Source: Spiribacter halobius
GTDB lineage: Bacteria; Pseudomonadota; Gammaproteobacteria; Nitrococcales; Nitrococcaceae
Assembly (NCBI RefSeq): GCF_020883455.1
Contig: NZ_CP086615.1
Coordinates: forward strand, 3,526,501-3,590,500
DNA: 64,000 nt
Reading direction: 5' to 3'
Shown: piece by piece, positions 1 to 64,000 of the stretch
Numbering within the stretch: position 1 is the stretch's first letter
Layout: every line of letters begins with the position of its first letter
Program-made: the position numbers and the translations under genes
Notes under the pieces: generated by a model
The model's input: the letters and a program-made list of their open reading frames with translations, nothing else
The model's database searches: none
What the model was told of the DNA's origin: nothing

Positions 1-53
1 CTTTGAACCGTGAACCTTGAACTCGTGGTGGGCGCCGTCAGGCGCCCACCACG
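1..53. repeat. Heptamer arm and stop-codon-centred hairpin after fabI
   Basis: Bases 1-23 are TTGAAC-type heptamers. Bases 24-36 and 41-53 form a perfect 13-bp stem whose loop GTCA contains the fabI stop. The partner arm lies outside the window. Confidence 0.75.
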
Positions 54-814
54 TGGTACCCACAGTCCACGTAGGTCACGTTTCCGGTCAGGCTCTTCGC
101 CCGGTCGCTCACTAGGAAGGCGGCGGTGGCGCCGACGTCTTCGACATCGGCGAGCTGGTGCCTGGGTGCGCGCTCGGCGGTGCGCTCCAGGAGCTCGTCG
201 AAGCGGTCGATGCCGGAGGCGGCGCGGGTCTTGAGCGGGCCCGGAGAGAGCGCGTGCACGCGGATGCCGCCCTCGCCGAGCTCGGCGGCGAGATAGCGCA
301 CGCTGGACTCCAGCGCCGCCTTGACCGGGCCCATCAGGTTGTAGTGCTCCACCACCTTCTCGGCGCCGTAGAAGCTCACCGTCAGCAGCGCCCCGCCCCG
401 GTTCATGAGCGGCTCGGCGAGATGCGCCATGCGGATGAACGAGTGGCAGGAGACGTCCATGGCGGTGAGGAACCCTTCACGGGAGCTGTCGGTAACCCGG
501 CCATGGAGATCGTCCCGCGGCGCGAATGCGATGGAGTGCAGCAGGAAGTCGAGCCCGCCCCACTCCTCCCGAATGCGTTCGAACACCGCCTCCAGCTGCC
601 CCGGCTCACGCACGTCGCAGGGCACAATGATCGGCGCCTCGAGCCGCTCGGCGAGCGGGCGCACGTGGGGTTCGGCCTTCTCGTTCAGATAGGTCACCGC
701 CAGCTCCGCCCCCAGCGCCCGAAACGCCCGCGCACAGGCCCAGGCGATGGAATGCTCGTTGGCGATACCGACGACGAGCCCGCGTTTGCCGGTGAGGTCG
801 AAGTAGGGTGCCAC
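38..814 (-). CDS. fabI: Enoyl-[acyl-carrier-protein] reductase (NADH), FabI type
   Basis: Reduces trans-2-enoyl-ACP in the last step of each fatty-acid elongation round, in the cytoplasm. The 258-residue product starts with the glycine-rich nucleotide loop (GIANEHSIAW) and carries the FabI active site Tyr-x6-Lys (YNLMGPVK) with the second conserved Tyr ten residues before it. I chose the GTG at 814 because AGAGGA lies just upstream and the product then starts at the family's usual point; a longer frame from a TTG at 883 would run into repeat DNA. The last codons are copied in inverted form right after the stop. It lies downstream of a PHA synthase but is separated from it by a repeat pair, so an operon is doubtful. 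Confidence 0.93.
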   Translation of the reverse strand: MAPYFDLTGKRGLVVGIANEHSIAWACARAFRALGAELAVTYLNEKAEPHVRPLAERLEAPIIVPCDVREPGQLEAVFERIREEWGGLDFLLHSIAFAPRDDLHGRVTDSSREGFLTAMDVSCHSFIRMAHLAEPLMNRGGALLTVSFYGAEKVVEHYNLMGPVKAALESSVRYLAAELGEGGIRVHALSPGPLKTRAASGIDRFDELLERTAERAPRHQLADVEDVGATAAFLVSDRAKSLTGNVTYVDCGYHVVGA

Positions 815-876
815 TTGGAGATCCTCTGGTCGTTGTTCGCGCTCGAGGCCTGCCTCGATTGGCGGCCTTGGCGAAG

Positions 877-994
877 AGTTCAAAGTTCAACGTTCAAAGT
901 TCAAAGACTCCTCCGGCCGGCCAACAATTGCGCTAACGCCACGCAATGACGGCACATCGTGCGGCGGCGGTCTTTGAACCTGGGACTTTGAACT
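877..994. repeat. Heptamer inverted repeat between phaC and fabI
   Basis: The left arm (877-907) has four GTTCAAAG-type units and the right arm (971-994) has TTTGAAC-type units. The loop is about 63 bases. The left arm lies just upstream of fabI and would be translated if fabI started at the upstream TTG. Confidence 0.82.
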
Positions 995-996
995 GA

Positions 997-2748
997 CTAC
1001 TTCATAAGGACGTACTCCCCCGGCGCATCCGTGATTGGCGCGTAGCCGGCGTCCAGGTTCCCCATGGCCGGCGGGGGGCCGCGGCGGCCGGAGTGCTGGC
1101 GCAGCCACTGGTGCCATTCCGGCCACCAGGAGCCCTGCTGGCGCGGGGTCTCTCGCTCGAAGCGCTCGGGCGGCACGATGGGGCCGAGGGGCTCGTGCAC
1201 CGCGACCTGGAAGGTGCGCCGGGGATGCCCCGGCGGGGTGACGATACCCGCATTGTGCCCGCCGCTGGTGAGCAGGAACGTCACCTCCGTGCGCGCCAGG
1301 CGCACGATCTTGTACACCGAGCGCCAGGGGGCGACGTGGTCCGTCACCGTCCCCACCGCGAACACGGGCTCGGCGATGTCGCCCACGGCTACCGGGCGGC
1401 CGTCCACGTCGTAGCGGCCTTCCACCAGATCGTTGTGCAGGAACAGATCCCGCAGGTATTCGCTGTGCATGCGGTAGGGCAGCCGCGTGGAGTCGGCATT
1501 CCAGGCCATGAGATCGAAGGGCTTCTCGCGCTCGCCGAGCAGGTAGTTGCGCACCAGACGGGACCAGATCAGGTCCTGCGAGCGCAGCAGCTGAAACGCC
1601 CCGGCCATCTGGCCGCGGCCGAGATAGCCGCGGGCCCACATGACGTCCTCGAGGAAGCTGACCTGGCTCTCGTCGATGAACAGATCCAGCTCGCCCGGCT
1701 CGGTGAAGTCGGTCTGGGCGGCGAGCAGGGTGAGCGTGGCGAGGCGCTGGTCACCATCCCGCCCCATGGCCGCGGCGGCGAGGCTGAGCAAGGTGCCCCC
1801 AAGGCAGTAGCCGACGGCGTGCACCTTGCGCTCGGGGACGATGGCATTGACCGCGTCCAGCGCGGCCATCACCCCGAGTCGCCGGTAGTCGTCCATGCCG
1901 AGGTCGCGGTCCTCCGCCCCCGGGTTCTTCCAGGAGATGGCAAACACCGTGTGCCCCTGGCCCACCAGGTACTCGATCAGCGACCTGCCGGGCGCCAGGT
2001 CGAGGATGTAGTACTTCATGATCCAGGCCGGGACAATGAGCAGCGGCTCGGGATGCACGGTCTTCGTGCTCGGCTTGTACTGGATGAGCTCCATCAGGCG
2101 GTTGCGGTAAACCACCTTACCCGGCGTCGCGGCGAGGTCGCGCCCCACCTGGAACGCCTCCAGGCCCGGATCCGGGCGCCCGGCCAGCTGGCGCTGCACG
2201 TCCTCGAGCCAGTTGGCCCAGCCGCGCACCAGATTCCAGCCACCCTGGGCCGCCGTGCGGCGCAGCAGTTCCGGGTTGGTGGCGAGGAAGTTGGAGGGCG
2301 AGAAGACGTCCAGGCACTGCCGGGCGACGAAGTTGACCACCTCCTCGTGATGCGGGTCGACGCCGCGCACGCCGGTGGTCGCCACATGCCACCACTGCTG
2401 CTGCAGCAGAAAGGCCTGATGGATCAGCGAGAACGGCCAGCGGCTCCAGCCTTCGTCATCGAACCGATGATCGTGGGGCAGCGGCTCGATGCAGCGCGCC
2501 TCGCCATCCCCGGCCACACAGTGACCGGCATAGGCCATCAGCCGCAGGGCCTTGCGCAGCGCCTTCTCGGCGAGCTCCCCCTGGCGCCCGGGGCTCAGGC
2601 CCAGGTGCACGGCCCAGTCCGTCCCCGCGAGCGTCAGCGCCGCGGGCGAGATGCCGCCGGAAAGGCGGCCGAGCCCCGCGTGCAGTAGCCGGTCAACCGG
2701 CTGGGGCTCTACGGCGTCTTCCTCGAAAGCGTGCTGAAGTCGGGTCAT
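997..2748 (-). CDS. phaC: Class I-type polyhydroxyalkanoate synthase (first copy)
   Basis: Polymerises (R)-3-hydroxyacyl-CoA into PHA granules. The 583-residue product has the PhaC N-terminal region and an alpha/beta-hydrolase core with the lipase-box variant GYCLGG (Cys315), Asp470 (TVTDHVAPW) and His498 (SGGHNAG), the expected catalytic triad. GAGGTG precedes the ATG, and a hairpin at 2762-2777 lies just upstream of it. A PhaJ-like hydratase is upstream on the same strand, which fits supply of monomer from beta-oxidation. A second, clearly diverged synthase lies at 11085-12881. The catalytic class is assigned from length and overall likeness only. Confidence 0.93.
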   Translation of the reverse strand: MTRLQHAFEEDAVEPQPVDRLLHAGLGRLSGGISPAALTLAGTDWAVHLGLSPGRQGELAEKALRKALRLMAYAGHCVAGDGEARCIEPLPHDHRFDDEGWSRWPFSLIHQAFLLQQQWWHVATTGVRGVDPHHEEVVNFVARQCLDVFSPSNFLATNPELLRRTAAQGGWNLVRGWANWLEDVQRQLAGRPDPGLEAFQVGRDLAATPGKVVYRNRLMELIQYKPSTKTVHPEPLLIVPAWIMKYYILDLAPGRSLIEYLVGQGHTVFAISWKNPGAEDRDLGMDDYRRLGVMAALDAVNAIVPERKVHAVGYCLGGTLLSLAAAAMGRDGDQRLATLTLLAAQTDFTEPGELDLFIDESQVSFLEDVMWARGYLGRGQMAGAFQLLRSQDLIWSRLVRNYLLGEREKPFDLMAWNADSTRLPYRMHSEYLRDLFLHNDLVEGRYDVDGRPVAVGDIAEPVFAVGTVTDHVAPWRSVYKIVRLARTEVTFLLTSGGHNAGIVTPPGHPRRTFQVAVHEPLGPIVPPERFERETPRQQGSWWPEWHQWLRQHSGRRGPPPAMGNLDAGYAPITDAPGEYVLMK

Positions 2749-2761
2749 GGTGTATCACCTC

Positions 2762-2777
2762 GCGGCCTCCAGGCCGC
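2762..2777. promoter_or_regulatory. Hairpin just upstream of the first phaC
   Basis: GCGGCCT-CC-AGGCCGC, a 7-bp stem 14 bases before the phaC start codon and just upstream of its GAGGTG ribosome site. It could end readthrough from phaJ or affect translation. Confidence 0.45.
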
Positions 2778-2837
2778 TATGGGAAAATCACTGTCCCGAC
2801 GATAACACTGCAGCGCAGCATCGGGGATTGACTGGCG

Positions 2838-3269
2838 TCAGTCCTGCAGCTCCTGCCGCCTCGGTACGCGGACCAGCGCCTCGCCGCTGATCACTGCGCG
2901 CTCCCTCACGCGCGCCGTCGTGTCCAGCGTGACGAACCCATGCTCCGCATCGAGCTCGCGCACGGTGACCTCGGCGGTGACCGTGTCGCCGATGAACACC
3001 GGCGCGTGGAAGCACAGCTGCTGGTTGAGATACACGGCGCCCGGCCCCGGTAGCCGGGTACCCAGCACCGCCGAGATCAGGCCGGCCGTGAGCAGGCCGT
3101 GGGCGATCCGGCCGTGAAAGTTGGTGCCCTTGGCGTACTCGGCGTTGATGTGCACCGGGTTGAAATCCCCGGTGATCCCGGCGAAGGCACCGACGTCGGC
3201 CTCGGTGACCGTCTTGGCGAAGCCGGCGCGCAGCCCGATCTCCAGGTCCTCGAATACGTAGCCGTCCAT
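2838..3269 (-). CDS. phaJ: MaoC-like (R)-specific enoyl-CoA hydratase, PhaJ-like
   Basis: A hot-dog-fold protein of 143 residues likely to hydrate trans-2-enoyl-CoA to (R)-3-hydroxyacyl-CoA, the monomer for PHA synthase. The hydratase motif is visible as a DFNPVHIN stretch with the active-site Asp and His, followed by GRIAHGLLTAGLIS. The ATG at 3269 is chosen because AGGAGG lies 7 bases before it; the frame stays open nine codons further. It stands directly upstream of phaC on the same strand, 89 bases away, so co-expression is likely. The stop codon lies in a short GACTG/CAGTC hairpin. Confidence 0.86.
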   Translation of the reverse strand: MDGYVFEDLEIGLRAGFAKTVTEADVGAFAGITGDFNPVHINAEYAKGTNFHGRIAHGLLTAGLISAVLGTRLPGPGAVYLNQQLCFHAPVFIGDTVTAEVTVRELDAEHGFVTLDTTARVRERAVISGEALVRVPRRQELQD

Positions 3270-3289
3270 AGGCGCCTCCTGTGTAGGCG

Positions 3290-3418
3290 GGTTCAAGGTT
3301 CGAAGTTCAAGGTTCGAAGTGATTACGCACTTGCCTCAGCCAGCGTTACGGCATCACCGCCCGCGGAAGACGATACAGGCGCAGCAGAGGTGGCGTGGGG
3401 CGGGAGCGACCGGGACCG
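3290..3418. repeat. Heptamer arm with a truncated CGATTACGCA element
   Basis: GTTCAAGG/GTTCGAAG units (3290-3320) run straight into 97 bases that match the left part of the element at 45597-45849. The match stops inside the constant-core arm at GGGACCG, next to a GCGCGCGC hairpin at the permease gene's end. Confidence 0.75.
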
Positions 3419-3443
3419 CGGACTCGCGCGCGAAGCGCGCGCG

Positions 3444-5936
3444 CTAGCCTTCACGCAGAAGGCGCATCGGCGACACCCGATAATACCGCCGTGCCCCCCA
3501 GCCGCCCGCGACCCAGACGGTGACCAGGCCGACCACGCCGCCGGCGGCGATGGCGCCGGGGCGGAAGGGATAATCCAGGTCGAACAGGCCCTCGGCGACG
3601 TAGACGCCGGCGACACTCGCCACCAGTCCCGCCATCAGCCCCGCGATCAGGCCGACCAGCCAGAATTCCATCCGCGCCATGCGCCGGATGCGCTTACCGC
3701 GGGCGCCGAGGGCCCGCAGCAGGGCGCTCTCGAAGCGGCGCTCCTCGCCGGTGATCTGGAGCGCGGCCAGCAGCACGAGCACCCCGGCGGCGAGGGTCAG
3801 CAGCGCCATCAGCTCCACCACGCTGCTGCCCTGGTCGATGATCGCGCGCACGGTGCGCAGGATGGCGCTGACGTCGATGGGCGTGACACTCGGATACTGC
3901 CGGATCAGCTCGCCGATGAGCGCCGTGTCCTCCGAGGGCAGATAGAAGCTGGTGAGCCAGGTGCCGGGCAGGTCGTCGAAGGTGCCCGGCGAGGCCAGCA
4001 CGAAGAAGTTGACGTTGAAGCTCTCCCAGCGCACGTCACGCAGGCTGGTCACCTCCGCCGTGACCCGCTCGCCGGCCGACTCGAAGGTCAGCCGGTCGCC
4101 GAGGTCGACGCCGATCTCCCCGGCGAAGCCCTCCTCCACCGAGAGCTGTGGGGGCGGGTCCTCGCCGGACCACCACTCGCCGGCGACGATGCTGTTGTCG
4201 CCCTGCAGGCGCTCGGCCCAGGAGAGGTTGAACTCGCGCCGGGTCAGGCGGCGGGCCTGGTCGCTGGCGTAGTCCTCGGCCCGGATCGGCTCGCCGTTCA
4301 GCGCCACCAGTCGGGCCCGCACCATGGGGTAGAAGCGGGTCTCCACGCCGGCATCGGCCAGCAGTGACCGCACGCCGTCCACCTGATCCGGCTGGATGTT
4401 GATCAGGAACTGGTTCGGGGCATCCGGCGGGATCTCGGCCTGCCAGGCCTGGAGCAGGTCGTTGCGCACCACGGCTAGCAGGAACAGCGCCATCAGCCCC
4501 ACGCCCACGGCGACGATCTGCACCACCGCCGTCCAGGGCCGCCGGGTGAGGCCGGTGAGCCAGAGCAGCCGGCCGCTGCCGCCACGGCGGTAGAGCAGGC
4601 GCACCAGCGCGACCGTGCCGCCGGCCACCACGGCCAGCAGCGCCAGCGTCGCCACCAGGGCGCCGAAGACGTAGGCCGTGACCCGCAGGTCCCCCGCCTG
4701 CCAGGCCATCAGCCCCAGGATCACCCCGGCGGCGACCAGCAGCGGCAGCGCGCCGCGGAACAGGCCCTGCCCGAGGTCGCTGCGCAGCACCCGCATGGGC
4801 GGCACGTCCCGCAGCCGCGCCAGGGTGGGCAGCGCGAAGCCAAGCAGCGCGGCAAAGGCCGTGAGCCAGCCGGTGGCCAGCGGCCGCAGCCCGGGCCACG
4901 GCAGCTCCGTGCCCAGCAGCTCGGCCACCAGCGCGAGCATGGCCAGATGCAGCAGAAAGCCCATGGCCGCGCCCGCCGCCCCGGCGAAGAAGCCGAGCCA
5001 GAGCAGCTTGCCGACGAACAGGCCCAGGATGCGCCGACGGGTACCGCCAACGGCGCGCATCACCGCGACCCCGGTGACCTGGCGCTCGGCATAGTGCCGC
5101 ACCGTCAGCAGGACCGCCACGCCGGCGACGATCACCGTGAGCAGCGCGGCCAGACCCAGGAAGCGCCGCGCCTGGGCCACCACCTCGCCGGCGCCCTGCC
5201 GGTCGTCGGTCGGGGTCTCGATCTCCACCGCGTTGCCCTGCTCGGCCACGAGGGCGTCGGTGAACCCCACCGCCGCCTCCTCGGCGCCCGCCAGCAGCAG
5301 CTTGTAGCGAACCCGGCTGCCCTCGCCGATGAGGCCGGTGGCGGCAAGATCGGCATGGTTGAACATCACCCGCGGCGCGAGGCTGCCGAAAAATCCGTTG
5401 CGATCCGGCTCCAGGGTGAGCACACGGGTGATGCGCAGCGTGCGCTCGCCCAGGGTGAGGGTGTCGCCGACCTCGGCGTCGAGAACCGTAAGCAGCCGCG
5501 GCTCCACCCAGGCGGTGCCCGGCTCCGGTACCCCCTCGGCGAGACGCTCGGGCGCCTCCGGGGTCGCGCGCACCCGCAGCGACCCGCGGAGCGGATAGCC
5601 CTCGCTCACCGCCTTGGCCGAGACCAGACGGTTGGCATCGTCGGTAACCACCACCGTCGGAAACTCGGCGATGAGTGCGGTCTCGAGCCCCGCCTGCCGC
5701 GCCCGCTCGCCCCAGGCCTCCGGGATCATGCGCGGATACTCCACCGCCCGGTCCGCGGCGAGAAGATCGGCGGCACGGGCCTCGGTGGCCCCGGCCACCC
5801 GCTCCGCCAGCCAGGAGACACCGGTCACCGCCGCCACGGCGATGACCACCGCCAGCGCCAGCAGCCGCAGCTCGCCGCCGCGCCAGTCCCGCCAGAGCAG
5901 GCGCAGTGCAAGTGTCCCGCCCGCCAGCGCCCGCAT
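3444..5936 (-). CDS. ybbP: ABC transporter permease, YbbP-like (FtsX/MacB fold)
   Basis: An inner-membrane permease of 830 residues. An N-terminal membrane segment is followed by a large extracytoplasmic domain, a central block of membrane helices, a second soluble domain and a C-terminal FtsX-like three-helix block ending in SPMRLLREG, as expected of two fused FtsX modules. Its ATG shares one base with the stop of the upstream ATPase gene (TGATG), showing translational coupling. In E. coli the homologous pair ybbA-ybbP also stands divergent from tesA. The substrate is unknown; the family relates to LolCDE-like lipoprotein or lipid handling. The gene ends in a GC-rich hairpin next to a truncated repeat element. 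Confidence 0.88.
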   Translation of the reverse strand: MRALAGGTLALRLLWRDWRGGELRLLALAVVIAVAAVTGVSWLAERVAGATEARAADLLAADRAVEYPRMIPEAWGERARQAGLETALIAEFPTVVVTDDANRLVSAKAVSEGYPLRGSLRVRATPEAPERLAEGVPEPGTAWVEPRLLTVLDAEVGDTLTLGERTLRITRVLTLEPDRNGFFGSLAPRVMFNHADLAATGLIGEGSRVRYKLLLAGAEEAAVGFTDALVAEQGNAVEIETPTDDRQGAGEVVAQARRFLGLAALLTVIVAGVAVLLTVRHYAERQVTGVAVMRAVGGTRRRILGLFVGKLLWLGFFAGAAGAAMGFLLHLAMLALVAELLGTELPWPGLRPLATGWLTAFAALLGFALPTLARLRDVPPMRVLRSDLGQGLFRGALPLLVAAGVILGLMAWQAGDLRVTAYVFGALVATLALLAVVAGGTVALVRLLYRRGGSGRLLWLTGLTRRPWTAVVQIVAVGVGLMALFLLAVVRNDLLQAWQAEIPPDAPNQFLINIQPDQVDGVRSLLADAGVETRFYPMVRARLVALNGEPIRAEDYASDQARRLTRREFNLSWAERLQGDNSIVAGEWWSGEDPPPQLSVEEGFAGEIGVDLGDRLTFESAGERVTAEVTSLRDVRWESFNVNFFVLASPGTFDDLPGTWLTSFYLPSEDTALIGELIRQYPSVTPIDVSAILRTVRAIIDQGSSVVELMALLTLAAGVLVLLAALQITGEERRFESALLRALGARGKRIRRMARMEFWLVGLIAGLMAGLVASVAGVYVAEGLFDLDYPFRPGAIAAGGVVGLVTVWVAGGWGARRYYRVSPMRLLREG

Positions 5937-6628
5937 CAGGCCGCCGTCTCGTGCAGGGTGCCGTCGCGCAGGTAGAGCGTGCGCCGGCAACGCGCGGCGA
6001 CGGCGTCGTCGTGGGTGACCAGCACCAGCGTGGTGCCGTAGTCACGGTTGAGGGCGAACAGCAGATCGATGATGCGCTCCCCGGTCTGGTGGTCCAGATT
6101 GCCCGTGGGCTCATCGGCGAACAGCACCCGGGGGCCGGCGACGAAGGCCCGCGCCAGCGCCACCCGCTGCTGCTCGCCGCCGGAGAGCTGTGCCGGATAA
6201 TGCGCGAGGCGCTCACCGAGGCCGACCCGCTCCAGCGCCGCCCGGGCACGCCGGCGGACGTCGCTCTCGCCCGCCAGCTCACCGGGCAGCATCACGTTCT
6301 CCAGCGCCGTCAGCCCGGGCAGCAGGTGGAAGGCCTGGAAGACAAAGCCGACCCGCCCGGCCCGCAGGGTGGCGCGGCCGTCCTCGTCCAGCGCGGTGAG
6401 CTCGCTGCCGTCGAGGGTGACCCGCCCGGCGGTGGGCAGGTCGAGGCCCGCAAGCAGCCCGAGCAGGGTCGACTTGCCGGAGCCCGAGGTGCCGAGAATG
6501 GCGACGGAGTCACCGGCCAGGATGCTAAGATCCAGGTCCTCGAACAGGCTGATGGTCCCCTCCGGCGCGGTGAAGCGCATGGTGAGCCCCTCGGCCGCCA
6601 ATACCCGGAATCCGGAATCCTCATCCAT
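5936..6628 (-). CDS. ybbA: ABC transporter ATP-binding protein, YbbA/LolD-like
   Basis: The ATPase partner of the adjacent permease, 230 residues. It has Walker A (GTSGSGKST), the signature LSGGEQQR, Walker B (VLFADEP) and the H-loop (VTHDD), and belongs to the MacB/LolD/FtsE group of ATPases. The ATG at 6628 is preceded by CAGGAG. This start codon overlaps that of tesA on the other strand (CATG at 6626-6629), so each gene's upstream control region must lie inside the other gene. It ends with a one-base overlap into the permease. Confidence 0.92.
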   Translation of the reverse strand: MDEDSGFRVLAAEGLTMRFTAPEGTISLFEDLDLSILAGDSVAILGTSGSGKSTLLGLLAGLDLPTAGRVTLDGSELTALDEDGRATLRAGRVGFVFQAFHLLPGLTALENVMLPGELAGESDVRRRARAALERVGLGERLAHYPAQLSGGEQQRVALARAFVAGPRVLFADEPTGNLDHQTGERIIDLLFALNRDYGTTLVLVTHDDAVAARCRRTLYLRDGTLHETAA

Positions 6629-7244
6629 GCATCGACTCCTGCTGAGTGTTCTGCTGTGCCTGCTCACCCTGCCCGCGGTCGCCACCGAGCGCACGGTACT
6701 GGTGCTAGGTGACAGCCTGAGTGCCGCCTACGGCATCGACCGCGAGGAGGGCTGGGTGGCCCTGCTGCGCGAGCGCCTGGACGACAATGGCTACCCCGCC
6801 CGCGTGGTCAACGCCAGCGTCAGCGGCCATACCACCGCCAACGGCGTCGACCTGCTCCCGCAGGCCCTCGCCGAGCACCAGCCGGATGCCGTCATCATCG
6901 CATTGGGCGGCAATGATGGGCTGCGCGGCGTCGCGCTGGCGGAGATGCGGCGCAATCTCACCCGCATGGTTCGCCTGAGCCGCGAGGCCGGGGCGCAGGT
7001 CCTGCTGGTCGGCGTGCGCCTGCCCTCCAACTATGGCCGCGCATTCATCGATCGGTTCCAGGCCGTTTTCCGGGAAGTCGCCGAGAGCGAGGGCGTGCCT
7101 CTCGTCCCACGCTTCCTGGAGGGCGTCGGCGGCAACGCCGAGCTCATGCAGTCCGACGGCATCCATCCGAATGCGGCCGCGCAGCCGGTGCTGCTGGACA
7201 ACGTCTGGGGTGAGCTCAAGCCGCTGCTGGGGGGTGGCGCCTGA
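6627..7244 (+). CDS. tesA: Periplasmic acyl-CoA thioesterase I / lysophospholipase (SGNH hydrolase)
   Basis: Hydrolyses thioesters and lysophospholipids in the periplasm. A signal peptide (MHRLLLSVLLCLLTLPAVAT) precedes the SGNH blocks: GDSL with nucleophile Ser30, GGND in block III, and the DGIHPN stretch with Asp and His in block V. At 205 residues it is the usual size. It is divergent from ybbA with overlapping start codons. The last eight codons are copied in inverted orientation right after the TGA, 22 of 24 positions matching, giving a terminator-like hairpin with the stop codon in the loop. A heptamer array follows. Confidence 0.93.
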   Translation: MHRLLLSVLLCLLTLPAVATERTVLVLGDSLSAAYGIDREEGWVALLRERLDDNGYPARVVNASVSGHTTANGVDLLPQALAEHQPDAVIIALGGNDGLRGVALAEMRRNLTRMVRLSREAGAQVLLVGVRLPSNYGRAFIDRFQAVFREVAESEGVPLVPRFLEGVGGNAELMQSDGIHPNAAAQPVLLDNVWGELKPLLGGGA

Positions 7245-7268
7245 GGCGCTGCCCCCCAGCAGCGGCTT
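7218..7268. terminator. Stop-codon-centred hairpin of tesA
   Basis: The arms at 7218-7241 and 7245-7268 are 24 bases each with two mismatches, and the TGA of tesA forms the loop. The right arm is an inverted copy of the last eight codons. No T-tract follows; AGTTCAAGG units begin at once. Confidence 0.7.
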
Positions 7269-7540
7269 AGTTCAAGGTTCAAAGCCCGAAGTTCAAAGAC
7301 CGACTCCGCGCGGCAGCGGCGGCAGCGCGCTTGCGGTGTAGCCGTCGGCCGGCGGGCGCGGAACGCGGCAGTGTCGTAGGTCGGCAAGCGCGAAGCGCTC
7401 GCCGACAGCCGCGCGCAGCGCGGCAGCAGGGATGCGCCTGCCGGCGCGTCGGGTAGCGCCTGCGGCTCTTCCCGACCTACTACGTTGAACTTTGAACTTT
7501 GAACTTTGAACTTTGAACTTTGAACTTTGAACTTTGAACT
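7269..7540. repeat. Heptamer inverted-repeat element with REP-like hairpin inside (tesA-rdgC gap)
   Basis: The left arm at 7269-7299 holds GTTCAAAG-type units. The right arm at 7484-7540 is eight tandem heptamers, seven of them exact TTTGAAC, on the opposite strand sense. Between them, 7376-7480 has the REP-like ends GTAGGTCGG and CCGACCTAC with smaller GC-rich hairpins. This fills most of the 319-base gap between the convergent genes tesA and rdgC; no coding sequence is seen. Confidence 0.85.
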
Positions 7541-7590
7541 GCCTGGTTCGGCGGCCCCGCGAGCTAGCTCGCGGGGCCGCCGAACCAGGC
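7541..7590. terminator. Perfect 50-bp palindrome at the rdgC stop codon
   Basis: The two 25-base halves are exact reverse complements with no spacer, centred on AGCTAGCT. The right half encodes the last residues and TAG stop of rdgC; the left half is its inverted copy. The heptamer array abuts it. Confidence 0.85.
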
Positions 7591-8469
7591 CAGCATGCGC
7601 GGCAGAAACCGCGCCAGCTCCAGGCCCATGATGGCGAAGTCGGCGTCGAAGCGCTCCTCCGCGCTTTCCGGCTCGCGGTCGTCGGCGTCGTCCTGGACCA
7701 CGTCGAGGAACTTCAGCCGCTTCACCGAGAGATCGGCGTCGAGCACGCAGGCGAGGCGGTCGTCCCAGGTGAGGCTCATGCGGCGCACCCGCTTGCCGGC
7801 GGTGATGTGCGCGCGGATCTCGTTGGAGCGCAGGTCCTGGCGCTTGCAGCGGACCTCGGCACCCTCGCTGCGCGGATCCTCGAACACCGCCTCCTCGCCT
7901 GGCTCCGTGTCGCCGGGGAAGCGGTCGTGGGCGAGCCACTCGGTGAGTACCTGCTGCGGGCTGGTCTCGCTCTGCAGCGGGCGCACGGGCAGGCTGCCGA
8001 GGGCGGCGCGGAGGTCTTCGGTCAGGGTCTCCGCCTCGCGCCAGTTGGCGGTGTCCACCACGATCCAGCCGGCCTGCGGATCGATGTAGGCATGGCAGCG
8101 CTTGCTGCGGGTAAACGCCCTCGGCAGCAGATCGAGGGTGACCTCCTCCTTCATCCGCGCCTTTTCCTTGCGCCCGAGGTGCCGGCCTTCGCGGCCCTCG
8201 CGCTCGGCGACCCGCTCGTCCAGCGTCTCCCGGATCACCGCCGGCGGCAGCAGGCGCTGCTCGGTCTGCAGGCAGACCATCATGCGCCCGCCGCTGGCAT
8301 GCACCAGCTGCCGCCCGCTGCGCCCGATGGGCGCCACCCAGCCCCGACTCTCCGGCTCACTGCCCGCCACCGGCTGAAACGCGAACGGCGCCAGCCGCCC
8401 CTCCAGCGCCTCCGGCTCGAGGGCGAACCCCTCGGCCAGCTGATAGACGCAGAGATTCTTGAACCACAT
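7564..8469 (-). CDS. rdgC: Recombination-associated protein RdgC
   Basis: A DNA-binding protein that forms rings on duplex DNA and restrains RecA loading. The product is 301 residues, the family's normal length, starting MWFKNLCVYQL and matching RdgC over its whole length (for example VWLQTEQ-like VCLQTEQRLLP and the C-terminal FLPRMLAWF). AGGAG lies 8 bases before the ATG. It is convergent with tesA. The gene's end is half of a perfect 50-bp palindrome. Confidence 0.95.
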   Translation of the reverse strand: MWFKNLCVYQLAEGFALEPEALEGRLAPFAFQPVAGSEPESRGWVAPIGRSGRQLVHASGGRMMVCLQTEQRLLPPAVIRETLDERVAEREGREGRHLGRKEKARMKEEVTLDLLPRAFTRSKRCHAYIDPQAGWIVVDTANWREAETLTEDLRAALGSLPVRPLQSETSPQQVLTEWLAHDRFPGDTEPGEEAVFEDPRSEGAEVRCKRQDLRSNEIRAHITAGKRVRRMSLTWDDRLACVLDADLSVKRLKFLDVVQDDADDREPESAEERFDADFAIMGLELARFLPRMLAWFGGPAS

Positions 8470-8524
8470 TCGGGATACTCCTGTTCCGTCGAAGCGCTAG
8501 CGGTTATCTCGGGCCCGTGTGTCA

Positions 8525-8643
8525 AACACAACGACACAACGGGCACGACGTTTCACGACGTCGCCGCGCCCAGAGCAACGATCCTGGGAGAATCATCACC
8601 GCTCTTGCGCTGTGACCCGTTGTGTCCGTTGTGTCGTTGTGTT
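8525..8643. repeat. ACACAACG-arm inverted repeat, copy 1
   Basis: The left arm (8525-8560) reads AACACAACGACACAACGG and onward; the right arm (8608-8643) is its near reverse complement. The loop is about 47 bases of unrelated sequence. It lies between the rdgC start and the purK end. Confidence 0.85.
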
Positions 8644-8658
8644 GAATCCCCGTCCGGC

Positions 8659-9807
8659 TCAGCCCGCCGCCGTGGATGTCAGTAACGCACGCGCGCGGAG
8701 GGCGCGGCGGGCGGCGTCGTCGCGGTCGCCGCCGAAGGCGGTGAGGTGGCCCATCTTGCGGCCGGGGCGGGGGTCGGCCTTGCCGTAGAGGTGGAGCTTG
8801 ACCCGGTCGTCCGCGAGCGCCGCCGCCCAGTCCGGCTCCCCGGGCTGCCAGAGATCGCCCAGCAGATTGACCATGGCCGCCGGGGCCAGGCGGTCGGTGG
8901 CGCCCAGGGTCAGACCGCAGACGGCGCGCACCTGCTGCTCGAACTGGCTGGTGAGGCAGGCGTCGAACGTCAGGTGACCGGAGTTGTGCGGACGCGGCGC
9001 GAGCTCGTTGACCAGCAGCCGGCCGTCGCGGGTGAGGAAGAACTCCACGCAGAGCACGCCCACCACGTCCAGCGCCTCCATTACCCCCCGCGCGATCTCC
9101 CGGGCCTCCGTCGCCAGGCCACCGGGCAGCGGCATGTCGGCGATGGAGACATCCAGAATGTGATGGCGGTGGCGATTCTCGATGACGCCGAAATCCGCCA
9201 TGGCGCCATCCACGCCCCGGGCGGCCACCACCGAGAGCTCGGCCTCGAAATCGATGAAGGCCTCGAGCACGGCCTCCACGCCGCCGATGGCCTGCCACGC
9301 CTCGGCGGGGTCATCGCCGGGCTCGATGCGGGTCTGGCCCTTGCCGTCGTAGCCGAAACCGGCGGTCTTCAGCACCGCCGGCATGCCAATGCGCTCCAGC
9401 GCCCCCGGCAGCGCCTCCATTGATGCGACATGCTCGAACGGTGCCGTGGGAAAGCCGGCATCGGCGAGCGCGCGCTTCTCCCGCCGGCGGTTCTGGGTGA
9501 TGTGCAGCACCTCGCCGCGGGGGCGCACCGGCGCGTGCCGCGCTGCGCACTCGGTGGCCGCGGCGGGCACGTTCTCGAACTCGAAGGTCACCACGTCCAC
9601 CTGTCGGGCGAAATCCGCGACGGCCTCCACGTCCTCGTAGGCGGCGTCCACCTCACGGTCCGCCACCTGCCCCGTGGGACTGCCGGCGCCGGGGGCGAGG
9701 GTGTGCACCCGATAGCCCATGCGCCGCGCAGCCAGCGCGAACATGCGCCCGAGCTGGCCACTGCCGAGAACGCCCAGGGTGGCACCGGGAAGGATCGGCC
9801 CGCTCAT
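8659..9807 (-). CDS. purK: N5-carboxyaminoimidazole ribonucleotide synthase
   Basis: Makes N5-CAIR from AIR, ATP and bicarbonate in purine synthesis. The 382-residue ATP-grasp protein opens with [17 protein letters not shown], as PurK does, and has [37 protein letters not shown] and the C-terminal GHLTAFGGD segment. Its ATG overlaps the purE stop by four bases (ATGA), so purE-purK is a coupled operon. The stop lies in GGCTGAGCC, just before an ACACAACG arm. Confidence 0.96.
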
Positions 9808-10295
9808 GGCAGCTCGTCCTCCCGCACCTTCTGCGCCTGCGCCGCGCGGAAGTCGGCGAGCCTTTGCGCCAGCTCCGGATCATCCCCCGCCAGCATGGCG
9901 ACGGCGAACAGCGCCGCGTTGCGCGCCCCGGCCTCGCCGATGGCGAAGGTCGCCACCGGCACGCCGCCCGGCATCTGCACGATGGAGAGCAGGGAGTCCA
10001 GACCTTTGAGGGCGCGGCTCTGCACCGGCACGCCCAGCACCGGCAAGGTGGTCTGCGCCGCCACCATCCCCGGCAGATGAGCGGCACCGCCGGCCCCGGC
10101 GATGATCACCCGCAGGCCGCGCTCGCGGGCAGTGGCGGCATACTCCTGCATCAGGTCCGGCGTGCGATGGGCGGAGACGATGCGGCACTCGTGACCGACG
10201 CCGAATTCCTTCAGGACGCTATCGGCGTGGGCCATGGTCTCCCAGTCGGAGCGACTGCCCATGATGACGCCGACGCGCGGTGTCTGCTCGACCAT
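9804..10295 (-). CDS. purE: N5-carboxyaminoimidazole ribonucleotide mutase
   Basis: Converts N5-CAIR to CAIR. The 163-residue product has the PurE signature [13 protein letters not shown], followed by SAHRTPDLM and [19 protein letters not shown] precedes the ATG. It is the first gene of a two-gene operon with purK. Confidence 0.96.
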
Positions 10296-10433
10296 GCCTG
10301 CTGTCCTCCTGCCGGGGGCGGCTCAAGCGAGGCGCGGATTCTACCAGCAACGGCGACAACGGCCAGAGCGGCCGTTCTGGACAGCGTGCGATCATCGCGT
10401 GATACTGATCACGGTTTTCTCGGGAGCCGTCCC

Positions 10434-10667
10434 ATGGACGTGAACAGCGCCTTCAATGCCGGGCTCGCCGGCCTGCAGCAGGCCGATGCCGGACTGCGTC
10501 GCAGCGCCGAGGTGGTCGCGCGCCGCAGCGGCGACCTCCCCGCCCGCACCACCACCGAGACGGCCCTGGTGGAATCCGCCACCGCCGCCCGTCAGGCCGA
10601 AGCCGCCACCCGCGTGGTCCGGGCAGCCGACGAGACGCTCGGGAGCCTGATCGACCTGCGCGCCTAG
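10434..10667 (+). CDS. Small protein resembling flagellar rod/hook C-terminal segments
   Basis: A 77-residue product with no signal peptide. Its ends resemble flagellar basal-body rod/hook proteins: NSAFNAGLAGLQQADAGLRR at the start and a heptad-like helix, RQAEAATRVVRAADETLGSL, followed by IDLRA at the end. Small stand-alone proteins of this kind occur in many gammaproteobacteria with no assigned role. A GGGAG-like site precedes the ATG, and no flagellar genes are nearby. The last three codons, CTGCGCGCC, are mirrored right after TAG, and a heptamer array follows directly. Confidence 0.7.
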   Translation: MDVNSAFNAGLAGLQQADAGLRRSAEVVARRSGDLPARTTTETALVESATAARQAEAATRVVRAADETLGSLIDLRA

Positions 10668-10676
10668 GGCGCGCAG
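10656..10676. terminator. Stop-codon-centred hairpin (9-bp arms)
   Basis: CTGCGCGCC, then TAG as the loop, then GGCGCGCAG, with AGTTCAACG following at once. Confidence 0.65.
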
Positions 10677-10784
10677 AGTTCAACGTTCAAAGTAGGTCGG
10701 CAGGCGAATCTGGAGGGCCGCGGTCCGCGCGGCTGTCGGCGAGCGTTGCGCGCTTGCCGACCTACCAACTTTGAACCTTGAACT
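10677..10784. repeat. Heptamer inverted repeat enclosing a REP-like hairpin
   Basis: The left arm AGTTCAACGTTCAAAG (10677-10692) and right arm AACTTTGAACCTTGAACT (10767-10784) enclose the REP-like ends GTAGGTCGG and CCGACCTAC (10692-10766). It fills the gap between two convergent small genes. Confidence 0.85.
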
Positions 10785-10785
10785 C

Positions 10786-10804
10786 CGCCTCGCTATGCGA
10801 GGCG
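10786..10804. terminator. Stop-codon-centred hairpin of the DUF2835 gene
   Basis: CGCCTCG, five-base loop, CGAGGCG. The minus-strand TAG lies in the loop. Confidence 0.6.
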
Positions 10805-11026
10805 CTCCAGCCCCCGCTGCCGGCCCTGGCCGTCGTAGAGCAGCCTGAACCGGCCGCGGACACCCTCGCGGGTCGCATGGCGGTGCAGCAGGCGCGCGGG
10901 GAAACGGATACGGCGGCCATCGTCGGCAGTGACGAGGACGCTTGCCGCAGGGTGGCGGTAGTAGTCGAGCCAGTCCTCCGGGCCGATGGCCACGGAGAAC
11001 TCGACGCGGTGCAGCGGTTCACTCAC
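10793..11026 (-). CDS. DUF2835 family protein
   Basis: A protein of about 77 residues, function unknown. It matches the small DUF2835 family: RVEFSVAIGPEDWLDYYRHPAASV, then dGRRIRFPARLLHRHAT and GVRGRFRLLYD. The GTG at 11026 gives the family's usual length, but its GGGAG sits very close to the start, and the frame stays open upstream to 11146, so the start is uncertain. It lies downstream of the second PHA synthase on the same strand. The stop codon sits in the loop of a 7-bp hairpin followed by a heptamer array. Confidence 0.72.
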   Translation of the reverse strand: MSEPLHRVEFSVAIGPEDWLDYYRHPAASVLVTADDGRRIRFPARLLHRHATREGVRGRFRLLYDGQGRQRGLERLA

Positions 11027-11084
11027 GCTCCCGATGTCCCTGCCCCGGCGGCCCGTGCTCAGGCGGGCCGCCGGTGCGGGCCGT

Positions 11085-12881
11085 TCAGGCGCGCTGCTCC
11101 TTGACGTAGGAGCCGGGGGCATCCTCGATGGGCTTGAGCTTGCCATCGCCGGGCGTGCGCGCCGGCACCTTGCCGCCGGCCTTCGGCTCCAGCCACTTGA
11201 CCCAGTCCAGCCACCACGAGCCCTCGTGGGGCGTGGCGTTCTTCAGCCAGGCCTCCGGGTCCGCCGGCTTGCGGGAGTTGGTCCAGTAGCCGTACTTGTT
11301 CTTCTCCGGCGGATTCACCACGCCCGCGATATGCCCCGAGCCGCCCAGGGTGAAGCGGGTCGGGCCGCCGAGGAGCCGGGCCCCGCTGTAGGTGGCCTTC
11401 CACGGCGCGATGTGGTCCTCCTTCGCGGAGATGAAGTAGGCGGGGATCTCCACCTTGGAGAGGTCGATGGGCTCACCGGCGAGGGTGATGCCGCCCGGCT
11501 CCTTGAGGCGGTTCTCCAGGTACATGTTGCGCAGATAGAACGCATGCATCCGCGCCGGCATGTTGGTGGAGTCCTGGTTCCAGTAGAGCAGGTCGAAGGG
11601 GAACGGGTCCTCGCCCTTGAGGTAATTGTTGACGAAGAACGACCAGATGAGGTCGTTCGCCCGCAGGCTGGACATGGTCGCCGCCATCTGGCCGCCGGCC
11701 AGATAGCCCCGCTCGTTCATCTGCTTCTCGAGGGATTCCAGCTGCTCCTCGTCGATGAACACCTCGAGCTCGCCGGGGCTGTCGAAGTCGATCAGCGTGG
11801 TCAGGAAGGTGGCGCTGTGGGCGCGGTCGTCGCCCTTCGCCGCCATGTAGGCCAGCGTCGAGGCGAGCAGGGTACCGCCGAGGCAGTAGCCGACGACGTT
11901 GACCTCGCGCTCGCCCGTGGCCTGCTCCACGGCGGCAAGGGCCTCCAGCGGCCCTTCCTGCATGTAGTCCTGGAAATCCTTCTCCGCGAGCGCGGCATCC
12001 GGATTGCGCCAGGAGATCACGAACACCGTGTGGCCCTGATCCACCAGCCACTTCACCAGCGAGTTCTTGGGCCTGAGATCGAGGATGTAGTACTTGTTGA
12101 TCCAGGGCGGCACGAACAGCAGCGGGCGGCGGGCCACCTGCTCGGTGCTGGGCGCGTACTGGATGAGCTGCATGAGCTCGTTCTGGTGCACCACCTTGCC
12201 GGGGGTGATGGCGAGGTCGCGTCCCACCTCGAAGGCGTCGGGGTCGGTCTGGCGGATCTTGAGCCTGCCGTTGCCCCGCTCCAGGTCCTCCAGCAGGTTG
12301 TTGAGCCCGTCCAGCAGGTTCTGTCCCCGCGTCTCCACCGTGCGTTGCAGCACCTCCGGGTTCGTGGCAAGGAAGTTGGTGGGCGAGACCGCGCTGATGA
12401 ACTGGCGGGTGTAGAAGTCGATCTTGCGCTGGGTCTTGTCGTCGAGGCCGTCGACGTTGTCCACGGTATGGTGGATATAGTCGGCGGTGAGCAGATAGGA
12501 CTGCTTGACGAAGTCGAAGAACGGGTTCTCCTCCCAGGACTCGTGCTTGAAGCGCTTGTCCTTGTCGTCCGGGCGGCGGACCGGCTCGGTGTCCACGCCC
12601 ATCATGCGCAGGGTGGCGTTCTGCACCAGGGTCATGTAGTCCTGCCAGAACGCCATCTGCGCCTGGGCGAGCTGAACGGGATCCGCCATCAGCCGGGCGT
12701 AGAGGTCCTGGAAGAGCTTGCTCATGTGCAGCGCATCGTCCATGGAGATCTGGTGCCCCGACTCCTGCCGGGCGAGAAAGTCCTTGACCAGCTGCTGGCT
12801 GCGCCCCGCGATCTCCGAGAGGGAGCGGGTCAGCTCCACCGGATCGATCGTGGTGACGTCATTGTCCTGTTCGTTCGCCAT
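11085..12881 (-). CDS. phaC: Class I polyhydroxyalkanoate synthase (second copy)
   Basis: A 598-residue PHA synthase with GYCLGG (Cys333), EDHIAPW (Asp) and GGSGHIAGV (His), and the PhaC N-terminal region before them. It keeps the same core as the copy at 997-2748 (for example RDLA-TPGKVV and PTNFLATNPE) but differs in the N-terminal 120 residues and at the C-terminus. The ATG at 12881 is chosen for GGAGG about ten bases upstream; the frame is open to 12950. It is followed by a GCGGCCCG/CGGGCCGC hairpin and the DUF2835 gene. Which copy is the main synthase cannot be told from sequence. Confidence 0.94.
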   Translation of the reverse strand: MANEQDNDVTTIDPVELTRSLSEIAGRSQQLVKDFLARQESGHQISMDDALHMSKLFQDLYARLMADPVQLAQAQMAFWQDYMTLVQNATLRMMGVDTEPVRRPDDKDKRFKHESWEENPFFDFVKQSYLLTADYIHHTVDNVDGLDDKTQRKIDFYTRQFISAVSPTNFLATNPEVLQRTVETRGQNLLDGLNNLLEDLERGNGRLKIRQTDPDAFEVGRDLAITPGKVVHQNELMQLIQYAPSTEQVARRPLLFVPPWINKYYILDLRPKNSLVKWLVDQGHTVFVISWRNPDAALAEKDFQDYMQEGPLEALAAVEQATGEREVNVVGYCLGGTLLASTLAYMAAKGDDRAHSATFLTTLIDFDSPGELEVFIDEEQLESLEKQMNERGYLAGGQMAATMSSLRANDLIWSFFVNNYLKGEDPFPFDLLYWNQDSTNMPARMHAFYLRNMYLENRLKEPGGITLAGEPIDLSKVEIPAYFISAKEDHIAPWKATYSGARLLGGPTRFTLGGSGHIAGVVNPPEKNKYGYWTNSRKPADPEAWLKNATPHEGSWWLDWVKWLEPKAGGKVPARTPGDGKLKPIEDAPGSYVKEQRA

Positions 12882-13030
12882 CGTGTTGCCAACCTCCGGA
12901 ACCGACTGGGATCGGGGCGTGCCTGGCGCCCCGGCGTGGGAGGGGATCATACGGCACCGCTGTAAATGGCCACAAACCGCTTCGGCACCGTCGCGACCGA
13001 TGGTCCGGCGGCACGCGTGGGGAACCGTCG

Positions 13031-13813
13031 ATGGCGGCTGATCCGCCCCCGGTGGTGACCGAACCCGGCGCGGATGCCGGGGCCGCCCAGGCCCTCGCGG
13101 CGCGCCTCGGCGTCGAGGCGGCGAATGAACCCCCCGCCAGTGGGCTCTACCTCGCCTGCGGCCCCGATGGCCTCGCCCTGTGTCGTGCCGGGCGGCCTCC
13201 GACCAGGCTGCGCCCGGATTTCGTGCACGGACCCCAGGGGTTCCGGCGCGTCCGCCTGTCGGCCCGCCGCGAAGCCCTGGCCCGGGCCTGCAGGCTGCAC
13301 CGCCGTCCCGGGCTGAACATCGTCGACGCCACAGCGGGCCTGGGGCGGGACGGCTTCGTCCTCGCCGCCCTGGGCGCCCGGGTGACCCTGCTCGAGCACT
13401 CGCCCGTGGTGGCCGCCCTGCTCGAGGATGCGCTCCTGCGCGCCCGCGCCGACCCCTCCACCCGCGCCACGGCGGAACGGATGGTGCTCATCACGACGGA
13501 CGCCGTGCCCTGGCTCCGCCAGCTTCCGGAGCACCGGCATCCGGAGGTGGTCACCCTGGACCCGATGTACGCCGGCAGCCGCCGCGGCGCCGCAGGCAAG
13601 ACCCTGGCCCTGCTCCAGGCGCTCCTCGGCCCCCCGGACGACCCCGCACCACTGTTGCAGGCCGCCCTAAGCGCCGCCCGAGAGCGCGTCGTCGTCAAGC
13701 GCCACCGCCACGCCCCACCCCTGGCCGACCGGAAGCCGGATCACGCCATCCAGGGGCGCAGCACGCGGTTTGATGTCTACGGCGCAAAGCGGCTCCTCTC
13801 GGAGCCGCTTTGA
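13031..13813 (+). CDS. rsmJ: 16S rRNA (guanine1516-N2)-methyltransferase
   Basis: Methylates G1516 of 16S rRNA with S-adenosylmethionine. The 260-residue product has the RsmJ pattern: LRPDFVHGPQGFRRVRLSARRE, then DATAGLGRDGFVLAALGA (SAM-binding loop), VTLLEHSPVVAALL, and VTLDPMYAGSRR as the catalytic motif. The end of the gene is part of a hairpin (AAAGCGGCTCC, TCTC, GGAGCCGCTTT at 13786-13811) whose right arm runs into the TGA. A heptamer array follows. Confidence 0.92.
   Translation: MAADPPPVVTEPGADAGAAQALAARLGVEAANEPPASGLYLACGPDGLALCRAGRPPTRLRPDFVHGPQGFRRVRLSARREALARACRLHRRPGLNIVDATAGLGRDGFVLAALGARVTLLEHSPVVAALLEDALLRARADPSTRATAERMVLITTDAVPWLRQLPEHRHPEVVTLDPMYAGSRRGAAGKTLALLQALLGPPDDPAPLLQAALSAARERVVVKRHRHAPPLADRKPDHAIQGRSTRFDVYGAKRLLSEPL
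13786..13811. terminator. Hairpin at the rsmJ stop codon
   Basis: Eleven-base perfect arms around TCTC. The right arm ends in the T of the TGA stop. AGTTCCGAGTTCAAGG follows instead of a T-tract. Confidence 0.65.
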
Positions 13814-13967
13814 GTTCCGAGTTCAAGGTTCAAAGTTCAAAGCCCGCAGCGTCGCGGCCGCTGCATTCATTGAACCCGTGATAACCAGGGCGTGCACGGT
13901 AAGCGGCGGCCCATGGCCAAAGCACGGCCGGCTCAGCCTTTGAACTTTGAACCTTGAACTTTGAACT
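13813..13967. repeat. Heptamer inverted repeat between convergent genes
   Basis: The left arm (13813-13842) has four GTTCAAAG-type units and the right arm (13938-13967) has four TTTGAAC-type units. The 95-base loop is unrelated and has no coding sequence. A 5-bp hairpin around the minus-strand TAG (13969-13982) adjoins the right arm. Confidence 0.85.
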
Positions 13968-13974
13968 GCGGCCG

Positions 13975-14862
13975 CTAGGCCGACGGCTGATGCCTCGGGA
14001 TCGGCACCGACGCGTGGACGGCCAGCATGGCGGACCACGGGTCCGCCGCGGTGGCGGGGTGCTCGACGGATTCGGGGCTCAGGAGGCGCAGGCGCAGGTC
14101 GCTGAAGCCGGCGCGGGCCATGCGGGTGACGCCGGCCGGGAGGTCACGCTCCGCCGTGGCGCCGGCGACCACCGCCAGCACCGTGCCGCTGGGGCCCGGT
14201 GCGCCGTCGAACTCGGCCAGGCGCAGAGCCCGCAGCCGCTCGCCGAACTGCTCGCGGAGCACCGGCCACAGGCGCTGCAGCCGCTGCCGATGGGCGCCGT
14301 TGATCACCGGCGGCGCCGGCAGCACGGCCTGCAGCGCCGCCTCCAGCAGGCGCGGATCGTCCGGGGCGCGCTCGTAGACGCGGCCCGGGGTGCGCCCGTC
14401 AAGCTCCGGGCGCGGCGTGGCCCACCAGGTCGCGGCCGCGCCGTCGCCGCCCGGGTGATGCTGCAGCAGGCGGCGGACGTAGTGCCGATCGCACTCCACC
14501 GCAAACCAGCCGCGCACGTGGCGCCTGACCCCCGGCTCGCCACAGACCTCGCAGGTCTCCGCCGCGGCGTCGCGGGCGCGCACCACGGCCGGCATGATCA
14601 GATCCCCGCCCCCCTCCCGGCGCAGCTCCAGCGCCCCCTGCACCGCGCGCAGCCGGCGCCAGCGGAAGCCCTCCCGCTCCCGCGGCCCCAGCGCGGACTC
14701 GACCTCGGCGAACAGCCGCCGCAACAGGTCATGCCAGCCGGGGCCGACGTTGACCTCGGTGGGATCATGACGCACGCCGGCGATCCGGAACTGCCAGGGG
14801 TAGCGCAGCTGCGCCTCGGCGAGGAACGCCCGGTGGCGGGACTCGAAGCGGGAAACGGCCAT
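13975..14862 (-). CDS. Uncharacterised protein with a possible zinc-binding Cys/His site
   Basis: I do not recognise this family. The 295-residue product (ATG at 14862; the frame also allows a GTG at 14883) is soluble, rich in Arg and Trp, and has Cys104-x2-Cys107 and Cys124-x2-His127, which could bind one zinc. Around it are FRWRRLRAVQGALELRR and GWFAVECDRHYVRRLLQ. The C-terminal part has no clear motif. It ends convergently with rsmJ, its stop in a short CGGCC/GGCCG hairpin before a heptamer array. Codon use is like its neighbours, so it is probably an expressed native gene. Confidence 0.68.
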   Translation of the reverse strand: MAVSRFESRHRAFLAEAQLRYPWQFRIAGVRHDPTEVNVGPGWHDLLRRLFAEVESALGPREREGFRWRRLRAVQGALELRREGGGDLIMPAVVRARDAAAETCEVCGEPGVRRHVRGWFAVECDRHYVRRLLQHHPGGDGAAATWWATPRPELDGRTPGRVYERAPDDPRLLEAALQAVLPAPPVINGAHRQRLQRLWPVLREQFGERLRALRLAEFDGAPGPSGTVLAVVAGATAERDLPAGVTRMARAGFSDLRLRLLSPESVEHPATAADPWSAMLAVHASVPIPRHQPSA

Positions 14863-14934
14863 GGCCCATTCTGGCGCGCCCACGGCGTTTGGTCACCTGT
14901 TCTGGGTGCGTGCTGATCTTTGGTGCTGGCATTC

Positions 14935-15122
14935 AACACAACGACACAACGGGCACAACGGTTCACAACGCCGAGAGACGCAGAGGGCGGGAAGACGTCG
15001 TGGATAGCGGAGAGGATTTATCGGTCTCTCGCTCGACGGTCCGTGTTCTCCGCGCCTTCCCGGTTCCTGCATTCTCTGGCGCTTTCGTTGTGAACCGTTG
15101 TGCCCGTTGTGTCGTTGTGTTT
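14935..15122. repeat. ACACAACG-arm inverted repeat, copy 2
   Basis: The left arm at 14935-14970 and right arm at 15086-15122 match closely with the other three copies. The 115-base loop shows no coding sequence. It makes up more than half of the 359-base gap between the unknown gene and the RRM gene; a terminator occupies the rest. Confidence 0.85.
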
Positions 15123-15162
15123 ACAGCGGCATTAGCCCGCCAAGCGGCGGCCGACACAACGC

Positions 15163-15196
15163 AAAAGCCCGCGGCCGGGGCCGGCCGCGGGCTTTT
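15163..15196 (-). terminator. Rho-independent terminator of the RRM gene
   Basis: A 16-bp perfect stem with a two-base loop. It reads AAAAGCCCGCGGCCGG on one side and ends in GGGCTTTT. It lies 26 bases past the RRM stop. Confidence 0.85.
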
Positions 15197-15221
15197 GGGG
15201 GCAACGCATTCCGCGTCGCGA

Positions 15222-15509
15222 TCAGAAGCGGCGCGGGCCTCTGCCGCCACCGCCGCCACCGGCGGGCTTGCGGTCCTGGGCCTCGTTGATGCGCAGCGTA
15301 CGCCCGCCCATCTCGGTGCCGTTGAGGGCCTCGATGGCGGAATCCGCGTCCGAGGGCGACATGCGCACGAACGCGAAGCCGCGGGGACGACCGGTCTCCC
15401 GGTCGGTGATCATTCGGACCTCGTTCACCTCGCCGTACTCGGCGAACAGGTCACGAACCTCATCCTCGGAGGCGGTAAAGGGCAGGTTGCCCACATAGAT
15501 CGATTTCAT
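15222..15509 (-). CDS. RNA-recognition-motif (RRM) RNA-binding protein
   Basis: A 95-residue single RRM with a Gly/Arg-rich tail, as in bacterial cold-responsive Rbp proteins. RNP2 is IYVGNL near the N-terminus and RNP1 is RGFAFVRM near residue 45; the tail is a run of glycines ending GRGPRRF. It probably binds single-stranded RNA. The leader region is long: an inverted repeat at 15718-15733 lies 210 bases upstream, and the gap holds no other gene. A strong terminator follows, so the gene is likely transcribed alone. Confidence 0.92.
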   Translation of the reverse strand: MKSIYVGNLPFTASEDEVRDLFAEYGEVNEVRMITDRETGRPRGFAFVRMSPSDADSAIEALNGTEMGGRTLRINEAQDRKPAGGGGGGRGPRRF

Positions 15510-15717
15510 CGCAAAGGTCTCATCGTGCTCTGCCGGCCCGGCGGGGCGCGGTCAGGTCGAACATCGGGTTGCCGGCCACCGCCTGATCGGAGGCGGTGCC
15601 AGGCCCCGCTGCCCTGCCCGCCGCCAGTGCCGCGGCACCGGGCGGACGGCGCATCAGACAGCCGCGAGCCAGGATTGACAGTAAGCCAGACAGCCCGCCC
15701 GTGCAATCACGATTTCA

Positions 15718-15733
15718 TGACTGGGATCAGTCA
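15718..15733. promoter_or_regulatory. Inverted repeat upstream of the RRM gene
   Basis: TGACTG-GGAT-CAGTCA, perfect six-base arms. On the minus strand TTGACT overlaps it and could serve as a -35 box, with only a weak -10 after it. It lies 34 bases beyond the end of the TTL-domain gene. Confidence 0.4.
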
Positions 15734-15768
15734 ATTGAATGCATTTTCCGGGCCGTCGGCAGGCTCTT

Positions 15769-18174
15769 TCAGGCGTCGACCGACGCCGCCGCGGGTGCCC
15801 GCAGCAAGCGGGCCAGCGCCTCATCGGCGGCCGCCGGGGCCGCCACGCGGAGTGAACGGCTCATCACCCAGTCCGCAAGGCGTTCCACCGCGGCGGCAGT
15901 CGGCCGATCGCCCGCGGCCGTCACGCAGCCCGGAAGCAGCGCGGCCAGCACCGCGCCCGGATCCGCAGCGGTGGCCTCGGCCGCCGCCTCGTCCACCAGC
16001 ATGAGCTCGCGCACGCTGCCAGTGACCAGTGCGCCGGCGTCCGCGGCCAGAAGCTGCCCGCCCTCGGCTCGGCCCCACTCGTGCCAGTAGGCGCCCGCCG
16101 GCAACACGCCGCCGTCATCCAGCGGCCGCCGCAGAGGCAGGCCGAGCCCGGACACGATTCCCTGCTCCGGCGCCCAGCGCACGCCCCGCCCGGCCGGCGC
16201 GGACCGCACCGAGGCGAGCCCGTCGGCGAGACCGTGGCGCGCCCCCAGCACCATCACCGCCGCCGGGTCGTCGTCCCGCCGCATCGGCAATGCCATCAGC
16301 ACGGCGTCCAGCAGCAGCTCGTCGGGCGCCGCAGCGGCGCGGGCCAGGAGCAGCCGGCACAGCTGCGGCACCACGGTCGCCAGGGTCAGCCCCTCGGCGA
16401 CCGCGGCACCGTTCTCGGATACGGTGTAGCCGGTGCGCGTTTCGGCAAGGCGCAGGTGGACATCCGCCCCAGGCGCGGCGCCGACGATGCGCCCGCCCAG
16501 CGCCTGCCGCAGGCGCGGCAGTACCGGCGCCGGGACCTCCTGCAGCAGGATGCGCCGCTCACCAACCTGCACGCCGGCATCCGCCGGCGGCGCTGCGGGG
16601 TACGCAGTGTCTGGCGCGGTCTCCACAGGCGCTGTGTCGCCGGTTCTCTGCCACAGCAGCCCCGAGGCGGCCCAGTCGGCGAGCGCGGTCCATACCTGTT
16701 CACGCGCTGCCCAGGGCGCACGCTCGCCGGCGTGGGTACCCGTGGCCTGCGCCAGCTCCCGGGCCACCGTGTCCGGGTCCTTCCCGGCGGTGGCCTGCAG
16801 CCAGATCCAGGCGGCGGTGGCGTTGGGGCGGTAGAGGGTGCCCGTGCCCTCGCCGTAGAGCGACAGCGAGCGCTCCGTGACCACCTCCGCGACCCCGCGC
16901 GGGGTCACCTGCGGTCGCGCCACGGGGCCCCCGGCTCGGGCATCCGCCAGCGCCACGTCGGCGAGACGCGGCAGCGGGAAGCAGGGCAGATAGCGTGCCG
17001 CATTCCCGGCCGGATAGAGGCGCTGGAAATCCCCGGCCCGGGCGAGCTCGGTCTCGTCCCGACGGCGCAGCTCCGCCTCCGGATCGGTGGCCTCCGCCAG
17101 TGGCGGCAACGGCGGCCCGGGGTCGTTCAGCCCGAGCATGGCCACGAGATCCGCCACCATCTGGCGCTTGGTGCGGGTCTCGTAGATGCCGCCGTCCTCC
17201 GGGGCGGCGCAGATGTCCAGGGACGGGCTGAGGTTGCACTCCATCAGCCAGGGGTTCAGGTCCTGGTCGATCAGGCAGTCGAGCCCCAGCAGCTCGTAGC
17301 AGCCGCGGGTATCGGCACGCACGCGCCGGCAGCGCCGGCGCATGGCCTCGCGCGCGGCGATGGCCGTGAGCGTGACCAGATCGTGCAGGCGCTCGAACAG
17401 GGCGGCGTCGTCATGACCCTCCGCCCTCAGGCGGGCGCGGTAGTCGGCCAGCGGGAGGAAGCGCACCGGCGACGGCGAGGCGACATTACGGGCGTTGACG
17501 TCGGGATTGGTCAGATGGGCGAAGACGTTGCCGATGTTCTCCGGCTCGTAGGGCTCGGAGGCGAGCTTGGCGGAGCCTTCGCGATAGAGGTACAGGCGCA
17601 GCGGCTCCACCGAGGTGATGAGGGCGTACAGGCGCAGCGCGTACTTGCAGCCCTCCAGGGTGTGCGGGTTGCCCACATACTCCTGCACCATCCAGCGCTC
17701 GCCGGTGGGCACCCGGGCGACGTCGTCGAGCACGCGGATGTCCCTGCCCCGGGCGGCGTTCTTCGGCTTCAGGATCCAGCGCTGGTCCGGCCGCCGGGCG
17801 GCCTCATGCTGCAGGGCATGGTAGTCGCCGGGCATGGCAAAGGTCCGCGGGAAAAACGCGAGCCGGCCGGCCCGCTCGCCGGCGATACCACCCTGCCCCT
17901 CCCAGCGCTCGCGGGCCTCCCGCAGCGTGCGGTAGAGCAGGCTCTTGACGGTGAGCGCGTTGTTGCCGGGAATGTGGTTGACGGTCTTGCCCGGGGCGAG
18001 CTGCTCGAATACCTCCGGGGCAGGCATGCCGGTGTACCAGCAGGCGTCCCACGCCTGCGCATCGCCGGCCTCCCAGAGCGCCGGGTCCAGAGCCTCGACA
18101 AAGAACCGGTCCTGCGACTCCTCGCGCTTGCCGGCAAGCCAGTACCGCCGCTTGCCCGTCTCGCTGGCGCCCAT
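15769..18174 (-). CDS. Fusion protein: tubulin-tyrosine-ligase ATP-grasp, PqqD-like and HPr-kinase-like regions
   Basis: An 801-residue protein with three parts. Residues 1-350 form a TTL-type ATP-grasp ligase: WILKPKNAARGRDI, WMVQEYVGNPHTLEGCKYALR, a LYLYREG...ASEPY segment, AHLTNPD, and ELLGLDCLIDQDLNPWLMEC with NLSPSL. Residues 430-510 look like PqqD, the leader-peptide-binding fold of RiPP enzymes (GTLYRPNATAAWIW...ASGLL). Residues 535-775 resemble RiPP-associated HprK-like kinases, but the expected P-loop is degenerate (VMVLGARHGLADGLA). GGGAGGAG precedes the ATG. It is divergent from the operon of two Glu-rich peptides. TTL enzymes join amino acids to Glu/Asp-rich tails, so these peptides are the natural substrate candidates. 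The TTL part is firm; the other two are inferred. Confidence 0.85.
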   Translation of the reverse strand: MGASETGKRRYWLAGKREESQDRFFVEALDPALWEAGDAQAWDACWYTGMPAPEVFEQLAPGKTVNHIPGNNALTVKSLLYRTLREARERWEGQGGIAGERAGRLAFFPRTFAMPGDYHALQHEAARRPDQRWILKPKNAARGRDIRVLDDVARVPTGERWMVQEYVGNPHTLEGCKYALRLYALITSVEPLRLYLYREGSAKLASEPYEPENIGNVFAHLTNPDVNARNVASPSPVRFLPLADYRARLRAEGHDDAALFERLHDLVTLTAIAAREAMRRRCRRVRADTRGCYELLGLDCLIDQDLNPWLMECNLSPSLDICAAPEDGGIYETRTKRQMVADLVAMLGLNDPGPPLPPLAEATDPEAELRRRDETELARAGDFQRLYPAGNAARYLPCFPLPRLADVALADARAGGPVARPQVTPRGVAEVVTERSLSLYGEGTGTLYRPNATAAWIWLQATAGKDPDTVARELAQATGTHAGERAPWAAREQVWTALADWAASGLLWQRTGDTAPVETAPDTAYPAAPPADAGVQVGERRILLQEVPAPVLPRLRQALGGRIVGAAPGADVHLRLAETRTGYTVSENGAAVAEGLTLATVVPQLCRLLLARAAAAPDELLLDAVLMALPMRRDDDPAAVMVLGARHGLADGLASVRSAPAGRGVRWAPEQGIVSGLGLPLRRPLDDGGVLPAGAYWHEWGRAEGGQLLAADAGALVTGSVRELMLVDEAAAEATAADPGAVLAALLPGCVTAAGDRPTAAAVERLADWVMSRSLRVAAPAAADEALARLLRAPAAASVDA

Positions 18175-18375
18175 GGCATCTCCTCCCGCCGGCGTCGTCG
18201 ATCACGGCACGGGGCATCCCCGCACCGAGGCGATGTCGCCAGTCTCCCCAACATGGCGGCGGCGGGGAAGTACGTTGATCTACGAATGGGTAGCAGCGCA
18301 GCGAACCGCCAGACTCCCCATGGTGCCGTCGTACGGAAGGCACCGTGCCAGCCAGGCAACGCAATAGGAGGCACC

Positions 18376-18642
18376 ATGCGCGATACCACAGAGACCCGGG
18401 AGCAGCTGCTGCGCCGGCTGTCCCGCGGCCTGCTACTTTCCACGCCGCTGCTGCTGGCGGCAGCCAGCCTGCCCGCAGGCGCCGGCGTGACCACCGCACC
18501 GGCCGCACAGCCGGAGCAGGCCGACAGCATCCTGCTGGTAGCCCAGGCCGAGGGAGAGGCCGAAGGCGAGGCCGAGGGAGAGGCCGAAGGTGAGGGCGAA
18601 GGAGAGGCCGAGGGCGAAGCCGAGGCTGAAGCCGAAGGCTGA
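18376..18642 (+). CDS. Small peptide with leader and (Glu-Gly/Ala) tail, candidate modified precursor 1
   Basis: An 88-residue product. Residues 1-10 are polar, residues 11-28 hold the shared motif LLxxLSRxLxxxTPLLxA, and a hydrophobic stretch runs to about residue 38. Residues 59-88 are fifteen strict dipeptides of Glu followed by Gly or Ala. There is no Cys and no Trp. AGGAGG sits five bases before the ATG. The hydrophobic stretch could act as a signal peptide or membrane anchor, placing the tail outside the cytoplasm. The tail resembles the acidic C-terminal tails of tubulin, the targets of eukaryotic TTL-family ligases. First gene of a four-gene operon; role as substrate is inference. Confidence 0.82.
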   Translation: MRDTTETREQLLRRLSRGLLLSTPLLLAAASLPAGAGVTTAPAAQPEQADSILLVAQAEGEAEGEAEGEAEGEGEGEAEGEAEAEAEG

Positions 18643-18650
18643 GCCCGCAT

Positions 18651-18682
18651 CCGCCTCCGGCGTCTGCCAGGCGCCGGGGCGG
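18651..18682 (+). terminator. GC-rich hairpin after the first peptide gene (possible attenuator)
   Basis: CCGCCTCCGGCG pairs with CGCCGGGGCGG across nine bases, with one bulge. TCTTAATG follows. It could lower readthrough so that the peptide is made in excess over the genes behind it. Confidence 0.45.
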
Positions 18683-18710
18683 TCTTAATGCTGTGAAGGG
18701 AGATCGCCGC

Positions 18711-19223
18711 ATGGACCGATCCATCGATGCGCTTGCCGCACAGAATGTCCATCTGCTGGGGCAGCTGGAGCAGCTGCTGGGCACCCTGCCGGTCGCCGTC
18801 TACCGCTCGCGTCCGGCCCGGCACGGCAGCACCATCGGCGCCCAGACCCGGCACGTGCTGGACCACTACGACCGGCTGCTGGCGCGCGACAGCGATGCCG
18901 TGGACTATGCCAGCCGCGAGCGCGATGGCCGCACGGAGACCGATCCGGAGCGCGCGGCCACGCGCGTGGCCCGCATCCGGCAGGGGCTGCGCGACCTCCG
19001 CAACGAAAATCAGGCGCTGCGAATCCGTGACAGCGCCGCGACCCCGGAGGAGGGTCTGGCATCCTCCCTGGCACGGGAGCTCGCCTTCCTTGCCAGCCAT
19101 ACGGTGCATCATCTGGCGCTGATCGCGCTGCTCGCGGAATGGCAGGGGGAGCCACCGCCCGAGCATTTCGGTGTGGCGCCGAGCACCCTGGAACACCGGC
19201 AGGGCCAGAGCATCGGCGCCTGA
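18711..19223 (+). CDS. DinB/YfiT-like four-helix protein
   Basis: A 170-residue protein of the DinB superfamily. The usual metal-binding histidines are visible as His48 (TRHVLDHYDRL) and a pair near 130-134 (SHTVHHLALIALL). Members include metal-dependent thiol transferases, but most have no known reaction. The ATG at 18711 is chosen for GGGAG before it. It lies 68 bases after the first peptide gene and 36 before the DoxX gene on the same strand, so it is probably part of the peptide operon. Its role there is unknown. Confidence 0.82.
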   Translation: MDRSIDALAAQNVHLLGQLEQLLGTLPVAVYRSRPARHGSTIGAQTRHVLDHYDRLLARDSDAVDYASRERDGRTETDPERAATRVARIRQGLRDLRNENQALRIRDSAATPEEGLASSLARELAFLASHTVHHLALIALLAEWQGEPPPEHFGVAPSTLEHRQGQSIGA

Positions 19224-19259
19224 GCCCGGCCACTGGAAACCGCAGGCAGGAGGCAGAAC

Positions 19260-19679
19260 ATGGGCGTACCGCTGACCACCGGCGACCCGACCCTGGATCG
19301 CTATGGCCGGCACAGCCACTGGTTGCTGCGCGTGGCCATCACCGCAACCTTCCTCTACCAGGGCATCGACAAGTTTCTCGGCACCGGAATCACCGGCTTC
19401 GCGTCGGTCATGGGGCTGCCGGTGCTGATCGCGACCCTGGTGGCGCTGGCGGAGATCGGCGCCGGGCTGCTGGTGATCCTCGGCGCCTTCCTCGGCGGCT
19501 GGATCACCCGCCTCGGGGCCGCCATGGCGGTTCCCGTGCTGCTCGGCGCAATCTTCATGGAACACTGGGGCCAGTGGCATTTCATGGCCACGGCCACGCA
19601 TCCCCTCGGCGGCATGCAGTTTCAGGTGACCCTGCTGCTGCTGGCACTCTATCTGATGATCCGCGGCAACGAGGTCTGA
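19260..19679 (+). CDS. DoxX-like integral membrane protein
   Basis: A 139-residue inner-membrane protein with four predicted helices (for example LLRVAITATFLYQGIDKF, LIATLVALAEIGAGLLVILG, AAMAVPVLLGAIF and VTLLLLALYLMI). The FLYQGIDKF stretch after helix 1 is typical of DoxX. AGGAGG precedes the ATG. It lies between the DinB gene and the second peptide gene. Some DoxX proteins work in membrane redox chemistry; nothing in the sequence says what this one does. Confidence 0.85.
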   Translation: MGVPLTTGDPTLDRYGRHSHWLLRVAITATFLYQGIDKFLGTGITGFASVMGLPVLIATLVALAEIGAGLLVILGAFLGGWITRLGAAMAVPVLLGAIFMEHWGQWHFMATATHPLGGMQFQVTLLLLALYLMIRGNEV

Positions 19680-19711
19680 GGCCATTGGTGCCGTAGCGGA
19701 GGCAACCCGCG

Positions 19712-20101
19712 ATGAGCGAACAGGACAAACAGCGACAGAAGCTTCTGAGCACCCTGTCCCGCAGCCTGGTCTACACCACCCCCCTTCTGGTGGCGGTCAC
19801 CGGCGCCGCCGGCCTGCACGCAATCATCTCCGACGCCACCACCCAGGAGGGCTACTACATGCTCGCCACGGCCGAGGCGAGCGGCGAGGCTGAGGCCGGC
19901 GGGGAGGCCGAGGCCGCCGGGGAAGCCGAGGGCGAGGCTGCCGGGGAAGCCGCTGGAGAAGCGGAGTCTGCCGGAGAGGCGGAAGCCACCGGCGAGGCCG
20001 AGGCTGCCGGTGAAGCGGAGGCAGCCGGGGAAGCCGAAGCCGCCGGCGAAGCTGAGGCAGCGGGTGAAGCAGAGGCCGCCGGTGAGGCGGAGGCCCAGTA
20101 A
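19712..20101 (+). CDS. Small peptide with leader and GEAEAA-repeat tail, candidate modified precursor 2
   Basis: A 129-residue product. Its leader aligns without gaps to that of the peptide at 18376: positions 11, 12, 15, 16, 17, 19, 23, 24, 25, 26 and 28 are identical (LL, LSR, L, TPLL, A). After a hydrophobic segment and a short MLATAEASGEAE junction (compare LLVAQAEGEAE in the other), the tail from about residue 58 to the end is built from GEAEAA-like hexads, the last five exact. GGAGG precedes the ATG. It is the last gene of the operon and is followed by a large inverted repeat that may end transcription. No family is recognised. Confidence 0.82.
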   Translation: MSEQDKQRQKLLSTLSRSLVYTTPLLVAVTGAAGLHAIISDATTQEGYYMLATAEASGEAEAGGEAEAAGEAEGEAAGEAAGEAESAGEAEATGEAEAAGEAEAAGEAEAAGEAEAAGEAEAAGEAEAQ

Positions 20102-20124
20102 GAGCGCTTCTGGTGCCGTGCCCG

Positions 20125-20236
20125 GGCCGAGGGAACGTGTCTGCCTGGCGGGACACGCTGTGAATACATCCCTGTGCGCTCCAAGGCGGCATCCATGCCG
20201 CCTAGGGTCCCGCCAGGCAGACACGTTCCCTCGGCC
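20125..20236. repeat. Constant-core element with private arms, copy 1
   Basis: Outer arms of about 30 bases (starting GGCCGAGGGAACGTG) are perfectly complementary to each other but unlike the arms of other copies. The core has GGGACACGCTGTGAATACATC and an inner AGGCGGCAT/ATGCCGCCT hairpin. It follows the second peptide gene. Confidence 0.85.
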
Positions 20237-20550
20237 AGCACCGCGTTACGCGCGTCTCCCGCATGCCCCAATTCGGGCTTCTGCGGCGTCCTCTTTGAAC
20301 GGTGGACAACCAGGACCGTGGCGGTCAGCGCCTGTACAACCCCGAGCGGTGACCCCAGGCGCGGATGTCGGCGAGCGCTTTGCGCTTGCCGACCTACCTC
20401 GGCTTCCCGCCCCTCTGGCCAAAAGCAGCCACCCAAGCGGGGAGGCGCGGGAGGCGGATCCCTCTTCGCCAGGGGATCCCTCGTCGCCGGAGATCCCCTC
20501 GTCTCTACCTGAGCCGTGCGGAGGCTCCCTTTTGACCCAACCCGACGACA
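20237..20550. other. Gap between the peptide operon and puuA
   Basis: No gene seen. It holds a single REP-like hairpin (GTCGGCGAGCGC/GCGCTTGCCGAC, 20367-20397), a short imperfect tandem of GGATCCCTC units near 20450-20500, and GAGCC/GGCTC followed by CCTTTT near 20510-20536, a weak plus-strand terminator candidate. Confidence 0.55.
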
Positions 20551-21912
20551 TCACACACGCAGCAGAAGATATTCCCGCTCCCAGGAGCTGATCACCCGGA
20601 AATAGGCGTCGTGCTCCGCGCGCTTGACCGCGAGATAGACGCGGGTGAAGCGCTCGCCGAGGACGTCCGCCAGGGCGTCGCAGGCCTCCAGGGCATCCAG
20701 GGCGCGGCCGAGCTCCGAGGGGAGATTGTGGCCGTGCTTGTAGGCGGAGCCCTGCAGCGGCGGGCGTGGCTCCAGCTGCTGGAGCATGCCCAGATAGCCG
20801 CAGGCCAGCGTCGCCGCCATGGCCAGATACGGGTTGGCATCCGCGCCGGCGAGGCGGTTCTCCACCCGGGTCGCCTCCGGATCGCCGTGGGGCACCCGCA
20901 GGCCCACCGTGCGGTTGTCGAAGCCCCACTCCGTATTGATCGGGGCTGCCAGGTTGCCGCTGCCCGGCGCGAGCCGGCGGTAGGAATTGATGTTCGGGGC
21001 AAGAAACGCCAGCGCCGCCGGGAGATAGCGCTGCAGGCCGCCCAGATAGTGCATGAACAGCCGACCCGGCCGCCCGCCCTCCTGGAACAGGTTCTCGCCG
21101 GTCTCCAGGCTCTCGAGGCTCTGGTGCAGATGCAGCGAGCTGCCCGGCTCGTTCTCCATCGGCTTGGCCATGAAGGTGGCGTACATGTCCGCGCGGAAGG
21201 CCACCTCGCGCAGCGTGCGCTTGAAGTAGAACACCGTATCCGCCAGGGCCAGCGGGTCACCGTGGCGGAAGTTGATCTCCATCTGCCCCGAGCCTTCCTC
21301 GTGGGTCAGTGTGTCGATCTCCAGCTGCTGGGCCTGGCACCACTCGTACATGCGCTCGAACAGCGGATCGAACTCGTTCACCGCATCGATGCTGTAGGAC
21401 TGGTGCGCCACCTCCTGGCGCCCCGAGCGGCCCACCGGCGGCTCCAGCGGGTAGTCCGGATCCCGGTTCTTCTTGACCAGATAGAACTCCACCTCCGGCG
21501 CCACCACCGGCCGCCAGCCGCGCTCGGCGTAGAGCGCCAGCACCCGGCGCAGCACCTGGCGCGGGGCCAGGTCCACCGGCTCGCCGTCGAGGTAGTGGCA
21601 GTGATGGATCACCTGCGCGGTGGGCTCGACGGCCCAGGGCACCACCCGCAGGGTGTCCATGTCCGGGGCCAGGGCCATGTCGCGCTCGATGGGGTTCCAG
21701 ATGCGCTCGTCGTCCTCGGGGTAGTCCCCGGTGGCGGTCTGGATGAAGATCGAGTCCGGCAGCCGCGGCTGGCCGCGCCCCAGATACTTGCGCGCGGGCA
21801 TGATCTTGCCCTTGGCCGCGCCGGTCATGTCCGGGACCAGGCATTCCACCTCGACGATGCCGCGCTCCTCGAACCAGCGCCTTAGCTCGGATTCTCTGTC
21901 GTCGTCGCTCAT
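20551..21912 (-). CDS. puuA: Gamma-glutamylpolyamine synthetase (glutamine synthetase family), copy 1
   Basis: A 453-residue glutamine-synthetase-fold ligase that joins glutamate to putrescine or a related amine. It has APEVEFYLV, EEGSGQMEINF, the AKPMENEPGSSLHLHQS segment, APNINSYRRLAPG and NRTVGLRVPHGDPEATRVENRLAGADANPYL, all typical of the PuuA/GlnA3 branch. GAGGTGAT precedes the ATG. It is the last gene of a minus-strand run puuB-potA-potB-potC-potF-puuA. A second synthetase of only moderate likeness is at 32587-33957, so the two probably prefer different amines. Confidence 0.92.
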   Translation of the reverse strand: MSDDDRESELRRWFEERGIVEVECLVPDMTGAAKGKIMPARKYLGRGQPRLPDSIFIQTATGDYPEDDERIWNPIERDMALAPDMDTLRVVPWAVEPTAQVIHHCHYLDGEPVDLAPRQVLRRVLALYAERGWRPVVAPEVEFYLVKKNRDPDYPLEPPVGRSGRQEVAHQSYSIDAVNEFDPLFERMYEWCQAQQLEIDTLTHEEGSGQMEINFRHGDPLALADTVFYFKRTLREVAFRADMYATFMAKPMENEPGSSLHLHQSLESLETGENLFQEGGRPGRLFMHYLGGLQRYLPAALAFLAPNINSYRRLAPGSGNLAAPINTEWGFDNRTVGLRVPHGDPEATRVENRLAGADANPYLAMAATLACGYLGMLQQLEPRPPLQGSAYKHGHNLPSELGRALDALEACDALADVLGERFTRVYLAVKRAEHDAYFRVISSWEREYLLLRV

Positions 21913-22005
21913 GATCGATGATCACCTCGCCGGCCCCGCCGCAGCGGGGCCGGCCTAACCGACTGCCTCAGCGCTCCGCGGCTGCGGCCGCGGACCGGGC
22001 GCGAC

Positions 22006-23079
22006 TCAGCGCGAGAGCACCTCGGACCAGATCTGCTGGAAGACCCGCAGATCCTCCCCCTGCAGGATCGGGATGAACTCGAGCCGGGCCATCTCCTCCT
22101 CGGTGGGCGTGGACGGCGGCTCCTGCAGCAGCGGCTCCAGCATGGGCAGCGCCGCCCGGTTGGGCGAGCTGTAGTAGGTCCAGTTCGACAGCTGGGCACC
22201 GATCTCGGCATCCAGGATGTAGTTGATGAAGGTGTGCGCGAGCTCCGGGTTGGGCGCCTCCGAGGGGATCACCATATTGTCCACCCAGATCTCCGCGCCC
22301 TCCTCGGGGATGATGTAGGACGTGTTGGCGTAGGCCTCCGGATCCTCGCTGCGGTAGTAGACGTAGTCGCCGTTGTAGGTCATGCCGGCGTGGATGACGC
22401 CGCGGGCGATCTGCTGCAGCTGCGGGGTGCCGTCCTCGAAGCCGGAGAAGTTGTCCCGCCGCTTGGTCTCCAGCAGCAGCCGCGCGGCCTCGGTCCACTG
22501 CTCACGGTCGGTGCAGCGGTAGCCGTGGCCGAGGTAGGCGCAGGCGGAGGCCACGGTCGGATTGCCCTCGCCGCCCATCAGCGCGAACGGCTGGTTCGGG
22601 TTGAGCTCGGGATCGAACAGGATCGACCAGCTCTCCGGGGCGTCCGGGATGGTGTCCGTGCGGTAGACGATGCCGGTGGTGCCCCACTGGTAGGCCGCCG
22701 AGTACTCGTTGCCCGGGTCGTAGCTCGGGTCCCGGAACTTCGGCGACAGATTGTCCATGTTGGGGATCTGCGAATGGTCCAGCGGCTGGATCAGGCCGCT
22801 GTCGACGAGCCGGGGGATGAAGTAGTTCGACGGCATCACCACGTCGTACTGGCTGGCGCCGCCGGCCTGCATCTTGGAGAACATCTCGGCGTTGGAGTTG
22901 AAGAAGTTCTCCACCACGTCGACGTCATACTCGGCCTCGAACTGCTCGATGATCTCCGGATCCATGTACTGGGACCAGTTGAAGATATAGAGCTTGCGTT
23001 CCTCGTCCTGGGCCACGGCGGTTCCGGCGGCGAGCAGGGCCGAGATGGCGGCGGCGACGGTTACGCTTGGGTATCGCAT
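22006..23079 (-). CDS. potF: Periplasmic polyamine-binding protein of an ABC importer
   Basis: A 357-residue solute-binding protein with a signal peptide (RYPSVTVAAAISALLAAGTA, cleaved near AVAQ) and the PotD/PotF fold: LYIFNWSQYMDPEIIEQFE at the start of the mature part, YDVVMPSNYFIPRL, and WGTTGIVYR. It captures putrescine or spermidine in the periplasm; which one cannot be told. GAGGAG precedes the ATG at 23079. It lies 32 bases after potC. Confidence 0.93.
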   Translation of the reverse strand: MRYPSVTVAAAISALLAAGTAVAQDEERKLYIFNWSQYMDPEIIEQFEAEYDVDVVENFFNSNAEMFSKMQAGGASQYDVVMPSNYFIPRLVDSGLIQPLDHSQIPNMDNLSPKFRDPSYDPGNEYSAAYQWGTTGIVYRTDTIPDAPESWSILFDPELNPNQPFALMGGEGNPTVASACAYLGHGYRCTDREQWTEAARLLLETKRRDNFSGFEDGTPQLQQIARGVIHAGMTYNGDYVYYRSEDPEAYANTSYIIPEEGAEIWVDNMVIPSEAPNPELAHTFINYILDAEIGAQLSNWTYYSSPNRAALPMLEPLLQEPPSTPTEEEMARLEFIPILQGEDLRVFQQIWSEVLSR

Positions 23080-23111
23080 CGGGCAGGTCTCCTCATGGGG
23101 CGTTGCGGGAG

Positions 23112-23918
23112 TCATCGGGAAGAACCGGGTTTCACGCGCTGGGCGGCGAGCACCATGAGCGCAGCGGCGAATACCGCCAGGATCATGAGCGTGGAGACGG
23201 CGTTGATCTCCGGGGTCACGCCCTTCTTGATGGCGCTCCAGATGAAGATCGGCAGCGTCGCGCTCTCCGGGCCGGCGGTGAAGAAGCTGATCACGAAGTC
23301 GTCGATGGACAGGGTGAAGGCGAGGAAGAACCCCGCCACCAGCGCCGGACGCACGGTGGGCAGGATGAAATACCAGGCCCGTTGCGCGGGCGAGGCGTAG
23401 AGGTCCTGCACCGCCTCGAACAGGCTGGCATCGAGCCCCACCAGGCGCGAGTAGACCAGCAGCGCCACGAACGGGATCTGGAAGGTGACGTGGGCGATGA
23501 TCATCGTGCCGAGGCCGGGGCCGAACAGGCCGATGAAGTCGTTCACCGTCACGAAGAACGTCATCTCGGAGATGCCGAAGACGATGTCCGGCATCACGAT
23601 CGGCAGATACACCAGCCAGATCAGCCAGCCGAGCTTCAGATGGCGGTGGCGGTACATGCCGTAACCCAGCACCGCGCCCAGCGCCGTGGCGATGAGCGAG
23701 GAGGTCACCGCCAGCACAAGGCTGTTCCAGGCCGCGCTGGTGATCTGCTCGTTGCCGAACAGCCGCCCGTACCAGCGCAGCGAGAAGCCGGCGAAGGAGG
23801 CCGAGCTGTTCGCCGAGTTGAAGGAGAAGAACACCACCACGGCGAGCGGGGCGTACAGGAAGACCAGCACCGCGTACCAGAACCCCCGCAGGCCCCGCTG
23901 CAGCCGCCCGCGCCTCAC
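23112..23918 (-). CDS. potC: Polyamine ABC transporter permease, PotC/PotI type
   Basis: A 268-residue inner-membrane permease with six predicted helices. The EAA-type loop contacting the ATPase is visible as EAVQDLYASPAQRAWYFILP. The start is a GTG at 23918 that overlaps the stop of potB by four bases (GTGA), with AGGAGGTG upstream. It pairs with PotB to form the channel. Confidence 0.93.
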   Translation of the reverse strand: MRRGRLQRGLRGFWYAVLVFLYAPLAVVVFFSFNSANSSASFAGFSLRWYGRLFGNEQITSAAWNSLVLAVTSSLIATALGAVLGYGMYRHRHLKLGWLIWLVYLPIVMPDIVFGISEMTFFVTVNDFIGLFGPGLGTMIIAHVTFQIPFVALLVYSRLVGLDASLFEAVQDLYASPAQRAWYFILPTVRPALVAGFFLAFTLSIDDFVISFFTAGPESATLPIFIWSAIKKGVTPEINAVSTLMILAVFAAALMVLAAQRVKPGSSR

Positions 23919-24808
23919 AGCACCACCTCCTCGCCGCCGCCGAGCCGCCGGCCGAGACGGCGGAGCACCTGCAGGCCGATGAGCGTGGCCGCGATCATCA
24001 GCAGCGCTCCCGCCGCCCCCAGCGGCCAGTTGGAGCCGCCGGAGAACTGCCTCGCCACCAGGTTGCCCAGCATGTAGGAGTTGCCGCCGCCGAGGAGCTC
24101 GGGAATGACGTACATGCCGAAGGCCGGGATCGACACCAGCACCACCCCGGCCATGAGCCCGGGCAGGGTCTGGGGCAGCACCGCATGGCGGAAGACGTCC
24201 ACCGGCCGCGCGTAGAGGTCGCTGGCGGCCTCCACCTGGGCATGGTCCAGCTTCTCGAAGGCGGCGTAGAGCGGCAGCACCATGAACGGCAGGAAGTTGT
24301 ACACAAGCCCCAGCACCACCGCGAAGCGCGAGGGGAACAGCCCGAGCTCCGGGGCAACGAAGCCGAGGAATGCCGCCGCATCCGCCAGCGGGGTATCCGG
24401 CGCCAGCAGATTCATCCAGCCGAAGGTGCGGATCACCTGGTTGGTCCAGGACGGCACCACCACCAGCAGCAGCAGGATGGGGCGGCGCTCCGGCGGGAAG
24501 GTGGTGATGAAGTAGGCGATCGGATAGGCGATCACCGTCACCAGCGCCGTCGCCAGCACCGTCTGCCAGAGCGAGCGCAGCAGGGTGTAGAGATTCCCCG
24601 GGCTCCAGCCGAGGAAGCCGAAGCCGGCGAGCTCCCGGAACGCCTCGAGGCTCGGCGGCGGTGTCGGCAGGCCGTAGGGCCCGGCCGACAGGAAGGCGAT
24701 GGTCACGAGATAGATGCTCGGCAGCACCAGAAAGAAGCCGATCCACGCCGCCGCCGGGGCCACGGTGAGCAGCAGCGCGCGCGGTGGCAGTCGGGAGCCC
24801 GCGGCCAT
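23915..24808 (-). CDS. potB: Polyamine ABC transporter permease, PotB/PotH type
   Basis: A 297-residue inner-membrane permease with six predicted helices. The EAA loop is EAASDLYARPVDVFRHAVLP. It starts three bases after the potA stop and overlaps potC, so the subunits are translationally coupled. Confidence 0.93.
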   Translation of the reverse strand: MAAGSRLPPRALLLTVAPAAAWIGFFLVLPSIYLVTIAFLSAGPYGLPTPPPSLEAFRELAGFGFLGWSPGNLYTLLRSLWQTVLATALVTVIAYPIAYFITTFPPERRPILLLLVVVPSWTNQVIRTFGWMNLLAPDTPLADAAAFLGFVAPELGLFPSRFAVVLGLVYNFLPFMVLPLYAAFEKLDHAQVEAASDLYARPVDVFRHAVLPQTLPGLMAGVVLVSIPAFGMYVIPELLGGGNSYMLGNLVARQFSGGSNWPLGAAGALLMIAATLIGLQVLRRLGRRLGGGEEVVL

Positions 24809-24811
24809 GGG

Positions 24812-25948
24812 CTAGCCCTCGCCCCCGTCCTGGCCGAGCAGCCGGACGTCGCTGCTGGCCACACCCAGCGTCACCCGCTCACCGACGCCGTAGAGCCCCT
24901 GGCCCCGGTTGTGGCGGATCAGGGTCACCCGCTCGCCGTCGCAGTCCACCTGGTACTCGGCCACGCTGCCGCGGTAGAGGCGCTCCACCACCTCGCCGGC
25001 GAAGCGGTTCTCCGCGCCCTCCGCGGCGGGGCCGATATCCAGCGTCTCAGGGCGCAGCAGCGCGTGCCGGCCCTCGCCGGCCACCGGCGCGGCCAGGGTG
25101 ACGAAGGGCAGCGCCACGCCGCCATCGCTGCGCCGCTCCGCGGGAAACAGGTTGCTGTGGCCCATGAAGCGGGCGACGAAGAGATTCGCCGGCTGCTCGT
25201 AGACGGCCTGGGGCGAGCCTACCTGCTGCACGCGCCCGGCCTGCAGCACGGCCAGGCGGTCGCTCATGACCATCGCCTCCTGCTGATCGTGGGTCACGAA
25301 GACGAAGGTCATGCCCACACGGCGCTGCAGGCGCAGCAGCTCCACCTGCAACTCGCCGCGCAGCCCGGCGTCCAGCGCCGAGAGGGGCTCGTCCAGCAGC
25401 AGCACGTCGGGCTCGTTGATCAGCGCCCGGGCCAGGGCCACGCGCTGGCTCTGGCCGCCGGAGAGCTGGCCGACGCGCCGGCCGAGCAGCTCGCGGATGC
25501 GGATCAGCTCGGCGATCTCCGTCACCCGGCGCTCCCGCTCCGCCCGCGGCTGCCCCCGCATGCGCAGGCCGAAGCCGATGTTCTCGGCGACATCGAGATG
25601 CGGGAACAGGGCGTAGGACTGGAACACGGTGTTGACGCTGCGCCGGTGAGGCGGAATGTCGGTCACCGGTGCGCCGCCAACACTGACGGTACCGGCGTCG
25701 GCATGCTCGAGGCCGGCGAGGATGCGCAGGAGCGTGGTCTTGCCGCAACCTGAGGGGCCGAGCAGGGTGAAGAACTCGCCGGCCTCGATGGCGAGGTCGA
25801 CCCCGTCCAGCGCCACGGCGTCCGCCCCGAACTGCTTGCGCAGCCCCTCGAGGCGAATGCTGGAGGCCGCGCGCCGGGCCGTACGTGCCGGTTCCGCGGT
25901 GGCCTCGTCGACGGTCCGCGCCGCGACCTCTTGCGTCTCCGCTCTCAT
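24812..25948 (-). CDS. potA: Polyamine ABC transporter ATP-binding protein
   Basis: A 378-residue ATPase with Walker A GPSGCGKTT, Q-loop TVFQSYALFPHLDVAENI, signature LSGGQSQRVALARA, Walker B VLLLDEPLSALD and H-loop VTHDQ, then a C-terminal TOBE domain (LRPETLDI...). The first 30 residues are an extra polar segment compared with E. coli PotA. It powers uptake through PotB/PotC. Confidence 0.94.
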   Translation of the reverse strand: MRAETQEVAARTVDEATAEPARTARRAASSIRLEGLRKQFGADAVALDGVDLAIEAGEFFTLLGPSGCGKTTLLRILAGLEHADAGTVSVGGAPVTDIPPHRRSVNTVFQSYALFPHLDVAENIGFGLRMRGQPRAERERRVTEIAELIRIRELLGRRVGQLSGGQSQRVALARALINEPDVLLLDEPLSALDAGLRGELQVELLRLQRRVGMTFVFVTHDQQEAMVMSDRLAVLQAGRVQQVGSPQAVYEQPANLFVARFMGHSNLFPAERRSDGGVALPFVTLAAPVAGEGRHALLRPETLDIGPAAEGAENRFAGEVVERLYRGSVAEYQVDCDGERVTLIRHNRGQGLYGVGERVTLGVASSDVRLLGQDGGEG

Positions 25949-26009
25949 GCGCCGTCATCCTCCCTCATGCCGGGGTATCGTCGCAGCGCGCCGCCCCTCA
26001 CGCGAGACC

Positions 26010-27290
26010 TCATAGCCGGTCCCGCAGCCGGTAGAAGTTCGTGGCCAGCACCAGCAGCGGCGTGCGCAGCCGCTCGCCCCCCGGAAAGCGCCGGTGCCGG
26101 ACGCGGGCGAAGCGATCGAAGCGCTCTGCCTGCCCGCCGATGGCCTCGGCCAGCAGCTTCCCCGCAAGCCCCGCCAGCGCCATGCCCTGGCCGGAGTAGC
26201 CCTGGGCATAGTAGACGCTGTCGCCGATACGGCCGAAGTCCGGCGCCCGGTTCAGCGTGATGCCAACCCGCCCGCCCCAGCAGTACTCCGCAGGCACGCC
26301 GGCGATGGCCGGAAACAGGCCGGCGAGCTTCGCGACGAGGCGGTCCTGCAGCCGCTCCGGGTCGCGGCCGTTGTAGCTCACCTCGCCGCCGAACAGCAGC
26401 CGCCGGTCGGTTGAGAGGCGGTAGTAGTCGAGCACGAAGTTGGCGTCCGACACCGCGTCGCCACCGGGCAGGGTCTGCGCGACCTGCGCCTCGTCCAGCG
26501 GGGCGGTGGCGAGCACATAGTTGCCCACCGGCATGAGCCGCCCACGCAGCTCGGGGGCGAGCTCCGCGCCCAGGTAGGCGTTGCCCGCCAGCACCACGAA
26601 GTCGGCCTCCACCCGGCCCCGCTCGGTCTCCACCACCGCCGGGCGCCCCGGCCGCAGACGCCGCGCGGCGGTGCCTTCGTGCAGCCTGGCCCCCGCGGCC
26701 ACCGCCGCCCGGGCAAGCCCCAGCGTGTAGTTCAGCGGATGCAGATGGACCGCCCCCGGCTCCCGGAGGCCGCCGATGTAGCGCTCGGTGCGCACCCGCT
26801 CGCGCAGGGCTTCCCGGTCCAGCCACTCGGGCTCGTCGTAGCCGTACTCCCGCGCCAGCGTGGCCTGCAGGTCGGCAAGCTCGCGCAGATGGCGCGGCTT
26901 GATGGCGGCATGCACCGCGCCGAAGCGAAGGTCGCAGGGGATCTCGTGCCGGCGCACACGCTCGATGGTGAGCGCCACGGCCTCGCGGGTCATCGCGAAC
27001 ACCTCGCGGGCCCCTTCCCGGCCGATGGCCTGAGCGACCACGCCCAGGTCCGTACCGAGCCCCGGCAGCACCTGGCCGCCGCTGCGCCCGGAGGCGCCCC
27101 AACCGATGCGCTCGGCCTCCAGGAGCACCACGCGGTAGCCCCGCTCGGCGAGATGCAGCGCCGCCGAGCAGCCGGTGATGCCGCCGCCGACTACGCAGAC
27201 ATCCGTCCGCACGCTGCCGGACAGCGGCCCCTCGGCCTGCGGATCGACGCGACGCGTGGCCTCGTAGTACGAGCGCTCTTCGAAGCTCAT
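26010..27290 (-). CDS. puuB: Gamma-glutamylpolyamine oxidase (FAD), copy 1
   Basis: A 426-residue DAO-family flavoprotein with the FAD-binding DVCVVGGGITGCSAALHLAE motif, GWGASGRSGGQVL, and the C-terminal YAQGYSGQGMALAG. It oxidises gamma-glutamylputrescine to the aldehyde. It heads the minus-strand run leading into the ABC importer and puuA. A second PuuB at 33971-35263 shares layout (PFPGG...YYQLRDRL end) but differs widely. Confidence 0.9.
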   Translation of the reverse strand: MSFEERSYYEATRRVDPQAEGPLSGSVRTDVCVVGGGITGCSAALHLAERGYRVVLLEAERIGWGASGRSGGQVLPGLGTDLGVVAQAIGREGAREVFAMTREAVALTIERVRRHEIPCDLRFGAVHAAIKPRHLRELADLQATLAREYGYDEPEWLDREALRERVRTERYIGGLREPGAVHLHPLNYTLGLARAAVAAGARLHEGTAARRLRPGRPAVVETERGRVEADFVVLAGNAYLGAELAPELRGRLMPVGNYVLATAPLDEAQVAQTLPGGDAVSDANFVLDYYRLSTDRRLLFGGEVSYNGRDPERLQDRLVAKLAGLFPAIAGVPAEYCWGGRVGITLNRAPDFGRIGDSVYYAQGYSGQGMALAGLAGKLLAEAIGGQAERFDRFARVRHRRFPGGERLRTPLLVLATNFYRLRDRL

Positions 27291-27378
27291 GCCGCGGCGC
27301 TCCCTGGGGCACTCCGGGGATTCTGCCTACGTACCGGCCTCGGGCAGCGCCACGCGGCGGCTCGCATCAGCGCTGGCA

Positions 27379-27488
27379 GTGCGGGGCGGGGTGGGAGCGC
27401 CCGGGACCCTCTGCGGCAGGGATGCCGCAGTGGAGCCTCCAGGGATGGATTCACGGCGTGTCCCGGGCGCTCCCACCCCGTCCCGCAC
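27379..27488. repeat. Constant-core element with private arms, copy 2
   Basis: Arms of 29 bases starting GTGCGGGGCGGGGTGGG are complementary with one mismatch. The core has GCGGCA/TGCCGC and GGGATGGATTCACGGCGTGT. It lies in the 350-base gap between puuB and the aminotransferase; the rest of the gap has no gene and only a half-site GATCACA near 27585. Confidence 0.85.
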
Positions 27489-27640
27489 CGGGCACGGCCA
27501 ATACTTCGATCGCGGGCTCGCGGCGAAATGGCTGCATCCGCAACTCGATTGCCCGGGATCACGCCCGGGTGCAACATAAAGCGATCACAGGCGGGGCCCG
27601 GACGCTCCGCACCGGACAATGGATCAGGGGGCGCAAGACC

Positions 27641-28984
27641 ATGACCGAGCAGGCACACAACCTCACCGAACCCCAGGCGGCGGCGGAGCTGCCCGCGTAC
27701 TGGATGCCCTTCACCGCGAATCGCGCCTTCGCCCGCGACCCGCTCATGGTCGAGCGGGCCGAGGGCAACTACCTGATCACCCCCGAGGGGCAGCGCGTGT
27801 TCGACGCCAGTGCCGGGCTCTGGTGCACTGGCGCCGGCCACAACCGCCCGGAGATCCGCGACGCCGTGGCCGCGCAGCTCGGCACGCTGGACTACGCGCC
27901 GGCGTTCCAGTTCGGTCATCCGCTCGCCTTCCGCCTCGCCGAGCGACTGCGCTCGCTCGCCCCGGACCCGCTGGACTATGCCTTCTTCTGCAACTCCGGC
28001 TCGGAGGCGGCGGATACCGCCATCAAGATGGCCCGGGCCTACTGGCGCATGCACGGCCGGGCCTCGAAGACCAAGGTCATCGGCCGTGCCCGCGGCTACC
28101 ACGGCATGAATGTGGGCGGCACCAGCGTCGGCGGCATCAACGCCAACCGCAAGCACTACGGCGCGCTGATGGACACCGACCACCTGCCGCACACGCTGCT
28201 GCCGGAGGCCGCCTTCAGCCGCGGCCAGCCGGAGACGGGCGCGCATCTCGCCGACGAGCTGCTGCGGCTCATCGACCTGCACGACGCCTCCAATATCGCC
28301 GCCGTCATGGTCGAGCCGTTCGCCGGCTCCACCGGCGTGCTGGTGCCGCCGGTGGGCTACCTCGAGCGGCTGCGCGAGATCTGTTCGGCCCACGATATCC
28401 TGCTTATCTTCGACGAGGTGATCACCGGCTTCGGCCGCGTCGGCGAGATGTTCGCCGCCGAGCGCTTCGGCGTCGTCCCCGACCTGATGACGCTGGCCAA
28501 GCAGATCACCAACGGCGCGCTGCCGCTGGGGGCGGTCATGGCGAGCCGGGAGATCCACACCGCCTTCATGGCGCAGGACCTGCCGGAGCATGCCATCGAA
28601 TTCCCCCATGGCTACACCTACTCGGGGCATCCGGTGGCCTGCGCGGCGGCCATGGCGAGCCTGGACATCATCGAGAACGACGGCCTGGTGGCGCGGGGCC
28701 GGGAGCTCGCCCCGGTGCTGGAGGCCCAGCTGCACGCCCGGCGCGGCGCGCCGCACGTTACCGACATCCGCAACCTCGGGCTCGCCGGCGCCATCCAGCT
28801 CGCGCCGCGGGACGGCGACGCGACCATCCGGCCGCGGGAGGCGGCCCTCGATCTCTGGCACCGGGGCTTCTACGTGCGCTTCGGTGGCGACACGCTGCAG
28901 TTCACGCCGCCCTACACCAGCACCCGCGAGGAGCTGGAGGCGCTGGGCGAGGCCGTGGGCCAGGCCCTGGCGCGACTGCGCTAG
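27641..28984 (+). CDS. spuC: Class III aminotransferase (putrescine/omega-amino acid--pyruvate type)
   Basis: A 447-residue PLP enzyme with NSGSEAADTAIKMARAYW, RGYHGMNVGGTSVGG, IFDEVITGFGRVG and TLAKQITNGALPLGA (PLP lysine in AKQI). It likely transaminates putrescine or beta-alanine-like amines with pyruvate, giving a second route next to the gamma-glutamyl route. It is divergent from puuB and stands alone on this strand. The symbol follows the Pseudomonas enzyme and the exact amine is not certain. Confidence 0.85.
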   Translation: MTEQAHNLTEPQAAAELPAYWMPFTANRAFARDPLMVERAEGNYLITPEGQRVFDASAGLWCTGAGHNRPEIRDAVAAQLGTLDYAPAFQFGHPLAFRLAERLRSLAPDPLDYAFFCNSGSEAADTAIKMARAYWRMHGRASKTKVIGRARGYHGMNVGGTSVGGINANRKHYGALMDTDHLPHTLLPEAAFSRGQPETGAHLADELLRLIDLHDASNIAAVMVEPFAGSTGVLVPPVGYLERLREICSAHDILLIFDEVITGFGRVGEMFAAERFGVVPDLMTLAKQITNGALPLGAVMASREIHTAFMAQDLPEHAIEFPHGYTYSGHPVACAAAMASLDIIENDGLVARGRELAPVLEAQLHARRGAPHVTDIRNLGLAGAIQLAPRDGDATIRPREAALDLWHRGFYVRFGGDTLQFTPPYTSTREELEALGEAVGQALARLR

Positions 28985-29013
28985 GCGAGCGCCGGCTGAC
29001 TCGCGGAAATCCC

Positions 29014-30513
29014 TCACCCCATCGCCATCCAGGTGGTCTTGAGCTCGGTGTACTTGTCGATGGCGTGCAGGGACTTGTCGCGGCCGATGCCGGACTGCTT
29101 GTAGCCACCGAAGGGCACGGTGATGTCGTCCGCGTCGTAGCAGTTGACCCACACCATGCCCGCCCGCAGGCCCCGGCTGACCCGGTGCGCGGTGCGGATA
29201 TCCCGGGTCCAGACGCCGGCGGCCAGGCCGTAGTGGGTGTCGTTGGCGACGGCCACAGCCTCCTCGGCATCGTCCACGGTGATCACGGCGAGCACCGGCC
29301 CGAAGATCTCCTCGCGAGCGATGCGCATGCGGTTGCCGACGCCGTCGAACACCGTCGGCTCGATGAAGAAGCCCCCGCTGTCCTCGCGCACCCGGCGCCC
29401 GCCCACGGCGATGCGGGCCCCCTCGGCGGTGCCCTCGCGGATGTAGTCGAGCACCCGCTGCATCTGGCCCTCGTCCACCATGGCGCCGAGCCGCGTGGCG
29501 GGATCCAGCGGATCTCCCGGGGTGAAGCGTTCCGCCTCCGCCACCAGGCGCTCGAGCAGCGCATCGCGCACGCCGCGCTCGACGATCAGACGCGAGCCGG
29601 CAGTGCACACCTCGCCCTGGTTGAAGAAGATCCCGTTGGCTGCGGCCCGGGCGGCGGCGTCCAGGTCCGGGGCGTCAGCGAGCACGATGTGCGGCGACTT
29701 GCCCCCGCACTCGAGCCAGACGCGCTTCATGTTCGAGCGCCCGGAATACTCCAGGAAGCGCTTGCCCACCGCGGTGGAGCCGGTGAAGGCGAGACAGTCG
29801 ACGTCGTTATGCAGCCCCAGGGCCTGACCGGTGGTGGGCCCGTCCCCGGGCAGGACGTTCAGCACCCCCGCCGGCAGCCCCGCCGTCACCGCCAGCTCAG
29901 CGAGGCGCAGGGCCGACAGCGGGCTCTGCTCGGCGGGCTTGAGCACCACCGAGTTGCCCGCGGCAAGCGCCGGTGCCAGCTTCCAGGTGGCCATCAGCAG
30001 CGGGAAGTTCCAGGGCACGACCGCCGCCACCACGCCCACGGGCTCGCGGGTCACCGTCGCCAGCACGTCGTCGGCGGTTGGCGCCACCTCGCCCTGGAGC
30101 TTGTCGACGGCCTCGGCGTAGTACTGGAAGCAGGCGGCCACGTTGGGCACATCCACGCCGCCGGAGAGTGCTACCGGCTTGCCCATGTCCAGCGTCTCCA
30201 GCGCCGCGAGCTCGGCGGCATGCTCGCGGATGAGCCCGGCGAAGCGCAGCAGCACCGCCTTGCGCGCCGACGGCGGCTGCCCGGCCCAGCGCCGATCCTC
30301 GAAGGCGCGGCGCGCCGCCGCGACGGCAGCGTCGACGTCGTCCTCGCTGGCCAGGGCCACCTCGGCCAGTACCGCACCGGTGGCCGGGTTGACGGTGGCG
30401 AAGCGCTCGTCGCTCGCCGGTTTCCGGGGCTCGCCGTCGATGAACGGCCACGTGCGCGGGGTGAGGGCGTCGGCGGTTCGCTGCCACTCGGCGCGGGTGG
30501 TCGGCAGGTCCAT
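29014..30513 (-). CDS. puuC: Gamma-glutamyl-gamma-aminobutyraldehyde dehydrogenase
   Basis: A 499-residue aldehyde dehydrogenase with VVPWNFPLLMATWKLAPALA, AFTGSTAVGKRF, WLECGGKSPHIV (catalytic Glu) and FFNQGEVCTAGSRL (catalytic Cys). AAGGAG precedes the ATG. It oxidises the aldehyde made by PuuB to gamma-glutamyl-GABA. It is divergent from puuD, and the shared gap contains a GntR-type palindrome. Confidence 0.92.
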   Translation of the reverse strand: MDLPTTRAEWQRTADALTPRTWPFIDGEPRKPASDERFATVNPATGAVLAEVALASEDDVDAAVAAARRAFEDRRWAGQPPSARKAVLLRFAGLIREHAAELAALETLDMGKPVALSGGVDVPNVAACFQYYAEAVDKLQGEVAPTADDVLATVTREPVGVVAAVVPWNFPLLMATWKLAPALAAGNSVVLKPAEQSPLSALRLAELAVTAGLPAGVLNVLPGDGPTTGQALGLHNDVDCLAFTGSTAVGKRFLEYSGRSNMKRVWLECGGKSPHIVLADAPDLDAAARAAANGIFFNQGEVCTAGSRLIVERGVRDALLERLVAEAERFTPGDPLDPATRLGAMVDEGQMQRVLDYIREGTAEGARIAVGGRRVREDSGGFFIEPTVFDGVGNRMRIAREEIFGPVLAVITVDDAEEAVAVANDTHYGLAAGVWTRDIRTAHRVSRGLRAGMVWVNCYDADDITVPFGGYKQSGIGRDKSLHAIDKYTELKTTWMAMG

Positions 30514-30582
30514 GGCACTCTCCTTGGGCCCGTTCCCGGCCGCCCCGGATGGGCGTGCGGGACCTTTGCGGGCGTCGCGAGT

Positions 30583-30594
30583 TTGTGATCACAA
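30583..30594. promoter_or_regulatory. GntR-type operator between puuC and puuD
   Basis: TTGTGATCACAA, a perfect 12-base palindrome in the 127-base divergent gap, 46 bases before the puuD ATG. The same core recurs at 32541-32550 next to the gntR gene. Confidence 0.65.
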
Positions 30595-30640
30595 TAGAAG
30601 CGCCGCAGGGGCGGCGCAAGCTCAGGGCGGGAGGACGGCG

Positions 30641-31441
30641 ATGGGTACGTGGCCGCGGGTGGGCATTCCGGTGGACGTCAAGCGCATCGGCGACGCCGCG
30701 TTTCACGCCGTCGGCGAGAAGTATCTGGCCGCGGTGGCGCACGTCACCGGGGCTCTGCCGCTGCTGCTGCCCGCGCTGGGGCGCGGCGAGGAGGGGGCCG
30801 ACCTCGGCGGGCAGTTCAAGCCGGATGATCTGCTGGACGGGCTGGACGGGCTGTTCCTCACCGGCAGCCACTCCAACATCGAACCGCGGCACTGGGGCGA
30901 GAGCGGTGACGAGCCCGCCGCCGACCCACAGCGCGACGCCACCACGCTGCCCCTGGTGCGCAGCGCCATCGGCCGCGACCTGCCGGTGCTCGCCGTCTGC
31001 CGGGGCCTGCAGGAGCTCAATGTCGCCCTCGGCGGCAGCCTCCACCGGGCGGTGCACACGCGGGAGGGCTACGACGACCACCGCGAGGATGGCGCGCGTC
31101 CCCGGGCCGAGCGCTATGGCCCGGCCCACCCGGTCACCCTCACGGTGGACGGCCTGCTGCAGCGGATCACCGGCGCGGCCGAGCTCACGGTCAACTCCCT
31201 GCATGGCCAGGGCGTGCAGCGCCTCGGCCGCGGCCTGGTGGTGGAGGCCCGCGCGCCGGACGGCCTGGTGGAGGCCGTGCACCTGCCCGGCGCCCGTTTC
31301 GTCGTCGGCGTGCAGTGGCACCCGGAGTGGGACGCCCCCACCAACCCCGCCTCCCGCGCCCTGTTCGAGGCCTTCGGCGACGCCGTGCGCGCCTACGCCG
31401 CCGACCGGAAGCAGCTGCCGCAGCGCATGCCCGAGGCGTAG
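30641..31441 (+). CDS. puuD: Gamma-glutamyl-gamma-aminobutyrate hydrolase
   Basis: A 266-residue class I glutamine-amidotransferase-like hydrolase that releases GABA from gamma-glutamyl-GABA. The nucleophile is Cys120 (VLAVCRGLQELNVALGG), and the His-x-Glu pair is in VGVQWHPEWDA. GGGAGG precedes the ATG. It is divergent from puuC with a GntR-type operator between them, and a large hairpin follows the stop. Confidence 0.93.
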   Translation: MGTWPRVGIPVDVKRIGDAAFHAVGEKYLAAVAHVTGALPLLLPALGRGEEGADLGGQFKPDDLLDGLDGLFLTGSHSNIEPRHWGESGDEPAADPQRDATTLPLVRSAIGRDLPVLAVCRGLQELNVALGGSLHRAVHTREGYDDHREDGARPRAERYGPAHPVTLTVDGLLQRITGAAELTVNSLHGQGVQRLGRGLVVEARAPDGLVEAVHLPGARFVVGVQWHPEWDAPTNPASRALFEAFGDAVRAYAADRKQLPQRMPEA

Positions 31442-31466
31442 CGTCAGTGCGACGCGGGGACTACTA

Positions 31467-31532
31467 ATCGTATCGGAAGTATTATCAGGTCTCAGGGCCC
31501 CGGAGCGGGCCTGACAATACTTCCGATACGAT
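31467..31532. terminator. Long AT-rich hairpin between puuD and gntR
   Basis: Arms of about 23 bases, from ATCGTATCGGAAGTATT, pair with one mismatch around a GGGCCC-rich loop. The stem is much more AT-rich than the surroundings. An ACACAACG arm starts five bases later. Confidence 0.6.
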
Positions 31533-31536
31533 CAGT

Positions 31537-31649
31537 AAACACAACGACACAACGGACACCACGGAACACAACGTGGAGAGGCGGAAGCGTCCTCTCTCGT
31601 CTTTCATTCAAGTCCCTCTTATCGTTGTGGCCGTTGTGTCGTTGTGTTT
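31537..31649. repeat. ACACAACG-arm inverted repeat, copy 3
   Basis: The left arm is 31537-31573 and the right arm 31623-31649, with a loop of about 50 bases. It sits between the convergent ends of puuD and gntR. Confidence 0.85.
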
Positions 31650-31700
31650 GCGAATCGGGTCGCATTGGCCGCTTCGCCCGATGCGCACCCGCGCACACCC

Positions 31701-32456
31701 TTACCCCTCACGGTCCAGAGTCTTCCAGTCGGCCTCGGTGATGGAGCCCAGGCCCTCGCGGATGTCGGCCTCCAGGGCGAAGCGCAGGGCGGCGACGTCG
31801 CCGCGTTCGATGGCGCGGAGGGCCTCCACGTGGCGGTCGATGACATAGTCGACGCCGATGTGGGCGAGCACCAGGCGCAGGAACGGGCTGAACTGCAGCC
31901 ACAGGCTCTCCAGTAGCGGCCGCACCACCGCTCCGGGCTGCTCCACGCCGCAGAGCATGTAGTGGAATTCCCGGTGATGGCCCAGATACGCGGTGACGTC
32001 GCCGGCAGCGATGGCCTCGTCCACCGCCGCGTTCAGCGCCCACAGCCGCTGCAGCCGGGCCCCGTCCTGCAGCGGCAGGCTGCGCTCGGCGGCCATCACC
32101 TCCAGCGAGGCGCGCACCGCGCAGAGCTCGTCCAGCTTCGCCGGCGTCATGCGCGGCACGCTGACCCGACGGTTGCCGTGGGCCACCAGCGCGCGCTCCG
32201 CCACCAGCCGGCGGATCGCCTCGCGCACCGGAGTCAGGCTCGTGCCCAGCATCCCGGCGATGCCGCGCAGGGTGACGCTGCGCCCGGGCACGAAGTGGCC
32301 GCCGAGAATGGCCGCCCGCAGCTGGCGGTAGACCCATTCCTGCCGGGTCAGGCCGCTAGCCTGCGCGTCCGTGTCGGGCAGCGTCACCGGCAGCCGGAAC
32401 ACGGGTATCTCCGTCGCCGCGCCCACCGGCGCGGAATGCATGCCGGGACTCTGCAC
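31701..32456 (-). CDS. GntR-family transcriptional regulator with FCD domain
   Basis: A 251-residue FadR-type repressor. A winged helix-turn-helix (REWVYRQLRAAILGG, LRGIAGMLGTSLTPVREAIRRL) precedes an all-helical FCD domain with metal-site candidates (HHREFH, RHVEAL). The GTG at 32456 is preceded by GAGGAAG; an ATG at 32441 is the alternative. It lies between two sites with the core TGTGATCACA, upstream of puuD/puuC and between itself and the second puuA. It is therefore the likely local regulator, and probably regulates itself. The ligand is not known; a polyamine or gamma-glutamyl intermediate is a guess. Confidence 0.9.
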   Translation of the reverse strand: MQSPGMHSAPVGAATEIPVFRLPVTLPDTDAQASGLTRQEWVYRQLRAAILGGHFVPGRSVTLRGIAGMLGTSLTPVREAIRRLVAERALVAHGNRRVSVPRMTPAKLDELCAVRASLEVMAAERSLPLQDGARLQRLWALNAAVDEAIAAGDVTAYLGHHREFHYMLCGVEQPGAVVRPLLESLWLQFSPFLRLVLAHIGVDYVIDRHVEALRAIERGDVAALRFALEADIREGLGSITEADWKTLDREG

Positions 32457-32540
32457 CGTGTCTTCCTCGCTCGGCCTGCCCTGCCGGCGCGGACGACCCG
32501 CGCCACCGCCGCTTGCAGGCGCCCTGCCATCAGGCTAGCG

Positions 32541-32550
32541 TGTGATCACA
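32541..32550. promoter_or_regulatory. GntR-type operator between gntR and the second puuA
   Basis: TGTGATCACA with flanks GTGTGATCACAAAT, in the 130-base divergent gap. It matches the site at 30583-30594 over eleven bases (TGTGATCACAA). Confidence 0.65.
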
Positions 32551-32586
32551 AATACGACCAGCACGCCGGCGCGGCGGGGGTGCAGC

Positions 32587-33957
32587 ATGAACGAGCAGGG
32601 CACGCGCCGCGTGCAGCAGGACGAGGCGGCCGCCTTCCTCGAGCGGCATCCGGATACCGCCTTCATCGAGACCATGCTGGTGGACCTCAACGGCATTCCG
32701 CGGGGCAAACGCGTGCCGGTGAGCGCGCTGCGCCGGGTCTACGACAGCGGCATCAACCTGCCCGCCTCCACGGTGGTGCTGGACGTCTGGGGGCGCGACG
32801 TCGAGGCCTCAGGGCTGATCTTCGAGACCGGGGACGCCGACCACCCCTGCTGGCCGGTACCGGGCAGCCTCCGCCCGCTGCCATGGGGGCGCCGCCACGG
32901 CGCCTCGCTGCTGCTGCGCATGGACACGCCGGCGGGCGAGCCCTTCGCGGGGGACCCGCGGAACGTGCTCGCCGCGGTGCTCGCGCGCTTCCGTGCCGAG
33001 GGGCTGACGCCGGTGGTGGCCACCGAGCTCGAGTTCCGGCTGTTTCAGGAGGGCACCGGCGAGGACGGCCTGCCGCGGCCGCCGGAGCAGCTCCACCGCC
33101 ACGGCAACCTGTCCCAGCTCTACGGGCTCGACGAGCTGGACGGTCTCGAGGCGCTGCTGGTGGACATCGAGCAGGCCTGCGCCGCCCAGGGCCTGCCCAC
33201 GGACACGATCATCGCCGAGTCCGAGGACGGGCAGTACGAGATCAACCTGCGCCACGTACCCGACGCCCTGCTCGCCGCCGATCAGGCGGTGCTGCTGAAG
33301 CGCACCATCAAGGCGGTGGCGCGCCGGCACGGGCTGATCGCGAGCTTCATGGCCAAGCCGTTCGGCGAGCAGGCAGGCAACGGCCTGCACGTCCACGTGA
33401 GCCTGCTGGACGAATCCGGGCGCAACGTCTTCGCCGGCGAGGCGGGCGACCGGCGGCTGCTGCAGGCGGTGGCCGGGCTCACCGCCACCATGCACGAGGC
33501 CACCGCGGTGTTCGCCCCCCACGCCAACTCGTTCCGCCGCTTCCAGCCGGCCGCCCACGTGCCGCTGGCGCCCACCTGGGGGCGGGACAACCGCACCACG
33601 GCGCTGCGCATCCCCCTCGGCCGCCCCGAGGCGCGCCGGGTCGAGCATCGGGTGGCCGGGGCCGACGCCAATCCGTATCTGGTGCTCGCCGCAGTCCTCG
33701 GCGGCGTCCATCACGGCCTGAGCCGTGAGCTCACCCCGCCGCCGGAGACCGAGGGCAACGCCTATGCCCAGCATGCCCCGACCCTGCCGGATGACTGGGG
33801 CGCGGCCCTGGCCGCCTTCGAGGGCTCGGCCTTCATCGCCGACTACCTTGGGCCGCTCTGCCAGCGCCTGTTCAGCGCCTGCAAGCGCCAGGAGCGCGAG
33901 CATTTCCAGCGCTGCGTGCCCCGCGTCGAATACGAGGCCTACCTCGGCACCATCTGA
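32587..33957 (+). CDS. puuA: Gamma-glutamylpolyamine synthetase (glutamine synthetase family), copy 2
   Basis: A 456-residue glutamine-synthetase-fold ligase with TELEFRLF, ESEDGQYEINL, AKPFGEQAGNGLHVHVSL, APHANSFRRF and DNRTTALRIPLGRPEARRVEHRVAGADANPYL. It differs from the copy at 20551 in the ammonium/amine-site region (EDGQYEINL against GSGQMEINF) and lacks its N-terminal DYPEDDERIWNP segment, so a different amine is likely. It starts an operon with a second PuuB and an agmatinase. Confidence 0.9.
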   Translation: MNEQGTRRVQQDEAAAFLERHPDTAFIETMLVDLNGIPRGKRVPVSALRRVYDSGINLPASTVVLDVWGRDVEASGLIFETGDADHPCWPVPGSLRPLPWGRRHGASLLLRMDTPAGEPFAGDPRNVLAAVLARFRAEGLTPVVATELEFRLFQEGTGEDGLPRPPEQLHRHGNLSQLYGLDELDGLEALLVDIEQACAAQGLPTDTIIAESEDGQYEINLRHVPDALLAADQAVLLKRTIKAVARRHGLIASFMAKPFGEQAGNGLHVHVSLLDESGRNVFAGEAGDRRLLQAVAGLTATMHEATAVFAPHANSFRRFQPAAHVPLAPTWGRDNRTTALRIPLGRPEARRVEHRVAGADANPYLVLAAVLGGVHHGLSRELTPPPETEGNAYAQHAPTLPDDWGAALAAFEGSAFIADYLGPLCQRLFSACKRQEREHFQRCVPRVEYEAYLGTI

Positions 33958-33970
33958 CCCAGGAGACCGG

Positions 33971-35263
33971 ATGAGCAGTACGCCGCACTCGCAACATGCG
34001 CCGTCCTATTACGCCGCCACCTGTAACGACTCGCGCTACCGCCCGCCGCTGGAGGGCAGCACCGAGTCCGATGTCTGCGTGGTCGGCGCCGGCTTCTCCG
34101 GGCTCGCCACGGCCCTGCACCTGGCCGAGCGGGGTTACCGGGTGGTCGTGCTGGAGGCGCAGCGCATCGCCTGGGGCGCGAGCGGACGCAATGGCGGCCA
34201 GCTGGTCAACGGCTACAGCCGGGATCTGGACGTCATCGAGCGCCGCTACGGACGCGACGCCGCGGACGCCCTCGGCGGCATGGCCTTCGAGGGCGGCGGT
34301 ATCATCCGCGAGTGGATCGACCGCTACGGCATCGACTGCGACTACCGGGAGGGCGGCGTCGCCGCGGCGCTGAACCGCCGCCAGCTCGCCGAGCTGGAGG
34401 CCATGGTCCCCGGCTGGGAGCGCCACGGCCATTCCGGCCTGGAGCTGCTGGACGAGCGAACCATCCGCGACCACGTCAACACGGACCTCTACGTCGGCGG
34501 CCTGCTGGACCGCTGGGGCGGCCACGTCCATCCGCTGAACCTCGCACTGGGCGAGGCCGCCGCGATCGAGGGCCTCGGCGGGCGTCTTTTCGAGGACTCG
34601 CCGGTGGTGCGCGTCACCGGCGGCGAGCGCCCCGAGGTGCTTACCGGCCAGGGCGCCGTGCGCGCCGATCACATCGTGCTCTGCGGCAACGCCTACCTCG
34701 GCGCCACGGTGCCCGCGTTGCGGGACAAGGTCATGCCCGTCTCCACCCAGGTCATCGCCACCGAGCCCCTGGGCGAGGCCACCGTTCGGCGGCTGATGCC
34801 GAGTGGCGCCTGTGTCGAGGACTGCAACTACATGCTCGACTACTACCGCATGACCGCGGACCACCGCCTGCTGTTCGGCGGCGGGACGGTATACGGCGGC
34901 CGGGAGCCCGGTGACATCGCCGCGAGGCTCCGACCGCACGTCCGCCGAACCTTCCCGGAGCTCGGCGACGTGCGCTTCGACTACGCCTGGAGCGGCAATT
35001 TCGCCCTGACGCTGACCCGCATCCCGCACCTCGGCCGGCTGCCGGACGGGGTCTGGTTCACCCACGGCTACAGCGGCCACGGCGTCACCACCACGCACCT
35101 GGCAGGGCGGCTGCTGGCCGAGGCGATAGACGGCGAGACCGAGCGCTTCGAGGCCTTCGCCCGCCTGCGCAACATACCCTTCCCCGGCGGCCGCCTCCTG
35201 CGGGTGCCGCTCACGGCCATGGGGGCGTGGTACTACCAGCTGCGGGACCGCCTCGGACTGTGA
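33971..35263 (+). CDS. puuB: Gamma-glutamylpolyamine oxidase (FAD), copy 2
   Basis: A 430-residue flavoprotein with DVCVVGAGFSGLATALHLAE, AWGASGRNGGQLV and FTHGYSGHGVTTTHLAG. AGGAG sits just before the ATG, 13 bases after the stop of the second puuA. The pairing of a puuA and a puuB copy suggests that each pair handles one amine. A CAACTTG-type heptamer array starts just past the stop. Confidence 0.9.
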   Translation: MSSTPHSQHAPSYYAATCNDSRYRPPLEGSTESDVCVVGAGFSGLATALHLAERGYRVVVLEAQRIAWGASGRNGGQLVNGYSRDLDVIERRYGRDAADALGGMAFEGGGIIREWIDRYGIDCDYREGGVAAALNRRQLAELEAMVPGWERHGHSGLELLDERTIRDHVNTDLYVGGLLDRWGGHVHPLNLALGEAAAIEGLGGRLFEDSPVVRVTGGERPEVLTGQGAVRADHIVLCGNAYLGATVPALRDKVMPVSTQVIATEPLGEATVRRLMPSGACVEDCNYMLDYYRMTADHRLLFGGGTVYGGREPGDIAARLRPHVRRTFPELGDVRFDYAWSGNFALTLTRIPHLGRLPDGVWFTHGYSGHGVTTTHLAGRLLAEAIDGETERFEAFARLRNIPFPGGRLLRVPLTAMGAWYYQLRDRLGL

Positions 35264-35275
35264 GCGCCCGGGCGG

Positions 35276-35445
35276 AGTGGCAAGTGGCAAATGGTAAGTT
35301 GCAAGCAGAGCAGTAAGCGGCCAGCGCTCACCGACTGGCGCGCTCCGGCCCTCTAGGGATTCGTCTGCTGGCGCATCGGGTGCCGCCGATGACGGTCTCT
35401 GGCCTCCGTCTCGCTTGCAACTTGCCACTTGCAACTTGCCACTTG
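35276..35445. repeat. CAACTTG-type heptamer inverted repeat
   Basis: The left arm (35276-35309) has AGTGGCAAG/AGTTGCAAG units and the right arm (35413-35445) has CAACTTGCCACTTG units in the opposite sense. The loop is about 100 bases. It fills most of the 242-base gap before the agmatinase gene; no coding sequence is seen. Confidence 0.8.
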
Positions 35446-35505
35446 GATGACTACGGAAACGCTGACCGGCATCGGATAATCGTGACGCAAGAATCGGACC
35501 CCAAG

Positions 35506-36444
35506 ATGCCCCACCCCAAAGGCGACCAGGCCTTCCGCAACCCCGACCTGCACGGCCGCTGGCCGGAGATGACCTATGGCGGGGCGCTGAGCTTTCTGCG
35601 GCGGCGCTATACCCGGGATCTGCGCGGCGTGGACGTGGCGGTGACGGGGATTCCACTCGACATCACTACCAGTTACCGGCCCGGGGCACGGCTGGGGCCG
35701 GCGGCGGTGCGGGCCGCGTCCGCCCAGCTGGCCGAGCTGCCCGCCTTCCCGTGGGGCTTCGACCCCTTCGAGCGCCTCGCCGTCGTGGACTACGGGGACT
35801 GCTACCTCGACTTCGGCCATCCGGAGCGAATCCCGGAGGCGATTACCGCCCACGCAAGGGAGATCCTCGCGGGCGGCGCCAGGCTGCTCAGCCTCGGCGG
35901 TGACCACTTCAGCACCTATCCGCTGCTGCGCGCCCACGCCGAGCGGCACGGCCCGCTGGCCCTGCTGCAGTTCGACGCCCACCCGGACACCTGGCCCGAC
36001 GACGGCCACCGCCTGGACCACGGCACCATGTTCCGCCGGGCGGCCGAGGAGGGGATCATCGACGTCGACCATTCCGTACAGGTGGGCATCCGCACCCACG
36101 CCGAGCCCATGGGCTTCACCGTGCTGGACGCCCCCTGGGTGCACGACGCCGGCCCGCGCGAGACCATCCGCCGCATTCGCGACGCCGTCGCAGGGAAACC
36201 GGTCTACCTTACCTTCGACATCGACTGCCTGGACCCCGGCTGCGCCCCCGGCACGGGCACGCCGGTTCCCGGCGGGCTCTCCAGCGCCCAGGCGCTGGCC
36301 ATCATGCGCGGCCTTGCGGGCGTGGACTTCATCGGCATGGACGTGGTCGAGGTCGCCCCACCCTACGACACCGCCGGCATCACCGCCCTCGCCGCCGCCC
36401 ACCTCGCCCACGACTGGCTCTGCCTGCTCGCTTCCCGGCGCTGA
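35506..36444 (+). CDS. speB: Agmatinase / guanidino-acid ureohydrolase
   Basis: A 312-residue arginase-family enzyme releasing urea from agmatine (to putrescine) or a related guanidino compound. The two-manganese site is visible: GGDHF, LQFDAHPDTWPDDG and FDIDCLDPGCAPGTGTP. GTG at 35482 is an alternative start in frame; neither has a strong ribosome site. It feeds putrescine into the gamma-glutamyl pathway encoded around it. Confidence 0.88.
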   Translation: MPHPKGDQAFRNPDLHGRWPEMTYGGALSFLRRRYTRDLRGVDVAVTGIPLDITTSYRPGARLGPAAVRAASAQLAELPAFPWGFDPFERLAVVDYGDCYLDFGHPERIPEAITAHAREILAGGARLLSLGGDHFSTYPLLRAHAERHGPLALLQFDAHPDTWPDDGHRLDHGTMFRRAAEEGIIDVDHSVQVGIRTHAEPMGFTVLDAPWVHDAGPRETIRRIRDAVAGKPVYLTFDIDCLDPGCAPGTGTPVPGGLSSAQALAIMRGLAGVDFIGMDVVEVAPPYDTAGITALAAAHLAHDWLCLLASRR

Positions 36445-36482
36445 ACGAACAGCCGCTGGGGGCGTGAGCGAACCGGGGATTG

Positions 36483-36591
36483 AACACAACGACACAACGG
36501 ACACAACGGTTCACAACGGAAGAAGGGATCTGATTAGTCAGGAAATCTGATTCTCGTTGTGAACCGTTGTGCCCGTTGTGTCGTTGTGTTT
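36483..36591. repeat. ACACAACG-arm inverted repeat, copy 4
   Basis: The left arm (36483-36518) and right arm (36554-36591) read as in copy 2, including the GGTTCACAACG end. The loop is only about 35 bases. It lies between the convergent speB and ggt genes. The ggt stop sits in a small GCGCT/AGCGC hairpin (36607-36620). Confidence 0.85.
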
Positions 36592-36613
36592 AGTCCCAGC
36601 TTGTTCGCGCTGG

Positions 36614-38308
36614 TCAGCGCCGTGACGCCTGGTTATCCGCACCGGCAGGAACGAACGAGATGGCGCTGCCCTCGCCGCGGGGGTCGCTGGCGGCGCGGGT
36701 GGTGCCGTCGGGGTGGATGAGGATCGCCTGCATGTTGCCGTAGCGCCGGCCGACCGGCTCCAGCGTATGGCCGCGCTCGCGCAGGCGGGCCGCCAGCACC
36801 GCCGAGAACGCGCCGGGCTCGTGCTGGATCGCGTCCGGCAGGTACTGGTGGTGGTAGCGCGGCGCGGCCACCCACGCCGCCGGCGGCTCGTCGGCCTCGA
36901 AGGCGAGCAGGCCCAGCAGCACCATGGTGATGATGCGGCTGCCCCCCGGCGTGCCGAGCACCGCCACCCGGCCGTCCGCCGCCTCGGCGAAGGTCGGCGT
37001 CATGCTCGACAGCGGCCGTTTGCCCGGCTCTATGCGGTTGGCCTCGCCGCCCACCAGCCCGTAAGCGTTTGCGGTGCCGGGGCGCTTGGCGAAGTCGTCC
37101 ATTTCGTCGTTCAGCAGCACGCCGGTGCTGCCGGCAACGAAGCCGCTGCCGAAGGGGTAGTTGATGGACAGGGTAGCCGCGACGCGGTTGCCCTCGGCAT
37201 CCACGATGGACAGATGCGTGGTGTCCCGCCCCCGGCCGGCCAGCGGCGAGGAGCCCAGCTCGCCGCTCGGCGTCGCCCGGTCCGGGTCGATGCCCGCCCG
37301 CAGGCTGCGCGCATAGGCCGGCGCCGTGAGCTCGGCCACCGGCACGTCGGCAAAGTCCGGGTCACCCAGGAAGGCGGCGCGGTCCCGATAGGCCCGGCGC
37401 ATGGCCTCGACCGCGAGATGGATACGGGCGGCCGCTTCCATGCCGGCCAGGTCGTAGCCCTCGAGGATCCCGAGCATGGTGGCAAGCCCCACGCCCCCGG
37501 CGGACGGGAGCGCTGCCGCCTGCACGGCGAGGTCGCGGTAATCGAAGGCCACCGCCTGCCGCTCCACGACCTCGTAGCCGCGCAGGTCCTCCAACGTCCA
37601 CATGCCACCGGCCTCCCGCACCGAGCGCACCAGCTCCCGTGCCACGGGCCCGGTGTAGAAGCCCTCGTGCCCCGCCTGCGCCAGCGCCCTCAGGGTGCGC
37701 GCCAGAGCCGGCTGGCGCAGGACCCAGCCGGCCTCGGGCACAGCGCCATCATCGAGATAGGTGGCCGCAGCCCGGGCGTGCTCCCGGAGCACGTCGAGCC
37801 GGAAGCCCGCCCGGGCCACGTAGGCCTCGCCCACCGGGAAGCCGCCCCAGGCATGACGGATGGCCGGGGCCAGGCTGCGCGCAAGCGGCAGGCGGCCGTA
37901 CCGCTCAGCGATGTGCACCAGCGCCGCCGGCTCGCCGGGGATGCCCGCCGCCAGCGGCCCGTTCAGCGATGCGCCCGGAATGGGCTCGCCATCGCTGTCC
38001 AGATACATGTCGGCCGTCGCCGCCCCGGGCGCCGCCTCGCGCCCGTCCACCATCACCGTGCGGCCGCTGCCGGCCTGGTGCAGCAGCCAGAAGCCACCGC
38101 CCCCCAGCCCGGAGCCGAAGGGCTCCACCACCGCCAGCGCCGCACTCGCCGCCACTGCAGCATCAAAAGCGTTGCCTCCGGCATCCAGGATCTCCCGCGC
38201 GGCCTCGGTGGCCAGCGGATGGGCAGTGGCCACTGCCGCCTCGCGGGACAGCGCACTGGCGGGACCCAACAGCAGCAGCAGGGAGACAAGCAGCAGGATT
38301 CGGCGCAT
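36614..38308 (-). CDS. ggt: Gamma-glutamyltransferase (periplasmic, self-cleaving)
   Basis: A 564-residue Ntn-hydrolase precursor with a signal peptide (RRILLLVSLLLLLGPASALS). The self-cleavage and catalytic threonine is Thr363 in RDTTHLSIVD. Also visible are the GSGLGGGGFWLLH substrate stretch and SSMTPTF. AGGAGG precedes the ATG. It cleaves gamma-glutamyl bonds of glutathione or gamma-glutamyl amines in the periplasm; its place at the end of the polyamine island suggests recovery of glutamate or amines from such compounds. Confidence 0.93.
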   Translation of the reverse strand: MRRILLLVSLLLLLGPASALSREAAVATAHPLATEAAREILDAGGNAFDAAVAASAALAVVEPFGSGLGGGGFWLLHQAGSGRTVMVDGREAAPGAATADMYLDSDGEPIPGASLNGPLAAGIPGEPAALVHIAERYGRLPLARSLAPAIRHAWGGFPVGEAYVARAGFRLDVLREHARAAATYLDDGAVPEAGWVLRQPALARTLRALAQAGHEGFYTGPVARELVRSVREAGGMWTLEDLRGYEVVERQAVAFDYRDLAVQAAALPSAGGVGLATMLGILEGYDLAGMEAAARIHLAVEAMRRAYRDRAAFLGDPDFADVPVAELTAPAYARSLRAGIDPDRATPSGELGSSPLAGRGRDTTHLSIVDAEGNRVAATLSINYPFGSGFVAGSTGVLLNDEMDDFAKRPGTANAYGLVGGEANRIEPGKRPLSSMTPTFAEAADGRVAVLGTPGGSRIITMVLLGLLAFEADEPPAAWVAAPRYHHQYLPDAIQHEPGAFSAVLAARLRERGHTLEPVGRRYGNMQAILIHPDGTTRAASDPRGEGSAISFVPAGADNQASRR

Positions 38309-38428
38309 GACGGCCTCCTGGTGGGCTGGGGAATTGACCCTATGTAACCTCTACCTGACTTCCGATCGCGTGGCGAGGGTGGCTCCGCGTGGCCGCTGGC
38401 AGATTGGCGGCCGTGCCCAGTGCGCGAC

Positions 38429-38520
38429 GGGGCAGGTGTGGGCGGGACACGCCGTGAATACGTCCGTGTAGGCTCGTAGGCGAGGTCCATCTCGCCTACG
38501 GTCCCGCCCACACCTGCCCC
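38429..38520. repeat. Constant-core element with private arms, copy 3
   Basis: Perfect 20-base arms (GGGGCAGGTGTGGGCGGGAC and its complement). The core has GCCGTGAATACGTCCGTG and a GTAGGCGAG/CTCGCCTAC hairpin. It is in opposite orientation to copy 4 just downstream. Confidence 0.87.
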
Positions 38521-38600
38521 GCCACGCACCGCCGCCGCCAGTTTCCGATTCCGCGAAGGCTCGGCCAACATCACCCGCGGAACGGCCACCATTGCGTGGC

Positions 38601-38712
38601 GTGCGCGGGTGGGGTGACAGCGAACGGGACCGTAGGCGAGAGGGACCTCGCCTACGAGCTTCCAGGGATGGATTCACAGCGTGTCCCGTTCGCTGTCACC
38701 CCACCCGTGCAC
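38601..38712. repeat. Constant-core element with private arms, copy 4
   Basis: Arms of 30 bases starting GTGCGCGGGTGGGGTGACAG, perfect or nearly so. The core has GTAGGCGAG/CTCGCCTAC and GGGATGGATTCACAGCGTG. With copy 3 it makes up the 440-base gap between ggt and coaD; no gene is seen there. Confidence 0.87.
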
Positions 38713-38748
38713 CAGGCACCGGCCGGTGCGATACCGCGGCGTCGCGGG

Positions 38749-39267
<519 letters not shown>

Positions 39268-39403
39268 CTAGCCCGTGAACCCTGTCGCAACAGGGGCCCG
39301 CCATCGCGGTCGCCCCGCGCGCGACTGCACGATGCATTGCAGCATGGTAGGGATGCCCGCCGCCGCGTGCCAGTACCCGCCGCCGCGAATCGGTGATAGC
39401 GGC

Positions 39404-39961
39404 TCAGCTCAGGCGCGAGAGCAGGGCATAGCGCACGGTCCCGGACCGGCGCTCCCGCTGCACGGTCCAACCCGGCGGCGGCAGCGGCCAGGGCGCGTGC
39501 CGATCGGCCTCGACGTAGACCCGGGGATCGTCGGCGAGCCAGTCACCGGCCAGTACGGTGGGGAGGGTTTCCGCCAGCAGATCCGAGCGGAAGGGCGGAT
39601 CCAGGAACACCAGATCGAACGCCGCCGGCGGCCCGGTCAGGAAGCGCCGCGCATCCGCCGTCACGACCCGGGCACGCTGCCCCGCCTCCAGCGCCACCAG
39701 GGTCGCCCGCAGGCCTTCGGCGACCCGCCGCGAGCGCTCCACGAACACTGCCTCCGCCGCCCCTCGGGACAGGGCCTCAAGGCCGAGGGCCCCGGTCCCG
39801 GCGAAGAGATCCAGCACACGGGCGCCCTCGATGCGCCCCTGGAGCCAGTTGAACAGCGTCTCGCGGTTGCGGTCCGCGGTGGGACGCAGGCCGCCGGCGC
39901 TCGGGACGGTCAGCCGCCGGCCGCCCCACTCCCCCCCGATGATCCGCAACCGCCCGCCCAT
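39404..39961 (-). CDS. rsmD: 16S rRNA (guanine966-N2)-methyltransferase
   Basis: Methylates G966 of 16S rRNA. The 185-residue product starts RIIGGEWGGRRL, has VLDLFAGTGALGLEALSRGA (SAM site) and the catalytic DLVFLDPPF. It begins one base after the stop of the M16-like gene, so it belongs to the same transcript; rsmD next to ftsY and coaD is a common gammaproteobacterial arrangement. Confidence 0.95.
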   Translation of the reverse strand: MGGRLRIIGGEWGGRRLTVPSAGGLRPTADRNRETLFNWLQGRIEGARVLDLFAGTGALGLEALSRGAAEAVFVERSRRVAEGLRATLVALEAGQRARVVTADARRFLTGPPAAFDLVFLDPPFRSDLLAETLPTVLAGDWLADDPRVYVEADRHAPWPLPPPGWTVQRERRSGTVRYALLSRLS

Positions 39962-39962
39962 C

Positions 39963-41288
39963 TCACTCGTCGGCGGCGACGCCGATCACGTCCTCCGGCC
40001 CCACCAGCACGGTGATCATCCGGTCGGGATGGATGTGCTCGCGCAGCGCGGCCCGCACGGTGTCCGCCTCCAGCGAGCCGATGCGCTCGACGAAACGGCG
40101 GAGGTAGTCCTCCGGCAGGTCGTGGAAGCCGATGCTCGCCACGTAGCCCAGCAGGTCGCGGTTGCTGTCCAGCTGCAGCGGAAAGCTGCCGGTGATGTTC
40201 CGCCGCGAGGCCTCGAGCCGCTCGGGGTCCGGACCTTCGTCGCGGAGCTCCTGCAGGGTGCCGCGCATGACCTCCAGCGCCTCGCCGAGGGCGTCGTTGC
40301 GGACCTGCGTGCTCATCACGAAGCGCCCGCGCTCCTGGCCCACCGTGAGGGCCGAGCCACTGCTGTAGGACAGCCCCCGCTCCTCGCGCAGCCGCTCGGC
40401 GAGCATCGAGACCAGGCCCCCGCCCCCGAGAACGTGGTTGGCCAGGTACAGCGGATAATAGGCTTCGTCCCCGTGCCGAACGGACGGATGCCCCATGAGG
40501 ACGTGGGTCTGGCCGGAATCGAAGGGCACCCGCACTGTGCGTGCCGATTCCGGCAGCTCGACGGGGGGCAGGGCCGGCGCTGCCTCACCGGCGGGCAGGG
40601 ACCCGGCGAGCCGGTCCGCCAGGCGCTCGGCGGCAGCGCGATCCAGGTCGCCTACGATGGCGATGGTGGCGTTGGCAGCGGTGTAGAAGCGGCGATGGAA
40701 ATCGCGCACCTGCTCGCGGGCAATGGCGCTCACCGCCTCCCGGGTGCCGTCCGGCGGGCTCGCGTACGGGTGGTCGCCGAAGATGGCCCGCTCAAAGGCA
40801 CGCTCGGCGATCGACGAAGGCGAGGACTCCGCCTGCTGCAGCCCGAGCAGCATCTGCTGGCGCACGCGGCTCAGGGCGTCTTCCGGAAAGGCCGGCTCGG
40901 CGAGCACGCCGGCGAGATGCTCGATCACCGGGTCCAGGCGCTCCGCCCCGCTCAGCGCCCGCAGCGAGACGTTGGCCGTATCGCGACCGCTATCGGTGGA
41001 CACCCGGGCGCCGTAGCGCTCGAAGCGCCTGGCGATCTCACCGCTCGAGAGCTCCGCCGAGCCCTCCAGCAGCAGGTTGCTGACCAGCCTGGCGAGGCCC
41101 GGATGCTCGCCGTCACGGGCGCTGCCCGCATCGAACACGACGCGCACGTCGGCGATGGGCAGCTCAGGGCGCTCCACGAACAGCACCTCGGCACCACCGG
41201 CGGCCTGCCAGCGCTGGATGTCGAGCTCCTGGGCCGGGGCGGCCACGGCCCAGAGGGCCAGGCCGGTGAGGATCAGCCGGCGGATCAT
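39963..41288 (-). CDS. M16-family peptidase-like protein without zinc motif (partner subunit)
   Basis: A 441-residue periplasmic protein with a signal peptide (MIRRLILTGLALWAVAAPAQ). It has the M16 fold (VRVVFDAGSARDGEHPGLARLV; the C-terminal R-Y pair region RLREERGLSYSSGS) but where active members have HxxEH it reads RLVSNLLLEGS, so it cannot bind zinc. It overlaps the stop of the active M16 gene by four bases (ATGA). Such pairs form heterodimers in which one subunit is catalytic and the other helps bind substrate. Confidence 0.9.
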   Translation of the reverse strand: MIRRLILTGLALWAVAAPAQELDIQRWQAAGGAEVLFVERPELPIADVRVVFDAGSARDGEHPGLARLVSNLLLEGSAELSSGEIARRFERYGARVSTDSGRDTANVSLRALSGAERLDPVIEHLAGVLAEPAFPEDALSRVRQQMLLGLQQAESSPSSIAERAFERAIFGDHPYASPPDGTREAVSAIAREQVRDFHRRFYTAANATIAIVGDLDRAAAERLADRLAGSLPAGEAAPALPPVELPESARTVRVPFDSGQTHVLMGHPSVRHGDEAYYPLYLANHVLGGGGLVSMLAERLREERGLSYSSGSALTVGQERGRFVMSTQVRNDALGEALEVMRGTLQELRDEGPDPERLEASRRNITGSFPLQLDSNRDLLGYVASIGFHDLPEDYLRRFVERIGSLEADTVRAALREHIHPDRMITVLVGPEDVIGVAADE

Positions 41289-42799
41289 GTGTCGTCTCCT
41301 TGTGCCTGCGGGCGCAGCACGCCGACGGTCAGGCGCTCCGGGGTGAGGTACTCGCGGGCCACGCGCTGGATGTCCTCGGCGGTCACCGCGCGCACGCGTT
41401 CCTCGAACTCGTTCAGCGACTCCCAGCCGATGCCGACGGTCTCCAGGCGGCCGATCTGCATGGCCTGATAGAACACCGAGTCCAGCTCGAAGAGATGATC
41501 GGCCAGCAGCTGGTTGCGGGCGCGCTCCAGCTCCTCGGCATCCACGGGCGACTCGCGCAACGCCGCCACCTCCGCGCGCAGCGCCGATTCCAGAGCGGCC
41601 ACGTCGCCATCCCGGGGCGTGCCATAGAGGCTGAACTGGGTATCGAGCCGGCTCACGGGGCTGTAGCCCGCCCCCGCACTCGCCGCCACGCCCTGGCCGC
41701 GCACCAGGCGCTCGCCAAGGCGGGCGCCGTCACCCCCGTCAAGCACCATGGCAAGCATCAGCAGGGCATATGGGTCGTCCGGCGAGTCCGCCGTGGCGGC
41801 CGACGGCACCCCGTAGCCGAGCTGGATCTGGGCCACGCGCGCCTGCGGGTCGCGGTAGTCCAGCCGCCGCTCGCCTGGCGTCTCCAGCCCCTGCGGCGCC
41901 GTGGTCTGTGGCTCGGCGCCGGCGGGAACCTCCCCGAAGTGCTCCTCGGCGAGCGCGAACACCGCCTCCGGATCGACGTCCCCGGCCACCACCAGCGTGG
42001 CGTTGGCCGGCACGTACCAGCGGGCATAGAAGGCGCGCAGGTCCGCGACGCTGATGTTCCGGATGTCGTCGCTCCAGCCGATGATCGGGTGCGCGTACGG
42101 GCTCGCCGGATACGCCACCGGCGAGTAGCGCACGCTGAACCGTCCGTCCGGCCGGTCCTCGATACGCAGCCGGCGCTCCTCCAGCACCACCTGGCGCTCG
42201 CGCTCCAGGTCCTCGGGATTGATCTGCAGGTTCGCCATGCGGTCGGCCTCGAGCTCGAGGGCGACCTCGAGCCGGTCCGCCGCGAGGATCTCGAAGTAGG
42301 CAGTGAAGTCGGGGCCGGTGAAGGCGTTCTGGCGACCGCCCTCGCGGTTGATGATCTCCGAGAACTCGCCCTGGGGATAGCGCTCGGTGCCCTTGAACAT
42401 CATGTGCTCGAAGAGATGCGAGATGCCGGTCTCGCCGCGGCGCTCGTAACTCGAGCCGACGCGGTACCAGATCTGCGAGACCACCACCGGCGCCCGGTGG
42501 TCCTCGCGCACCAGCACGGTGAGGCCGTTGTCGAGGGTGCGCTCGCTGACCGCCCAGTCCGTCTGCGCCGACGCGGCGCCGGCGAGCAGCAGGGCTAGCC
42601 CGCATATCTGACCGATTCGCGACGCGAGGGCGTGGAGATGGCGCAGCGCGGGAGAGTTCGGGCGCGCAGGCGTACTCGACAGTACGTCGAGCACCCGCAC
42701 CGAGCGCAACGCCGGCCTGTCTGCCAGATCCGCGGCCGCAGCCGCGAATCGGTGAGATATGCGGGCTAGGGCAGCCAGCACGGTCTGCCATTGCTTCAT
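41285..42799 (-). CDS. Zinc peptidase of family M16, with a MITE-like insertion in its signal peptide
   Basis: A 504-residue product. The zinc motif HLFEH is followed by the downstream Glu (LELEADRM), so this is the catalytic member of the pair. The N-terminus is odd: residues 12-68 or so are encoded by a repeat element (42599-42769) in frame. Removing the 171 bases rejoins MKQWQTVLAALA to LLLAGAASAQ, a normal 22-residue signal peptide. As it stands the hydrophobic core is broken, unless translation starts inside the element (GTG and TTG codons are available in frame). GGAG lies before the ATG at 42799. Without export the protein would lose its periplasmic role. Confidence 0.88.
   Translation of the reverse strand: MKQWQTVLAALARISHRFAAAAADLADRPALRSVRVLDVLSSTPARPNSPALRHLHALASRIGQICGLALLLAGAASAQTDWAVSERTLDNGLTVLVREDHRAPVVVSQIWYRVGSSYERRGETGISHLFEHMMFKGTERYPQGEFSEIINREGGRQNAFTGPDFTAYFEILAADRLEVALELEADRMANLQINPEDLERERQVVLEERRLRIEDRPDGRFSVRYSPVAYPASPYAHPIIGWSDDIRNISVADLRAFYARWYVPANATLVVAGDVDPEAVFALAEEHFGEVPAGAEPQTTAPQGLETPGERRLDYRDPQARVAQIQLGYGVPSAATADSPDDPYALLMLAMVLDGGDGARLGERLVRGQGVAASAGAGYSPVSRLDTQFSLYGTPRDGDVAALESALRAEVAALRESPVDAEELERARNQLLADHLFELDSVFYQAMQIGRLETVGIGWESLNEFEERVRAVTAEDIQRVAREYLTPERLTVGVLRPQAQGDDT
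42595..42769. mobile_element. MITE-like element inside the M16 gene, copy 1
   Basis: The 167-bp element is flanked by CTAG on both sides (42595-42598 and 42766-42769). Its terminal inverted repeats match at 22 of 23 positions, starting CCCGCATATCT. The inside is itself partly palindromic (TACTCGACAGTACGTCGAG). It encodes no protein of its own. It is about as similar to the copy at 62931-63118 as sister insertions would be. Confidence 0.85.
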
Positions 42800-42937
42800 G
42801 GACGGGTCACTCCGGAGTCGGGGATGAGCCGGGCTGCCACCGGTGGCCGTGGCCGCTTGCCTGGCGGCCCCGTTTCGGCGGGCCCGCTCGGTGGTAGCAT
42901 ACTGCCGCTTTGTGCCTTGCCGATGCACGGGAGTTCC

Positions 42938-43936
42938 ATGCTGCCTTTCCGCCGCAAGCGCTCCGGCGACGACGGAGCCGACACTCCGACCCGCGAGGGC
43001 CGGCGTCCGGGGCTCGTGGCCCGCCTGCGGGCGGGGCTCCGTCGCACCGGCAGCGGCCTGTCCGGCCTGTTCCTCGGTCGCAAGCAGATCGACGAGGACC
43101 TGCTCGAGGAGCTGGAGACGCTGCTGCTGACGGCGGACGTGGGCGTCGAGGCCACCCGCCGCATCATCGACGACCTCACCGCCCGCCTGCGCCGCAACGA
43201 GCTCGCCGACACCGGCGCGCTGCACCAGGCGCTGCGGGAAGACATGCTTGCGATCCTGGCGCCGGTGGCACAGCCGCTGGAGATCCCACCGGATAAGCGC
43301 CCCTTCGTGCTGCTCACCGTCGGCGTCAACGGCGCCGGCAAGACCACGACCATCGGCAAGCTCGCCGCGCGCCTGCGCGACCAGGGCCATGGCGTGATCC
43401 TCGCCGCCGGCGACACCTTCCGCGCGGCGGCGGTGGAGCAGCTGCGGGCCTGGGGCGAGCGCACCGGCACGCCGGTGATCAGCCAGCCCACCGGCGCCGA
43501 TGCCGCCTCCGTGGTGTACGACGCGCACCAGGCCGCCCGCGCCCGCGGGCTGGACGTGCTGATTGCGGACACCGCCGGGCGCCTGCATACCCAGGGCAAC
43601 CTGATGGAGGAGCTGCGCAAGATCCACCGCGTGCTCGGCAAGCAGGATCCGGACTCGCCGCACGAGGTGCTGCTGGTGGTGGACGCCGGCACGGGCCAGA
43701 ACGCGCTGGCCCAGGCGCGGCAGTTCCACGAGTCCATCGGCCTCACCGGCCTGGCCATCACCAAGCTCGACGGCACCGCCAAGGGCGGCGTGATCTTCGC
43801 CATCGCCCAGCAGCTCGGCATCCCCATCCGTTTCATCGGCGTCGGCGAGCAGGTGGAGGACCTGCGCCCCTTCGACGCCGAGGCTTTCGTCGACGCGCTG
43901 CTGGCCGGCGCCACCGGAGCCGACGACGGCGAATGA
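42938..43936 (+). CDS. ftsY: Signal recognition particle receptor FtsY
   Basis: A GTPase that docks ribosome-SRP complexes at the inner membrane. The 332-residue product has a short basic N-terminal region and the NG domain: GVNGAGKTTTIGKLA (G1), DTFRAAAVEQL, DTAGRLHTQGNLMEEL (G3), TKLDGTAKGG (G4) and FIGVGEQVEDLRPFD. GGGAG sits five bases before the ATG. The acidic A domain is shorter than in E. coli. It overlaps ftsE by four bases. Confidence 0.96.
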   Translation: MLPFRRKRSGDDGADTPTREGRRPGLVARLRAGLRRTGSGLSGLFLGRKQIDEDLLEELETLLLTADVGVEATRRIIDDLTARLRRNELADTGALHQALREDMLAILAPVAQPLEIPPDKRPFVLLTVGVNGAGKTTTIGKLAARLRDQGHGVILAAGDTFRAAAVEQLRAWGERTGTPVISQPTGADAASVVYDAHQAARARGLDVLIADTAGRLHTQGNLMEELRKIHRVLGKQDPDSPHEVLLVVDAGTGQNALAQARQFHESIGLTGLAITKLDGTAKGGVIFAIAQQLGIPIRFIGVGEQVEDLRPFDAEAFVDALLAGATGADDGE

Positions 43937-44601
43937 TCCGCCTCGACGGCGTCAGCAAGCGCTACCCGGGGGGCAACGAGGCCCTGGCCGGGGTTACCCT
44001 GCACATCCGCCGCGGCGAGATGGCGTTCATCACCGGCCACAGCGGCGCCGGCAAGAGCACGTTCCTGCGGCTGATCCCGCTGCTGGAGCGGCCGAGCCAC
44101 GGCGCCGTGATCATCGGCGGGGTGAATCTCGCGCGCCTGTCGCGCCGGCGTATCCCGCACCTGCGCCGGGGCATCGGCATGATCTTCCAGGATCACCGCC
44201 TGCTGAACGACCGCACGGTGTTCGACAACGTCGCGCTGCCGCTGGTGATCGCCGGGCTGCCCCATCGCGAGCTCGGCCGGCGCGTGCGCGCCGCGCTGGA
44301 CAAGGTGGGGCTGCTGCGCAAGGAGCGCGCCTACCCGGTCACACTCTCCGGCGGTGAGCAGCAGCGCGTCGGCATCGCCCGCGCCGTGGTGAGCCGGCCG
44401 CCGGTCCTGCTCGCCGACGAGCCCACCGGCAATCTCGACCCGGCGCTCTCGGAGGAGATCATGCGGCTGTTCGAGCAGTTCAACGCGGTGGGCGTCACCA
44501 TCGTCATCGCCAGCCATGATCACGCGCTGATCGAGCGCATGGGGCACCGGCGCATCACACTCGAGGGCGGTCGCCTGCTGGACGACGGGGACCGGCGCTG
44601 A
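43933..44601 (+). CDS. ftsE: Cell division ATP-binding protein FtsE
   Basis: The ATPase of the FtsEX complex that controls septal peptidoglycan hydrolases. The 222-residue product has [35 protein letters not shown] and the Q-loop MIFQDHRLL. It overlaps ftsY (ATGA) and precedes ftsX by one base, the classic ftsYEX order. Confidence 0.97.
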
Positions 44602-44602
44602 C

Positions 44603-45547
44603 ATGGCCGCCCGCCTCGGCCGCCGTCGGCGCCAGCTCGACGCCTGGCTGGAGCAGCACGCCCGGGCGCTGATCGGCGCCCTCGGCCGGCTGCGCGAGCA
44701 GCGCGCGGCCAACCTCATGACCGCGGCGGTGATCGGCATCGCACTGGCGCTGCCCGCCGCCTTCCTGCTGCTGCTGGACAACCTCGAGCTCGTCACCGGT
44801 GACTGGGAGGGGCGCACGCGGGCGTCGCTGTTCCTCGAGCGCAACCTCGACGCCGAGGGCCAGACCGACGCCGCCCAGCAGGTGCGGGCCGTGGACGGCG
44901 TCGCCCGCGTGGAGCTGATTCCGCCGGAGGAGGCGCTTGCGGAGTTCCGCACCCATTCGGGAATGGGCGATGCGCTGGCGCTGCTCGAAGAGAACCCGCT
45001 GCCGCCGGTGCTGGTGGTGGAGCCGGCGGCAGAGCTCGACCCGGCGGCAGTGGAGGCGGTCATGGAAGAGCTCGCGGCGCTGGCGCCGGTGGTGGACGTG
45101 CGCCTCGACCGGGAGTGGCTGCGGCGGCTGCACGCCCTGATGCGCCTGGCCGAGCGCGGGGTGTGGGTGATCACGAGCCTGCTGGGGCTGACGGTCATCC
45201 TGGTGGTGGGCAACACGATCCGGCTGGACATCGAGAATCGGCGCGAGGAGATCGTGATCACCAAGCTTATCGGCGGCACGGACGCCTTCGTGCGCCGGCC
45301 GTTCCTCTATGCCGGCCTGTGGTACGGACTCGGAGGCGGCCTGCTCGCCTGCATCCTGGTCGAGGGCGGCCGCTGGCTGCTGGCGGGCCCGGCGGGCGAG
45401 CTGGCAAGCCTTTACGGCACCGGCTTCCGCCTCCGCGGCCTCGGACTCGACGGCGCCCTTACCCTCCTCGCCTGCGGCGCCGCCCTCGGCCTTCTGGGCT
45501 CGTGGCTAGCGGTTGGCAGGCATCTGTCGGCCATCGAGCCGCGATGA
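44603..45547 (+). CDS. ftsX: Cell division permease FtsX
   Basis: The membrane partner of FtsE, 314 residues. One helix near residue 40-60 precedes the periplasmic loop (SLFLERNLDAEGQ, VELIPPEEALAEF), and three helices form the C-terminal FtsX domain (WVITSLLGLTVILVVGNTIR, then ENRREEIVITKLIGGTDAFVRRPFLY). The stop lies in a short CATCG/CGATG hairpin and a heptamer array follows within 15 bases. Confidence 0.96.
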   Translation: MAARLGRRRRQLDAWLEQHARALIGALGRLREQRAANLMTAAVIGIALALPAAFLLLLDNLELVTGDWEGRTRASLFLERNLDAEGQTDAAQQVRAVDGVARVELIPPEEALAEFRTHSGMGDALALLEENPLPPVLVVEPAAELDPAAVEAVMEELAALAPVVDVRLDREWLRRLHALMRLAERGVWVITSLLGLTVILVVGNTIRLDIENRREEIVITKLIGGTDAFVRRPFLYAGLWYGLGGGLLACILVEGGRWLLAGPAGELASLYGTGFRLRGLGLDGALTLLACGAALGLLGSWLAVGRHLSAIEPR

Positions 45548-45596
45548 CCGGGTCGGGGCAGTTCCAAGGGTCAAGTTCAAGGTTCAAAGTTCAAGG

Positions 45597-45849
45597 CGAT
45601 TACGCACTTGCCTCAGCTAGCGTTACGGCATCATCGCTCGCGGAAGACGATACAGGCGCAGGCAGGGTGGCGTGGGGCGGGAGCGGCCGGGACCGTAGGC
45701 GAGAGGGATCTCGCCTACGAGCCTCCAGGGACGGATTCACGGCGTGTCCCGGGCGCTCCCGCCCCACGCCACACCCGGCACGGCCTCGAACCGCCTGCGG
45801 CACCGCGGATGCGCGCCCGGCAAGTATGGCTGAGCGAGATGCGTAATCG
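45597..45849. mobile_element. Inverted-repeat element with CGATTACGCA ends, full copy
   Basis: The ends CGATTACGCACTTGCCTCAG and their near complement at 45828-45849 bound it. About 97 bases of its left part recur at 3321-3418 with roughly 95 percent identity. It lies within a heptamer run at both sites. No coding sequence. Confidence 0.75.
45667..45772. repeat. Constant-core element with private arms, copy 5 (nested)
   Basis: Arms of about 28 bases starting GGTGGCGTGGGGCGGGAGCG. The core has GTAGGCGAG/CTCGCCTAC and GGGACGGATTCACGGCGTG. It sits inside the CGATTACGCA element. Confidence 0.85.
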
Positions 45850-46044
45850 GGAAGTTCAAAGCTCAACGCGGAGGTGCGCCGCCTCGGCCCGGGACCACAG
45901 CCGGAACTCGTCAGGGTCTCGCCGATCCAACGAGATGGTAGAATTCAAGGCATCGGAACAGATGGATATGCACGGCCATATCCACGCTTTGAACTTTGAA
46001 CTTGAGACTTCGAACTCCGCCTTAGGCGGCTCGGGGGGATAGCC

Positions 46045-46926
<882 letters not shown>

Positions 46927-46954
46927 GCCGCCTCGCCCATGGCGGTGCGAGTAG

Positions 46955-47094
46955 GTAGGTCGGCAAGCGCACAGCGCTCGCCGACACGGCGGCAGCCGAG
47001 CTCCCTGCGAGCCGCGCTGCGCGCGGCTGTCGGCGAGCGCTCCCGCGCTTGCCGACCTACGTCATCTTTGAACTTGCCACTTTGAACTTGCAAC
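46955..47094. repeat. REP-like pair and heptamer arm between rpoH and radC
   Basis: GTAGGTCGGCAAGCGC at 46955 and its complement ending at 47060 bound a REP-like pair. CTTTGAAC/CAACTTG heptamers follow at 47067-47094. Next to radC, GACGGGYTGCCGCCCGTAGTT-like units occur twice (47093-47136). Confidence 0.75.
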
Positions 47095-47134
47095 TACGGG
47101 CGGCAGCCCGTCGGAAACTACGGGCGGCAACCCG

Positions 47135-47809
47135 TCAGAGGAGGCCGCGCTCCGCAAAGCTCACCGGCGGCCCGTCTCCCACCACGAAGTGATCCAGAAC
47201 GCGCACGTCCACCAGGGCCAGGGCCTCGCACAGGCGGCGGGTGATGGCCTCGTCGGCGGCGCTCGGCTCGGCGATGCCCGAGGGGTGGTTGTGGGCGAGG
47301 ATCACCGCGGCGGCGTTGTGGCTCATGGCCCGGCGGACGACCTCGCGCGGATAGACGCTGGCGGCGTCTATGGTGCCGCGGAAGAGCTCCTCGAAGACGA
47401 TCACCCGATGGCGGTTGTCCAGGAACAGGCAGGCGAAGGCCTCGTGGGGGAGGTGCCGCAGGCGGGCCGCCAGATAGGCCCGCGTCTCGGCAGGGCTGGT
47501 GAGTGACTGGCCGCGCTGCAGGCGCTCCCAGAGGTGGCGGCGGCCCATCTCCAGCACGGCCTGCAGCTGGCTGTACTTGGCGGGCCCGAGCCCCGGGCGG
47601 GCCGAGAACGCCGCCTGGTCCGCTTCCAGCAGCGGCCGCAACCCGCCGAAGTCGCCGATCAGATCCCGCGCCAGATCCACCGCGGTGCGTCCCGCCACGC
47701 CGGTGCGCAGAAAGATCGCCAGCAGCTCGGCATCGGACAGCGCGGCGGCCCCGCGGCTCAGAAGCTTCTCCCGCGGCCGCTCGGCCTCGGGCCAGTCGGT
47801 GATGGGCAT
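47135..47809 (-). CDS. radC: RadC-family protein (JAB/MPN domain)
   Basis: A 224-residue protein with an N-terminal helix-hairpin-helix region ([22 protein letters not shown]) and a JAMM metal site: EELFRGTID, then [14 protein letters not shown]. The true biochemical role of RadC is unsettled; the family name reflects an old, doubtful link to repair. The ATG at 47809 is chosen because GGAGG lies five bases before it; a GTG at 47815 would overlap that site. It is divergent from coaBC. Confidence 0.93.
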
Positions 47810-47831
47810 CGGCACCTCCGTGTGCGTCGGC

Positions 47832-47966
47832 GAGTTCCAAGTTCAAAGTTCCAGGTTCAAAGTGTACCCTCCGAGCCATCCAGGGCTAACTCTCGCCGTG
47901 GCGGGGTTGGTCGACCTGCAACTTGCGACTTGCAACTCGCAACTCCGAACTTGGGACTTGCCACTC
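47832..47966. repeat. Mixed heptamer inverted repeat between radC and coaBC
   Basis: The left arm (47832-47862) has GTTCCAAG/GTTCAAAG units; the right arm (47916-47966) has CAACTTG units ending two bases before the coaBC GTG. This divergent gap, where both promoters should lie, is nearly all repeat arms plus a 53-base loop. Confidence 0.8.
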
Positions 47967-47967
47967 C

Positions 47968-49191
47968 GTGCAGCTGGATGGCCTTCGCATCGTCCTCGGC
48001 GTCAGTGGTGGGATCGCGGCCTACAAGAGCCCGGATCTCGTGCGGCGGCTGCGTGAGGCGGGGGCGGAGGTGCGGGTGGTGCTCACCGCGGGGGCGCTGG
48101 CCTTCGTGCAGCCGCTAACCTTCCAGGCCGTCTCCCACCGCCCGGTGCACACCGAGCTGCTGGACCCCGAGGCCGAGGCCGGCATGGGGCATATCGAGCT
48201 CGCCCGCTGGGCGGACCTGATCCTGGTCGCTCCGGCGAGCGCCGATCTGATGGCCCGGCTGGCCCACGGCCATGCCGACGACCTGCTCACGACCCTCTGC
48301 CTCGCCAGCGAGGCACCCCTGGTGCTGGCCCCGGCGATGAACCACGTCATGTGGCGGGCTGCCGCCACCCGGGACAACGCCGAGCGCCTCACCGCCCGCG
48401 GCGTGCGCCTGCTCGGCCCCGCGGAGGGGCCGCTTGCCGAGGGTGAGTCAGGGCCCGGGCGCCTGCTCGAGCCGCGCGAGATCGTGGCCCTGCTCGCCGG
48501 CGACGGCCCCTTGCGCGGTGAGCGGGTGCTGATCACCGCCGGGCCCACCCGGGAGGCCATCGACCCGGTGCGCTTCATCGGCAACCGGTCCAGCGGCCGC
48601 ATGGGGTTCGCCGTGGCCGCGGCCGCCGCGCGCGCGGGCGCCAAGGTGGTGCTGGTGGCGGGGCCGTGCAGCCTCGCTACGCCGGGCGGCGTCGAGCGGG
48701 TGGACGTGGAGTCCGCGCGCGAGATGCACGAGGCCGTCATGCAGCGGGCCGGGGATTGCGATATCTTCATCGCCACCGCGGCGGTGGCCGACTATCGGGT
48801 CGACCGCGTCCCGGAGCAGAAGATCAAGAAGAGCGACCAGCCCGTGGCGCTCACGCTCGTGCCCAACCCCGACATCCTGCAGGCCGTGGCCGGGCTGCCA
48901 CGGGCACCGTTCACGGTGGGCTTCGCCGCGGAAACGGAGCGCCTGGCCGAGTATGCCGAGGCCAAGCGGGCCCGCAAGGGCCTGGACATGATCGCCGCGA
49001 ACCTCGTCGGCGGTGGGCGCGACACGGGCTTCGACAGTGCCGACAATGCCCTGGAGGTGTTCTGGGCCGGTGGCCACCGGAGCCTGCCGCGGGCGCCCAA
49101 GATCCAGCTCGCTGAGGCGCTGGTCGCACTCATCGCGGAACGGCGACATGGAAACGATCAGACTACGGATTCTCGACCCGCGTCTGGGTGA
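47968..49191 (+). CDS. coaBC: Bifunctional phosphopantothenoylcysteine decarboxylase/synthetase
   Basis: Two steps of coenzyme A synthesis in one 407-residue protein. The N-terminal FMN decarboxylase half has [18 protein letters not shown] and APAMNHVMW; the C-terminal synthetase half has [29 protein letters not shown] and [19 protein letters not shown]. The start is a GTG at 47968, directly after heptamer repeats and without a good ribosome site. The gene overlaps dut by 44 bases. Confidence 0.94.
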
Positions 49192-49603
49192 GGCCTTCCC
49201 GCTACCGGACTACGCCACCGCCGGCTCCGCGGGGCTGGATCTGCGTGCGTGCGTGGATGCGCCGGTCACCCTGCAGCCCGGCGATACCGAGCTCATCCCG
49301 AGCGGCATCGCCGTCCATATCGGCGACCCCGGCTACGCCGCGGTGGTCCTGCCCCGCTCCGGCCTCGGCCACAAGCATGGCATCGTGCTCGGCAACCTGG
49401 TGGGGCTGATCGACTCCGACTACCAGGGCGAGATCCTTGTCTCCTGCTGGAACCGCGGGCGCGCTGCGTTCACCATCGAGCCCGGCGAGCGGGTGGCGCA
49501 GCTGGTGTTCGTGCCGGTGGCCCGGCCGCGCTTCGAGGTGGTGGACGCGTTCGAGGACAGCGAACGCGGCAGTGGCGGTTTCGGCCACTCCGGCAGGTAC
49601 TGA
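49148..49603 (+). CDS. dut: Deoxyuridine 5'-triphosphate nucleotidohydrolase
   Basis: Hydrolyses dUTP to dUMP. The 151-residue trimeric-type dUTPase has all five motifs: [46 protein letters not shown] and [10 protein letters not shown] at the C-terminus. Its start lies inside the end of coaBC, so the two are coupled. Confidence 0.96.
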
Positions 49604-49613
49604 AGGAGAACCC

Positions 49614-53049
<3,436 letters not shown>

Positions 53050-53067
53050 CGCCGCCGCGACGCACGG

Positions 53068-53098
53068 GCTTGCCCGGCGTTGCCGGGCGCGGGCAAGC
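53068..53098 (+). terminator. Hairpin after argB
   Basis: GCTTGCCCG pairs with CGGGCAAGC, with a competing inner stem GCCCGGC/GCCGGGC. There is no T-tract. Confidence 0.5.
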
Positions 53099-53105
53099 TT
53101 GCTCC

Positions 53106-53609
53106 ATGCGCGTTATTCTCGCCATCAGCGTGACCCTGCTCCTGCTCGCCGGCTGCGCCTCGACGCCGCCGGAGCGGGCGGAAACGCCGTCGCCGGCGGT
53201 CGAGCCGCAGACCGGCGAGGCTGCCGGTGATCTGGTGGCCGTACTGGAGGAACAGCACCGGCGCTGGCGCGGCACGCCTTACCGGTACGGCGGCCGGTCC
53301 CCGGCGGGCATTGACTGCTCCGGCTTCGTACAGGTCACCTTCAGCGAGCGACTGGCGCGCAGCCTGCCCCGGACCACCCGCCAGCAGGCGCGGCGCGGAG
53401 AGCCCGTGGCCGCCGCGGCCCTGCGCGCCGGCGATCTGGTGTTCTTCCGCACCGGCGGCGGCAAGCTGCACGTCGGCATCTACGTGGAGGGCGGGCACTT
53501 CCTGCACGCCTCCACCAGCCGCGGCGTGACCCTCTCCCGCCTGGACAATCCCTACTGGTCGCGCCACTACTGGCAGGCGCGGCGGATCCTCACACCGGCA
53601 CGCACCTAG
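53106..53609 (+). CDS. NlpC/P60-family cell-wall peptidase lipoprotein
   Basis: A 167-residue lipoprotein precursor with lipobox LLAGC and an NlpC/P60 domain: DCSGFV (nucleophile Cys), KLHVGIYV (His) and FLHAST (third polar residue). It likely cuts D,D- or peptide cross-links in peptidoglycan as MepS/NlpC-type enzymes do. Its TAG stop is part of a CTAG from which a partial copy of the MITE-like element extends. Confidence 0.9.
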   Translation: MRVILAISVTLLLLAGCASTPPERAETPSPAVEPQTGEAAGDLVAVLEEQHRRWRGTPYRYGGRSPAGIDCSGFVQVTFSERLARSLPRTTRQQARRGEPVAAAALRAGDLVFFRTGGGKLHVGIYVEGGHFLHASTSRGVTLSRLDNPYWSRHYWQARRILTPART

Positions 53610-53665
53610 CCCGGATATCTCACCGATTCACGGCTGCGGTCGCGGATCTGGTAGGCAGCCGCGGC
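53606..53665. mobile_element. MITE-like element, partial copy 3
   Basis: CTAG, then an end matching the terminal repeat (ATATCTCACCGATTCACGG) and about 35 further bases of the element's right part. The other end is missing. The remaining 120 bases up to 53788 show nothing. Confidence 0.7.
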
Positions 53666-53788
53666 GGCCGAGCGAGGCGGGGCCGCTACTTCGCGCGCTG
53701 GCCCGCGGCTCTCTGGCGCCGGGATGGCTCGAGGCCGTTGCTGTCCACGTGAGCATCGCTTCGAGCAAGGGGCGTACGCACTCTCCGG

Positions 53789-55516
53789 CTAACCGTGGGG
53801 CAGGCGCAGACCGACGCGCGCGATCCGCCCGCCGTCGATCTCCCGCACCACCAGACTCACCCCGCCCACGTCCACGCGATCGCCCTCCGAGGGCCGCCGC
53901 CGCAGCCGTCGCGCCAGGTAGTCGCCCACGGTCTCGCCCGGGCGGGCGTCGGCGACGGCGCCGCCGAGGTACGCCTCCGCCAGGGCCGCCATGTCCGCCT
54001 CCCCGTCGACGGTAAAGTCGCCGAAAAACGCCTGCTCGGCCGCGGGATGCACCGTGCCGACGGCATCCAGCCAGTGCTGGAACCGCTCCTGGAGCAGCGG
54101 GTCGGTGGCAGGCACCAGCAGGTAGAGCAGGTCCCCGGTGACGAGCTCCACATCAGCCTCCGGCGGCCGCGGCGCCCCGTCCCGCAGGATGCTGAGCAGA
54201 TGCACGCCATCGGGGGGACGCAGCTCGCCCACCCGCAGGCGGCTCGCCGGGGTCTCCGGCAGCACCTCGCAGATCACCAGATCGTGGCCGACCGGGCGAT
54301 CCAGATCCAGGCGCTGGGCCTCGGGTCGGCTGCCCGGCAGCGACAGGCCGAGCCAGCGCGCCAGCGGTGCCACGGTCCAGCCCTGCACCAGCAGCGAGAT
54401 GAGCACGACGAAGAAGGCGATATTGAAATCGCGCCCGGCGCTGGCGATGCCCGCCAGCAGCGGGAACAGCGCCAGCACGATCGGCACCGCGCCGCGCAGC
54501 CCCACCCAGCTGACGAACAGGACGTGCCGCCAGGGGAAGCGCAGCGGCAGCAGGCATAGAGCCACCGCGGCCGGCCGCGCCACCAGGATCACGAAGGCGG
54601 CGATGAACACGGCATGCCCCGCCACACTCGGCAGCTCGCCGGGGGTGACCAGCAGTCCGAGCATCAGGAACAGGCCGATCTGGCAGAGCCAGGCCATGCC
54701 GTCGTGGAAGCGCTGGATGTTGTGGCGGGCGCCCCGGGCGCGGTTGCCCAGGATCAGGCCGGCCAGGTAGGCGGCGAGGAAGCCGCTGCCGCCGGCCACC
54801 GCCGTGCCGCCGTAGACCAGCAGGCCGCCGGACAGCGCGAGCAGCGGGTTCAGGCTCGCCGGCAGCCGCAGCCGGTTGACCAGCAGCGTGAACGCTGCCC
54901 CGCCAACGGCGCCTCCGGCGAGCCCGATGCCCCCCTGCCGCAGCAGCTCAGTGGCGATCGCGCTCCAGGCGGCGGCCTCGGGCGTGCGCATCGCTTCCAG
55001 CAGCGCGATCACCATGAACACGGCCATCGGGTCGTTCACCCCGGACTCGATCTCCAGGGTGTTGCGTACCTGGTCGTGCAGCCGCAGCCCGCGGCTGCGC
55101 AGCAGATAGAACACGGCGGCCGCATCGGTGGAGGAGATAATCGCCGCCATCAGCCAGGCCTCGAGCCAGCCCCAGCCGAACAGGCCATGCAGCGCGAACG
55201 CGGTCAGCCCGGCGGTGACCACCACGCCGGCGGTGGCGAGTAGCAGGCCCGGCCGCAGGCCCGTGCGGAAGCTCGCAAGCGGCGTGTGCAGGCCGCCGTC
55301 GAAGAGGATGATGGCGAGCGCCAGCGTCCCGAGCAGATGGGCCGTGGCGACGTCGTTGAAGACAATGCCGAGCAGCCCGTCCTGGCCGGCGAGCATGCCC
55401 AGACCCAGAACCACCAGCAGCAGCGGCACGCCGCTGCGGTCCGAGGGAATGCTGGCGAGGATACCCAGCGCGAGCAGGGCGCCCGCGGCGAAGATGAATT
55501 CGTTGGCGAATTCCAC
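53789..55516 (-). CDS. nhaP2: Potassium/proton antiporter, NhaP2 (CvrA) type
   Basis: A 575-residue CPA1-family antiporter. About 12 membrane helices fill residues 1-385 (GGLHTPL, ISSTDAAAVFYLLRSR, LEIESGVNDPMAVF as core motifs). A TrkA-C domain (about 395-480) and a CorC/HlyC-like domain (about 490-575) follow, both regulatory. It exports K+ or another cation under high osmolarity or alkaline load, which fits a salt-loving host. The start is a GTG with a weak ribosome site. Confidence 0.92.
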   Translation of the reverse strand: MEFANEFIFAAGALLALGILASIPSDRSGVPLLLVVLGLGMLAGQDGLLGIVFNDVATAHLLGTLALAIILFDGGLHTPLASFRTGLRPGLLLATAGVVVTAGLTAFALHGLFGWGWLEAWLMAAIISSTDAAAVFYLLRSRGLRLHDQVRNTLEIESGVNDPMAVFMVIALLEAMRTPEAAAWSAIATELLRQGGIGLAGGAVGGAAFTLLVNRLRLPASLNPLLALSGGLLVYGGTAVAGGSGFLAAYLAGLILGNRARGARHNIQRFHDGMAWLCQIGLFLMLGLLVTPGELPSVAGHAVFIAAFVILVARPAAVALCLLPLRFPWRHVLFVSWVGLRGAVPIVLALFPLLAGIASAGRDFNIAFFVVLISLLVQGWTVAPLARWLGLSLPGSRPEAQRLDLDRPVGHDLVICEVLPETPASRLRVGELRPPDGVHLLSILRDGAPRPPEADVELVTGDLLYLLVPATDPLLQERFQHWLDAVGTVHPAAEQAFFGDFTVDGEADMAALAEAYLGGAVADARPGETVGDYLARRLRRRPSEGDRVDVGGVSLVVREIDGGRIARVGLRLPHG

Positions 55517-55536
55517 AGGGAGTCGCCCGGTGCCGC

Positions 55537-56169
55537 TCAGTCGCTGGTCCGGGTCAGCTCCCGGAAACGGGCCATGTCGCGGGCGAACTGAGCGCGGATG
55601 CGGGCCTGCTCCGCGCGCTGGCGCTCCACGAAGGCCCGGTTTTCCGCGATGCGCGCCTCCAGCTGCCCGATCTCCTCGTACAGCGGCGTCGGGTCACTAC
55701 CGCCCGAGCGCTCCAGCCGGATGACCTCCTCACGGCGGCGCTCCAGGCGCGTCTCGAGGGTATCGATGCGGCTGCGGGTGAGCGCGATCTGGCCGTCGAT
55801 GGCCTGCAGGCGCTCGTCCCGGGCCTCTTCCATCTCGGCCACGCTCTGGAACGTCAGCAGCAGGTTGCGGTCGCGCTCGGCCTGGGCGGCGGCCTCCCGG
55901 TCGCGCGCGGCCTCCGCCTCGCGCTGGCGGGCCAGCGCCTCCATCTGCTCCAGCGTGGGCGGCGGCTCGATACGCTCGACGGTAATGCCCGTGTCCGACT
56001 TCACCTCGCGCTCGCGCCGACGCTGCGCCTCCTCCGGCGGCAGCGTGTCGCTGTAGTGGACGTTGCCCTCGTCGTCCACCCACTTGTAGGTGGGCGCGGG
56101 CACCGCCGTGGACCACAGCAGCAGCACGAGCAGTGCGCCCGCCACAGGCTGCCTGAGCGATCTTGCCAT
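55537..56169 (-). CDS. DUF4124-domain protein with coiled coil
   Basis: A 210-residue exported protein. A signal peptide ends near residue 25 (VPAPTYKW), then comes a DUF4124 domain (YKWVDDEGNVHYSDTLPPEEA), then about 130 residues of charged coiled coil (REAEAARDREAAAQAERDR...). DUF4124 is widespread in gammaproteobacteria with no known function. It lies 20 bases before nhaP2 on the same strand, so the two may be cotranscribed. Confidence 0.88.
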   Translation of the reverse strand: MARSLRQPVAGALLVLLLWSTAVPAPTYKWVDDEGNVHYSDTLPPEEAQRRREREVKSDTGITVERIEPPPTLEQMEALARQREAEAARDREAAAQAERDRNLLLTFQSVAEMEEARDERLQAIDGQIALTRSRIDTLETRLERRREEVIRLERSGGSDPTPLYEEIGQLEARIAENRAFVERQRAEQARIRAQFARDMARFRELTRTSD

Positions 56170-56276
56170 GCGCGCCGATGCCCCCCGACTAAAGACCTGA
56201 CCCGCGGTGGCCCCGCGACCACCAGACTTGAAGCTAACAGGCCCTCCCGCCGCGGTCGAGTGAGCGCCGCACGCTT

Positions 56277-56921
56277 TCAGCGCACGCCGTAACGGACGCG
56301 ATAGCGCTCGATGGCCGGCAGGTGGCCGTCCGGGTCGCCGCGCTCGCGCAGGTAGTCCGTCAGGGCATCGAGGTCGATGATGGCGGTGACGGGCACGCCG
56401 TGACTGGCGGCCACCTCCTGGGTGGCGGAGCGCTCGCCCGTGCCCCGCTCCTGGCGGTCGAGGGCCACCAGCACGCCGGCGAGGCGCGCGCCGGCGGCCT
56501 CGATCAACGCCACGCTCTCGGCCACCGAGGTCCCCGCCGAGATGACGTCGTCCACCACCAGGACACGCCCCTGCAACGGGGCCCCCACCAGGTGCCCACC
56601 CTCGCCGTGGTCCTTCTCCTCCTTGCGGTTGAAGGCCCAGGGGACGTCACGCCCGGCCACCTCGGCGAGACCGATGGCCGTCGCCGCCACCAGCGGAATG
56701 CCCTTGTAGGCGGGGCCGAAGAGCATGTCGAACTGGAGCTCGGCATCCAGGGCAGCGCAGGCATAAGCGTGCCCGAGCCGGCGCAGGGCGTCACCGCTGT
56801 CGAACAGCCCCGTGTTGAAGAAGTAGGGGCTCACGCGGCCGGATTTGAGGGTGAACTCGCCGAAACGCAGGACGCCGTGTTCCAGGGCGAATTCGATCAG
56901 ATCGCGCTGGTAGTCGCGCAT
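56277..56921 (-). CDS. pyrE: Orotate phosphoribosyltransferase
   Basis: Makes orotidine monophosphate from orotate and PRPP. The 214-residue product has [32 protein letters not shown] and the PRPP loop [13 protein letters not shown]. Two ATGs lie side by side (56924 and 56921); the second is six bases from AGGAGG and is preferred. The upstream region is a run of GTGACGG heptamers. Confidence 0.96.
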
Positions 56922-56959
56922 CATGGGCCTCCTTCCTGCAGGCGGCACAGTTTACCTTC

Positions 56960-57008
56960 GTGACGGGTGACGGGTGACGGGTGACGGGTGACGGGTGACT
57001 GGTGACGG
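56960..57008. repeat. Tandem GTGACGG heptamers upstream of pyrE
   Basis: Seven units in a row, six exact and one GTGACTG. They lie in the divergent gap between pyrE and a membrane protein gene. A variable copy number would be expected in such a run. Confidence 0.9.
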
Positions 57009-57107
57009 GTGTTCAGAGTATGCGGACTGGTGGCCCGATCGGCAGGGAATGACAGTTTCGTGACAGCGTCGTACGCTACGCGGTTTCTCCTGCTCCGGGG
57101 TTCCGCC

Positions 57108-57788
57108 ATGCGCAACGACCGCCGCACCGCCACGATCCTTCTCGTCGCGCTCGCGATCTATACCGCTGCCATGGTCACGCTGGGCGTGTTCCTCGATGCC
57201 GGCGTGCGCAGCCGGATTTTCGCCGAATCGGGGCCCTTCGAGACGGCCAGCGAGTGGTTCTGGTTCGCGCTGGCCGTGGCCTGCCTGTGGCTGCTCCGGG
57301 CCACGCCGCGCGGCGGCATCGCGCTCGGGCTCGCCGCACTGCTGGCAGGGCTGCGGGAGGCGGAGATGCACAAGGCCCTGACGGCGGACAGCATCTTCAA
57401 GACCAACTACTACCTGGACAGCGCCGCGCCGCTCTGGGAGAAGGCGCTGGGCGGGGCCGTGGCGCTCGGCGCCATCGGCCTCGTGGTCTACCTGGGCGTT
57501 CGCGCCTGGCGACTGCTGCTGCGCGAGGGCAACTGGCGCACTCCCTGGGGCCTGGTGGTGGCGGTGGGGGCGCTGGCGTTGCCGGTGCTCAAGGTGATCG
57601 ACCGCGCACCGGCCCTGCTCGTCCAGCACTTCGGCCTCGCCCTGCCCGCGGCGATCAAGGACGTCATGGGCTCGGTGGAGGAAGGTGTGGAGATGGCGCT
57701 GCCGCTGCTCTTCCTGGCGGCGCTGCGTATGGCCACGGCGAACCAGCCGGCCCCCGCAACCCGCCACGCGGTCACCGGTGACCGGTGA
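57108..57788 (+). CDS. Uncharacterised membrane protein
   Basis: A 226-residue protein with five or six predicted helices (ATILLVALAIYTAAMVTLGVFL, FWFALAVACLWLL, GIALGLAALLAGL, GAVALGAIGLVVYLGV, TPWGLVVAVGALALPVL, ALPLLFLAALRMA). Conserved-looking polar residues sit between helices (LREAEMHKALTADSIFKTNYY, VEEGVEMALP). I do not recognise the family. The last codons and the TGA are themselves made of GGTGACC heptamers, so the C-terminal PATRHAVTGDR may be repeat-derived. Confidence 0.78.
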   Translation: MRNDRRTATILLVALAIYTAAMVTLGVFLDAGVRSRIFAESGPFETASEWFWFALAVACLWLLRATPRGGIALGLAALLAGLREAEMHKALTADSIFKTNYYLDSAAPLWEKALGGAVALGAIGLVVYLGVRAWRLLLREGNWRTPWGLVVAVGALALPVLKVIDRAPALLVQHFGLALPAAIKDVMGSVEEGVEMALPLLFLAALRMATANQPAPATRHAVTGDR

Positions 57789-58090
57789 CCGGTGACGGGG
57801 GCGTCGTGATGCCTTCCAGCCGACGGAGCGCGGCTCTCCCGGGCGAATCCCCGACCGGCACCGGCACGGCCGTGCAGGTCCGGGTGCGGTGCGCCCTCCC
57901 GGGACCGTAGGCGACAGGGATGTCGCCTTCGAGCCTACATGGATGTATTCACGGCGTGTCCCGGGAGGGCGTGCCGCACCCGGACCCCGCCTCCATCACT
58001 CGAGCAGCCATCGACACGTCCGGCTGGGGATTCGCCCGGCGGAGCCGCGATCCGGCGGCGCAAAATCCTAGCGCGTCACCCGTCACCCGG
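57770..58090. repeat. GGTGACC heptamer arms around a constant-core element
   Basis: The left arm (57770-57800) overlaps the stop of the membrane protein gene; the right arm (58073-58090) overlaps the stop of the PEP carboxylase gene. Between them lies constant-core copy 6. This fills the 294-base gap between the two convergent genes. Confidence 0.82.
57877..57986. repeat. Constant-core element with private arms, copy 6
   Basis: Arms of 29 bases starting GGTCCGGGTGCGGTGCG, nearly perfect. The core has GTAGGCGACA/TGTCGCC and GGATGTATTCACGGCGTGT. Confidence 0.85.
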
Positions 58091-60725
58091 TATTGCGCAT
58101 GCCCGCGGCGATGCCGTTGATGCAGACCATGAGCGCCTTGCGCAGATTCTCCTCGTGGCCATGGCGCACCCGCTGCAGCAGCTCCACCTGCACCAGGTTG
58201 AGCGGGTCCACGTAGGGGTTGCGCACGGCTACCGAGCGCTGCACCACGGGGGCATCGTCCAGCGGCCGCTCGTGGCCGCTCACCGCCAGCACGGCCTTCC
58301 GGGTCTCGACGTACTGCTCGCGCAGGCGGGCGCCGAGGGGCCGCAGCGCCGCCGGCACAAGGCGCGCGTCGTACCAGGCCGCCACGTCCGGATCGCCCTT
58401 GGCCAGCACCATCTCCAGCATGTCCACGAAGGCACGGAAGAACGGCCACTCGCGGTACATGCGCCGCAGCTCCGCCGCCTCCCCGGCGGCCAGCGCCTCC
58501 CCCAGGGCCTCGCCGACGCCGAGCCAGGCCGGCAGCATCAGCCGCGTCTGCGTCCAGGAGAAGATCCAGGGGATGGCACGCAGGCTCTCCACCCCCCGGG
58601 TCGGCTTGCGCCGCGCCGGGCGGCTGCCGATGGTCAGCTGACCGATCTCATGCTCCGGCGTCGCGTGGCGGAAGTAGTCGATGAATTCCGGGGTCTCCCG
58701 CACCAGTCCGCGGTAGGTGGTGCAGGCAGTGTCCGCCAGACGGTCCATGAGCGCGCGCCATTCCTGCCGCGGGGGCTGCGGCGGCTGCAGCGTGGCCTCG
58801 GCCACCGCCGTCGTGTAGAGCTCGAGGTTGCGCGCGGCGATGCCGGGCAGGCCGAACTTGGCCTGGATCACCTCGCCCTGCTCGGTAACCCGCAGGCGCC
58901 CGCTCACCGAGCCCGGCGGCTGCGAGAGGATCGCGGCATGGGTCGGTCCGCCGCCGCGGCCGATGGAGCCGCCACGGCCGTGGAACAGCGTCAGCTCGAA
59001 GCCCTCGCGGCGCGCCAGCGCGACCAGCCGCTCCTGGGTCTGGTACAGCGCCCAGGCGGCGGTGAGATGGCCGGCGTCCTTCCCGGAGTCCGAATAGCCG
59101 ATCATCACCTCCTGGCGACCGCCGATGTGCTTGCGGTACCAGGGGATGTCGATCAGCCGGCCGATGCAGGCCTCGGCGCCCTCCAGGTCGGTCAGGGTCT
59201 CGAACAGCGGCACCACCCGCAGGCTGCGCCGGACACCCGCCTCCTGCTGCAGCAGCTCCACGGCGAGGATGTCCGAGGGCCGCGCCGCCATGGAGATCAC
59301 GTAGGCGCCGAGTGAGCCCTCGCCGAGCTCCGCGATCACGCGGAAGGTAGCCAGCACCTCGGCGGCATCCTCGTCCGGCGCGAAGTCGCGCGGAATCAGC
59401 GGCCGGCGGCTCGCGAGCTCCCGGGTAAGGAAGGCCTGGCGCTCGTCCTCGTCCCAATCGGCGTAGCCGCCAAGCCCGAGCTCGCGGGTGATGGCATCCA
59501 GCGCCGCCGTGTGGCGCCCGGCCTCCTGGCGGATGTCCACGCGCATCAGCGTCAGCCCGAATACCGCCAGCCGGCGCAGCAGATCCAGCAGACGTCCATC
59601 CGCCACGACGCCGGCGCCGCAGCGCTGCAGCGAGTGATAGCAGGCGAGCAGCGGCTCGCGCAGCTCCTCGGTGTACCGGTAGATCTCGCCGTCCGGGGCC
59701 CGGCGACCTTCGAGCTGGGCCTCGAGCCAGTGCCGCGTCAGGCGCAGGCGGGCGCGCACCCGCTTGAGCTCGGCCCGATAGGGCTCCCAGGCATTGCCCA
59801 CCCGCTCCTGCAGCTCGTCATCCGCGCATTGCAGGGAGAGCTCCTCCACCAGCGCCTCCACCTCGCGCTCGTAGAGCTCCACGGCCATCCAGCGGTTGAG
59901 CAGGCAGACCTCGCGGGTCACGCTGGCGGTTACCCGCGGATTGCCGTCGCGGTCCCCGCCCATCCAGGAGCCGAAGCGAATGGGCGCGGCGTCCAGCGGC
60001 AGGCCGCGCCCGGTGTGGCGCTGGAGCATGCGGTCCAGCCGGCGCAGGTGGCGCGGCACCACGTCCCAGAGCGTCTGCTCGATCACCGCGAGCCCCCAGC
60101 GCGCCTCGTCCTGGGGCGCGGGGCGGCGCTGCCGGATCTCGTCGGTGTGCCAGGCGCTGGTGATCTCCCGCCGCAACGCCTGGTGCACCTCCTCGATCTC
60201 CTCCGGGGTCGGATCGAGGCGGTCCCCCTGGTCCAGCAGGTCGGCGATACGGTTGTACTTCTGCAGCAGCGAGCGGCGCATCACCTCGGTGGGATGCGCC
60301 GTCAGCACCAGCTCGATGTCCAAGTCCCGCACCGTGGCGTGCAGAGCCTCCGGGTCCACCGACTCCCTGGTGCGGGCGAAAAACTCCTCCAGCGAGCCAC
60401 GCAGCGGCGTGGACTCGGGATCCCGCAGCCAGGCCCGGCTGCGGCGCACACGGTGGTGCTGCTCGGCGATATTGGCGAGGTTCAGGAACTGGGAAAACGC
60501 CCGCACCACGGGCATGATCATCTCGTCCGGCAGCTCGCCGAGCCGGTGCTCCAGCGCCTCCGCCGCCCCGTCGACGCCGGCCCGCGCATCCTTCGCCAGC
60601 GTGCGGATGTCCTCCACCACCCGATAGACGGCCTCGCCGTCCTGCTCGTGCAGCGTACTGCCAAGCAGCCCGCCAAGCTGGCGGATATCCTCGCGCAGGG
60701 GGGCATCGGTGCGGTGGTCGGACAT
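58083..60725 (-). CDS. ppc: Phosphoenolpyruvate carboxylase
   Basis: Adds bicarbonate to PEP to make oxaloacetate. The 880-residue product has LVLTAHPTEVMRRS (catalytic His), GSWMGGDRDGNPRVT, VMIGYSDSGKDAGHL, FHGRGGSIGRGGGPTH and the hallmark C-terminus MRNTG. The ATG at 60725 gives the normal start (MSDHRTDAPLREDIRQLGGLLG). The only ribosome-site candidate (AGGG) lies inside a perfect 11-bp hairpin ending three bases before the ATG. The TGA stop is part of GGGTGAC heptamers. Confidence 0.95.
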   Translation of the reverse strand: MSDHRTDAPLREDIRQLGGLLGSTLHEQDGEAVYRVVEDIRTLAKDARAGVDGAAEALEHRLGELPDEMIMPVVRAFSQFLNLANIAEQHHRVRRSRAWLRDPESTPLRGSLEEFFARTRESVDPEALHATVRDLDIELVLTAHPTEVMRRSLLQKYNRIADLLDQGDRLDPTPEEIEEVHQALRREITSAWHTDEIRQRRPAPQDEARWGLAVIEQTLWDVVPRHLRRLDRMLQRHTGRGLPLDAAPIRFGSWMGGDRDGNPRVTASVTREVCLLNRWMAVELYEREVEALVEELSLQCADDELQERVGNAWEPYRAELKRVRARLRLTRHWLEAQLEGRRAPDGEIYRYTEELREPLLACYHSLQRCGAGVVADGRLLDLLRRLAVFGLTLMRVDIRQEAGRHTAALDAITRELGLGGYADWDEDERQAFLTRELASRRPLIPRDFAPDEDAAEVLATFRVIAELGEGSLGAYVISMAARPSDILAVELLQQEAGVRRSLRVVPLFETLTDLEGAEACIGRLIDIPWYRKHIGGRQEVMIGYSDSGKDAGHLTAAWALYQTQERLVALARREGFELTLFHGRGGSIGRGGGPTHAAILSQPPGSVSGRLRVTEQGEVIQAKFGLPGIAARNLELYTTAVAEATLQPPQPPRQEWRALMDRLADTACTTYRGLVRETPEFIDYFRHATPEHEIGQLTIGSRPARRKPTRGVESLRAIPWIFSWTQTRLMLPAWLGVGEALGEALAAGEAAELRRMYREWPFFRAFVDMLEMVLAKGDPDVAAWYDARLVPAALRPLGARLREQYVETRKAVLAVSGHERPLDDAPVVQRSVAVRNPYVDPLNLVQVELLQRVRHGHEENLRKALMVCINGIAAGMRNTG

Positions 60726-60729
60726 TAGC

Positions 60730-60756
60730 GCGCCCTGTAGTTTTGCTACAGGGCGC
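60730..60756. promoter_or_regulatory. Hairpin covering the ppc ribosome-binding region
   Basis: GCGCCCTGTAG and CTACAGGGCGC form an 11-bp perfect stem with a five-base loop, four bases before the ppc start on the minus strand. On the other side CAACTTG heptamers begin at once. Confidence 0.6.
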
Positions 60757-60932
60757 AGTTTCAAGTTGCAAGTTGCAAGTTGCAAGTTGGTCGCAACGCG
60801 GCAATCAGCCTCGCCCGACGCCTGATTGCGAACGGAACGTTATCCATTAACGAACCGTCGCCGCCGATCATGACTCGGTTGCCGCTTGTTACTTGTTACT
60901 TGCCACTTGCCACTCGCGCGGCGAGCCGCGCG
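60757..60932. repeat. CAACTTG-type heptamer inverted repeat between ppc and icd
   Basis: The left arm (60757-60790) has AGTTGCAAG units and the right arm (60885-60914) has CTTGTTACTTGCCACTTG units. A CGCGCGGC/GCCGCGCG hairpin (60915-60932) separates the right arm from the icd stop. The 94-base loop has no coding sequence. Confidence 0.82.
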
Positions 60933-60937
60933 CCAGC

Positions 60938-62701
60938 CTACTCGGGCAAGCCGAACTGCTCCACGCTGGCGAAGATGTCGGTGTCGGAGATGATGCCGAG
61001 GGGCTCGCCGACGTTGTCGACGACCACGACGCGGCGGATGTTCTCGCTCGCCATCTTCTCCGCGCAGTCATGCAGGGACATGTCCAGCGGCACGGTCTTC
61101 AGCGGCTTGCTCGCCACCTCGTCGACGCGCACCGAGCTCGGCTGCCGGTTCTTGGAGACGATGCGGGAGATGACATCGCGCTGGGTCATGATGCCCCAGT
61201 CGCCGTCCGGCCCCGGCTGGGTGATGACCGAGCTGATGCGCTTCTCGCGCATGAGGTGCATGGCGTCCTCGACGCTGGTCTCCGCCGGCACCGACACCGG
61301 GTTCGGGTTCATCAGGTCGCCCACGGTATGCGGCGTGCGCCCGGAGGCGATCATCTCCTCCAGCGGCGAGGAGACGCGGCGCAGCTCGCGGACCTTGCGG
61401 TCCTGCTCGATAGCCTGCTCGCGCTCCTGCTGGTATTTCGCGAGATCCACGCGCCCGGACTGCATGGTCTCGATGATGGCGTCGGCGAACTGGCTGGTCT
61501 TGACCTCGGTGGCGCCTTCGATCTGGCGGGCGAAGTCATAGGTGACGATGCGCGAGGTGACCACCTTCTGGTAGGCGGCACGGATGAGGTCCGCGGCCTC
61601 CTGCCAGCCGATGTACTCCAGCATCATCACGCCGGAGAACAGCAGCGACCCCGGGTTGACCTTGTCCTGGTTGGCGTACTTCGGCGCCGTGCCGTGGGTG
61701 GCCTCGAACACGGCGACGTTATCGGACATGTTCGCCCCCGGGGCGATGCCGATGCCGCCCACCTCGGCGGCGCAGGCGTCCGAGAGGTAGTCGCCGTTCA
61801 GGTTCATGGTGGCGAGGACGTCGAAGTCGTTCGGGCGCAGCAGCATCAGCTGGAAGATGATGTCCGCGATGCGGTCCTTGATGACGATCTTCCCCTCGGG
61901 GCGCTTGCCGCCGTAGGTGGAGTAGAGCTCGTCCTCGGTAATGGTGACGTCACCGAACTCCTCCCGGGCGACCTCGTAGCCCCAGCTGCGGAAGGCGCCC
62001 TCGGTGAACTTCATGATGTTGCCCTTGTGGACAAGGGTCACGCTCTCGCGGTTGTTGTCGATGGCGTACTGGATCGCCTTGCGCACCAGGCGCTTGCTGC
62101 CGAAGGGGCTGATCGGCTTGACGCCGAGGCCGGCATCGTCGAAGAACGTGGCGCCCATCTCCTCGCGCAGGAACTTCGCGAGCTTGCGGTTCTCGTCGGT
62201 GCCGGACTGATACTCCAGGCCCGCGTACACGTCCTCGGTGTTCTCGCGGAAGATCACGACGTCCACCTCTTCCGGCTTCTGCAGCGGCGAGGGCACGCCG
62301 TCGTAGTGGCGCACCGGGCGCACGCAGGCGTAGAGGTCGAGCTTCTGGCGCAGCGCGACGTTGAGCGAGCGGAAACCGCCGCCCACGGGGGTGGTCAGCG
62401 GCCCCTTGATGGAGACGATGAGGTCCTCGAGGGCTTCCTGCGTTTCGGCGGGGAAGTAGTCGCCGTCGTATAGCCCGGCGGCCTTCTCCCCCATGTAGAG
62501 CTCGGCCCAGTGGACCTTGCGCTTGCCCCCGTAGGCCTTTTCCACCGCGGCATCCCAGATGCGCATCGAGGCGCGAGTGATGTCCGGGCCGATACCGTCG
62601 CCCTCGACATAGCCGAGGATGGGGTTGTCCGGTACCTGCATGCGGCCGTCGACTACCCGGATCTTCTCGCCGCTCTCCGGATACTGGATATGCTGGGTCA
62701 T
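60938..62701 (-). CDS. icd: NADP-dependent isocitrate dehydrogenase fused to a CBS-domain pair
   Basis: A 587-residue protein. Residues 1-415 are an Icd like that of E. coli: [25 protein letters not shown] (Ser112 is the position of the E. coli regulatory serine), [28 protein letters not shown] and [17 protein letters not shown] charged helical linker (about 416-445) leads to two CBS motifs (about 459-515, starting [14 protein letters not shown]; and 523-580, with [22 protein letters not shown]). CBS pairs bind adenine nucleotides, so this enzyme may sense energy or redox state directly. E. coli Icd has 416 residues and no such tail. GGGAGG precedes the ATG. Confidence 0.93.
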
Positions 62702-62930
62702 GAGGCCTCCCTGAATCGGACGGGGCCGCGTGGGATCGGATCCTGCGTGCCCGCCGCACGGGCACGACACACGGGCCGTGACGAAGCGTCTTGTTGTCGG
62801 TGGCGGGCCGTACCCCGCGGCGGCGCACCGGGCACCGTCGGGACGGGGCACGGATGGCCGGGGTGGGCCCACGGCGCGAATCGCCGCATATTCTCGCCGA
62901 CCCCCCTCATGCGTTCAAGAAAGCCGCCGC
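62702..62930. other. Gap upstream of icd
   Basis: I see no gene, strong hairpin or clear promoter here. Several frames are open through it but have no family likeness. It runs into the MITE-like copy at 62931. Confidence 0.5.
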
Positions 62931-63118
62931 ACAGCCCGCGTATCTCACCGATTCGCGCAGCGAGGGCGTGGAGATGGCGGGCAGGAGATGGGCAGCGCGG
63001 GAGAGTCCGGGCGCGCAGGCGTACTCGACAGTACGTCGAGCACCCGGACCGAGCGCAACGCCGGCCTGTCCGCCAGATCCGCGCCCGCAGCCGTGAATCG
63101 GTGAGATAGGCGGGCTAG
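62931..63118. mobile_element. MITE-like element, copy 2
   Basis: The same terminal repeats (TATCTCACCGATTCGCG and complement) and interior as the copy in the M16 gene, including the TACTCGACAGTACGTCGAG palindrome. The right end has CTAG; the left end reads ACAG instead. About 16 extra bases near 62975-62990 account for the greater length. It lies between icd and the thiolase gene. Confidence 0.85.
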
Positions 63119-63184
63119 CGGTCGCCGCGGCCCCGCGGCGGGCGCTACACTGCGATCTGCGACAGTCCACCGGAGGAGAGGGCC

Positions 63185-64000
63185 ATGACCGAGATCGTCG
63201 TCGGCAGCGCGGTGCGCTGCCCCATCGGGACCTACGGCGGGGCGCTGAAGGATGTGCCTCTGGGCGATCTCGCGGCCTCGGTGGTGCGCGAGGCCGTCTC
63301 CCGCGCCGGCGTGGCGCCGGAGCGCTACGGCCATACGGTGTTCGGCAACGTCATCCACACCGAGCCCCGGGACATGTACCTGGCGCGGGTGGCCAGCGTG
63401 AACGGCGGCCTGCCGGTGGAGACCCCGGCGCTCACCCTGAACCGGCTCTGCGGCAGCGGCCTGCAGGCCATCCTCACCGCCGCCTCCTATCTCCAGCTCG
63501 GCGATACGGAATGCGCCGTCGCCGGCGGCGGCGACGCCATGAGCCGCGCGCCCTACTGGCTGCCGAGCGGCCGCTGGGGGCAGCGCATGGGCGACGGCAA
63601 GATGCTCGACGCCATGGTGGGCGCCCTGACCGACCCCTTCGACCGCTGCCACATGGGCGTAACGGCCGAGAACGTGGCCGAGAAGTGGGGCATCTCCCGC
63701 GAGGACCAGGACGCCCTCGCCGTGGAGAGTCACGCCCGGGCGGTGCGCGCCATCGATGAGGGCCGCTTCCGCGAGCAGATCCTCCCGGTGGAGATCAAGG
63801 GCCGCAAGGGCACCACGGTGGTGGACACGGACGAGGGCCCGCGCCGGGACATCGACCCGGACCGGCTCGCGGCGATGAAGCCGGTGTTCAAGCCCGAGGG
63901 TGGCTGCGTCACGGCGGGCAACGCCTCGACACTCAACGACGGGGCGGCGGCGGTCACGCTGTTCACGGCGGATGCCGCCCGCAGCGAGGGGGTCACGCCG
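63185..64000 (+). CDS. Acetyl-CoA acetyltransferase (thiolase), cut by the window end
   Basis: The first 272 residues of a thiolase. The acyl-accepting Cys89 sits in LTLNRLCGSGLQAI, and the GGGDAMSRAPYWLP and ENVAEKWGISREDQDALAVESH segments are typical. The C-terminal His and Cys lie beyond the window. It could condense two acetyl-CoA for PHA synthesis or act in beta-oxidation; the two PHA synthases nearby make the first likely, but this is inference. GGAGGAG precedes the ATG at 63185. Confidence 0.93.
   Translation, partial: MTEIVVGSAVRCPIGTYGGALKDVPLGDLAASVVREAVSRAGVAPERYGHTVFGNVIHTEPRDMYLARVASVNGGLPVETPALTLNRLCGSGLQAILTAASYLQLGDTECAVAGGGDAMSRAPYWLPSGRWGQRMGDGKMLDAMVGALTDPFDRCHMGVTAENVAEKWGISREDQDALAVESHARAVRAIDEGRFREQILPVEIKGRKGTTVVDTDEGPRRDIDPDRLAAMKPVFKPEGGCVTAGNASTLNDGAAAVTLFTADAARSEGVTP

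Follow-up and report, generated by a model that had tools for sequence, protein, structure and literature searches.

What a bacterium might do with a ligase of the tubulin tyrosine ligase (TTL) family, encoded opposite small genes for glutamate-rich peptides, is the question raised by a locus in Spiribacter halobius (Table 1), given that ligases of this family are seen as attaching branched Glu or Gly chains only as a speciality of the eukaryotic cytoskeleton. Among the open reading frames of the window (the whole stretch of 64,000 nt that was analysed), the gene for the fusion ligase is divergent from the series pep1-DinB-DoxX-pep2, and every part of the arrangement first described in a sequence-only reading, namely a TTL fusion opposite two genes for a leader followed by a tail, was recovered where that reading had placed it. 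The same reading had the operon starting and ending with such small genes, which holds, with the correction that the two genes between them, DinB and DoxX, do not encode peptides of this kind. A search of PLSDB for plasmid carriage returned no match, and a scan for promoters and terminators found none. A glutamine-synthetase-like gene and ABC-transporter-like genes adjoin the system in this window.

Table 1. Features of the Spiribacter halobius locus, with positions in the 64,000-nt window.
Feature	Positions	Strand	Basis
TTL-RRE(PqqD)-HprK pseudo-domain fusion ligase, 801 aa	15769..18174	-	Pfam TTL and PqqD; AlphaFold2 model
TTLL-type ATP-grasp ligase domain, residues about 6-399	16978..18159	-	TTLL6 fold match; invariant catalytic residues
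RiPP recognition element (RRE; PqqD-like), residues about 421-509	16648..16914	-	Fold match 6jx3_B; secondary-structure order
HprK/PEPCK-fold pseudo-domain, P-loop lost, residues about 525-801	15772..16602	-	PEPCK fold; homology to PqqD+HprK_rel_A proteins
pep1 (candidate substrate peptide 1), 88 aa	18376..18642	+	Common leader; leader profile genome-wide; codon scrambling
pep1 parts: leader, residues 1-58; EAEG tail, residues 59-88	18550-18639 (tail)	+	
pep1 conserved leader motif REQLLRRLSRGLLLSTPL	18397..18450	+	Alignments; motif in 123/126 leader proteins
DinB-superfamily protein, conserved partner gene	18711..19223	+	Pfam DinB_2 E 5e-10
DoxX-family membrane protein, partner gene	19260..19679	+	Pfam DoxX E 4.2e-10
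pep2 (candidate substrate peptide 2), 129 aa	19712..20101	+	Common leader; leader profile E 1.6e-22; repeats
pep2 parts: leader, residues 1-54; GEAEAA tail	19874-20098 (tail)	+	

Domain structure of the fusion ligase

The TTL profile of Pfam (PF03133) matches residues 63-327 of the protein with an E-value of 2.5e-54. An AlphaFold2 model of the fusion ligase was obtained with a pLDDT of 91.5 and a pTM of 0.89, and in fold comparison the closest solved structure is that of the tubulin polyglutamylase TTLL6 (6vzq_D; Z 40.9, rmsd 2.6, 371 aa), compared with a Z of about 31 for TTL itself; TTLL6 is also the top PDB match by sequence. The conserved ATP/Mg and substrate residues of the TTL/TTLL family are present, and K136, R181, K203, D299, E312 and N314, aligned with TTLL6, are invariant in 76 homologues. 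The TTL motifs seen in the initial reading are confirmed, and the domain is a TTLL-type ligase domain with intact catalytic residues and a predicted ligation activity. With TTLL6 and TTLL7, the closest solved structures, it has in common the fold, the catalytic residues and the acidic nature of the (here putative) tail substrates, but the bacterial enzyme lacks a microtubule-binding part and tubulin, and has an RRE and an HprK pseudo-domain fused on. At the three positions changed in the engineered TTLL6 of 6vzq (C, Q and H to A, R and I), the bacterial TTL-fusion family has S/A, R/K and L, and is by residue type nearer to the engineered enzyme than to the wild type. An ‘initiase’ reading of these three TTLL6-differing residues would be weak, because TTLL7 matches neither residue set.

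The middle part of the enzyme matches Pfam PqqD (residues 440-507, E 8.9e-6), shows the secondary-structure order strand-strand-strand-helix-helix-helix and superposes on the leader-bound lasso peptide B1 protein (6jx3_B; Z 12.8, rmsd 1.5, 84 aa). For the C-terminal third there is no separate Pfam match; this region is homologous to proteins of the PqqD+HprK_rel_A type and folds like PEPCK/HprK (PEPCK Z 13.9, rmsd 4.2, 257 aa), with PEPCK relatives, and no direct HprK crystal structure, among the fold matches listed, an absence that carries no weight. The Walker A/P-loop is absent from every TTL-fused row of the alignment and present in L165 and L168. The three-domain fusion of TTL, PqqD and HprK-like parts proposed earlier is borne out by profile matches, the predicted structure and the comparison of folds, the HprK-like part only as a pseudo-domain without P-loop. 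The kinase role once suggested for it is not supported, HprK kinase activity being rejected because the P-loop is missing, and the region is probably a scaffold or substrate clamp. The same order, PqqD followed by an HprK-type part, is found in the HPr-rel-A systems (TIGR04352 HprK-related kinase A, TIGR04353 PqqD), and the homology to PqqD+HprK fusions is direct. In contrast to those systems, the P-loop is lost here, a TTL domain is added, the precursors have Glu tails, and neither TIGR04352 nor TIGR04353 matches the window protein above cut-off.

Leaders and tails of the candidate substrates

Alignment of pep1 and pep2 reveals a common leader, RxxLLxxLSRxLxYxxPL, a motif that recurs in 123 of 126 distinct leader proteins collected, which combine a conserved leader with a variable tail. 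Glu makes up 37% of the residues in the 126 tails and alternates strictly with other residues: composition alone predicts 824 adjacent EE pairs, of which 24 were observed, and 806 cases of E-x-E, of which 1633 were observed. Both Glu codons are used in the tails of the two peptides (8/6 and 16/9), as are several codons for Gly and Ala; DNA slippage as the origin of the repeats was rejected because of this codon scrambling. The tails of Spiribacter-like genomes are PEAT repeats.

The leader and tail are not confined to small proteins. In 34 long leader proteins the tail is internal with a cytochrome domain behind it, and CxxCH follows the tail in all 34 of these putative substrates. Haem attachment to CxxCH motifs is periplasmic, and the tails are probably exported, since c-type cytochrome domains also stand behind this leader and tail. 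Of the 126 leader proteins, 104 have a hydrophobic stretch above 1.6 on the Kyte-Doolittle scale and 104 have an AxA-like site; the leader bears a resemblance to the n- and h-region of Sec signal peptides. Bufferins and oxazolins (MNIO RiPPs) resemble the present system in an RRE-containing partner, in neighbouring genes for DoxX and a sigma factor and, perhaps, in precursors with Sec-style signal peptides (PMC12452194). However, the operon described here (TTL fusion, DinB, DoxX, peptides) is without MNIO (DUF692), Cys occurs in only 6 of 92 tailed peptides, and the chemistry would be of another kind.

Co-occurrence of enzyme and leader

The pairing of enzyme and peptide is more general than one locus. 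Ninety loci were picked by the enzyme alone, from Nitrococcales-type halophiles, Halomonas, Marinobacter and marine alphaproteobacteria. In 83 of these a leader-tail gene lies within the examined stretch, the median distance to the nearest being 47.5 bp. Of the remaining seven, six carry such a gene at another place in the genome; in the genome of locus L085 the enzyme is present and a leader gene was not detected. Homologues regularly found without a peptide gene, which were looked for as a challenge to the sequence-only reading, are thus not the case. A cluster that holds DinB, merged with tailed cytochromes, is present in 74 of the 90 loci and DoxX in 15.

Across 54 genomes of the order the co-occurrence is almost perfect: 17 have both enzyme and leader, none the enzyme only, two the leader only and 35 neither (Fisher p 3.6e-12), and both leader-only genomes are incomplete. 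A full-length enzyme and a strong leader match fall in the same four genomes of the class sample and in the same three of the phylum sample. The coupling persists where the genes are far apart (G010, G015, G019 and G021), and Gammaproteobacteria with a TTL domain but without the PqqD fusion gave no leader match. The leader is missing where the enzyme is missing, except in the two incomplete genomes and for weak matches; those in G256 (L166, a peptidase-like ORF) and G756 were taken as chance.

A proposed mechanism of tail modification

The combination of a TTLL-like enzyme, a leader-binding domain and genes for small, probably exported proteins with Glu-Gly/Glu-Ala tails, some of them joined to cytochromes, makes a bacterial ‘tail-decorating’ system very probable. 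The preferred reading, at a probability of about 0.72, is a RiPP-like system in which an amino acid, most likely glutamate, would be ligated under leader guidance onto tail glutamates before export. The RRE would bind the RxxLLxxLSRxLxYxxPL leader and the tail would be fed to the ligase, where ATP would activate the gamma-carboxyls of tail glutamates and the amino acid would be joined, forming mainly short side branches; export of the peptide so modified, or of the tail-bearing cytochrome, would follow. In the periplasm, the resulting hyper-acidic brush may bind cations or dock redox partners, working alongside DinB, DoxX, rhodanese and c-type cytochromes, a role suggested through guilt by association. 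The donor could also be glycine, a different amino acid or a different amine.

Ligation onto tail glutamates would be analogous to the action of TTLL5, which glutamylates the Glu-Gly repeats of RPGR(ORF15) and is recruited via a separate binding domain (PMC13052805). Both cases bring together a TTLL ligase, Glu-Gly repeats of a non-tubulin protein and a separate binding domain for recruitment, but TTLL5-RPGR(ORF15) is eukaryotic, whereas here the enzyme is bacterial, recruitment would be through RRE and N-terminal leader, and the substrates are putatively exported; RPGR has no sequence relation to these peptides. Bacterial glutamate ligation by an ATP-grasp enzyme, as proposed here, is represented by RimK, which polyglutamylates ribosomal protein S6 (mentioned in PMC4431377), but RimK belongs to another ATP-grasp family, has a C-terminal target and is without leader or RRE.

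The Glu side chains are favoured over the C-terminus as the predicted ligation site because the tail is internal, before the cytochrome, in the 34 long proteins. That the enzyme instead extends the peptides at their C-terminal carboxylate, in the manner of TTL on the C-terminus of tubulin, is accordingly improbable. TTLL11, which acts on Dishevelled, is able to start chains at a C-terminal carboxyl (PMC11574253), and the tail is the end of many peptides. However, the leader proteins end in many different residues (G, Y, N, A, E, S, Q, R and T), and the long repeat would be left without purpose. There is an equally small chance that the tail glutamates receive an amine other than an amino acid (a polyamine, aminosugar or lipid amine), by which the peptides would be neutralised or anchored. 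The donor site defies prediction, and the glutamine-synthetase-like and ABC-transporter-like neighbours in this window would fit, but these lie outside the conserved clusters examined in the 90 loci, and the donors of the TTLL enzymes known so far are Glu, Gly or Tyr.

Still less probable is the formation of lactam or lactone cross-links from tail Glu to Lys, Ser or Thr. In graspetides, too, acidic residues of a ribosomally made peptide are the target of an ATP-grasp enzyme, and the PEAT repeats of Spiribacter-like genomes and the Lys in tails from alphaproteobacteria and Marinobacter would allow cross-links; the ligase domain, however, lies in the TTL branch (PF03133), an ATP-grasp family other than that of graspetides, and TTL is unmentioned in a graspetide survey (PMC8939145). 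The acceptors are also often missing, K, S and T all being absent from 29 of the 126 tails and K from 73. Just as remote is the view that the tails are unmodified acidic linkers and that the enzyme targets another part of the leader proteins or something else, since, common as acidic repeats are in halophile proteins, the leader is missing from enzyme-less genomes with the exceptions given above, TTLL enzymes act on Glu-rich tails, and catalytic domain and tail composition shift together in a hydroxylase sister described below.

Novelty and wider relatives

Among the papers searched, none links bacterial TTL, PqqD and such peptides, an earlier passing mention being possible, and a bacterial tail-decorating system of this make-up has probably not been described before. 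If leader, enzyme and substrates are defined in a system so widespread among bacteria, it would constitute a simple genetic and biochemical model of TTL-type branching, add a new class of leader-guided peptide modification, offer a way to make branched acidic polymers to a programme and shed light on the ancestry of TTL enzymes in bacteria. A further prediction is that periplasmic cytochromes of bacteria that can be cultured, for example Halomonas and Marinobacter, bear a modification so far unrecognised.

More tentatively, and at somewhat less than even odds, the system may be part of a general bacterial ‘tail code’, in which one leader family recruits interchangeable enzymes on an RRE-HprK chassis (TTL ligase, prolyl hydroxylase, glycosyltransferase), each fitted to a low-complexity tail of its target amino acid; the product of the TTL branch would be branched polyglutamate or polyglycine on cytochromes and small proteins that are exported, which would make it the equivalent of the tubulin code in bacteria. 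One relative, known from a single truncated contig and with a weak leader score (E 2.1e-4), has a prolyl-hydroxylase-like (2OG-Fe(II)) domain in place of TTL and adjoins a leader with a Pro-rich tail.

Co-occurrence of the enzyme with leader-tail peptides

As the sequence-only reading had it, the operon divergent from the fusion gene starts and ends with small genes, here flanking those for DinB and DoxX proteins. The products of the small genes (peptides 1 and 2) have a leader in common at the N-terminus, and a long run of Glu-Gly/Glu-Ala repeats forms the C-terminal end of each. Codon inspection found mixed codons for Glu, Gly and Ala in these repeats, so that what is kept is a protein pattern and not a DNA repeat. 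Homologues of the enzyme are not regularly found without such a peptide gene. Among 90 non-redundant loci chosen by enzyme only (a scan of about 85,000 species supplied 80, relatives and the window the remainder, with duplicates removed), a leader-tail gene is present within the stretch examined in 83 (median separation 47.5 bp) and elsewhere in the genome in six (loci L021, L030-L033, L091); the genome of locus L085 is the only one in which none was found.

The same coupling is seen genome-wide. In the order sample, 17 of 54 genomes contain enzyme and leader, none the enzyme alone, two the leader alone (these are 84-86% complete) and 35 neither (Fisher p 3.6e-12, which is only indicative because related genomes are not independent). 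Strong leader matches and full-length enzyme fall in the same 4 of 369 genomes of the class sample and the same 3 of 398 of the phylum sample, and the class-sample search found no leader in Gammaproteobacteria whose TTL proteins are without a PqqD fusion.

The motif R..L...L[SAG][RKQ]...P occurs in 123 of 126 distinct leader proteins, whose tails comprise 37% E, 26% A and 21% G and are strongly patterned, with adjacent EE rare (24 observed versus 824 expected) and E-x-E in excess (1633 versus 806).

Features of the locus and of related loci.
Feature	Location	Strand
TTL-PqqD-HprK-like fusion, 801 aa	within window 15769-20101	minus
Divergent operon in the same interval: 88-aa peptide, DinB-superfamily protein, DoxX protein, 129-aa peptide		
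Inverted repeat	window 20125-20236	
Glutamine-synthetase-like, then ABC-transporter-like genes	window 20551-25948	minus
Leader + Glu repeats before SoxA/TsdA-type cytochrome c domain	L022 11816-12514	minus
Same	L052 15345-16031	plus
Same	L208 1472-2197	plus
Leader + Glu repeats before P460-like cytochrome	L224 1354-2415	plus
Fusion of hydroxylase-like domain to PqqD-HprK; Pro-rich-tailed leader peptide	L164 2717-4672; 4546-4785	minus
GlcNAc-transferase-family gene (PF11397); GT2-PqqD-HprK fusion	L177 3-779; 701-2653	plus
TTL-like protein, unfused	L167 6744-7859	
Separate PqqD-HprK protein	L168 1562-2821	
Second HprK-like protein, own genome	L212 5182-6480	

Architecture of the fusion enzyme

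The three domains proposed from sequence are supported. The enzyme matches Pfam TTL (E 2.5e-54), and in the PDB it is closest by sequence to TTLL6, a tubulin polyglutamylase. TTLL6 aligns with residues 6-399 of a confident structure model built from 76 homologues (pLDDT 91.5, pTM 0.89) with Z 40.9 and rmsd 2.6 over 371 residues, whereas tubulin tyrosine ligase reaches about Z 31. Residues K136, R181, K203, T222-N223, D299, E312 and N314 are invariant across the 76 homologues. A Pfam PqqD match (E 8.9e-6) accompanies a segment, residues 421-509, that on modelling grounds is an RRE: modelled alone, it superposes with rmsd 1.5 over 84 residues (Z 12.8) on the B1 protein of a lasso-peptide system, whose crystal structure includes the bound leader.

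For the HprK-like region, the fold and the ancestry stand while the kinase does not. The last 280 residues adopt a PEPCK/HprK-type fold (Z 13.9, rmsd 4.2 over 257) and are homologous to PqqD+HprK proteins of other bacteria, relatives that score on NCBIfam HprK_rel_A. The P-loop is kept in two of these (L165 and L168) and was found in no TTL-fused member compared with them, a loss which marks the region as a predicted pseudo-kinase. In small, presumably Spiribacter-like genomes (L034, L035, L146-L151) the HprK-like part is wholly missing, leaving TTL-PqqD only, and the leaders carry PEAT/PEAM repeats in place of Glu-Gly. The second HprK-like protein of the Spiribacter halobius genome has an intact P-loop, which reads GPPGSGKST. 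The unfused L168 protein likewise keeps its P-loop, and the genome of L168 also encodes the TTL-like L167 protein lacking the TNPD motif.

Proposed reaction and export of the tails

The best-supported reading is that the RRE would bind the leader, the ligase would activate side-chain carboxylates of the tail glutamates, and amino acids, probably glutamate, would be added there before export. The nearest precedent is glutamylation of the Glu-Gly repeats in RPGR(ORF15) by TTLL5, an enzyme that a separate domain brings to its target (PMC13052805). At three TTLL6 positions the family has S/A, R/K and L, nearer the engineered A,R,I (6vzq) than the wild-type C,Q,H; this is a weak hint of a branch-initiating enzyme, since TTLL7 fits neither set.

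A CxxCH domain lies C-terminal to the tail in 34 of 126 leader proteins, of SoxA/TsdA-type cytochrome c by Pfam in the representatives tested; the P460-like cytochrome of L224 scores below the Pfam cut-off. Because haem is attached to CxxCH motifs in the periplasm, the leader most likely has a second role as Sec signal, which would place the tails outside the cytoplasm. Ligation at the peptide C-terminus, the other site originally proposed, is disfavoured, as tails are internal in these cytochrome fusions and the C-termini of leader proteins vary. Cross-linking of the tails is likewise disfavoured, some having no Lys, Ser or Thr.

Bufferins are a known case in which signal-peptide leaders occur together with an RRE partner, DoxX and sigma factors, and for which preliminary results are reported that make the signal peptide part of the recognition sequence (PMC12452194). 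Neighbours at the TTL loci (DinB, DoxX, rhodanese, AhpD-like, sigma-factor-like, zf-HC2 zinc-finger, c-type cytochromes) point, as a guess, to a role in periplasmic redox or metal stress.

Relationship to known systems

No NCBIfam model covers the enzyme or peptides and a literature search found no paper describing the set, in keeping with the initial impression that no such bacterial system had been named. The PqqD-HprK chassis is related to HPr-rel-A and RiPP systems, so the system is placed with known kinds, although it may well merit a separate class.

Just 3' of peptide 2 lies a perfect 30-bp inverted repeat (arms 52 bp apart). It is one of a REP/BIME-like family of palindromic repeats, matched at least 43 times across this genome. 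The glutamine-synthetase-like and apparent polyamine-type ABC transporter genes beyond it, probably a polyamine catabolic operon, are not conserved with the ligase.

In genome G292, a 2OG-Fe(II) prolyl-4-hydroxylase-like domain is fused to PqqD and HprK-like domains beside a peptide with a recognisable, weakly scoring leader (VDDARRELLGRLGRFAAYTPPAML) and a Pro-rich tail. With such a fusion beside such a tail, catalytic domain and tail residue appear to change together, a lead from one genome whose contig ends near the leader gene. On a second contig (L177), a GT2 glycosyltransferase fused to PqqD-HprK adjoins a GlcNAc-transferase-family gene, and these possibly glycosylate hydroxyproline tails.
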